The notes below the pieces were generated by a model, which made no database searches, was not told the origin of the DNA, and saw nothing but the letters and a program-made list of their open reading frames with translations. Positions 1-28,084 of a DNA stretch of 28,084 nucleotides are shown here, piece by piece. A program made the translations under genes and the position numbers. Origin of the DNA: a virus. Each line of letters begins with the position of its first letter. The stretch's first letter is position 1. Where the stretch lies: IMG/VR virus record IMGVR_UViG_3300020583_000199, positions 1-28,084 of that record; one strand, 5' to 3'.

Positions 1-1178
1 AGGATCAGCAACGCCTGGGAGATGTCTATAATAATCGATCCATATAAACATCTTTTTTTATCAGTTTTCTTTATAAGCGGCATAAACAGCAACTCAATTG
101 CAATGCCGCTCATTGTACCGTGTGGTAAGTCTGCTATACGTCCTGTAGCAACGCCTGGCACACTGGATTGTTCGTCAATATCAGAGCGCAAGTTGGACGC
201 AAAGGCCAGCGCGTTGCTCGTATCAGAGGCAAGAGCCACTGCTGTAATCTTGCTGTCCACAGCAGGCAAGCGAATGATCTTCCCTGGCTTGATATCAATC
301 ACGCCTTCTCCCATGCCATTTGCGTAGAGCACTGGAGAGCCAAAGAGCTTCTGAATGCGATTAACATTGCTCTGCACAAGGTTGAGCGAGTTGTTTACGC
401 CGATCAGATCAGGCGTGATGTCAGGAATACCCCAGAGGTCATTTGGTCGTGGGAGGTTCTGGCACTGGAAGATAGGCGGGAATGTATAAGGCCAGTCGAT
501 AGGCTCGCCTGCTGGTGTCCACGCACCGCGATCACCAACACGTGACCAATGCTGAACGGTCCATGTGGCGTCAACATCAGCAAAAGGATTGCCGTCGTCT
601 CCATCGTTGTCAGGATCGTTTCTGCTGATCTCTTCACGATAATAGACGTGCTCAGCATGGCCATTAATCGTTTGATCGGTACAATACTCGATGCAGTACA
701 GCAAGACCGTCTCACAGTCCTGTGCAGCGCTCTGGGTGAATACAGTGCTAGGATCAACGACAATCAAGCGATACGTGCCGTTTGGCTCTGGCATGATACG
801 CAAGAACGCCTCGCCTGCAATCGCACCATTCATGGCAAGCTTCTGGAGGAGTGGTATGCGCGTCTCTTTGCGCCCCCAGGTCTTGTCTAAGAACGCTTGT
901 GCTTCTTCAGGCGCATTATCATCAATGCTAATCTCTAGCTCTTTGCCGAAAAGAAAGTCGATGCCACGATCTACAACCGCTTGCAGGCGATTAGTCATGA
1001 CATTGTCATTGGGCGCTCCAGGCATTTTCTGGAGCGGTTCGTCTAAATCTCCATTATATGCCCTCCAAGCCATATTTATTTTTTTTACTCGCTTTTTATC
1101 TTCCTCGGTAATTTCATACTGAGGTTGTTGAGGAAGATTTATCTGTGCTTGTACGTTTGGGCGTGCTGCCATAATCAT
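1..1178 (-). CDS. Phage portal protein, SPP1 gp6-like (3' end outside window)
   Basis: Portal proteins form the dodecameric ring at the capsid vertex through which the terminase pumps DNA. The frame is open from an ATG at 1178 to the window edge, giving about 392 codons without a stop; the C-terminus is missing. The middle reads like SPP1-type portals: a conserved stretch after residue 50 with NRLQAVVDRGIDFLFGKE, then an EAFLRIMP segment, and near the edge a SGIAIE motif before a basic segment, the usual 'SG.AL' position. GGAGGT lies 8 bases before the ATG, and the start overlaps the upstream HNH gene by ATGA. The first 45 residues are encoded by DNA that looks more A/T-rich than the rest and resemble the small frame at 2311-2445. 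Family call is from recalled motifs, not a search. Confidence 0.88.
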   Translation of the reverse strand, partial: MIMAARPNVQAQINLPQQPQYEITEEDKKRVKKINMAWRAYNGDLDEPLQKMPGAPNDNVMTNRLQAVVDRGIDFLFGKELEISIDDNAPEEAQAFLDKTWGRKETRIPLLQKLAMNGAIAGEAFLRIMPEPNGTYRLIVVDPSTVFTQSAAQDCETVLLYCIEYCTDQTINGHAEHVYYREEISRNDPDNDGDDGNPFADVDATWTVQHWSRVGDRGAWTPAGEPIDWPYTFPPIFQCQNLPRPNDLWGIPDITPDLIGVNNSLNLVQSNVNRIQKLFGSPVLYANGMGEGVIDIKPGKIIRLPAVDSKITAVALASDTSNALAFASNLRSDIDEQSSVPGVATGRIADLPHGTMSGIAIELLFMPLIKKTDKKRCLYGSIIIDISQALLI

Positions 1179-1822
1179 AGCAATCGACCTCCTTCAATCC
1201 ATTCATGCGGCAATTTATTGCTTCTGCTTTTATTACAAGTAGGACATGCAGCCACAATGTTGCTTATGTAATTGGTTGCCCCTGGTCGTGATACAGGTAT
1301 GACGTGATCGGCTTGAACTTCAGTAAGTCTTTTATGGCACCAATAGCATTTATTTTTCTGTCGCTTAACCTGCTCAGCAAACTCTTGAGGAGTAAACGAT
1401 CCAGGGATATCACGCTCGCGAGCACGGCGCTTGTGAGATCTGGCTACGCTAGAAGCGCGCCCCGCCTGTGTCTGACTGTATCGCTTGTTGTTTGCCAATA
1501 TCTCATTGCAGTTTGCTTGATAATACTGTGCATGTCGTTCTCGGTACTCGTCTTTGTGATCTTGGTAATACAATTTGCGAGCAGCATTTATCTCTTCCTT
1601 GCGCGCTAAATGATAGCGCTTAGCGCTTTCGCTCCTTTGTACACGATGATCATCTTTATAAACTGCTCCTCGTGCGTTATAACACGAACGACACGAAGAT
1701 CTAAGCCCACCTTTATGGCGGCTATAAAAGTATTCAGTCGTAGCAGGATAAAAGCGTTCACATGTGGAACAATACTTTTGAGGAGTGTTGCCATCTTGGG
1801 CAAGAGGTGATAAGGTATCCAT
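1175..1822 (-). CDS. HNH endonuclease, probable homing type
   Basis: 215-residue protein with an N-terminal zinc-ribbon-like part (CxxC near residues 18-21 and 44-47), a basic, tyrosine-rich middle, and a C-terminal HNH fold: C159xxC162, the D-H pair at 172-173, N188, C193xxC196 and a trailing N/K-rich loop. HNH enzymes cut DNA through a single-metal active site; in phages they are often selfish homing genes. The start at 1822 is chosen over an upstream in-frame start at 1939 because AAGGAG precedes it by a few bases. It has its own promoter-like sequence and a leader hairpin, and its stop overlaps the portal start by ATGA. Its position between terL and portal, normally adjacent genes, points to insertion. 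Confidence 0.88.
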   Translation of the reverse strand: MDTLSPLAQDGNTPQKYCSTCERFYPATTEYFYSRHKGGLRSSCRSCYNARGAVYKDDHRVQRSESAKRYHLARKEEINAARKLYYQDHKDEYRERHAQYYQANCNEILANNKRYSQTQAGRASSVARSHKRRARERDIPGSFTPQEFAEQVKRQKNKCYWCHKRLTEVQADHVIPVSRPGATNYISNIVAACPTCNKSRSNKLPHEWIEGGRLL

Positions 1823-1849
1823 GATACATCTCCTTAACAGATGTGTCCG

Positions 1850-1877
1850 GTCAGGGGTGTTTGCAGCACCGCCTGAC
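1850..1877 (-). promoter_or_regulatory. Leader hairpin of the HNH gene
   Basis: Inverted repeat GTCAGG-GGTG / CACC-(one unpaired base)-CCTGAC around a 7-base loop: ten base pairs with one bulge. It lies between the promoter-like sequence at 1898-1926 and the ribosome site of the HNH gene at 1822. There is no T-run, so it is not a typical terminator. It could slow translation or protect the transcript; this is inference. Confidence 0.45.
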
Positions 1878-1897
1878 ATCACGTTATTTAGGACTTC

Positions 1898-1926
1898 ATT
1901 ATACCACGAAGCCGCTTGTAAAGCAA
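1898..1926 (-). promoter_or_regulatory. Promoter-like sequence for the HNH gene
   Basis: On the minus strand TTGCTT and a perfect TATAAT are 17 bases apart, and the -10 is preceded by TGG (extended -10). It points at the HNH gene starting at 1822 and then the portal. An own promoter inside a late operon fits a self-contained mobile gene. The -35 is weak. Confidence 0.5.
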
Positions 1927-1939
1927 CTTTAGCGCCCAT

Positions 1940-2314
1940 TTATAACTCCCATAACGGCTGTGGCTGTGCATTAGGAATAGGGTTTGAATGGTCAAATTCT
2001 ATCGAAATAGTGATGCGTGAGTGAGTAACCTTTCGCTCAAGTCTATGTCTTTTTCTATGACAGTCTCCACATCGCACCTCAAGGCGAATATCATCGGGAT
2101 AACCCATCCTGCGAAGATATGTATAATATTGGACGCCTCCCTTTCCCAAGCAATGCATTCGCCTATCTTCATTTCCACCACCATCAAGATGATCTAACAC
2201 CAAATCACGCAGATCATGACACCCACAATCAACACAATGCGGCGCTCCTTTGCAGTAATGCTCCATGCATTCATATTTCAGTCCCAAACTAAGGAGGCTA
2301 TGTTCTTTTATCAT
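1940..2314 (-). CDS. Second HNH-type endonuclease
   Basis: 124-residue protein with C27xxC30, a D-H pair at 41-42 followed by a glycine-rich LDGGGNEDRR segment, a YYTYLRRMGYP segment, and C82xxC85 followed by H86 and H90. This order is typical of small phage HNH proteins with a zinc-binding treble-clef fold. The ATG at 2314 overlaps the stop of the small frame 2311-2445 by ATGA; an alternative GTG lies at 2347. It is unlike the neighbouring HNH protein at 1175-1822 in sequence. Its stop is followed by about 117 bases carrying the promoter and leader of that gene. Probably part of the same insertion between terL and portal. Confidence 0.78.
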   Translation of the reverse strand: MIKEHSLLSLGLKYECMEHYCKGAPHCVDCGCHDLRDLVLDHLDGGGNEDRRMHCLGKGGVQYYTYLRRMGYPDDIRLEVRCGDCHRKRHRLERKVTHSRITISIEFDHSNPIPNAQPQPLWEL

Positions 2315-2445
2315 TGCTTTCCCGCCTTCCACGCGGCTGCTATACACTTCTGGCGTGCTTTATCGGCGTCTGTGATGGTGTAGGCAGGCTGCAGCATGTT
2401 GATAGTAGCAGCGCGTGTTGTGGCTGGAAGCATTGTTTGTGTCAT
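2311..2445 (-). pseudogene. Probable remnant of the original portal N-terminus (44 codons)
   Basis: An ATG at 2445, five bases past the terL stop codon, opens a 44-residue frame. Its second half aligns with the start of the portal encoded at 1178: about 13 of 25 residues are identical around QP-Y-IT-DK-R-K-I-AW-A, with further D/E and K/R exchanges. In related phages portal usually follows terL directly, so this looks like the original portal start, cut off by the two HNH genes and replaced by a second, diverged start. The stop overlaps the next gene by ATGA, so it may still be translated as a leader peptide. No strong ribosome site is seen. Alternative: a short real gene with chance similarity. 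Confidence 0.65.
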
Positions 2446-2447
2446 GG

Positions 2448-3797
2448 CTAATATATCCGATCACTATACTTGATGTCAGTTGGCACGAGGTCAAAGTGCG
2501 CGACAAGATACCGAAGCGCGTCTAGAGCGTGGTCAAATTCCTTCACTGGCTCATCTTCTGCACCCGCATTCTTGCTCCAAATGTAACTCTCTGGCTCGTC
2601 CTCTAAGCACGTGGGATGTTTCTTCGCGGCAAGTTCTCTATCGCGCTCAACTAATCCATCTTGAAAAATGGTTATGCGTGGCTTGCCGTCTCCTGATGGT
2701 TTAAAGCGAGACGCCACCAATTGAATACCAGCAGATACATTCTTATGCGCTCGTATGGTAGTCAGCCCTAAGTGACGCTCCAATGTGGCTCTATCCTCTG
2801 CCTGATGGTCACAAATAATTGCACGAGGCAATGGATCACCATTCGCTTGTCCCCAACGTGACCAGTGCTTAATTGTCTTTGCGTGATCCTCTACGAGCCT
2901 GCCAGTCATATACAATTGGCGATAAATAACAAGCCTACCGTCTGGGTCTTGAGCAGCCCACAAGCACACAAAGGGATGATTGTACCCAAAGTCAACTGCC
3001 ATGTAGCGCGGCCACTCTGGAGGAATGGGATAGGCGGCAACCACATTTCTAGCGCGGTCCCAACTATCTTGATAGACACTTCCCTCGCTCGCGGCCCAAA
3101 TACCATAGCGATAGCGAGCGAGGCGTACACCAGTCAGACCGCCTAGCACTTCAAAAATATAGCGGCGTCCTTCTTCGGTCCAATCGTTCGTAGCAAGATC
3201 AAAGAATTTTGGGTTATCTTCATGGCGAGACAGGAGGCGCGTGGTCGTGCCATCGTTCATGCGCTGGTTGAGGAAGTGTGTAGGGCTATCAGGGTTGAAG
3301 TCCATAATGAGCTGCTGCCAGGGTATTTTGCCACGACGCCCAAGACGCATACGACAAAACTCAATATCATCAAGGCTGCATTCTGTTGCCTCATTGATAT
3401 AGATGCCGTCAAACTCCATCGACTTGACTTTACCCGGCTTATCAAGTCCATTCACCACAAGGAGCGAGCCGTTAGGGTACTCATACGCTGCTGGCTTCAC
3501 TTTATTGCCGCCGAAGTAGTGAATGCCTTCACGATCATCTAACACCCAATCGCGGTACGTCGCCATTGCTGATCCTGCGAGGTCCGTATTGTATTTGCGA
3601 GCAACAAGAAACTTTGCGCCTGGAAACATGAGGAGGATTGTATGAATATAATACAAAATTCCATATGTCTTGCCAGTACCAGCCGGTCCATCGATCCCGA
3701 TCTCAGTATCATGGCAAGAACCGAGCTGCCACACAGCGCCGCGCAACTCAGGAGCAGGCAAGCGAACTTCTACCTTGTCAGTAGTGGCTACACTCAT
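2448..3797 (-). CDS. terL: Terminase large subunit (PBSX/SPP1-like)
   Basis: 449 residues, usual length for this family. It is the motor and nuclease that packages DNA: an N-terminal ATPase drives translocation and a C-terminal RNase-H-like nuclease cuts the concatemer. Walker A GPAGTGKT at residues 37-44 and Walker B IYINE at 132-136 (catalytic E136) are intact. Nuclease acidic residues are visible at D269 (AVDFG), D330 (IICDHQAE) and D422/D426 (FDHALDALRY). GGAGG lies 7 bases before the ATG, and the start overlaps the small-subunit stop by ATGA. It is followed within a few bases by the portal remnant rather than the full portal gene. Confidence 0.95.
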   Translation of the reverse strand: MSVATTDKVEVRLPAPELRGAVWQLGSCHDTEIGIDGPAGTGKTYGILYYIHTILLMFPGAKFLVARKYNTDLAGSAMATYRDWVLDDREGIHYFGGNKVKPAAYEYPNGSLLVVNGLDKPGKVKSMEFDGIYINEATECSLDDIEFCRMRLGRRGKIPWQQLIMDFNPDSPTHFLNQRMNDGTTTRLLSRHEDNPKFFDLATNDWTEEGRRYIFEVLGGLTGVRLARYRYGIWAASEGSVYQDSWDRARNVVAAYPIPPEWPRYMAVDFGYNHPFVCLWAAQDPDGRLVIYRQLYMTGRLVEDHAKTIKHWSRWGQANGDPLPRAIICDHQAEDRATLERHLGLTTIRAHKNVSAGIQLVASRFKPSGDGKPRITIFQDGLVERDRELAAKKHPTCLEDEPESYIWSKNAGAEDEPVKEFDHALDALRYLVAHFDLVPTDIKYSDRIY

Positions 3798-4249
3798 TTT
3801 GACGCCTCCACTACTGGCTGTGCGATCCAGCCTTGAGGCACCTCACGAATGATGATTTGGTTCATTGCCATTGCTGCATCGACAGGAGTATCCAAGCCTA
3901 GCATTCTTGCGCGTCGCTCTTTAATCTGCAAGATACGATCAACGGCAAACAACTGGCCTTTTTGCCGCTCTTTATCATAGAAAATCTTCCAGCACTCTTG
4001 CTCAAGTCGCTCAAGCGAATCTGCTTCCTCAGTGCGCAGTGCCTCAACATTCTTGACCACACATCGGTCTAGTTCGCGCATCACTGCCTTACGACACGCA
4101 GAGGCAGAACCATAGCCGCATTGTTTTGCAATAGCCTCATAAGGCATTTTCGTGGCACGTAACTTTATGGCAAGCTCAACACGAGCAACGGCGTTGACAT
4201 CACGAGTTGGCGCATTTGATACCCTTTGAGAGGACACGTTTTTAGACAT
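3794..4249 (-). CDS. terS: Terminase small subunit
   Basis: 151 residues. Small terminases bind the packaging site and present DNA to the large subunit. The N-terminal half contains a helix-turn-helix-like segment (about residues 28-65) with PYEAIAKQCGYGSASACRKA, followed by a long helical part rich in E, R and K that would form the oligomer ring. The assignment rests on this layout and on position immediately before terL (ATGA overlap). The start at 4249 is preferred over an upstream in-frame ATG at 4267 because GAGGAGG stands 6 bases before it. It overlaps the methyltransferase stop by 8 bases. Confidence 0.85.
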   Translation of the reverse strand: MSKNVSSQRVSNAPTRDVNAVARVELAIKLRATKMPYEAIAKQCGYGSASACRKAVMRELDRCVVKNVEALRTEEADSLERLEQECWKIFYDKERQKGQLFAVDRILQIKERRARMLGLDTPVDAAMAMNQIIIREVPQGWIAQPVVEASK

Positions 4250-5426
4250 GCGCAGCCTCCTCAACACGTTCTAGGAGTGTGGCGGTTTGGCCTGTTTCTG
4301 CTTCGTAGCGGCGCAAAACAACATCACAATAGCGCGGATCAAGCTCTAGACCAAAGCACTTTTTGCCCATGCGATGACAGGCTATCAATGTTGAGCCACT
4401 ACCTAAAAACGGCTCTAGCACAACATCACCTACTAACCAATCTAGCACCCACTGAATAACAGCGACAGGCTTTTGATTAGGATGACTACGTTCTTCGCCA
4501 CGCTCTGAGTCGCGTCTAAAGCCATCCCATACATGAGTAAGTACCCTTGCAGGTTGGCTATCACTACACCAAGCCAGTTCACATGTCGCAAAAGTGGTAT
4601 CTTTAGCGCCGCCTTGCTTATCCCATACGAGCCAAAAAGGTGATAAAGGCAATTTATCGGCATAATGATTAGCTCCCCACATAACAGAAATAGGAGCCAA
4701 TCTCAAGTAAAAAGATGGATCAAACGGCTTATCGTCACCAATCACAGGATTATAGTCTTTGCTCTTACCCAAAGCACCGCGCTTGGACAATAAGTTGATC
4801 CCATAGGGAGGATCGCCATGCAAAATATCAACTTGAGCACCATTGAGCAGTCTATCAATATTTTCTCTAACTGAACTATCAGCGCACATAATGCGATGTT
4901 CGCCTAGTTGCCACATCTCACCAACATGTGTGCGTGTTGGCCCATCCTCTGGCGTTGTATCAAATTCGTCTCCACCTGCTTCACGCTCGCCTCCACCTAA
5001 ATACTCATCACCCAATCCCTCTAGCAACTGCCGCAGTGCCTCATCATCAGTACCCAAACTCGCCAGATCAAAGCCAGCATCTTGTTGCTCTTGCAGGATA
5101 GCGGCAAGCATCGTCTCATCGTCTTCTGCATCTTGTGAGTGGAGGTTGTCAGCCACAAGATACGCCTCGCGTGTGGCCTTATCCCAGGAGGCAGGCACTA
5201 TATCACAATTGATTTCAGCAACATCACATTCACGTGCAGCCTCTACCACGCCATGACCAGCAAGGATTGTATAGCGCCCATTGCTCTCAGGAGCCACGAC
5301 AATAGAGCGCACTTGCTTGAAGCGATCAAGAGATGCTTTGAGCTTGGCTATTTGTGCAGGAGGATGTGAGCGATAGTTACGCTTATGACCATCAAGCAAG
5401 GCAATGGGCAAAACCTTATGCTCCAT
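4242..5426 (-). CDS. ParB-like / N6-N4 DNA methyltransferase fusion
   Basis: 394 residues. Residues 1 to about 110 form a ParB/Srx-like nuclease-type domain with the ILAGHGVVEA box at 54-63; an acidic linker follows; from about 165 on it is a DNA methyltransferase of the N6-adenine/N4-cytosine group. DPPYG at 205-209 (motif IV) precedes HPNQKP at 315-320 and EPFLGSGST at 338-346 (motif I), the beta-class order. Such fusions are frequent in phages next to the terminase and may protect or mark phage DNA; the site methylated is unknown. ATG at 5426 is chosen over TTG at 5429 because GAGGT precedes it. The start overlaps the DUF1003 stop by one base (TGATG). Confidence 0.9.
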   Translation of the reverse strand: MEHKVLPIALLDGHKRNYRSHPPAQIAKLKASLDRFKQVRSIVVAPESNGRYTILAGHGVVEAARECDVAEINCDIVPASWDKATREAYLVADNLHSQDAEDDETMLAAILQEQQDAGFDLASLGTDDEALRQLLEGLGDEYLGGGEREAGGDEFDTTPEDGPTRTHVGEMWQLGEHRIMCADSSVRENIDRLLNGAQVDILHGDPPYGINLLSKRGALGKSKDYNPVIGDDKPFDPSFYLRLAPISVMWGANHYADKLPLSPFWLVWDKQGGAKDTTFATCELAWCSDSQPARVLTHVWDGFRRDSERGEERSHPNQKPVAVIQWVLDWLVGDVVLEPFLGSGSTLIACHRMGKKCFGLELDPRYCDVVLRRYEAETGQTATLLERVEEAAHV

Positions 5427-5917
5427 CAAGCGACCTCGCTATTCGTCGCACGTGCAATCATCTTCATGAGCTTTTCTAGTGCCTCAGTATGTTTGCCCAA
5501 CTCAGCATCTTGCGCTTGGAGATGCTGCATAACCTGTTCAATATCGTGAAAGCTCTTCTGATTAATCTTGAAATCCTCATCAGCCTGGATTTCAGCTTTG
5601 CGATTGAGCACGTTCTGACCAACCATGATTACCGGCAACAAGACCAACTGTATGAGCGTTTGGGAGAGCCACGCCACGAGAAGCGCCACGACCGGAGAGA
5701 GTACGCCAGTGATGCCAAGCAGGCCAACAATGGCGAGGATCACGAAGAGGTACGCAGTTGGCATGGAGCCAACGAGCGTAGTCAAGATCACGGCTATTCT
5801 CGCATTGATGCCTTGCTGCTCTTGCTTGTGGAGGTCGTTTGCATTATTTGGTTTGTGAGGATGAGGAGCATGAGGATAGAGCATGTGCATTCGTGGCCTT
5901 CTATATTGCTGCATCAT
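5426..5917 (-). CDS. DUF1003-family membrane protein
   Basis: About 163 residues. The N-terminus is rich in H and P. Two hydrophobic segments follow, one around IAVILTTLVGSM...IVGLLGI and one around PVVALLVAWLSQ...LLPVIMV, then a cytoplasmic tail with GQNVLNRKAEIQADEDFKIN and a helical C-terminus. The order helix, helix, 'MSQNRQ-D'-like box, 'aE-D-.-N' fits DUF1003, whose function is unknown. It is the first gene of the packaging operon. The start at 5917 (or 5914) follows AAAGGA; a longer frame from a TTG at 5992 has no good ribosome site. A DUF1003 protein in front of the terminase genes is unusual. Confidence 0.75.
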   Translation of the reverse strand: MMQQYRRPRMHMLYPHAPHPHKPNNANDLHKQEQQGINARIAVILTTLVGSMPTAYLFVILAIVGLLGITGVLSPVVALLVAWLSQTLIQLVLLPVIMVGQNVLNRKAEIQADEDFKINQKSFHDIEQVMQHLQAQDAELGKHTEALEKLMKMIARATNSEVA

Positions 5918-6011
5918 AAGTCCTTTATTGTGAGCCTCCTGGCAACCATGCGAGACTGCCAGTTGTGCAAGGAGAAAACATGAACGAAACAACTACCCCT
6001 TCCCTAACACA

Positions 6012-6041
6012 AGTATAGCATAATACGGTTGTCTGTACAAC
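6012..6041 (-). promoter_or_regulatory. Promoter and operator-like repeat of the packaging operon
   Basis: Minus strand: TTGTAC at 6035-6040, 17 bases, then TATACT at 6012-6017 preceded by TGC (extended -10). The -35 lies in an inverted repeat GTTGT-n4-ACAAC at 6028-6041, a likely operator. It would drive the DUF1003-methyltransferase-terS-terL run with a leader of about 90 bases. The stretch 5993-6102 holds nothing else that I can see. Confidence 0.6.
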
Positions 6042-6102
6042 TGTCCCGTGGGATGTCGTGACGTTCTGTAGTGTGTCATAATCTGTGCGAGGTCATGGGG
6101 GA

Positions 6103-6405
6103 TTATTGCTTTTTGCAGTACTCGCCATAAAATGCATGTGCTAGTGGTGTCGGTTCGCTGGTTGCTATATCAGCACAGAGCTTTTCCAATGTTCTGTATG
6201 TTGGTGTCGTTGGATAGAGCAATGCTACTTTCCTACAAGACTTCTGTAACCGCTCATAGGAATACCCAGAGGCAGGACAACTAATAACTGCCGCTATTTG
6301 TAGTATCGCCTGCTCTGTTTTTACAAATTCGTGGACATAGCGACGCGAAGGTAAAAACCGCAATGCGCACCACACACGAAACTTAGTCTGTTCTATGATC
6401 TTCAT
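6103..6405 (-). CDS. Hypothetical protein, 100 residues
   Basis: Not recognised. Basic, soluble-looking, with several cysteines (CALRF, ISCPASG, SCRKVALL, EKLCADI, EYCKKQ) that are not spaced as zinc pairs. GAGAGG stands just before the ATG, and the upstream gene stops 9 bases earlier, so the two are co-transcribed. It lies upstream of the packaging promoter. Confidence 0.7.
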   Translation of the reverse strand: MKIIEQTKFRVWCALRFLPSRRYVHEFVKTEQAILQIAAVISCPASGYSYERLQKSCRKVALLYPTTPTYRTLEKLCADIATSEPTPLAHAFYGEYCKKQ

Positions 6406-6414
6406 TCTTGCCTC

Positions 6415-6684
6415 TCAGCACTGCTCATACTCTACCAACATTTCACATGATTGCTCATATTGTTGATATTGCCGCCTTGCTAGATCGAGAAGGCCGAAGG
6501 GATCGCTATCATCTTGATACCAAGCCTGTTCTAACCTATTGCGATGCATGATGAGAGCGTTTGTATCAGGATCGACGCCCAAAGAGTCGCGAAGTCTCCC
6601 AGAGATAAGCGTATCGTACTGTGCTAGCTTTTCTTGCAATTGCGCTTCAGCAGCTTGTTTCGCGCTATCTAACCAACGTTGCAT
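6415..6684 (-). CDS. Hypothetical protein, 89 residues, helical
   Basis: Not recognised. Rich in Q, E, A and L with long predicted helices at both ends, possibly a coiled coil. The ATG at 6684 is chosen because GGAGG lies 5 bases before it; an in-frame GTG-type start further upstream lacks a better site. Its stop is 9 bases from the next gene. Confidence 0.7.
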   Translation of the reverse strand: MQRWLDSAKQAAEAQLQEKLAQYDTLISGRLRDSLGVDPDTNALIMHRNRLEQAWYQDDSDPFGLLDLARRQYQQYEQSCEMLVEYEQC

Positions 6685-6696
6685 AACTACCTCCAA

Positions 6697-6961
6697 ATGT
6701 CTCTATCATTTTACCATGCTGCACTAGACCTCTACTGCTCACGTCGTTTGCTTGTTTGCGAGCAACTGTCATGACGCAACGGATACGCGGTGTGCTGGTT
6801 GGTGGATGCAGATGTGCTATGTGTGGTGAGCGAAGAGCCTGGCAGTGTGGCAGGATAAGCCAGAGGATAGCGAGAATGATAATCATACTCACATTGTACT
6901 TGTGTACAGCGAATGTAGCTATAGTGAGTGAAAACAGGACTTACTGAGCGAGAAAACATTC
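6697..6961. other. 265-base stretch without a confident gene
   Basis: On the minus strand a frame starting near 6892/6886 encodes a very hydrophobic first 17 residues (IIILAILWLIL...) and ends at 6665, overlapping the next gene. It could be a small membrane protein but has no clear ribosome site. A plus-strand frame (6756-6947) carries a chance-looking CAMC. No promoter or terminator stands out. Confidence 0.3.
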
Positions 6962-7210
6962 CTATCGAGGTGGATGGTGCATACTGTAATCGATCCGCGT
7001 GTTTGTGCATTCTGAGATAAGTAAATTCACATAAAAGCGCGTGTCTGGAGAATATGACTCGGCAAGAAGTTTAAGCGCTTGCATGAGGATCGTATCAATA
7101 TTGATCCACAACAGATCATAATTCTCTGCCTTTTCGCCTGCTTCTCGAAGTTGGAGTTGTAACTCATAGAGCTTTTGCTGAATTGCTCGCTCTTTCTCAA
7201 TCTTCCTCAT
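6962..7210 (-). CDS. Hypothetical protein, 82 residues, coiled-coil start
   Basis: Not recognised. The first 30 residues are charged and helical (EKERAIQQKLYELQLQLREAGEK), then a leucine-rich segment. The ribosome site is poor (GAGG one base before ATG), so the exact start is uncertain. A promoter-like TGCTATAGT at 7338-7346 points at it. Confidence 0.6.
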   Translation of the reverse strand: MRKIEKERAIQQKLYELQLQLREAGEKAENYDLLWINIDTILMQALKLLAESYSPDTRFYVNLLISECTNTRIDYSMHHPPR

Positions 7211-7236
7211 ACCTCATTGTAGTGGAGCAACAAAAA

Positions 7237-7291
7237 GCATGAAAGCATCGATCTCATCGCCCCAAAGAGCGCACTCCTGACACTTTCATGC
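7237..7291. repeat. Inverted repeat in the leader of the 7210 gene
   Basis: GCATGAAAG at 7237-7245 and its reverse complement CTTTCATGC at 7283-7291, 37 bases apart, inside the gap between two minus-strand genes. It could form a long hairpin in the transcript or be two operator halves. No function can be assigned. Confidence 0.4.
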
Positions 7292-7337
7292 AGGCTGGCT
7301 TTTCATGCCACACCAGCGAAGGCGGATATCCATAGCC

Positions 7338-7346
7338 ACTATAGCA
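7338..7346 (-). promoter_or_regulatory. Extended -10 promoter element
   Basis: TGCTATAGT on the minus strand, just past the terminator that would end the transcript of the 7450-7656 gene. No good -35 is seen. It would serve the 6962-7210 gene and those after it. Confidence 0.35.
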
Positions 7347-7359
7347 CGCATGGCAACAA

Positions 7360-7401
7360 AAAAGCGCGACTGCTACGTTTCGAGTGCATGGCCGCGCTTT
7401 T
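7360..7401. terminator. Bidirectional terminator
   Basis: AAAAGCGCG (7360-7368) pairs with CGCGCTTTT (7393-7401): nine pairs around a 24-base loop, with A-run and T-run on opposite sides. It lies directly downstream of the minus-strand gene 7450-7656. Confidence 0.6.
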
Positions 7402-7449
7402 CTGTGTCACTGAAACCGGTTTGCGGCTAATCTCAGCATAACAGCGCTG

Positions 7450-7656
7450 TCAATTCTTGTGCGTGCTCCTGCGTCGTATCCAATCTTTCGCCATATCATT
7501 TTCACCACAATCAAGCACATCAGTCCAGTATGAGAAGCTAATATATACACCTGGAGGCTCATAGGCTCGTGTCCACTCGATAAATTCGGCCCATCGTGGA
7601 TCACGGTGCAATCGCCATATGCGCATTTTTTCACGGATGTAATCGAGAATGTTCAT
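7450..7656 (-). CDS. Hypothetical protein, 68 residues
   Basis: Not recognised. Tryptophan-rich and soluble (RIWRLHRDPRWAEFIEWTR...), with a basic C-terminus. ATG at 7656 follows GGATGTGG; an in-frame GTG at 7662 is the alternative. It is transcribed away from the integrase operon, with a terminator after it. Confidence 0.6.
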   Translation of the reverse strand: MNILDYIREKMRIWRLHRDPRWAEFIEWTRAYEPPGVYISFSYWTDVLDCGENDMAKDWIRRRSTHKN

Positions 7657-7701
7657 AGCCACATCCTAACATGCTAAGCAAGTGACACATGGCGAAACTC
7701 A

Positions 7702-7756
7702 TTGCAATTCTACGGTGTTTTGTGCTACAATCAGGTATAACTAATTGGTGTTAGTT
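7702..7756 (+). promoter_or_regulatory. Promoter and operator-like repeat of the integrase operon
   Basis: TTGCAA at 7702-7707, 18 bases, TACAAT at 7726-7731 with TGC before it (extended -10). Just past the expected start of transcription is the inverted repeat AACTAA (7739-7744) - 6 bases - TTAGTT (7751-7756), placed where a repressor would block the start. It drives the plus-strand run beginning at 7777 and ending with the integrase and a zinc-ribbon gene. Confidence 0.6.
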
Positions 7757-7776
7757 TAAGGAAGAAGGAAAAACAC

Positions 7777-7968
7777 ATGAACAACGAAACAAAGCAATCA
7801 GATAACTTGTACTGGTATGTTGTCTCTGATGATGAGTCTTGGTATCGTGCAGGACCACACGGGCCATACACCAGCAAAGAACAGGCAGAGGAAATGAAGC
7901 TATTCTACCAGCGCAAAAATCGCGGCTGCGCCTATCGTATCGAGAGCAAGCCACGACCAAAGGAATAA
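7777..7968 (+). CDS. Hypothetical protein, 63 residues
   Basis: Not recognised. Polar, with aromatic residues (YWYVVSDDESWYRAGPHGPY) and a basic end; residues 10-60 look like a small single-domain fold. GAAGAAGGA lies before the ATG. First gene of the integrase operon; the next gene starts 11 bases after its stop. Confidence 0.75.
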   Translation: MNNETKQSDNLYWYVVSDDESWYRAGPHGPYTSKEQAEEMKLFYQRKNRGCAYRIESKPRPKE

Positions 7969-7979
7969 AGGAGAAAATA

Positions 7980-8231
7980 ATGCAACTACCGCCACATGAT
8001 ATTTACTATCATGACAAATTGATGGGCAAGACATATGCTCAGCAAGACATTGGGAAAATCGAGGTGTTAAGAGAGAAAGTCGCTACAGAAGAATTGCATC
8101 AAGCAATTCTTGTACAAATTGCTCGGTATGAAAAGAAGTTACAGGAGGCTAGAGATATGCGAGACAAATCAGGCATCGCGCACTATACCGCCTACCTCGT
8201 AACCTTCAAAGGGGCAATGCAATGGAGTTAG
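7980..8231 (+). CDS. Hypothetical protein, 83 residues
   Basis: Not recognised. Mostly helical (EVLREKVATEELHQAILVQIARYEKKLQEAR). The ATG at 7980 is preceded by AAAGGAG at the usual distance; a longer frame from 7839 overlaps the previous gene and is rejected. Confidence 0.72.
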   Translation: MQLPPHDIYYHDKLMGKTYAQQDIGKIEVLREKVATEELHQAILVQIARYEKKLQEARDMRDKSGIAHYTAYLVTFKGAMQWS

Positions 8232-8284
8232 ACTATCCTTATGCACTTCGCCAACGTCAAGAATAAAAAAGGAAGCAAGAAAAT

Positions 8285-8506
8285 ATGCCAACCAAAGAAC
8301 AGATACAAATGGTACTCCAACACATCGATGTTATTAACGAGTCTGTGGCTCAAATACACGCCATGATAAATGGTCAACAGCCGATAGGACTTGCCATTGT
8401 TGAGGAAAAAATGGTTTCCATGAGGGATGTGGTAACGCTAGAACGACTGCAAACCATTCGCCTCTCTACGTGGGCGTGTAAAGACCTGTTAGAACATATG
8501 GAGTAA
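8285..8506 (+). CDS. Hypothetical protein, 73 residues
   Basis: Not recognised. Helical, no membrane segment or metal motif. Preceded by AAGGAAG at slightly long spacing. Its stop is two bases before the next ATG, and its last codons contain the GGAG used by that gene. Confidence 0.68.
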   Translation: MPTKEQIQMVLQHIDVINESVAQIHAMINGQQPIGLAIVEEKMVSMRDVVTLERLQTIRLSTWACKDLLEHME

Positions 8507-8508
8507 TT

Positions 8509-8772
8509 ATGCCGATAGAATTGGAAGGGCAAACGACCATGAGCGAGCAGGAAATAGAACTTTTTGAGAATGCTAGTCAACGCTTGCGAGACGCCGCACA
8601 GGCTCTTAGCAACATTAACGGACTTGTACCAAATATTGTCCAAGCAGATTGGAATTACAAGAATCCGCGCAAGTTACCGCTCAAATACACACAATGGTTA
8701 CTCAACCATATCGCTAGCAATCTCGAAGGGCGTATATCCACATTAAGAGGTGACGCCAATAATGGAAAATGA
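8509..8772 (+). CDS. Hypothetical protein, 87 residues
   Basis: Not recognised. Acidic helical N-terminus, then a KNPRKLPLKYTQWLLNHI segment. GGAG is 5 bases before the ATG and belongs to the end of the previous gene. The 3' end overlaps the integrase start by 11 bases, suggesting translational coupling. Position before the integrase might suggest an excision factor, but no DNA-binding motif is clear. Confidence 0.68.
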   Translation: MPIELEGQTTMSEQEIELFENASQRLRDAAQALSNINGLVPNIVQADWNYKNPRKLPLKYTQWLLNHIASNLEGRISTLRGDANNGK

Positions 8773-9736
8773 AACCTCACTCTCAACCATCGTCACCAGC
8801 ACGAACATAGACCTTGCTGTGTATGCCTGGATTGATGCCAAGTTTCACAAAAGCACGAGCGAGAAGACGCGCAAGATTTACACTGAGACGATCAATCAGT
8901 TTCGCGGCTGGCTCTCCATTCAGGGGCTAGACTTGGGTAGCGATCCTGCTTTGGTGGCATTCATGGCCCAAGCGTTTGCAGGACGCAGTACACGAGGCAA
9001 GCAGGTAGCAGCAGCGACGTTTAACCAGCGACTAGCCGTTCTTAGTTCGTTCTATACATATGCACACAAACAAGGCAAAGGAAGCCCGCTCTACTTAGAG
9101 CATAATCCAATCGAGACGCTAGAGCGAGCCAAAGTGCAGGAGTACGCAGGAGCACAACCGCTCGCAGGTGACGTTGTAGCTGAAGCGCTGGCCAGGATCG
9201 ATCAGGAGACATTGAACGGCAAGAGAGACTATGCCTTGCTCTGTATCTTGCTCCAAACTGGCAGGCGAGCACAGGAGGTTGCTGATCTCACCTGGGGGGA
9301 TGTCCAGATGAACAAAGGTCGTGCTACACTCACGTTTGAGCATACCAAAGGCAATGAGACGATGATAGACGAACTGCCTGCTAATGTAACTGATGCTCTG
9401 CTTCGCTGGCTCCATGCGTACTATGGGAGCGATCTTGAGAAGCTGGCAAGCGAGACGCCTATATGGGTGTCACTGGCTCATGATGGAAGCAACGGCAAAC
9501 AGTTGGGCTATCTCTCTATTAACGCGATCTGCAAAAAGCATCTGGGAACATCCAAGGTCCACGCCACGCGCCATACATTTGCGCATAGCATGGAGGCAAT
9601 CGGCGCTCCTGTGAGCGAGATACAGGCGAGATTGGGGCATAAGTCACTCGCTACCACAGGCCGTTATCTGGCGAGCCTGAAACGAGCAGAGAACCGACAC
9701 GGTGAGCAACTGGCTGCGCTGTTCGGTATTGAGTAA
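8762..9736 (+). CDS. int: Tyrosine recombinase / phage integrase
   Basis: 324 residues. It integrates and excises phage DNA by strand exchange between attP and attB through a 3'-phosphotyrosine link. Residues about 15-105 form the SAM-like core-binding domain; the catalytic domain follows with R169 (TGRRAQE), K196 (TKGN), H267 and R270 (HATRHTF), H293 (LGHKS) and nucleophile Y302 (TGRYL). All catalytic residues are present, so it is likely active. It lacks an obvious arm-binding N-terminal domain, so it resembles compact XerC/D-like integrases. The ATG at 8762 is preferred to a GTG at 8750 because GAGGTG precedes it. Confidence 0.95.
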   Translation: MENETSLSTIVTSTNIDLAVYAWIDAKFHKSTSEKTRKIYTETINQFRGWLSIQGLDLGSDPALVAFMAQAFAGRSTRGKQVAAATFNQRLAVLSSFYTYAHKQGKGSPLYLEHNPIETLERAKVQEYAGAQPLAGDVVAEALARIDQETLNGKRDYALLCILLQTGRRAQEVADLTWGDVQMNKGRATLTFEHTKGNETMIDELPANVTDALLRWLHAYYGSDLEKLASETPIWVSLAHDGSNGKQLGYLSINAICKKHLGTSKVHATRHTFAHSMEAIGAPVSEIQARLGHKSLATTGRYLASLKRAENRHGEQLAALFGIE

Positions 9737-9746
9737 GGAGAATACA

Positions 9747-10025
9747 ATGAGCATACTCATGTTCAACCCAGGCAAAGACAACAAAACCATGCAGTGCTCC
9801 AACTGCCACAACGAATTTAAGGTGATCTTCTGCTGCAATGGATGCTCGCAGCCAGTGTGTGTACATTGTGGCCTGCTCAAGCAGCCTGGAAAAACGCAGT
9901 TGATTGCGCTCGTTGATAATGTAAACATTCCAAGAAAAGTAGACAAGCAGCGAGAAATTGGGATGAATGAATGGTTTGAGACTGACGATCCACAAGAGAA
10001 CTTTTACTGTCCAACGTGCCAATAG
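9747..10025 (+). CDS. Small multi-CxxC zinc-binding protein
   Basis: 92 residues with C-S-N-C near residue 13, C-C-N-G-C and C-V-H-C around 26-38, and C-P-T-C at the very end. Such spacing indicates two or three zinc ribbons, as in small nucleic-acid or protein-binding factors. The start at 9747 follows AAGGAG directly after the integrase stop; an upstream in-frame ATG at 9702 lies inside the integrase. Last gene of the operon. Function unknown. Confidence 0.78.
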   Translation: MSILMFNPGKDNKTMQCSNCHNEFKVIFCCNGCSQPVCVHCGLLKQPGKTQLIALVDNVNIPRKVDKQREIGMNEWFETDDPQENFYCPTCQ

Positions 10026-10112
10026 TACCAGCATATATCACTCTATCTTGTGCTGTGCTATTCTATCGCTGGCTACTACGGGATGCACTATCCACAACTG
10101 AATACGGTTCCC

Positions 10113-10146
10113 AGAGCGAGGCGAAGGTAAGCGTCTCGCTCTTTTC
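10113..10146 (+). terminator. Rho-independent terminator of the integrase operon
   Basis: AGAGCGAG (10113-10120) pairs with CTCGCTCT (10135-10142), with two further pairs inside, followed by TTT and C. It lies 88 bases after the last gene of the operon. Confidence 0.7.
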
Positions 10147-10375
10147 GTTGGCATAGCGCAGTGCTCCACCGTCGCGCTTAACGTTGGCGATCCTTAAGAG
10201 GGAGTAACCAGCATTGATCAATATCGCCTTCATTCTATGGCAGTGTTGCAAGCACAACTTGACACGTGTAATATGCTTAGCCCATCTGCAAGCATTGCAT
10301 TCCTTTGTTCTATTAAAAGCTACGGACACTTCCACCACAGCGACAAAAAGGCAAGACAAACCGGCAGATACGACA

Positions 10376-10407
10376 AAGCAGCCGCTCTCGATAGAGTCAG
10401 GCTGCTT
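10376..10407. terminator. Terminator, probably bidirectional
   Basis: AAGCAGCC (10376-10383) pairs with GGCTGCTT (10400-10407); inside, CTCT and AGAG can extend it. A T-rich run (TTGTTCTTTT) follows on the plus strand. It is also just downstream of the minus-strand gene 10422-10670. Confidence 0.6.
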
Positions 10408-10421
10408 GTTCTTTTATTGGG

Positions 10422-10670
10422 TTATTTTACGACCAGACGCCAACGCTCTCCCAGATCAGGCAACTCCTCAATCAGTCCAAGGCTTACCAGTTCTTTCATG
10501 GCTTGCTCATACTTATTTTCTGGGTGATGCCTCACATGTGCCGCCTGTATCGTAGCAGCATCTTGCCCAAGCATTTCGCCCAATGTCCAACCAGCAATAT
10601 AGCGCATTCCTCCCTGGAAACCATGACCTTCAAAGAATAGCGCTACAATTCTCCATGCGATTTCGCTCAT
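10422..10670 (-). CDS. Hypothetical protein, 82 residues, possible winged helix
   Basis: Not firmly recognised. The C-terminal half (KYEQAMKELVSLGLIEEL...RWRLV) has the look of a recognition helix followed by a beta wing, as in winged-helix regulators, while the first half is helical. GGAGAAGG precedes the ATG. Followed by the terminator at 10376-10407. Confidence 0.65.
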   Translation of the reverse strand: MSEIAWRIVALFFEGHGFQGGMRYIAGWTLGEMLGQDAATIQAAHVRHHPENKYEQAMKELVSLGLIEELPDLGERWRLVVK

Positions 10671-10682
10671 ATCCTTCTCCTA

Positions 10683-10751
10683 TGCTATACTACACTCGTT
10701 GTAATCCGCATTGCCGCTAGTCCTGGCACTGAGCAAGGAGGCGGCTTTTGC
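10683..10751 (+). other. Possible very short plus-strand transcript
   Basis: Extended -10 TGCTATACT (10683-10691) is followed within 60 bases by a hairpin: GCCGC (10713-10717) and TCCT (10721-10724) pair with AGGA (10736-10739) and GCGGC (10741-10745), then TTTT. Promoter and terminator so close suggest a tiny RNA or an attenuator between two minus-strand genes. No -35 is visible. Confidence 0.3.
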
Positions 10752-10752
10752 G

Positions 10753-10995
10753 TTACTCGCGCTCCAATCTCGCTATAAGCTTTGAGACGGCTTCCTTTGC
10801 CTTCCACGCAGCATTCACGGCGTCTACAGCCACATCACACACTTGTGTGGACTGCTGGAATAAATCACTGTCAAGCGGCATAGCGTTTTTGACATACTCC
10901 AAGCGATGCTGCAAGTCAATTGCGTGTTCATAGAGCGTGTTTGCCTCGCTATAGGAGACTTGCGCCTGTGATAACTGCTCAGTAAGTTTGCTCAT
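10753..10995 (-). CDS. Hypothetical coiled-coil protein, 80 residues
   Basis: Almost entirely helical, with heptad-like spacing (SKLTEQLSQAQVSYSEANTLY...LIARLERE), so a small coiled-coil protein. AAGGAG stands 6 bases before the ATG. No family recognised. Confidence 0.72.
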   Translation of the reverse strand: MSKLTEQLSQAQVSYSEANTLYEHAIDLQHRLEYVKNAMPLDSDLFQQSTQVCDVAVDAVNAAWKAKEAVSKLIARLERE

Positions 10996-11044
10996 GTCAC
11001 TCTCCTTGTGCGAGCAGTTTTACATCGTGCTCAGGATGTTGGGT

Positions 11045-11266
11045 TTATGCAAGATCGACAATCTCTGAAGACCTGGCAAGGCACTTGCGCGGTGCAATCT
11101 GCCAATCCTCGTAGTAGAACTTGCTCCAAACGTGGTCAGTAACCGCCTGCTCAGTGCCGCGATAAATGGTCTTTTCGCCGTTCACGATCACATCCCACAA
11201 TTTGATTTCTGTTTCATTCAGGCTAATCTCTTTGGTATTTTTGCCGGTTCCTACGTACATGGTCAT
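11045..11266 (-). CDS. Hypothetical protein, 73 residues
   Basis: Not recognised. Beta-rich looking, with KEISLNETEIKLWDVIVNGEKTI at residues 10-32. The ATG at 11266 follows AAGGAG; an upstream in-frame start at 11290 is less likely. It has a strong promoter at 11308-11336 carrying the same 15-base TTGACAAGGTAGCGA found in the plus-strand promoter at 11787, so it is part of the control region. Confidence 0.72.
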   Translation of the reverse strand: MTMYVGTGKNTKEISLNETEIKLWDVIVNGEKTIYRGTEQAVTDHVWSKFYYEDWQIAPRKCLARSSEIVDLA

Positions 11267-11307
11267 TGCTTTTCTCCTTGCTGTATTCAACTTCTTTCGA
11301 TGGTTTA

Positions 11308-11336
11308 ATCATAACATCATGTCGCTACCTTGTCAA
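11308..11336 (-). promoter_or_regulatory. Promoter with shared operator-like sequence
   Basis: Minus strand: TTGACA (11331-11336), 17 bases, TATGAT (11308-11313). The -35 and first spacer bases read TTGACAAGGTAGCGA, identical to 11787-11801 on the plus strand. Preceded by GGTA as in the promoter at 11722-11750. Confidence 0.78.
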
Positions 11337-11375
11337 TACCTTTTGCCATGAGTTTTAGCAATCCATGAAAACTCG

Positions 11376-11687
11376 TTAAGAGGCTGTTTTTTCTCTCTTC
11401 GGCTGGATGCCTCGCGTTGGGAAGATAGGCAGCGTGAAGACATCCTCTATCTTATAAGTGTTGTAGCGGCTGTTCTGCCTGACGCCTCCAACGGGAACGA
11501 GCGCACCTGTAGCAACGCGCTTCCTCACAGCGTTGACGTTGTACTCATTGTCAACATCATATTCTGCTTTTGCTCTCCAAGTGAGAACCTTTGCAGCTTC
11601 CTGGGTGTTGATCGTGCCGTGTTTTTCCTGGATGCCAAGATTAACCAGCGCCGTGTACATCTCTTCAGGTTTGTAGTATTTTGCCAT
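11376..11687 (-). CDS. Helix-turn-helix regulator-like protein
   Basis: 103 residues. A helix-turn-helix-like segment around residues 25-70 (NTQEAAKVLTWRAKAEY...NAVRKRVATGALVPVGG) followed by a wing-like YNTYKIEDVFTLP resembles MerR/excisionase-type DNA-binding domains, where 'R...G.L.P....N..Y' is typical. ATG at 11687 is chosen from GGAG spacing of 9 bases; ATG at 11693 is possible. It is divergent from the plus-strand operon at 11866 and has a strong promoter, so it is a candidate switch regulator. Confidence 0.65.
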   Translation of the reverse strand: MAKYYKPEEMYTALVNLGIQEKHGTINTQEAAKVLTWRAKAEYDVDNEYNVNAVRKRVATGALVPVGGVRQNSRYNTYKIEDVFTLPIFPTRGIQPKREKTAS

Positions 11688-11721
11688 GTTCATGCTCTCC
11701 TTCTTCACTAGACATGGAACA

Positions 11722-11750
11722 AGCATACCGAAAATACCAATTTTTGTCAA
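11722..11750 (-). promoter_or_regulatory. Promoter of the HTH gene, left-facing
   Basis: Perfect TTGACA (11745-11750), 17 bases, TATGCT (11722-11727) on the minus strand. Half of the 9-base inverted repeat at 11735-11776 lies in its spacer. Confidence 0.8.
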
Positions 11751-11776
11751 TACCCTAATAGTGAGATAAATTGGTA
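11735..11776. repeat. Operator-like inverted repeat between divergent promoters
   Basis: TACCAATTT at 11735-11743 and AAATTGGTA at 11768-11776 are perfect reverse complements 24 bases apart. One arm lies inside the left promoter, the other just upstream of the right promoter's -35. This is the geometry of two operator sites for one regulator. Confidence 0.6.
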
Positions 11777-11786
11777 GTCATAATAC

Positions 11787-11815
11787 TTGACAAGGTAGCG
11801 ATAGCAAGGTATACT
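11787..11815 (+). promoter_or_regulatory. Promoter of the plus-strand operon at 11.9 kb
   Basis: Perfect TTGACA (11787-11792), 17 bases, TATACT (11810-11815). CAAGGTA occurs twice, 14 bases apart (11791 and 11805), one copy over the -35 and one before the -10; the first belongs to the 15-base sequence shared with 11322-11336. Confidence 0.82.
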
Positions 11816-11865
11816 TAGACCAATGAATGTAAACCTTTTGCCAGTGACCAGAAGGAGAAATCGAA

Positions 11866-12204
11866 ATGACCCAGACAGCAAAACCACTCAGCATCGTACA
11901 CCGCGAGCAAGAGCAGAACACAATCACCTATGGCATCCTCTCAGGCGAGATCACATACATCGCTACATTGGAGAACGGCGCTCCATGTGGCTGCGTCTCC
12001 GATAACGGCAGTGCTTGTGCGAGCTACTACTACAGCAAAGGCGAAAAGACCTGCAAGCACTGCAAACTTGCACAACAGAACGAGCAGGAGCGCTCCAGCG
12101 ACCTCAAACAGCACTTACAGGATGGCCCAATCATCCACACCTGCGTCGCTTGTAGCAATCGCGTCAAAGTGGCGAACACGTACTGTTTCGGATGTTTGGC
12201 ATAA
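11866..12204 (+). CDS. Zinc-binding protein, 112 residues
   Basis: Cysteine-rich: C-G-C near 41-43, C-K-H-C near 63-66, C-V-A-C near 93-96 and C-F-G-C at the end, so two zinc sites are likely. The N-terminal 35 residues are polar beta-like. AAGGAG precedes the ATG. First gene of the plus-strand operon behind the strong promoter at 11787. Function unknown. Confidence 0.75.
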   Translation: MTQTAKPLSIVHREQEQNTITYGILSGEITYIATLENGAPCGCVSDNGSACASYYYSKGEKTCKHCKLAQQNEQERSSDLKQHLQDGPIIHTCVACSNRVKVANTYCFGCLA

Positions 12205-12258
12205 GATAGATCACGGCTGGCTAGTGAGCGATCCTGGCCAGCCAAAGGAGAAGAAGCG

Positions 12259-12522
12259 ATGTTGAACAATCAATATGTATTATTTGCAGGGTCAGGCGCT
12301 TTTCATTGCATGGAAGTTTATACCAATGATGGCAAAACCGGCTATGTGATTGATTACTGCGAAGGCATCCATGCCGTTAAGCGAAATGACCATGTTTCTG
12401 TTGAGTACGATGGGCAATACTGGCGTGAAACTAGCAGAACACCAAGAGTAAGCGCCGCAGACCTCGTAGCACAGCGCCTCTACACGATGCCAACGCCAAA
12501 GAGACAGCAGGAGGAATGGTAA
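12259..12522 (+). CDS. Hypothetical protein, 87 residues
   Basis: Not recognised. Beta-rich N-terminus (QYVLFAGSGAFHCMEVYTNDGKTGYVIDYC), charged C-terminus. AAGGAG precedes the ATG. Its end contains the ribosome site of the next gene. Confidence 0.74.
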   Translation: MLNNQYVLFAGSGAFHCMEVYTNDGKTGYVIDYCEGIHAVKRNDHVSVEYDGQYWRETSRTPRVSAADLVAQRLYTMPTPKRQQEEW

Positions 12523-12524
12523 CA

Positions 12525-12746
12525 ATGCTGACACGCACACCAACTGGCAAGCACTTTGCAGAGTGTAGCGAAACAGGCGCATATCTCGCTATCTCACAAA
12601 AACAATGGACGCTGGTATATGAGGATCGTGAGCGCAATATCTACGAGCCGCGCCACTGGCAACGCCTCAAGGTATCCTCTTCAGACATCCTTGAGCGAGC
12701 ACAAAAGTCACTCGATAAGATTATTGAGAAACACAAAGGGGAGTAA
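12525..12746 (+). CDS. Hypothetical protein, 73 residues
   Basis: Not recognised. A short beta-like first half (AYLAISQKQWTLVYEDRERNIYEPR) and a helical basic end. Either ATG at 12516 or 12525 can be used; the second has workable spacing to AGGAGG, the first is one base from it. Confidence 0.68.
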   Translation: MLTRTPTGKHFAECSETGAYLAISQKQWTLVYEDRERNIYEPRHWQRLKVSSSDILERAQKSLDKIIEKHKGE

Positions 12747-12748
12747 CC

Positions 12749-12952
12749 ATGCACACACAACCCTACCAACCATTGAGCGATCTGGATGCATTGCGCAACG
12801 AGAACGAGCGGCTGCGCAACCTGCTCTTCCATCTCGCCAACTATGTGAGCGTCAACGTTCTGCCTGAGCACAGACCAACGGCGCTGGATGCGATGATTGC
12901 CGAAGCAAAACGAGTATCGATGTTTCTTGAGAGCGATCCGACGCTAGAATAG
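12749..12952 (+). CDS. Hypothetical protein, 67 residues, leucine-zipper-like
   Basis: Residues 12-35 (ALRNENERLRNLLFHLANYV) have heptad leucine and asparagine spacing of a coiled-coil dimer. GGGGAG stands before the ATG, two bases after the previous stop. Function unknown. Confidence 0.72.
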   Translation: MHTQPYQPLSDLDALRNENERLRNLLFHLANYVSVNVLPEHRPTALDAMIAEAKRVSMFLESDPTLE

Positions 12953-12970
12953 TTACAAAGGAGAAAACGC

Positions 12971-13174
12971 ATGAACGATATTGAGCGCTATTATGCAGGA
13001 GGTCAAAAGGTCATCTGTGACTGGATGGATGAGCACCAAGATGATCCCGATTATCTCCAGCAAGTCAACGAGATAGGCGAGCGTATTTACAACGACCTGC
13101 AAGACGCGCTCGCCAATGACGGAAATCCACTTTGGATTGCTCGCTATCAAGGAGAATTGTCCCGTTTAGACTAG
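12971..13174 (+). CDS. Hypothetical protein, 67 residues
   Basis: Acidic and helical (ICDWMDEHQDDPDYLQQVNEIGERIYNDLQ). AAAGGAG before the ATG. Last gene of the operon; a strong terminator follows 15 bases after the stop. Confidence 0.72.
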   Translation: MNDIERYYAGGQKVICDWMDEHQDDPDYLQQVNEIGERIYNDLQDALANDGNPLWIARYQGELSRLD

Positions 13175-13188
13175 CCACAACAACAGTG

Positions 13189-13222
13189 AAGCGATGGTAG
13201 GCAATTCTACCATCGCTTTTTC
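13189..13222 (+). terminator. Rho-independent terminator
   Basis: AAGCGATGGTAG (13189-13200) pairs perfectly with CTACCATCGCTT (13207-13218) around a 6-base loop, followed by a T-run. It ends the plus-strand operon at a convergent junction with the gene 13222-13434. Confidence 0.9.
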
Positions 13223-13434
13223 TATGCCTCTTCTCGCTTTGGCGCAAGTTCCAACCCTTTTTTATAATTGATCTGAGCTATCCTCACCTTTTCGCTATCA
13301 CCGTTTGCGAGAAACCAAATCATTCCATACAACTCTTCTAGAGCCTCGTAGACATCGCCCCCATTTTCTAAACGATGCTGCTGTCCAGAAAACGCGCCGT
13401 TCTCTTCGACAATATGGTGGTATGAGCCTGCCAT
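13222..13434 (-). CDS. Hypothetical protein, 70 residues
   Basis: Not recognised. Soluble, with a helical ALEELYGMIWFLANGDSEKVRIAQ segment. AAAGGAGG precedes the ATG. It has an extended -10 element close upstream (13456-13464). Confidence 0.72.
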   Translation of the reverse strand: MAGSYHHIVEENGAFSGQQHRLENGGDVYEALEELYGMIWFLANGDSEKVRIAQINYKKGLELAPKREEA

Positions 13435-13455
13435 AGTACCTCCTTTCCGATGCCC

Positions 13456-13464
13456 ATTATAGCA
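13456..13464 (-). promoter_or_regulatory. Extended -10 promoter
   Basis: TGCTATAAT on the minus strand, overlapping the stop codon region of the upstream gene, with no good -35. It would give the 13222-13434 gene its own transcript at the end of the replication operon. Confidence 0.5.
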
Positions 13465-13854
13465 TCAAGCCTCCAGCGCCAAATTCACCGCTCTATCCTC
13501 CAGTGGCCTGCTTGGCGTACGCATCGTCACGAGCCTCTTCTTGCGCGGTCGTGCCAACGCAGTAACCTCAACTGTCTCTTTTGCGGCAATCGGCTTGCGG
13601 TGCATGTCTACGTTGTGTTGATCTTTCTTCAGTTTCAGTACAACCTCGCAGGTATCACAAATTAAAACGTTCAATTCAAGATAGCCAAAATAGGATACCT
13701 TGAGCGAAAGGGTAGCGCCAACGGTTCCACACGAAGCGCATTTTTGCAGCAATTCAACTGGCACTTGCCTGGCAGGCTCCACGCTTGTGAATGGCTCGTC
13801 TGGTTCAGGTTGTGTGATGATAGGTTTTTTCGGTTTTCGGGTAAAGATGTTCAT
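13465..13854 (-). CDS. Zinc-ribbon protein, 129 residues
   Basis: C-A-S-C at residues 39-42 and C-D-T-C near 66-69 around a beta-like segment form a zinc ribbon; the flanks are rich in P, K and R and probably disordered. AGGAGG precedes the ATG. Lies at the far end of the replication operon. Function unknown. Confidence 0.75.
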   Translation of the reverse strand: MNIFTRKPKKPIITQPEPDEPFTSVEPARQVPVELLQKCASCGTVGATLSLKVSYFGYLELNVLICDTCEVVLKLKKDQHNVDMHRKPIAAKETVEVTALARPRKKRLVTMRTPSRPLEDRAVNLALEA

Positions 13855-13896
13855 GGTTCCTCCTGGTCACTCAAGAGACAAGTTTAGATGGTTCAA

Positions 13897-14319
13897 TTAT
13901 CGCATTGCTGGCAAGGATTTACTGAAGGCATCGCGTACTTGCGCTACGATCTCAGGTGGAGCATCAAACAAGCCAAGAGAACCGCGCAGAGGCATGAACG
14001 GCAAAGGTTGCGCTCGCTCAAAGCGCCAGCCATAATCACCAACAAACCACTTGCTCTCACTGGTCGTCACGCAGTCAACCATCCTTACAATGCCAACAAT
14101 GCCGCCACACTCGAAAGCAGATTTTTTCATCGGGAAGCGTTGACGCTCTGTAGCGTCTAGCATGTCCAGTATCCGATATACAGACTCATCCTCAAACTTC
14201 TTGCCAGCATGGATCAGCAATGGACCACGAAAGCGTGTTAACCAATCTCGATTTTCTATGTCTTTGATCCCTCTCACTATAAGCTCTGCCCAAGGTTGCC
14301 TAATCGATAATATTTTCAT
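13897..14319 (-). CDS. ASCH-domain protein
   Basis: 140 residues. The N-terminus reads SIRQPWAELIVRGIKDIEN and contains the ASCH signature G-x-K-x-x-E-x-R (G17, K19, E22, R24), followed by RGPLLIHAGKK and GGIVGIVRMVDC, as in PUA-like ASCH proteins. These bind RNA or nucleic-acid components; some are RNases or acetylcytidine hydrolases, but no specific activity can be assigned. AAGGAT precedes the ATG. An overlapping 40-codon frame upstream (14316-14438) ends in ATGA with this start. Confidence 0.87.
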   Translation of the reverse strand: MKILSIRQPWAELIVRGIKDIENRDWLTRFRGPLLIHAGKKFEDESVYRILDMLDATERQRFPMKKSAFECGGIVGIVRMVDCVTTSESKWFVGDYGWRFERAQPLPFMPLRGSLGLFDAPPEIVAQVRDAFSKSLPAMR

Positions 14320-14438
14320 GTTTCATCCTTCCCATTGTGGTGCCATTCTTGCCACTTGAGAGCCACGCCACGCGGTTTATCGTGACAATCAATCCGGTTG
14401 CTTGTTCGCTTACAGATTTGGCTCTCAGATACCGTCAA
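14316..14438 (-). CDS. Possible 40-residue protein with TTG start
   Basis: Fills the otherwise empty gap between two genes. It begins at a TTG whose bases overlap the stop of the upstream gene (TTGA) and ends with a TGA overlapping the ASCH start (ATGA). The product is basic and polar with two cysteines and three tryptophan/histidine-rich turns. No separate ribosome site is visible, so expression would need coupling; the hairpin CCGTCAA/TTGACGG at 14432-14449 covers its start. Confidence 0.35.
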   Translation of the reverse strand: MTVSESQICKRTSNRIDCHDKPRGVALKWQEWHHNGKDET

Positions 14439-14653
14439 TCGGTTGACGGCTTGTTCTCCTCTGCCAATTTCTCTATCACAGGCTTATTCTCCTCCAACCA
14501 TGCCAGCAATGAAAGTGCCTGCTCTGCTGTGAGTTGTACGTATTCTGACTCATCGTGCAACCATCCATCAGCCTCCTCGATCACTACAAACTCTTGCCAA
14601 AGTTCTACCTCATGCTTGCCTAGTTTGCCGTCGTGCTTCGGTTGCTCGCTCAT
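14435..14653 (-). CDS. Hypothetical protein, 72 residues
   Basis: Not recognised. Acidic; residues 15-70 contain WQEFVVIEEADGWLHDESEY and a helical tail ending in KPVIEKLAEENKPS. The ATG at 14653 follows GGAG and overlaps the stop of the upstream gene by ATGA. Confidence 0.75.
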   Translation of the reverse strand: MSEQPKHDGKLGKHEVELWQEFVVIEEADGWLHDESEYVQLTAEQALSLLAWLEENKPVIEKLAEENKPSTD

Positions 14654-14940
14654 TCGCTCTTCTCCTCTGGCAACTCTGGCATATCTGGTATAGACGGCAG
14701 TATTCGCTTGCCCATGCCGCCAGATGTTGAGATACCACATTCATGCAGGTACTCAAGTGTATGGCCTATCATGTGCTGTGCGAGGTCGTATGCTGCACGT
14801 GCAATGATTTGATGTTGCTCTGTGATAAAAGCCTCCATGTCAGATAGTCCTTTGTCGGATTGCACAACGTTCTCTGCTAATTTCCTGTACAATGCCTTTG
14901 CAAAGCCTGCAAACTGTTCGCTTTTCGGATCATTGCTCAT
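14650..14940 (-). CDS. Hypothetical protein, 96 residues
   Basis: Not recognised. Helical, with FAGFAKALYRKLAENVVQS at residues 9-27, which resembles FALFVKAMNSAMEQVSLWM in the neighbouring protein at 14930-15292, so the two may be distant paralogues. ATG at 14940 follows AGGAGG. Confidence 0.72.
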   Translation of the reverse strand: MSNDPKSEQFAGFAKALYRKLAENVVQSDKGLSDMEAFITEQHQIIARAAYDLAQHMIGHTLEYLHECGISTSGGMGKRILPSIPDMPELPEEKSE

Positions 14941-15292
14941 TCTCTTCCTCCTGTGCCTTGTATTTTGCACGCAACCTCTCACCAAACGCTCGTGCATCGA
15001 TAAGCATTTCATGATGCTGCAAGATACGCTCTATCTCTTGCTTCTTGTGGTTGATCTCTCCCATGTCTTTCATCCATTGCAGCAAGCCTTCTTGTGTCTC
15101 GCCATACGGTGAACCTGCCTCCTGATATTTTTCTGTAAGCGCGTCGCTCAGTTGTTTGAGTGCCGGCATAATTACCGTTGCTGCTTGTTGCATCCATAAT
15201 GAAACCTGTTCCATTGCGCTATTCATCGCCTTCACAAAAAGCGCAAATGGCTCTTCCTGCTGTGGCTTTACCTGATCTTCTTCATTGCTCAT
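14930..15292 (-). CDS. Hypothetical protein, 120 residues, helical
   Basis: Not recognised. Nearly all helical, with a charged coiled-coil-like end (NHKKQEIERILQHHEMLIDARAF). GGAG precedes the ATG, and the 3' end overlaps the next gene by 11 bases. Starts in the same style (MSNEE...) as its neighbour (MSNDP...). Confidence 0.75.
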   Translation of the reverse strand: MSNEEDQVKPQQEEPFALFVKAMNSAMEQVSLWMQQAATVIMPALKQLSDALTEKYQEAGSPYGETQEGLLQWMKDMGEINHKKQEIERILQHHEMLIDARAFGERLRAKYKAQEEENEQ

Positions 15293-15301
15293 CTCATTCT
15301 C

Positions 15302-15445
15302 CTATTCGCTCATCCATAACAACACGCGCATAATTCGTGCAAACAATCCCGCCAACTTTGCCAACAAATAACGCTTGAGGTTATCACACCTCTGCAATTT
15401 GCGTACCTCTTGCCATGCTAGCGCAGTATAATCTTTCTCATTCAT
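15302..15445 (-). CDS. Small basic protein, 47 residues
   Basis: Too short for many gene callers. It has AAGGAG at good spacing before the ATG. The protein begins with a polar segment (EKDYTALAWQEVRK) and ends with a hydrophobic amphipathic helix (LLAKLAGLFARIMRVLLW), possibly membrane-associated. No family recognised. Confidence 0.65.
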   Translation of the reverse strand: MNEKDYTALAWQEVRKLQRCDNLKRYLLAKLAGLFARIMRVLLWMSE

Positions 15446-15448
15446 CGC

Positions 15449-15559
15449 TCATTCTCCTTGCTCTCGTACTCGCTCCATCGCGCACGCCTCGCACTGAGCC
15501 GCGCTATCAGCTCGCGCTCGTTGCTTGCCAGCAGTGCGCGCCATGATTGCTCTACTCAT
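15449..15559 (-). CDS. Possible 36-residue basic protein
   Basis: ATG at 15559 overlaps the upstream gene's stop by 8 bases; a second in-frame ATG is at 15544. The product is arginine/alanine-rich with a C-E-A-C pair, so it might bind zinc or nucleic acid. The end of the frame contains the ribosome site for the next gene. Supported mainly by packing; its own ribosome site is weak. Confidence 0.42.
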   Translation of the reverse strand: MSRAIMARTAGKQRARADSAAQCEACAMERVREQGE

Positions 15560-16001
15560 CAAACCAATCATCAACCAAACGGCTTAACTCTGCCTCTTCC
15601 AACTTCTCATCTCTCCAAGGAGGCAGTTTGATATCTGGGAAGGTGGTTTCTACGTCTTTGCGCAGATTTTTGTACGCGGTCGGTCGCAGCTTGTTATCCG
15701 CCTCATAATCTTCTTCCTCAACCACTGCGCTTGGAAGCAGGATATCAATCGTTTCTACCAGTGCGTCAAGGTAGGGGAATTTTTGCATGGCTGGATTTTT
15801 GGATTGCCAGGTCAAGCAGCCTGCTACGAATTTCAACACCTCATAGAGCACCCAACGCTCTGATTGACAGCGCTGGCACGCTGCGAGAAAAAGCAGATCA
15901 CCAGCGCGTGGCTCAAGATCGATAATCTCTTTCAGTCTCGGATTTTTCAATACTTCCTGGTCTTTGCGGCTTCTGGCTCTTGCCTGATACAGTTCGTCCA
16001 T
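15552..16001 (-). CDS. Hypothetical protein, 149 residues, after dnaB
   Basis: Not recognised. Helical and acidic, with C-x-R-C-Q near residue 42-45 and a VVEEEDYEADNK stretch. Its ribosome site (AAGGAG) includes the dnaB stop codon, so it is coupled to the helicase. A helicase-linked replication factor is possible but unproven. Confidence 0.75.
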   Translation of the reverse strand: MDELYQARARSRKDQEVLKNPRLKEIIDLEPRAGDLLFLAACQRCQSERWVLYEVLKFVAGCLTWQSKNPAMQKFPYLDALVETIDILLPSAVVEEEDYEADNKLRPTAYKNLRKDVETTFPDIKLPPWRDEKLEEAELSRLVDDWFDE

Positions 16002-16012
16002 GATGTTTCTCC

Positions 16013-17401
16013 TTATTCTTCTGTCTCTTCGTTCAAGTTATCAAAACGCGTTAAATTGCCTGTAAACTTCAATGCGACCTCGCCAACAGGTCCGTTGCGG
16101 TGCTTGGCTACAATAATGTCTGCTGTTCCTTCCCGGTTGCTCTTACTCTTGCCATCCTGGTCATAGCCTGCGTAGTAATCGTCTCGATAGACAAACATCA
16201 CCACATCAGCGTCTTGCTCCAAATTGCCGCTGTCTCTCAAGTCGGATAATTGCGGCACCTTGCTTTGACGTGACTCGACGGCGCGTGAGAGTTGAGCCAG
16301 CGCCAACACTGGCACGTTGAACTCTTTCGCAATGCCTTTGAGCCCACGCGATATCTCGCCAACCTCTTGCACGCGATTGGCTTGTTTCGCTGGCGTATCA
16401 TTCTCAGGTTGCATCAATCCGAGATAGTCCACGATCACCAGATCAGGCGCGTGCTTTGTTTTTGCCTTGAGACGGCGCAGTTTACTACGCATAGAGCTGA
16501 TAGGAGAACCAGAGGTATCATCGATGTGAATAGGCAAGTCATTTAGCGTGTCGCTCGCCTCCACCAATTTGTCAAAATCTTCATGTGTCAGCCAACCGCC
16601 ACGAATAAGATTTGACGGAATACGGCTCTGTAACGAAAGTAAGCGAGTGCCTAACTGCTCTTTGCCCATCTCCAGGCTAAACACCGCAACGTTAAAATTT
16701 TTTTTTGCTGCGTTGTAGCCCATACCCATGCCAAGCGCAGTCTTGCCCATTGAAGGCCTGCCAGCCAACAAAATCAAATCGCCTCGCTGAAATCCGTTGG
16801 TCATTTTGTCAAGGTCGTGGAAACCGCTTGGTATCCCCTGGATAGTGCCGCGCTGGTCGTATGCCTTCTCTGCATTGGTCATACAACGCCCAATAATATC
16901 CCCTAGGTGCTCAAAATCAGATTGTGGTGCGTGCTCCATCGTCAGGTTGTACAACAGGCTCTCAACCGCGTTACGCGACTTATCAGGCTCAGAAATGGTA
17001 AAGCCAATAGTTGCTAATTGCTGAGAAGCAAAGAGGATTTGACGCTGCACACTTGTACCCAAAATCATGCTGGTATCTTGCATCAAATCGACTGACCACA
17101 GTTCATCGGCCAAACCCATGAGGCGCACAAGATCGCTTGCCTCCAAGTCCTCGCTCTTCTCCAAAAGATTAGCGAGCACAACAAAATCGGCTCCTTCTCC
17201 ATGCCGATGATAGTAATTCAGCATGATCTCGTAAAGTATTTTGTGGCGCACGATATAAAAATCTGTTGGCTTCAGAACCTCTACAACCACTTCTATTTTG
17301 TAGGGATTGCCAAGAAGCGTACCAAGCACGATTTCTTCAGCGCGTGCGTTGTAAGGCAGTTCAAGTTCTACGGCGCGTACAGGTCTGTCAGTAGTTTTCA
17401 T
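16013..17401 (-). CDS. dnaB: Replicative DNA helicase, DnaB family
   Basis: 462 residues, full family length. It unwinds DNA 5'-3' as a hexameric ring at the replication fork. The N-terminal helical domain (about 17-120) starts with PYNARAEEIVLGTLL; the RecA-like domain has Walker A GRPSMGKT at 214-221, SLEM at 242-245, Walker B VIVDYL at 322-327, DLRDSG at 387-392 and the arginine-finger region KHRNGP at 433-438. All core residues are intact. The start overlaps the initiator stop by ATGA, so helicase and initiator are made together, as with lambda O-P or initiator-helicase pairs of other phages. Confidence 0.96.
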   Translation of the reverse strand: MKTTDRPVRAVELELPYNARAEEIVLGTLLGNPYKIEVVVEVLKPTDFYIVRHKILYEIMLNYYHRHGEGADFVVLANLLEKSEDLEASDLVRLMGLADELWSVDLMQDTSMILGTSVQRQILFASQQLATIGFTISEPDKSRNAVESLLYNLTMEHAPQSDFEHLGDIIGRCMTNAEKAYDQRGTIQGIPSGFHDLDKMTNGFQRGDLILLAGRPSMGKTALGMGMGYNAAKKNFNVAVFSLEMGKEQLGTRLLSLQSRIPSNLIRGGWLTHEDFDKLVEASDTLNDLPIHIDDTSGSPISSMRSKLRRLKAKTKHAPDLVIVDYLGLMQPENDTPAKQANRVQEVGEISRGLKGIAKEFNVPVLALAQLSRAVESRQSKVPQLSDLRDSGNLEQDADVVMFVYRDDYYAGYDQDGKSKSNREGTADIIVAKHRNGPVGEVALKFTGNLTRFDNLNEETEE

Positions 17402-18660
17402 CGCGCAAACCTCCTTGTGTGTTCAACTAGTGGCTGAGAGCGGATAAGCTCTTGCCTTGCCGTTATTTCATCGAGTGCTTTTCTCCCTGGAGTAGTGGCA
17501 ACCTTTGCCTGTGGCTCTTGCTTGCGAGGATCAAAGGCAATAATCTTGCCTGGTTGCTCGCCATTTTTGAGTTTAGTAACTGCGCTCGCCATGTTCTTTG
17601 CGATCTCAGTAAAGGTCAAATCACGCCCACGAGCCTTGATGTCCTTGATGGAAAAGATAATTTGCTCATCGGTACGATCACCATTCACCAGATCATCAAG
17701 CGCCTCCTGCACAAAGGTCTTTGGTGAGCGCGGCAACGGCGTACCAACCTCTTTATCAGCCAGCGCCATGATGTCAGCCATGCGTTGCTTCCTCTGAGCG
17801 GCAATCTGCTTGGAGGTGAGCGGCGCGGCAGGCACATTGTTATTGTTCAGGTCTGATAGGAAGTCAATCTTCTTTTCCTGAAAGGTTGGTTGCTCAGAAG
17901 TAGATTGATTGTTGTGCTTTTCTTGTAGCCTAGAACTATCGGCTTTCGCTTCTGCAAGTTGGCGTCTCAACTCTGCGATTTGTTGGAGCAGAGCATCATC
18001 ATTTTTTTCTGGCGTTGGTTGCGAAAGCGTTTGGCTACAGGAAACTTCTTCGGGCGTGGGAAAAGATTCTTCTAAGTTCTTACTATTCTTATTATTCTTA
18101 GGGGGTACATTTACGCTCACATGTACAACAGTATGGTTGGTACTTCCAACAGTGTCGTTGGTATCGCCAACAGTATTGTTGTCACTACCAACAGTAGTTT
18201 CATCTGTAGAACTGTTGGTAGTACCAACAGTGTAGCGTGGTGTCTTGGCTTTTTTGCCTTGTGTGCAATCAGAATTGCGCTCTGCAATAAACCTGTGATT
18301 GACACAGAGATAGGTTTGCACACGGCCTTTGTTGCCTGTCTCAGCAGTCGGCTTTCCTTCCAGCAGCCCGATGATACCCAATCTCCAGAGCTTGTCTAGA
18401 ATACCCTCTGCTGGTCGTTTGCCTGCTCTGCTGCGAAGCGTGGTATGGTTAATCTGGATTTTAGCGGCAAGCTCTCTGAGCGAAACCGGATACACTTTTT
18501 CATCCCAGTAGAGTGATACCAGCCCGATAGCCACATACCGCTCAGAGATGCTTAGCTCTGAAAATCCCTGGATAAGCACATTGGCGGCTGGCGTGTAATT
18601 ATCTGTTAGACCTGGCCTAGCTTCCTTTTTAGGCTCCTGTGGACGTGCTACTTGCGCCAT
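17398..18660 (-). CDS. Replication initiator, lambda-O-like layout
   Basis: 420 residues. Residues 20-120 form a winged-helix-like DNA-binding domain (SLRELAAKIQINHTTLRS...GILDKLWRLGIIGLL). Residues 142-183 are a low-complexity T/N/V/G repeat (TVGTTNS, TVGSDNN, TVGDTND, TVGSTNH) that is the translation of DNA iterons. A coiled coil follows at about 222-250, and the C-terminus (about 310-365) is the expected helicase-contacting part. Initiators such as lambda O bind iterons lying inside their own gene and recruit the helicase encoded next door. GAGG lies 8 bases before the ATG. The family is inferred from architecture; sequence identity to O was not tested. Confidence 0.8.
   Translation of the reverse strand: MAQVARPQEPKKEARPGLTDNYTPAANVLIQGFSELSISERYVAIGLVSLYWDEKVYPVSLRELAAKIQINHTTLRSRAGKRPAEGILDKLWRLGIIGLLEGKPTAETGNKGRVQTYLCVNHRFIAERNSDCTQGKKAKTPRYTVGTTNSSTDETTVGSDNNTVGDTNDTVGSTNHTVVHVSVNVPPKNNKNSKNLEESFPTPEEVSCSQTLSQPTPEKNDDALLQQIAELRRQLAEAKADSSRLQEKHNNQSTSEQPTFQEKKIDFLSDLNNNNVPAAPLTSKQIAAQRKQRMADIMALADKEVGTPLPRSPKTFVQEALDDLVNGDRTDEQIIFSIKDIKARGRDLTFTEIAKNMASAVTKLKNGEQPGKIIAFDPRKQEPQAKVATTPGRKALDEITARQELIRSQPLVEHTRRFAR
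18077..18231. other. Probable replication origin: iterons plus AT-rich unwinding stretch
   Basis: Four 21-base near-palindromes start at 18133, 18154, 18175 and 18211 (spacing 21, 21, 36). Each has GTTG(G)-arms facing CCAACAGT; the last is a perfect palindrome with 10-base arms ACTGTTGGTA and TACCAACAGT around one base. A partial fifth copy (TACAACAGT) is at 18124-18132. Next to them, 18077-18103 holds three tandem 9-mers TTCTTA(C/T)TA in a strongly A/T-rich stretch, as expected of a DNA-unwinding element. All lie in the initiator coding sequence, as lambda ori lies in gene O. Confidence 0.78.
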
Positions 18661-18701
18661 GACATCAACCTCGAACCGTCAAGCCGCTATCTTCAACGTG
18701 C

Positions 18702-18731
18702 TTGACACACCTTGTTAGAACTGTGTACACT
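18702..18731 (+). promoter_or_regulatory. Promoter of antisense-oriented RNA A
   Basis: TTGACA (18702-18707), 18 bases, TACACT (18726-18731) on the plus strand, facing away from the initiator gene. Its layout matches the promoter at 22104-22133, including the spacer core CTTG-TAG and GTGTA at the -10. Confidence 0.72.
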
Positions 18732-18737
18732 AGACCT

Positions 18738-18862
18738 GTACCCTCGATTAAGGTACAGAAAGACTCTCGACAACGTTTGCGCGTTGCCTGCGTCTTGTCT
18801 CACGGTCCATCGAGCAGATTGCCGCCTGTAGATGGGCCGAAGTCATTTTTGGGGCTATCCCC
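18738..18862 (+). ncRNA. Structured RNA A, OOP-like position, opposing the replication operon
   Basis: No plus-strand gene follows the promoter. The expected transcript folds into: P1 CTGTACC/GGTACAG (18736-18742/18752-18758), P2 GACA/TGTC (18769/18796), P3 AACG/CGTT (18772/18782), P4 GGTCCATC/GATGGGCC (18804-18811/18831-18838) with a 19-base loop containing ATTGCCGCC, and P5 GGGG/CCCC (18851/18859) after a T5 run. RNA B at 22140 has the same elements. The U-G pair in P4 is a mismatch if the minus strand is the RNA, so the plus strand is favoured. It runs opposite to the initiator leader and reaches the stop codon of the gene 18862-19065, like lambda OOP between cII and O. The 3' end is unknown; no U-tail follows P5. 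Confidence 0.62.
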
Positions 18863-19065
18863 TACTTGTTCAGGATTGCTAGTATCTCCTGCTCGTTCAT
18901 TGCTTCCAGCCTGGAAACAGGTGCAATGTACTTCCAATTTCGTTGACGCCAATTCTGAGCGTCTCGCTTGGTTGCGTAGAGATAAAGCTTGCCTTTCCTC
19001 CTTGGTCGCTCTTGTGGCGTCCATCCTTGTGCAGTGATGAACTGTTTTACTTGCTCCAAGTCCAT
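18862..19065 (-). CDS. Small basic protein, first gene of the replication operon
   Basis: 67 residues, rich in K, R, Q and W (ERPRRKGKLYLYATKRDAQNWRQRNW), ending in an acidic helix (MNEQEILAILNK). Probably nucleic-acid binding. No family recognised. AAGGAG precedes the ATG and a strong promoter lies at 19089-19117. Position matches that of cII in lambda (before oop and O), but no sequence similarity to CII is claimed. Confidence 0.75.
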   Translation of the reverse strand: MDLEQVKQFITAQGWTPQERPRRKGKLYLYATKRDAQNWRQRNWKYIAPVSRLEAMNEQEILAILNK

Positions 19066-19088
19066 GTTTCTCCTTGTTGCCTACCGTT

Positions 19089-19117
19089 ATTTTAACACGC
19101 TCTATAGGTGTTGTCAA
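19089..19117 (-). promoter_or_regulatory. Promoter of the replication operon
   Basis: Minus strand: perfect TTGACA (19112-19117), 17 bases, TAAAAT (19089-19094). The -35 lies within the palindrome GTTGACAAC, a possible operator. It drives the small gene, initiator, helicase and probably the genes down to 13.5 kb. The gap 19066-19205 holds nothing else certain; a CAGGC/GCCTG hairpin near 19142-19157 may mark the end of the methylase transcript. Confidence 0.8.
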
Positions 19118-19205
19118 CCGTAGTGTACCATCTATGTGAACAGGCTTCGCGGCCTGGGGGCTAGTCGTTGCCATATACATCCTCTATCTTCACTGCCGAA
19201 GCAGA

Positions 19206-20003
19206 CTATGCAATCTCGAAATCAAATGAGAGTTGGCGCGATTTGCAGGCTTGCGGATTGAGCCAAAGTACCTCTTGTGCCTGCTTGCCATGTTCAGCGA
19301 GTGCAGGCATGGTCACGCGATGCCAACCTGCTAGTGTGGAGTCGTATAGCTCATGAGCATAGCCAGAGAGCACGACCGGGCCGCGATGCTGCAAGAGCAC
19401 TGCTAACAGCGTCTCATGGTCTTTGGTGGTCAGTTCATACGAGTACATTTTGCCTTGCCGCGTGGATAGCTCATATGGCGGATCGACATAGAGCAGGAAA
19501 TCAGGGTAGGCTTTGATGATCTCCAGAGCAGGCATACACTCGATTTCAGCGTTTGCGACCACCGCTATGGTTGCTGCTAGCCTGTCAGGCAGTTGACGCC
19601 AGAGCGATGCCGTAGCGCCTCCGCTAGATGGTCCTCTGTGCCTCCAGCCAGTCTTGCCATTCAATCGTGTGCCGTGTGCCTGCCAGCAACGAACAAGAAA
19701 GCGTCTCGCTCGCTCTATCTCGCTATCAGCCGGCTGATAGGAGTTGTTGTATTCTTCGCGTGACCAGGGAGTGAGATTGATTTGCTCTATCAGCTCGAGA
19801 GAATTGGAGCGCAGAACACGAAACAGATTGACAATATCGCCGTTCAGGTCGTTGATGATTTCGTGATCTGCTGGCTCCTTGTTGAGAAAGATTGCGGCCG
19901 AGCCACAAAAAGGCTCAAGATATTGTTTGTGCTCTGGCAACTGGCTTGCTATCCAATCAGCAAGGAGCCATTTCGCGCCTGGATACCTAATGTACGGTTT
20001 CAT
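19206..20003 (-). CDS. DNA adenine methyltransferase, D12 (Dam-like) family
   Basis: 265 residues, usual for this family. It transfers a methyl group from S-adenosylmethionine to N6 of adenine. RYPGAKW at 6-12 is the family's N-terminal motif X, EPFCGSAAIF at 30-39 is motif I (SAM binding), DLNGDIVNLF at 52-61 follows, and DPPY at 174-177 is the catalytic motif IV. This is the alpha-class order, unlike the beta-class enzyme at 4242. The site may be GATC but cannot be read from sequence alone. AGGATG precedes the ATG. An orphan phage methylase like this usually protects against host restriction. Confidence 0.93.
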   Translation of the reverse strand: MKPYIRYPGAKWLLADWIASQLPEHKQYLEPFCGSAAIFLNKEPADHEIINDLNGDIVNLFRVLRSNSLELIEQINLTPWSREEYNNSYQPADSEIERARRFLVRCWQAHGTRLNGKTGWRHRGPSSGGATASLWRQLPDRLAATIAVVANAEIECMPALEIIKAYPDFLLYVDPPYELSTRQGKMYSYELTTKDHETLLAVLLQHRGPVVLSGYAHELYDSTLAGWHRVTMPALAEHGKQAQEVLWLNPQACKSRQLSFDFEIA

Positions 20004-20057
20004 CTCGACATCCTAATCTATGTTGTGCGTGCCAGCAGAGCCAGCACGCCTCTCGTT

Positions 20058-20510
20058 CTATACGTTCGTTGGTTGTGCGTACATATCAGCGTTATCACTG
20101 TAGTGGCCTTCCATCACCACCTCACAGGCTCCAGTACGCCCACGCTCAAGCAGGACATACATATCCTCGTCAACATCCATCCACCACCAGCCGATGTCAC
20201 CCAGATGTGGCGTGAAGTCGATTGTGTGGATAGTGCTCAGGTCCATCTCAAACTCTGTTGCGAGAATGTTCAGGTTTTCAGCGATATGCTCAAAGTAGCG
20301 AGCAAGATTGTGTTTGTGGTACTCTTCCTCGCTCATGAGGTCGTCAATCTTCTCGCCTGTTGCGATATCCGCACCCTCGTGCTCCCAGAAGACCAGTTGT
20401 GAGCGTGTCTCAGCGTCGTACACGTCGCCATTGCCGCCACAACCGATAAGGCCAAACTGTGAAGGATCGCGGCGTAGGTGTACGCGCTGGTTGAAGTCGT
20501 AGTGGTTCAT
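20058..20510 (-). CDS. Hypothetical protein, 150 residues, with alternative upstream start
   Basis: Not recognised. Polar, with GCGGNGDVYDAETRSQLVFWEHEG near the N-terminus and an unusual GWWWMDVDEDMYVLLERG segment. ATG at 20510 follows a clear AAGGAG. The frame is open upstream to an ATG at 20597 that overlaps the previous gene's stop by ATGA, giving a possible 179-residue form with an extra segment MTTTYAWIPPLCRR. Both starts could be used. Confidence 0.72.
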   Translation of the reverse strand: MNHYDFNQRVHLRRDPSQFGLIGCGGNGDVYDAETRSQLVFWEHEGADIATGEKIDDLMSEEEYHKHNLARYFEHIAENLNILATEFEMDLSTIHTIDFTPHLGDIGWWWMDVDEDMYVLLERGRTGACEVVMEGHYSDNADMYAQPTNV

Positions 20511-20593
20511 TGTGTTCTCCTTGTTCTGTGCTGCTTGCACTGCCTCGTGCGCGATACGGCGGCAGAGTGGCGGTATCCATGCGTACGTGGTGG

Positions 20594-20788
20594 TCATTGC
20601 GCTTGCTCCTTGCCAAGTGTGAAGAAGCGCTCTTTGAGGTAGGCCAGATAAGCAGCCTTGTCAGCCTCGCTAGTAGCCGCCTTGCGCTCTGCACGGTTCT
20701 CACGCTGACGCAAGCGCTTCTCTTCACGATAGCGGCGCTCTCCTGCGCTACAGCGCCGTGAAACGATAGGTGTATCTTCCATGTTCAT
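20594..20788 (-). CDS. Small basic protein, 64 residues
   Basis: Highly charged, arginine-rich helix (RRYREEKRLRQRENRAERKAA) then a KAAYLAYLKERFF segment; possibly a coiled coil or nucleic-acid binder. AAGGAG before the ATG, and ATGA overlaps at both ends. No family recognised. Confidence 0.72.
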   Translation of the reverse strand: MNMEDTPIVSRRCSAGERRYREEKRLRQRENRAERKAATSEADKAAYLAYLKERFFTLGKEQAQ

Positions 20789-21177
20789 TTCGTCTCCTTG
20801 CCCTGCTGTGCTTCGTTTGTTTCCATAGCAACCCTAGAAAGGCTGAATTGAGCAAACCCAGATTCTAGCCAGCGTACATGCTTGCCCTGGTCAAGAGCAT
20901 ATGCCAGTTCTCGCCTAGTAGACGCGCCTGTATAGCCACCAACATTCAGTATCAGCACTTCATCAGCGAGGTCTATTTTCCTCAAGTGCAACTCATCCAA
21001 GCGTTGCTTATCCTGCTCAGTGAGTTCACCGGCAAGCAGGAGGTCAGTATCGCTCTTGAAATCACAGCCAATCGAAAGAACTATTCTGCCTGCTAGCGTC
21101 TCTCTCAGATTGGCTTCATGAAATGCTTCTGAGAAGCGGGTTGACCCACAAAGGCATACAATTGTTGGTTTATCCAT
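20785..21177 (-). CDS. Nucleoside 2-deoxyribosyltransferase-like protein
   Basis: 130 residues. The start IVCLCGSTRFSEAFHEAN, then TLAGRIVLSIG, the LDELHLRKIDLADEVLILNVGG stretch and STRRELAYALDQGKHVRWLE follow the pattern of the Rossmann-like nucleoside 2-deoxyribosyltransferase/DUF4406 family, which breaks or exchanges the N-glycosidic bond of nucleosides or nucleotides. Phage members are thought to act in nucleotide salvage; activity here is unproven. The ATG at 21177 follows AAGGAG; a longer frame from 21315 overlaps the upstream gene and is rejected. Confidence 0.85.
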   Translation of the reverse strand: MDKPTIVCLCGSTRFSEAFHEANLRETLAGRIVLSIGCDFKSDTDLLLAGELTEQDKQRLDELHLRKIDLADEVLILNVGGYTGASTRRELAYALDQGKHVRWLESGFAQFSLSRVAMETNEAQQGKETK

Positions 21178-21610
21178 TAGCTTGCTCCTTGCTCTGCTGT
21201 TGTTCAACATGCAGATCGCCCAGACCATAGGCGGTTTTACGAACCTTGATCTCAGCAGAGATAGCGCTCCATGCCTTGCTGCAAGCGTGGCTATAACGCT
21301 CTGCCTCCACAACACCAGTTAGCGTGTCGATCACTGGCAAGGTTGACACGTCAGGCGCTTCAGCCAATTTCCATGCCTCTTGTGGCATTTGATGGAGGTT
21401 GATTGAATAGTTCCAGTTCATTTCGCGCTGTGCTTGCAGATACCTGAGACGTGCGCCTGCCCATTGGTGGTAAAGGTCCAAGTCTTCCCAACTATCGGTC
21501 TGTGGGAACTCAGCATAGATGCGCTCTGGATCGTCAGGATTGAACACCTCAAGGTTCATCTCCTGTGCGACCTGCTTCAAGATCGCTGCGAACTCTGGCG
21601 TTTGGTTCAT
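21170..21610 (-). CDS. Hypothetical protein, 146 residues
   Basis: Not recognised. Soluble, with DSWEDLDLYHQWAGARLRYL near residues 40-60 and a helical middle. GGAG lies before the ATG at 21610, which overlaps the stop of the upstream gene by ATGA; its own stop overlaps the next gene by 8 bases. Tight coupling suggests it belongs to the nucleotide/DNA-metabolism group. Confidence 0.74.
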   Translation of the reverse strand: MNQTPEFAAILKQVAQEMNLEVFNPDDPERIYAEFPQTDSWEDLDLYHQWAGARLRYLQAQREMNWNYSINLHQMPQEAWKLAEAPDVSTLPVIDTLTGVVEAERYSHACSKAWSAISAEIKVRKTAYGLGDLHVEQQQSKEQANG

Positions 21611-22062
21611 TTCGCGTTCTCCTGTGCTTTCCACTGCTCAAACCGCTCTTTGTACTGGAGGTCAATTGCGAGTTGGACCAATGCAGGATCGATGGTAAAT
21701 GGCTCCATCTCGATCCGTACCGTTTCGCCGCGATCCATAGCCTCTTGCGCGCTGGCGAGATCGGGGTAAGTTTTCGGCTCATCAGTGGTCTTCAAAAACA
21801 CCTGTTTCCAGGAATCGTCTTTCGGCAAAACTGGCGGCAATGCCTCTTTGCCTGCCTCAGAAACGCGGTATACAGGCGTCTTTTGCCCATTCCATAACTC
21901 TTCACCAGCAGGCTCTAGCAGGCCACGCTTGATACAGGCGTGTACAGTGTTAATGTTGAGGTTGCGTTTGCCGTTGGGATTGTAGTTGTAACCAAAGCCG
22001 GTTGTGGTGCTGTCTCCAATCTCCTCCAATGTGTGGAGCATTAACTGTGTTGGCTGTTTCAT
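21607..22062 (-). CDS. Winged-helix-like protein, 151 residues
   Basis: Residues 8-75 (NINTVHACIKRGLLEPAG then YRVSEAGKEAL) fit a winged helix: recognition helix, 'kRGLlep', then a beta wing ending in the MarR/PadR-like 'R-SEAGKEAL'. The C-terminal half is helical and acidic. AAGGAG precedes the ATG at 22062. RNA B is transcribed from just upstream in the opposite direction. The CACTGT/ACAGTG inverted repeat at 22084-22100 lies in its leader and may be an operator or hairpin. Confidence 0.72.
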   Translation of the reverse strand: MKQPTQLMLHTLEEIGDSTTTGFGYNYNPNGKRNLNINTVHACIKRGLLEPAGEELWNGQKTPVYRVSEAGKEALPPVLPKDDSWKQVFLKTTDEPKTYPDLASAQEAMDRGETVRIEMEPFTIDPALVQLAIDLQYKERFEQWKAQENAK

Positions 22063-22103
22063 TCGTTCTCTCCTTGTGTGTCGCACTGTTCCGTACAGTG
22101 CCA

Positions 22104-22133
22104 TTGACTTAACTTGCTAGCATCGTGTAAACT
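22104..22133 (+). promoter_or_regulatory. Promoter of antisense-oriented RNA B
   Basis: TTGACT (22104-22109), 18 bases, TAAACT (22128-22133) on the plus strand. It aligns with the RNA A promoter at 18702-18731 without gaps: same spacing, common CTTG-TAG spacer core, and GTGTA before -ACT. Confidence 0.68.
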
Positions 22134-22139
22134 GATACT

Positions 22140-22268
22140 AGCCTCATTGATTTGGGGTACAAAGAACCTCTAGACAGTGCTTAGAGCATTGCCTTGATGT
22201 CTTTGGTTATGGGCCACCATTAGGATTGCCGCCGCTTGGTGGCTCAAATGATTTTTGGGGATAGCCCC
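22140..22268 (+). ncRNA. Structured RNA B, paralogue of RNA A
   Basis: Same helices as RNA A: P1 CCTC/GGGG (22142/22154), P2 AGACA/TGTCT (22172-22176/22198-22202), P3 GTGCT/AGCAT (22177/22185), then conserved TTGCCTTG, P4 GGGCCACC/GGTGGCTC (22211-22218/22238-22245) with a 19-base loop holding ATTGCCGCC, an ATTTTT run and P5 GGGG-ATAG-CCCC (22257-22268). Against RNA A, P4 changes U-G to G-C and U-A to C-G while staying paired. It ends near the stop codon of the excisionase-like gene at 22272 and runs opposite to the leader of the gene 21607-22062. No U-tail follows P5, so the true 3' end may lie inside the antisense of the next gene. Confidence 0.6.
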
Positions 22269-22271
22269 TGA

Positions 22272-22469
22272 TTAGTTCTGCTTTTGTTTTTTCTTCAGGT
22301 CGTTCAAGTAGTCCTGAAACTCCTGACTGTCTATGCGCCATGAGCCAGCTATCTTGATGCCGGGGATGACGCCTTGACGCAGGAGCCGCAAAACGGTTGG
22401 CTCTGAAAGCCGTAACTTCTTGGCAACCTCTGCTGGTGTAAGCATTTCCTCCTCTGACATAACTAACAT
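22272..22469 (-). CDS. AlpA/excisionase-type HTH protein
   Basis: 65 residues. MLTPAEVAKKLRLSEPTVLR then LLRQGVIPGIKIAGSWRI and a helical tail is the standard pattern of MerR-like helix-turn-helix proteins of the excisionase family (HTH_17): two helices, turn, 'G.iPg.ki...wri'. Such proteins bend DNA at att sites or regulate transcription. AAGGAG precedes the ATG; the gene has a strong promoter with palindromic surroundings. Confidence 0.9.
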   Translation of the reverse strand: MLVMSEEEMLTPAEVAKKLRLSEPTVLRLLRQGVIPGIKIAGSWRIDSQEFQDYLNDLKKKQKQN

Positions 22470-22498
22470 CGTTTTCTCCTTTCACGAGTACATGATTT

Positions 22499-22527
22499 AT
22501 TATAAACCATGATTGACTGAATTGCAA
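22499..22527 (-). promoter_or_regulatory. Promoter of the excisionase-like gene, with palindromes
   Basis: Minus strand: TTGCAA (22522-22527), 17 bases, TATAAT (22499-22504). The -10 is centred in a near-palindrome CATG...CATG at 22491-22511, and its 13 bases GGTTTATAATAAA recur exactly in the Arc-like gene promoter at 25928-25940. A further inverted repeat GCAAGC/GCTTGC (22524-22529/22549-22554) overlaps the -35. The gap 22470-22670 holds only these elements. Confidence 0.75.
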
Positions 22528-22659
22528 GCCTTTGATAATATTGATACTGCTTGCCTGTTTTATGTCAAGTGCAAGTGAGCGATGCCACTGCGACATGGTT
22601 GTGGTTGTATGTGGAAGCGCGAGTGCGCTGAATAATGTCATGGTAGACCTCGTGGGTGA

Positions 22660-22679
22660 TATGGGACGCGCTACGGATT
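22660..22679. repeat. Direct repeat, copy 1
   Basis: 20 bases starting TATGGGACGC, matching 17 of 20 positions with 22898-22917. The two copies flank the gene 22671-22880 and each covers a stop codon on the minus strand. Confidence 0.6.
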
Positions 22680-22880
22680 GTCAGAATTGAAATGGTCAAA
22701 GGTTAGGAGCGAGTTGTGCAGAGATTTCACCAGTATCTCTATATCGTTCAGGCTAACGCGCATTTCGCAGATAAGAACTAATGCGCGTTCAATGTGTTCG
22801 CGTGGTGGATTGGTCGTGTTGAGTTGTTTGACTTCCTGTTGTAGTTCGGTATAAACATCTTTAATCGGTCTTACGCTCAT
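22671..22880 (-). CDS. Hypothetical protein, 69 residues
   Basis: Not recognised. Helical, with TELQQEVKQLNTTNPPREHI and EMRVSLNDIEILVKSLHNSL. AGGAG precedes the ATG at 22880. Last gene of the large small-gene operon, bracketed by 20-base direct repeats. Confidence 0.72.
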   Translation of the reverse strand: MSVRPIKDVYTELQQEVKQLNTTNPPREHIERALVLICEMRVSLNDIEILVKSLHNSLLTFDHFNSDNP

Positions 22881-22897
22881 GATGTGCTCCTGTGAGC

Positions 22898-22917
22898 TAT
22901 GGGACGCTTTACGGAAT
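22898..22917. repeat. Direct repeat, copy 2
   Basis: Second copy of the 20-base repeat (TATGGGACGC...TACGGA), at the end of the gene 22909-23148. See 22660-22679. Confidence 0.6.
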
Positions 22918-23148
22918 ACTTTCCCAATCGGATGTATTGGGGTCAAACTCCCAGAATTTAGCTTTTTCTTTCAATGTGCTTGGGGATGCATCAATTTCAA
23001 CATCACCCATCGCATGACCTAAAATCCAAATGTGGAACCAATAGAAATTGTGATTATATCTCTGCTGTACAATAATGTTATGTTTGTTCTCGCTCAAGGT
23101 TGTGGCTTTGTTGCATGGGCTTATTGCGATGGCTGCGAACATGTTCAT
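22909..23148 (-). CDS. Hypothetical protein, 79 residues
   Basis: Not recognised. Aromatic middle (YNHNFYWFHIWILGHAMGD) and an acidic end; the hydrophobic stretch is short, so membrane insertion is uncertain. AGGAG precedes the ATG. Confidence 0.7.
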   Translation of the reverse strand: MNMFAAIAISPCNKATTLSENKHNIIVQQRYNHNFYWFHIWILGHAMGDVEIDASPSTLKEKAKFWEFDPNTSDWESIP

Positions 23149-23157
23149 AATTAGCTC

Positions 23158-23439
23158 CTACGATGCTTGTTTGCGCTGCTTCAGTTCGTGCGCAGTGGCG
23201 AGTACATCCTCGTGTGCATCCACGAGGCGTTGCATGGCTGGCAAGAGACGCCTGCCTTCGCTGGTGAGCATCGGTAAGCGACCCGCACGACAAATAAAGA
23301 GCGCAACGCCTAACTCCTGCTCCAACTGCGCTACCTGATGGCTCATTGTTGGCTGCGAGATGAAGAGATGGAGCGCCGCCTTGCGCATCGATTTGTATTT
23401 GGCAATAGCAAGCACGTACCGTATTTGGCTTATCATCAT
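23158..23439 (-). CDS. Stand-alone LysR-type HTH domain protein
   Basis: 93 residues matching only the N-terminal DNA-binding part of LysR regulators: IRYVLAIAKYKSMRKAALHL, then FISQPTMSHQVAQLEQELGV, LF and a TSEGRRLLPAMQRLV helix. Normal LysR proteins are about 300 residues with an effector domain, absent here: a stop follows the linker helix. AGGAG precedes the ATG and the gene sits tightly in an operon, so it looks like a genuine short protein rather than a decayed one. It may bind DNA as a dimer without a ligand. Confidence 0.85.
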   Translation of the reverse strand: MMISQIRYVLAIAKYKSMRKAALHLFISQPTMSHQVAQLEQELGVALFICRAGRLPMLTSEGRRLLPAMQRLVDAHEDVLATAHELKQRKQAS

Positions 23440-23448
23440 GGCTCGCTC

Positions 23449-23661
23449 CTAATCGCAACGTGAGAGTACGCCGCGTAAATACTCACAGTACGCGATGGCA
23501 AACGGCGTCGTGTCGTCCTTGTACTGATCCAGCAGCCTCACACACCGCGCCGCAATGTCATTCATGTGCGCGATCTGCTCTGCTTGTGTTGACTGCTGAT
23601 CGAGGATTTGTGCAGCGTGGTACTGGCCAATGGAGCGATGATCGATATCGGTTATACGCAT
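23449..23661 (-). CDS. Hypothetical protein, 70 residues
   Basis: Not recognised. Helical and soluble (QYHAAQILDQQSTQAEQIAHM...), with three cysteines in the second half. GGAG precedes the ATG at slightly long spacing; the start overlaps the upstream gene by 10 bases. Confidence 0.7.
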   Translation of the reverse strand: MRITDIDHRSIGQYHAAQILDQQSTQAEQIAHMNDIAARCVRLLDQYKDDTTPFAIAYCEYLRGVLSRCD

Positions 23662-23906
23662 GTGTTTAACTCCACTCTGGCTTTCGCGTGGCCAGCGAAA
23701 CGAGCGCGGTACTCATCTGCATCTCTGCCAGTGACGCCAAGCGAGATACGCACGTATGCGGCATCAGGCTCGCACAACTCACGTGCCATGACTGTGAGGC
23801 AAGAGCCAAGCATCAAGCGAGCCTGGAAGCGCTCTATCTCGCCTGGTGTGTCGGCTTCGGTGTCAAGCCAGTGGTTGAGCGCTGCTATCCAATCAGTTAT
23901 GCTCAT
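23652..23906 (-). CDS. Hypothetical protein, 84 residues
   Basis: Not recognised. Mixed helix (DWIAALNHWLDTEADTPGEIERF) and strand; no metal or membrane motif. The ATG at 23906 follows AGGAG and overlaps the small membrane-protein gene upstream. Confidence 0.7.
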   Translation of the reverse strand: MSITDWIAALNHWLDTEADTPGEIERFQARLMLGSCLTVMARELCEPDAAYVRISLGVTGRDADEYRARFAGHAKARVELNTCV

Positions 23907-24066
23907 TGATTTGCATCTCCTGTTCTTGCTTGGCACGATTGTAGCCTTCTATAAAGCCGCGCTTATACTGCGTTCTGCTGATGCTACGACCAAACAAGCC
24001 AACCGTTAGGCCGATAAGCACGCCGATGAAGATACAGATCGCAATGAAGAGAATAATGGTATTCAT
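23893..24066 (-). CDS. Small single-helix membrane protein, 57 residues
   Basis: The first 25 residues (NTIILFIAICIFIGVLIGL) form one transmembrane helix or uncleaved signal anchor; the rest is basic and polar (RTQYKRGFIEGYNRAKQEQE). AGGAGG precedes the ATG, and the start overlaps the upstream stop by ATGA. Function unknown. Two or three neighbours are also one-helix membrane proteins. Confidence 0.72.
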   Translation of the reverse strand: MNTIILFIAICIFIGVLIGLTVGLFGRSISRTQYKRGFIEGYNRAKQEQEMQINEHN

Positions 24067-24365
24067 GCTGATTCCTCCTGCTCATCTGGCATCACACAGC
24101 GACAATTGGGGCGATACTGCTCATTCAACAGGTTGGCTTCTCGCAGCCTGTTGAATGATCGTAAATAGCAGCGTTGGTAGCGTAGTGCCTGCTCTCCCAG
24201 GAGTCCACATGCATTGCAGATGAATTCGTAGTCCAGTGGCTCCAGGAACTCAGACATCCACAGCAGGAGATAGCCAGCTTCAATGCGGTACATCTCTGCC
24301 TGCTCATCGGTTGCTGCGTCGAGAATGGCGTCTATGATTGCATCCAATTTCTGTTGCTCGCTCAT
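24063..24365 (-). CDS. Hypothetical protein, 100 residues, four cysteines
   Basis: Not recognised. Helical N-terminus (EQQKLDAIIDAILDAATDEQAE), then C-N-A-C and later C-R-C, which may bind zinc. AAGGAG precedes either of two ATGs (24371, 24365); the second has better spacing. Confidence 0.7.
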   Translation of the reverse strand: MSEQQKLDAIIDAILDAATDEQAEMYRIEAGYLLLWMSEFLEPLDYEFICNACGLLGEQALRYQRCYLRSFNRLREANLLNEQYRPNCRCVMPDEQEESA

Positions 24366-24380
24366 GTGCATCTCCTTGCT

Positions 24381-24518
24381 CTAAAGTCCAAGCCTCCACA
24401 GGATCACAATGCCGATAAGAGTCAGGACCGTTACCACGAATGCAATGGCATAGCCTCTGCACGCACCAGTGCCAAGCTCGTTATCAGACCCAAATGGGGG
24501 CTTATCGTAATATTCCAT
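24381..24518 (-). CDS. Small single-helix membrane protein, 45 residues
   Basis: Polar N-terminus (EYYDKPPFGSDNELGTG) followed by one hydrophobic helix (AIAFVVTVLTLIGIVILWRL). AAGGAG precedes the ATG, whose first base overlaps the upstream stop (TAATG). No family recognised. Confidence 0.68.
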   Translation of the reverse strand: MEYYDKPPFGSDNELGTGACRGYAIAFVVTVLTLIGIVILWRLGL

Positions 24519-24724
24519 TATTTCTCCTTAAACCCTAGAATAACCTCTGCTTCTTTGATTGCTTTTTCAGCGTCCGTGTGTTGCGCTTTGTCTTGCTCTC
24601 TCCGATCATGCCAGGCGTCTTTCGCCACGAAGAAGAGAAAGCAGAAGATCGTACACAGCGTCATGAAGCCGAAGACAGCCAGGCCATCTCTGATCGCTGG
24701 AAAGATGTCGTCAAAGTGGCTCAT
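24518..24724 (-). CDS. Small membrane protein, 68 residues
   Basis: One hydrophobic helix at about 15-34 (LAVFGFMTLCTIFCFLFFVA) and a charged helical tail with K/E/D pairs. GGAGG precedes the ATG, which overlaps the upstream stop by ATGA. Holin- or spanin-like topology is possible, but no lysis enzyme is nearby. Confidence 0.74.
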   Translation of the reverse strand: MSHFDDIFPAIRDGLAVFGFMTLCTIFCFLFFVAKDAWHDRREQDKAQHTDAEKAIKEAEVILGFKEK

Positions 24725-25008
24725 TGCATCCTCCAGTTCAGGTAGAGCGAGAGGAACGCGCCAAGCAAGATGAGCGCTACAGCGAGGAAGAGGATAGCGC
24801 GTTGACCGCGTGTGCTGGTCGTGCTGAGAGCGGCATCAAAGCGTGCTGCGTGGACGCCGCTATTCGCTGTATCCCAGGTCCACGAGGCTACTGGTATGAG
24901 TGTCTCTCGCTCTTGAGGCTGCGCTGAGAGAACGAGCTGAGTGCTAGGCATACGCAGATCGCGAACGGCTTCAACCTTGAAGGTTGCAAATTCGTCTATT
25001 CGTTGCAT
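24721..25008 (-). CDS. Tail-anchored membrane protein, 95 residues
   Basis: A soluble N-terminal part of about 70 residues is followed by one C-terminal hydrophobic helix (AILFLAVALILLGAFLSLYL) and a short basic tail. GGAGG precedes the ATG. It starts in the end of the upstream gene. Function unknown. Confidence 0.74.
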   Translation of the reverse strand: MQRIDEFATFKVEAVRDLRMPSTQLVLSAQPQERETLIPVASWTWDTANSGVHAARFDAALSTTSTRGQRAILFLAVALILLGAFLSLYLNWRMQ

Positions 25009-25181
25009 AGCGAGCCTCCATACACCATCAAATCATCTTCCCTAATGCCGGTTGGCTCAATGGCATCGGGACGCCACACAAACACATGGCGCTCCTGGGG
25101 TTGCTGATCTCTCGCCACTGGACACGGATGCTCTGGCAGGAGTATGTCACCAGCGCGATATAATGCTTTTGTGCTATTCAT
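24996..25181 (-). CDS. Hypothetical protein, 61 residues
   Basis: Not recognised. Polar, with ILLPEHPCPVARDQQPQERH and WRPDAIEPTGIREDDL. GAGG precedes the ATG at 25181; overlaps both neighbours by a few bases, which supports it as a coding frame. Confidence 0.65.
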   Translation of the reverse strand: MNSTKALYRAGDILLPEHPCPVARDQQPQERHVFVWRPDAIEPTGIREDDLMVYGGSLCNE

Positions 25182-25449
25182 GTTTTTCCTCTGGCCTGTT
25201 AATGGTATGCTTATTCTTGAAATTTTCGAGTGCTTCACGCGTGTATCTAAGTGTCTTGGTTGTGAGTTTGACTGGTAGGAGCCAGCCATGCTCTCTGTAT
25301 TCATGGCGAAGTGGGCCTGTACCGATGCCAAGGTCTTTTGCTACTTCATCAATGGTTAGCATCTCATCGTCATGTTGTTCATGCTGTTCGTTCTCGTGTT
25401 CTTCTCGCTTGTTTTCTCTTTCCATAGCCGCCTGTCTTCTATTGCCCAT
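25174..25449 (-). CDS. HTH_17/excisionase-like protein, 91 residues
   Basis: After a very charged first 30 residues (E/H/R/N-rich), MLTIDEVAKDLGIGTGPLRH and EYREHGWLLPVKLTTKTLRY then REALENF give a MerR/excisionase-like helix-turn-helix with wing. It opens the large minus-strand operon. The ribosome site is weak, and a GTAGC/GCTAC hairpin lies in the leader. An in-frame ATG at residue 9 or 30 could be the true start. Confidence 0.72.
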   Translation of the reverse strand: MGNRRQAAMERENKREEHENEQHEQHDDEMLTIDEVAKDLGIGTGPLRHEYREHGWLLPVKLTTKTLRYTREALENFKNKHTINRPEEKHE

Positions 25450-25489
25450 GACGCTCGTACCGGGGTAGCTTTGCTACTATCTGCGCGTC

Positions 25490-25518
25490 TTGACTAGGCA
25501 TTATTGGCAAGGTAGAAT
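25490..25518 (+). promoter_or_regulatory. Promoter of RNA C
   Basis: TTGACT (25490-25495), 17 bases, TAGAAT (25513-25518), plus strand. Divergent from the operon starting at 25449. Confidence 0.72.
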
Positions 25519-25524
25519 GTGATA

Positions 25525-25726
25525 CATAGCGGCACACAACGGTCCTTAACTGGACACTGAGTCACTGCTGATAGGACATCGGATAGTCAATTCCCTCTCC
25601 AAAGCTAATCTTGCAGGATGCGCATTGGGGAAGTATTGCCGATTTTCTATGTTATGTGTTTGCTATATGGCTTACCTAGCCTTTAAATAGAAGCTGGTCC
25701 CTGGAAAGTCGAGCTTCTATTTTTTA
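25525..25726 (+). ncRNA. Stand-alone structured RNA C, about 200 bases
   Basis: Promoter at one end, strong terminator at the other, no gene between. The transcript can close on itself: ACATAG (25524-25529) with CTATGT (25647-25652); ATCGG (25578-25582) with CCGAT (25639-25643), continued by CAAT/ATTG and TCCC/GGGA (25588-25595 with 25628-25638, one bulge); a small GTCC/GGAC hairpin near 25541-25554. Size and end-to-end pairing recall regulatory RNAs such as 6S, but no family match is claimed. It is convergent with the Arc-like gene at 25744-25923, so it may also act on that transcript's end. Confidence 0.65.
25685..25726 (+). terminator. Rho-independent terminator of RNA C
   Basis: AAATAGAAGCT (25685-25695) pairs perfectly with AGCTTCTATTT (25712-25722) over 11 bases with a 16-base loop, followed by TTT. 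It also serves, in reverse, the convergent Arc-like gene. Confidence 0.88.
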
Positions 25727-25743
25727 TGCCACGAAATAGGCGG

Positions 25744-25923
25744 TCAAGTTGGTGCATCCTCCTTTTGCTTTATTAATCGGTGAATGACCTCATTGTTAAA
25801 TGAGCGGTGATTGGATTTGGCGCTGGCTTTGATTTCGTTGTAAAGCACCTCGCCAAAACGAATCTGCACAGCCCATTTTTCTGGTTTGCGAGTTGTGCTC
25901 GCTTTTTTCTTTTGTTGTTCCAT
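25744..25923 (-). CDS. Arc-like ribbon-helix-helix repressor
   Basis: 59 residues. A basic start (EQQKKKASTTRKPEK) is followed by WAVQIRFGEVLYNEIKASAK and NHRSFNNEVIHRLIKQ: the beta strand, helix A and helix B of Arc/MetJ-type ribbon-helix-helix proteins ('vRfp..l...ik..A...gRS.N.Ei..rL'). These bind operators as tetramers. The ATG at 25923 comes only 7 bases after the -10, so the message is probably leaderless. Its promoter carries a palindrome, which suggests self-repression. The longer frame from 26028 runs through the promoter and is rejected. Confidence 0.87.
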   Translation of the reverse strand: MEQQKKKASTTRKPEKWAVQIRFGEVLYNEIKASAKSNHRSFNNEVIHRLIKQKEDAPT

Positions 25924-25959
25924 GCAGTTTATTATAAACCGATACAAACTGCGTGTCAA
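25924..25959 (-). promoter_or_regulatory. Promoter and palindromic operator of the Arc-like gene
   Basis: Minus strand: perfect TTGACA (25954-25959), 17 bases, perfect TATAAT (25931-25936). Inverted repeat GCAGTTT (25924-25930) and AAACTGC (25946-25952) brackets the -10. The 13 bases GGTTTATAATAAA (25928-25940) are identical to those in the 22499 promoter. Confidence 0.88.
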
Positions 25960-26060
25960 TTGCTCAATGAGTGAGTATGAGATTCCGCCTTTAGCGTTTA
26001 GAGCACCATTATCGCTAAAATGTTTCACTTACTGTAAAACAGTTGCTTGTGTAACATTTG

Positions 26061-26085
26061 GCGCGATAGATGTGTATCTATGCGC
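26061..26085 (-). other. Hairpin at the end of the excisionase-like gene
   Basis: GCGC-ATAGAT (26061-26071, one bulged base) pairs with ATCTAT-GCGC (26076-26085) around a 4-base loop, immediately after the stop codon. No T-run follows, so it may be a weak terminator, a transcript stabiliser or an operator for the Arc-like gene downstream. Confidence 0.45.
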
Positions 26086-26297
26086 TATGCTGCCTTGCAA
26101 ACATGTGGGATTGCTGCTTCGACATCTTCGCGGTAAAAACAGACACGATTGCCAAGTTTATGCTTGGGGAGGATGCCTGCTTTCATCCAACGATAAACGG
26201 TTGAGCGCGAAACTTTAAATTCTGCTATCACATCTTTAAGCGTGATGCGCGGCAGATTAAGGTTTAGGGGAAGTGCTGTTGTATATGTATTGCTCAT
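26085..26297 (-). CDS. AlpA/excisionase-type HTH protein
   Basis: 70 residues. ITLKDVIAEFKVSRSTVYRW and MKAGILPKHKLGNRVCFY then REDVEAAI match the HTH_17 pattern: helix-turn-helix with 'S.sTVyRWmkaGilP..klg....f...dv'. Such proteins act as excisionases or transcription activators. GAGG precedes the ATG. A CCGTC/GACGG inverted repeat at 26322-26335 lies just upstream and may be its operator. Confidence 0.9.
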   Translation of the reverse strand: MSNTYTTALPLNLNLPRITLKDVIAEFKVSRSTVYRWMKAGILPKHKLGNRVCFYREDVEAAIPHVCKAA

Positions 26298-26794
26298 ATG
26301 AGCCTCGTAATTTCTTGGATGCCGTCATACGACGGGGATAATAACAAATCAGAATGAGTAATCGTTGAACCATCTGACATCATAATAATAAGCTATTTAT
26401 TTGCTAGAAACAAGTATCTTTATTGCTGGATTTCATCATGTCTTAGCAATATCTTAACCATCCTCAGCCATTGTCAATCGATAAATAGAAATGTACTTCC
26501 TTGCCGCACTGCGCTATTCTTAACATAACTTATAATGGAGAATTTAAATTTTATTCAAATTTACTTTATGAATAAATTGTCATATATCTATCTACTTATT
26601 GGTACTATGGTAAAGAAACCTCAACCAGAAATCTCAAAACTTAACCAAACTGTAATGATGAGATTAAGTGAACGCTGCAAGGTAGCAAGCGGCGTGACTG
26701 GCGTGGAGGGAAAGAAAAATGATAGGTTGAGACTATCAATGATAGGGAACATCTGTCAATCCATTGTATAGACATTGTTAGTTGAATTGGCATG
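26298..26794. other. A/T-rich stretch without a confident gene
   Basis: About 500 bases, much more A/T-rich than the rest. It has the CCGTC/GACGG repeat (26322-26335) and CTATTTAT (about 26391) facing ATAAATAG (about 26481). A plus-strand frame at 26535-26771 (78 codons) starts without a clear ribosome site, and I do not recognise its product; it could be a remnant. The A/T richness and repeats could also suit a recombination or regulatory region. Nothing firmer can be said. Confidence 0.4.
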
Positions 26795-26800
26795 TATAAT
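26795..26800 (+). promoter_or_regulatory. -10 element of the lipoprotein gene
   Basis: A perfect TATAAT 42 bases before the lipoprotein ATG. No -35 at good spacing is convincing (TTGTTA is too near). Confidence 0.45.
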
Positions 26801-26841
26801 GGTCCAGACGGCTTGGATGCCGCCACAAGGAGAAGATAATC

Positions 26842-27075
26842 ATGAAAAAGATACTTGCGGTTCTTGTCCTGCTCTGCGTTTTGTCGCTCGCTGCGTGTGT
26901 CCCGTTTGCAGCGAAGGCACCGACACCAACACCGACGCCATACGGTGACGCGCCTGGGGGATGGATACCGCACCCTATTGGATCAGGCACGTGCATGGCA
27001 ACTGGCATACCTGGCATACCAAACGGCACGCTCGCACCGTGTCAGGAGCCGCCAAGCAGAACACCGAGCCACTAG
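26842..27075 (+). CDS. Small secreted lipoprotein, likely moron gene
   Basis: 77 residues. MKKILAVLVLLCVLSLAAC is a lipoprotein signal peptide with lipobox LAAC; cysteine 19 would be lipidated. The mature part is small, rich in P, T and G (APTPTPTPYGD, GGWIPHPIGSGTC, GIPGIPNGTLAPC) with two more cysteines that may form a disulphide. AAGGAG precedes the ATG. It is a lone plus-strand gene between minus-strand genes, with its own -10 and terminator: the usual form of a phage 'moron' expressed in the lysogen. Surface lipoproteins of this size can block superinfection; this role is inference. Confidence 0.85.
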   Translation: MKKILAVLVLLCVLSLAACVPFAAKAPTPTPTPYGDAPGGWIPHPIGSGTCMATGIPGIPNGTLAPCQEPPSRTPSH

Positions 27076-27098
27076 CCGATGCCGCCACGATAAAGAGA

Positions 27099-27136
27099 GA
27101 GCCAGAGGCATCAACACCTCTGGCTCCATTCGTTTT
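27099..27136. terminator. Strong terminator, probably bidirectional
   Basis: GAGCCAGAGG (27099-27108) pairs perfectly with CCTCTGGCTC (27117-27126), 8-base loop, followed by CATTCGTTTT on the plus strand and TCTCTTTAT on the minus strand. Ends the lipoprotein transcript and the convergent one. Confidence 0.88.
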
Positions 27137-27151
27137 ACTGCTTGCTTGCTG

Positions 27152-27340
27152 CTATGAGTTGACTGTCATTCCAGACAACAGCAGCGTTCCCTCAAAGTCA
27201 GTGACCAGCCCGTTCTCTCGCCACTCGTTTACCTGCTCCTCTGTCGGTAGGCTCGTGTCATCGTCAGGAGCGCCTTCAATCATGTCCCATACGCAATCTG
27301 CGGCGCGGTTGGCGTTCTCTACGTGCAGTGCATTGCTCAT
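27152..27340 (-). CDS. Hypothetical protein, 62 residues
   Basis: Not recognised. Acidic, with DMIEGAPDDDTSLPTEEQVNE, soluble. AGGAGG precedes the ATG, which overlaps the upstream stop by ATGA. Terminator at 27099-27136 follows. Confidence 0.72.
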   Translation of the reverse strand: MSNALHVENANRAADCVWDMIEGAPDDDTSLPTEEQVNEWRENGLVTDFEGTLLLSGMTVNS

Positions 27341-27477
27341 TTCGCCACCTCCTGTACCAACGCCTCATCAGTGATTACCACCTCAACATATGGCGGCTTG
27401 CCTGGTTCGCTGATAAGCAACTCTCTGGCCAGGATCACCCAGCACGCTTCTTCCTCTGTTCTGATCTGCTCTTCCAT
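27337..27477 (-). CDS. Small acidic protein, 46 residues
   Basis: Short frame with AAGGAG at 9 bases before the ATG. Acidic (EEQIRTEEEACWVILARELL then VVITDEALVQEVAK). Overlaps the next gene by ATGA, which supports it. No family recognised. Confidence 0.68.
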   Translation of the reverse strand: MEEQIRTEEEACWVILARELLISEPGKPPYVEVVITDEALVQEVAK

Positions 27478-27547
27478 GATATAATTCTCCTTGGAAGCTA
27501 CATCCGTCGAAAAGCTGTGCTTCCGTGTGTTTCACAATGCTGGCTTG

Positions 27548-27576
27548 CCGCGATCTAGCTTGGTGCAGGATCGCGG
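27548..27576. terminator. Hairpin, possible terminator
   Basis: CCGCGATC (27548-27555) pairs with GATCGCGG (27569-27576) with a 13-base loop; TTT follows on the plus strand only. It lies between two minus-strand genes, so it may be an attenuator. Both arms contain GATC, the classical Dam site. Confidence 0.42.
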
Positions 27577-27597
27577 TTTGCCGTATAAAGAGACGCT

Positions 27598-27807
27598 TTA
27601 CAATTCCAGTGCCATTTTGTGATTGATCACATTGAGATCACCGCCATAGCTAATCAGTTCAGCAATAGCCTTGATTGCATCTTCCAATGTGGCTTCCTCA
27701 ATGTGTCTGTAGTAAAACTGCTCAGCCACCTCGTGAGTATCGCTGACTAATGCCTCGTGGATATCTGCTGCCATCTGCTTGACAACTTTTGCTTGTTCCT
27801 CGTTCAT
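27598..27807 (-). CDS. Hypothetical protein, 69 residues
   Basis: Not recognised. Helical, acidic (EEQAKVVKQMAADIHEALVS...). GGAGG precedes the ATG at 27807. Confidence 0.72.
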   Translation of the reverse strand: MNEEQAKVVKQMAADIHEALVSDTHEVAEQFYYRHIEEATLEDAIKAIAELISYGGDLNVINHKMALEL

Positions 27808-27824
27808 AACAACCTCCAACTATT

Positions 27825-28037
27825 CTACGCGCTAAAATTCTGCCCTACAGGTCGCGCTTTACGCTCACGCTGCTCATGCCAGCCATCCTCATACTTCACA
27901 ACCGCAATCTCTTTGCCGTTGACGAATGCAGAGCCAGCCGTGTTGTTGGCCCAAAGGCCGTTGATATGCGCCTCTGCCGTCGTGCCATCCAGCAAGATGA
28001 TTGTCTCAGTTGGCGGCTCATGCCATTGCTTGCTCAT
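27825..28037 (-). CDS. Hypothetical protein, 70 residues
   Basis: Not recognised. Beta-rich pattern (ETIILLDGTTAEAHINGLWA, SAFVNGKEIAVVKYEDGWHE) suggests a small barrel-like fold, with a basic end. GGAGG precedes the ATG at 28037; a frame from 28082 has no ribosome site. Confidence 0.72.
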   Translation of the reverse strand: MSKQWHEPPTETIILLDGTTAEAHINGLWANNTAGSAFVNGKEIAVVKYEDGWHEQRERKARPVGQNFSA

Positions 28038-28084
28038 GATTGCCTCCAGTGACGTGCTACTAATCGTACTGCGAGCGAGCACCA

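Follow-up and report, generated by a model that had tools for sequence, protein, structure and literature searches.

The phage record IMGVR_UViG_3300020583_000199 comprises 28,084 bases, which were analysed at their full length ("the window" in the following), and carries genes for a terminase, an integrase, a DnaB helicase and a methylase. It is a temperate phage in which a small-RNA gene, composed of a promoter, a folded RNA and an end hairpin, is present in two diverged copies, RNA A (unit 18702-18863, +) and RNA B (unit 22104-22269, +), which are alignable along their entire length. Both units are antisense to a minus-strand gene array, where they are located in gaps of approximately 200 bases, their ends being at the preceding gene's stop codon.

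Gene neighbourhoods of the two units

On the minus strand, the order at RNA A is promoter-like site, 67-aa gene, RNA A, 420-aa gene and DnaB gene:

18702-18731, +: predicted promoter of RNA A, TTGACA-18-TACACT
18736-18863, +: body of RNA A, paralogous to RNA B
18862-19065, -: 67-aa gene, its stop touching RNA A; promoter-like site at 19117-19089
17398-18660, -: 420-aa gene, putatively initiator-like, that follows RNA A and contains the ACTGTTGG iterons (18125-18231)
16013-17401, -: DnaB-type replicative helicase gene

Neither the charged 67-aa protein nor the product of the 420-aa gene has a family match. For the former, a single-sequence structure model is confident (pLDDT 88), and the fold closest to it is that of a bacterial Pur-alpha protein (E=0.29, not significant); for the latter, the predicted model of the N-terminus is too poor to use. 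It is the iterons together with the position before DnaB that suggest an initiator-like role of the 420-aa gene. These ACTGTTGG repeats (18125-18231, -) are contained within the gene, mostly at a 21-bp spacing and with inverted halves, and are a probable replication origin within the initiator gene. The replication module is the better-supported neighbour of RNA A, in a layout like that of lambda cII-OOP-O-P.

The order at RNA B is promoter-like site, 65-aa gene, RNA B and 151-aa gene:

22104-22133, +: predicted promoter of RNA B, TTGACT-18-TAAACT, spacer shared with A
22138-22269, +: RNA B body, approximately 130 nt including the last hairpin; first base approximate, placed from the -10 box
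22272-22469, -: 65-aa HTH_17/excisionase-like gene, its stop adjoining RNA B; promoter-like site at 22527-22499
21607-22062, -: 151-aa gene past the gap on the minus strand, no assigned family; start placed by its ribosome binding site

No origin is found near RNA B, which is far from the iterons. The adjoining genes, one coding for 67 aa without a family and the other for a 65-aa HTH_17 protein, are unrelated, which does not bear out the original prediction of a small RNA family with partner genes. Excisionase/HTH_17-type genes occur three times in this phage (22272-22469, 25174-25449 and 26085-26297, all -). Elsewhere in the window, two promoter-like sites at 11308-11336 (-) and 11787-11815 (+) both carry TTGACAAGGTAGCGA, perhaps the operator of an immunity region.

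Extent, fold and strand of the copied unit

Upon local alignment, the homology between the two units extends from the -35 box through the final GGGG-n4-CCCC hairpin (score 48 versus a shuffled mean of 16), and the 60-base flanks on either side, with a likeness at the shuffled level, are unrelated. Hence, the copied item is the plus-strand transcription unit only; no third copy is present within the 28,084-base window. The predicted promoters are of the sigma-70 type and have the 18-base spacing in common, as had been noted earlier. Their spacer is conserved at 22 of 34 bases, and the spacer pattern TTGACNNANCTTGYTAGNANNGTGTANACT, built from these two copies, has two matches in the window against none expected.

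The best-kept stretches of the RNA bodies are (i) GATTGCCGCC in the P4 loop, (ii) TTGCCT at the end of P3, and (iii) ATTTTTGGGG before the last hairpin. The shared loop sequence ATTGCCGCC is indeed present in both copies, where it extends to GATTGCCGCC and is contained in a 19-base P4 loop each time. The motif TTGCCTkG, proposed to be conserved and unpaired, is absent from RNA A, which has TTGCCTGC instead; only TTGCCT is common to both copies, and it is not fully unpaired, given that its TTG pairs within P3. The shared end of the form ATTTTT-GGGG-n4-CCCC was recovered as TTTTTGGGGnnnnCCCC, found exactly twice in the window. The claim that a small gene's stop marks the end of each copy likewise stands: the hairpin of A reaches just the last base of the stop codon in ORF 18862-19065 (-), a one-base overlap, and that of B ends 3 bases before the stop codon of ORF 22272-22469 (-). 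A terminator-like score of P5 is obtained only in B, with a poor T-run. A role of the end hairpin as a terminator for the minus-strand genes was rejected due to the T-run being on the wrong side, as was a conserved small ORF, the frame of which is broken by indels between the copies.

The hairpins to which the following comparison refers are:

22175-22191, +: P3 of RNA B, CAGTGCT-TAG-AGCATTG, followed by the CCT of TTGCCT (22189-22194)
22211-22245, +: P4 of RNA B, 8 pairs and a 19-base loop
22224-22233, +: conserved loop GATTGCCGCC of RNA B
22251-22268, +: end of RNA B, P5, ATTTTTGGGG-n4-CCCC, weak terminator-like hairpin
18804-18838, +: P4 of RNA A; its loop GATTGCCGCC spans 18817-18826

In a structure-guided alignment, all 14 pairs of P3 and P4 are standard in both copies despite changes at 9 of the 28 paired bases, three pairs having both bases replaced and three others a single base. 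P3 contributes one double and two single changes and P4 two double and one single change, the pairing being kept in all of them. The compensatory changes described for P4 (T-G to G-C and T-A to C-G) are confirmed; in addition, there is a G-C to G-T change in P4 and a C-G to T-A change in P3. When nine changes were placed at random, all 14 pairs were kept in 5.5e-5 of the trials, which is an optimistic figure, as the helices were picked with their pairing already known; based on two sequences, the covariation is good evidence for kept pairing and not equivalent to an R-scape result. P1 and P2 form in both RNAs in a differing register and, thus, are not evidence of conservation.

The consensus folding energy is -27.8 kcal/mol on the plus strand versus -17.8 kcal/mol on the minus strand. 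Since the shuffle z-scores are equal for RNA A (-3.6 on either strand) and unequal for RNA B (-3.2 on plus, -1.7 on minus), the strand is told by B together with the consensus, not by A alone. The G-U pairs, previously suggested to mark the plus strand, are present in both copies; read on the minus strand, they would become A-C mismatches. Ranked by fold strength among 1398 windows of 130 bases of this phage, RNA A is 19th and RNA B 11th; given that other windows fold as strongly, the evidence resides in paralogy and kept pairing rather than in raw stability. Alignment, flank and fold data agree with the earlier view that one structured RNA is present on the plus strand as two diverged copies. 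RNA A and RNA B are a real paralogous pair of structured and probably transcribed units; paralogy, kept pairing, plus-strand preference and layout are all shown by the present analysis.

Homologues, lambda OOP and a positional counterpart

Searches of Rfam (including c4 antisense, 6S and pRNA) returned no match to RNA A or B at the gathering score; relaxing the cut-off to E<=10 added only two matches, which lie far below threshold and are put down to chance. Exact patterns (loop plus end, core plus loop, promoter spacer, and 5' core plus loop) had unrelated matches or none in IMG/VR, and blastn against GenBank phages and plasmids gave nothing meaningful. A covariance model found no real homologue among DnaB relatives or terminase relatives (64-72% identity), in 52 phage loci, or in 796 genomes from two phyla (397 and 399, respectively); absence from all these collections is weak evidence. 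Two weak candidates were rejected, one overlapping a gene start (L134:4646-4769, 17.9 bits) and the other inside a coding gene (L168:1501-1632, 24.9 bits), and a scan of genome contigs with DnaB, yielding mostly apparent cellular dnaB genes, was of no help for homologues. No "OOP-like" report was found in the literature searched.

OOP RNA of phage lambda is a classic antisense RNA. It is antisense to the cII mRNA and works through RNase III (PMC12197685), while the effect of its promoter pO on replication has been proposed to be due to convergent transcription and not to OOP itself (PMC3985674). The lambda gene order is cII, antisense OOP, O with four internal iterons, and P. RNA A is comparable in being a short RNA with its own promoter opposed to the early/replication operon, in being located in the gap before an initiator(-like) gene, in ending at the upstream gene, and in having iterons inside the initiator-like gene, which is followed by the DnaB helicase gene. 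RNA B shares the opposed promoter, but is not located before an initiator and lacks the iteron and helicase setting. OOP, at 77 nt, reaches into the coding 3' end of the gene upstream, whereas both RNAs of the present phage measure approximately 130 nt, have more hairpins and what may be a weak terminator, and are predicted to stop at the stop codon; furthermore, the unit occurs a second time (B), at a distance from the origin, and the loops are conserved between the copies.

At the sequence level, local alignment with OOP is no better than with shuffles (0.28 for A, 0.14 for B). The terminator hairpin of lambda OOP (L163, cII-O minus strand) has TTGCCGCC, 8 bases that are also contained in the P4 loop of A and B; given that the overall likeness is not above shuffles (0.14-0.28), this is probably chance. 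The lambda cII-O stretch has no credible Rfam match itself, so that the absence of A and B from Rfam does not count against an OOP-like nature. It is by their placement, and not by membership in a sequence family, that the two RNAs are best described as phage antisense RNAs of the OOP kind.

Other phage systems show partial likeness. Convergent antisense pairs in prophages include type I toxin-antitoxin systems (e.g., bsrG/SR4 and txpA/RatA), with which the present loci share the tail-to-tail arrangement of a small gene and an RNA gene; unlike there, the proteins are a 65-aa HTH and a 67-aa charged one, not hydrophobic toxins, and the predicted RNAs do not overlap with the coding ends. The c4 and P4 CI immunity RNAs, the put RNAs of HK022 and the pRNA of phi29 are phage RNAs, too, in which a defined structure presents functional loops; the A/B pair is likewise structured and has loops, but differs in orientation or role and has no Rfam match.

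A positional counterpart was found in the record IMGVR_UViG_3300015203_000002 (L013), which is related via DnaB (44% identity); there, a 436-aa gene that contains iterons (9127-9226) immediately precedes DnaB. The gap before this gene contains an opposite-strand promoter, TTGACA-17-TACAAT (11 of 12 matches):

8560-8658 of L013, -: pO-like unit with opposed promoter, short predicted RNA and strong terminator

Among 57 strong promoters from five phages, that of RNA A included, the L013 promoter is the closest to RNA A's (score 29, next 17). The unit resembles RNA A in this promoter, in its position before an iteron-bearing gene and DnaB, and in ending at the stop of a small gene; it differs from both RNAs in that the predicted RNA is shorter (approximately 80 nt), its body is unrelated upon local alignment, it has a strong intrinsic terminator, which overlaps the stop of the upstream 75-aa gene, and it is present in a single copy. 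This 75-aa gene is a third, different gene at the corresponding place, which leaves the idea of partner genes unsupported there, too. No such unit of promoter, RNA and terminator was found in the other DnaB relatives examined. By this comparison, L013 appears to carry a second OOP-like unit with an RNA body unrelated to that of A and B. The OOP-like position recurs at least once, and the A/B body is one version of its possible occupants.

Possible modes of action and significance

We give a probability of roughly one half to RNA A and RNA B being two paralogous OOP-like antisense transcription units, and it is by inference that we speak of their transcription, 3' ends and mode of action. In favour of this reading are the restriction of the homology to the unit itself, the kept pairing with its three double changes, the antisense orientation of both copies, their placement in gaps of approximately 200 bases and their ending at a stop codon, the lambda-like layout at copy A, and the L013 unit with its similar promoter; against it are the poor T-run of P5, the lack of overlap with coding ends, the lack of an origin near RNA B, the missing sequence likeness to OOP, the unrelated RNA body in L013, and an initiator role that is itself inferred. 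The likely action is in cis: the promoter would oppose readthrough from the upstream small gene into the next minus-strand gene, and the intercistronic mRNA, to which the RNA is complementary throughout, would be paired with it and thereby processed or repressed. Since the loop GAUUGCCGCC is kept in both copies, each RNA could also pair with the mRNA of the other operon, thereby linking the two operons. Identical loops in two places do not fit a pure cis role, for which they are not needed; cross-pairing or a trans partner would explain them, and the conserved loop hints at an additional partner in trans. Pairing of RNA A with the ribosome binding site of its own neighbour was rejected as a candidate, ranking only 27th once accessibility was counted.

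A possible, albeit unlikely, alternative is a structured small RNA that acts in trans, binding a common partner—a host or phage protein, or mRNAs—through its P4 loop GAUUGCCGCC and the UUGCCU that follows P3, with the antisense location being incidental. Such a role would account for loops that are identical although the copies have diverged and their stems have changed without loss of pairing, and for two copies in different places next to unrelated neighbours; but loop-to-mRNA target predictions within the phage (host mRNAs being outside their scope) gave no signal above shuffled loops, and an incidental placement leaves the antisense orientation and the stop-codon ending of both copies unexplained. 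A bolder version, also unlikely and, if anything, slightly more so, is a new class of phage regulatory RNA, in which two paralogues with the shared loop GAUUGCCGCC bind a common trans partner and couple the replication operon with the excision/regulator operon in a two-copy OOP-like network.

Rather improbable is the alternative that the promoter (through interference, or DNA opening near the origin) or a protein-binding site in its spacer is the functional element and the RNA a by-product. The spacer conservation between the copies, the L013 unit, alike in promoter and position and unlike in RNA body, and the lambda precedent of convergent pO transcription proposed to matter for replication (PMC3985674) are consistent with it, but it leaves the compensatory changes and the kept RNA loops unexplained, and copy B is far from the iterons. 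Very improbable is a minus-strand intercistronic or leader structure of the mRNA (attenuator or processing site) with the plus-strand promoter as a by-product, which would suit the location between co-directional minus-strand genes and the equally strong folding of either strand of RNA A, but has against it the weaker minus-strand z-score of B and consensus energy, the A-C mismatches replacing G-U pairs of both copies, and the conserved promoter that opens the unit on the plus strand.

Because the same RNA is present in copy B at a distance from any origin, the old question of whether the RNA or its promoter is the element that matters becomes testable. Together, a duplicated, fold-keeping unit in a phage far from lambda and the counterpart in L013 with a different RNA suggest that an antisense RNA next to the replication module is a more widely used phage design.
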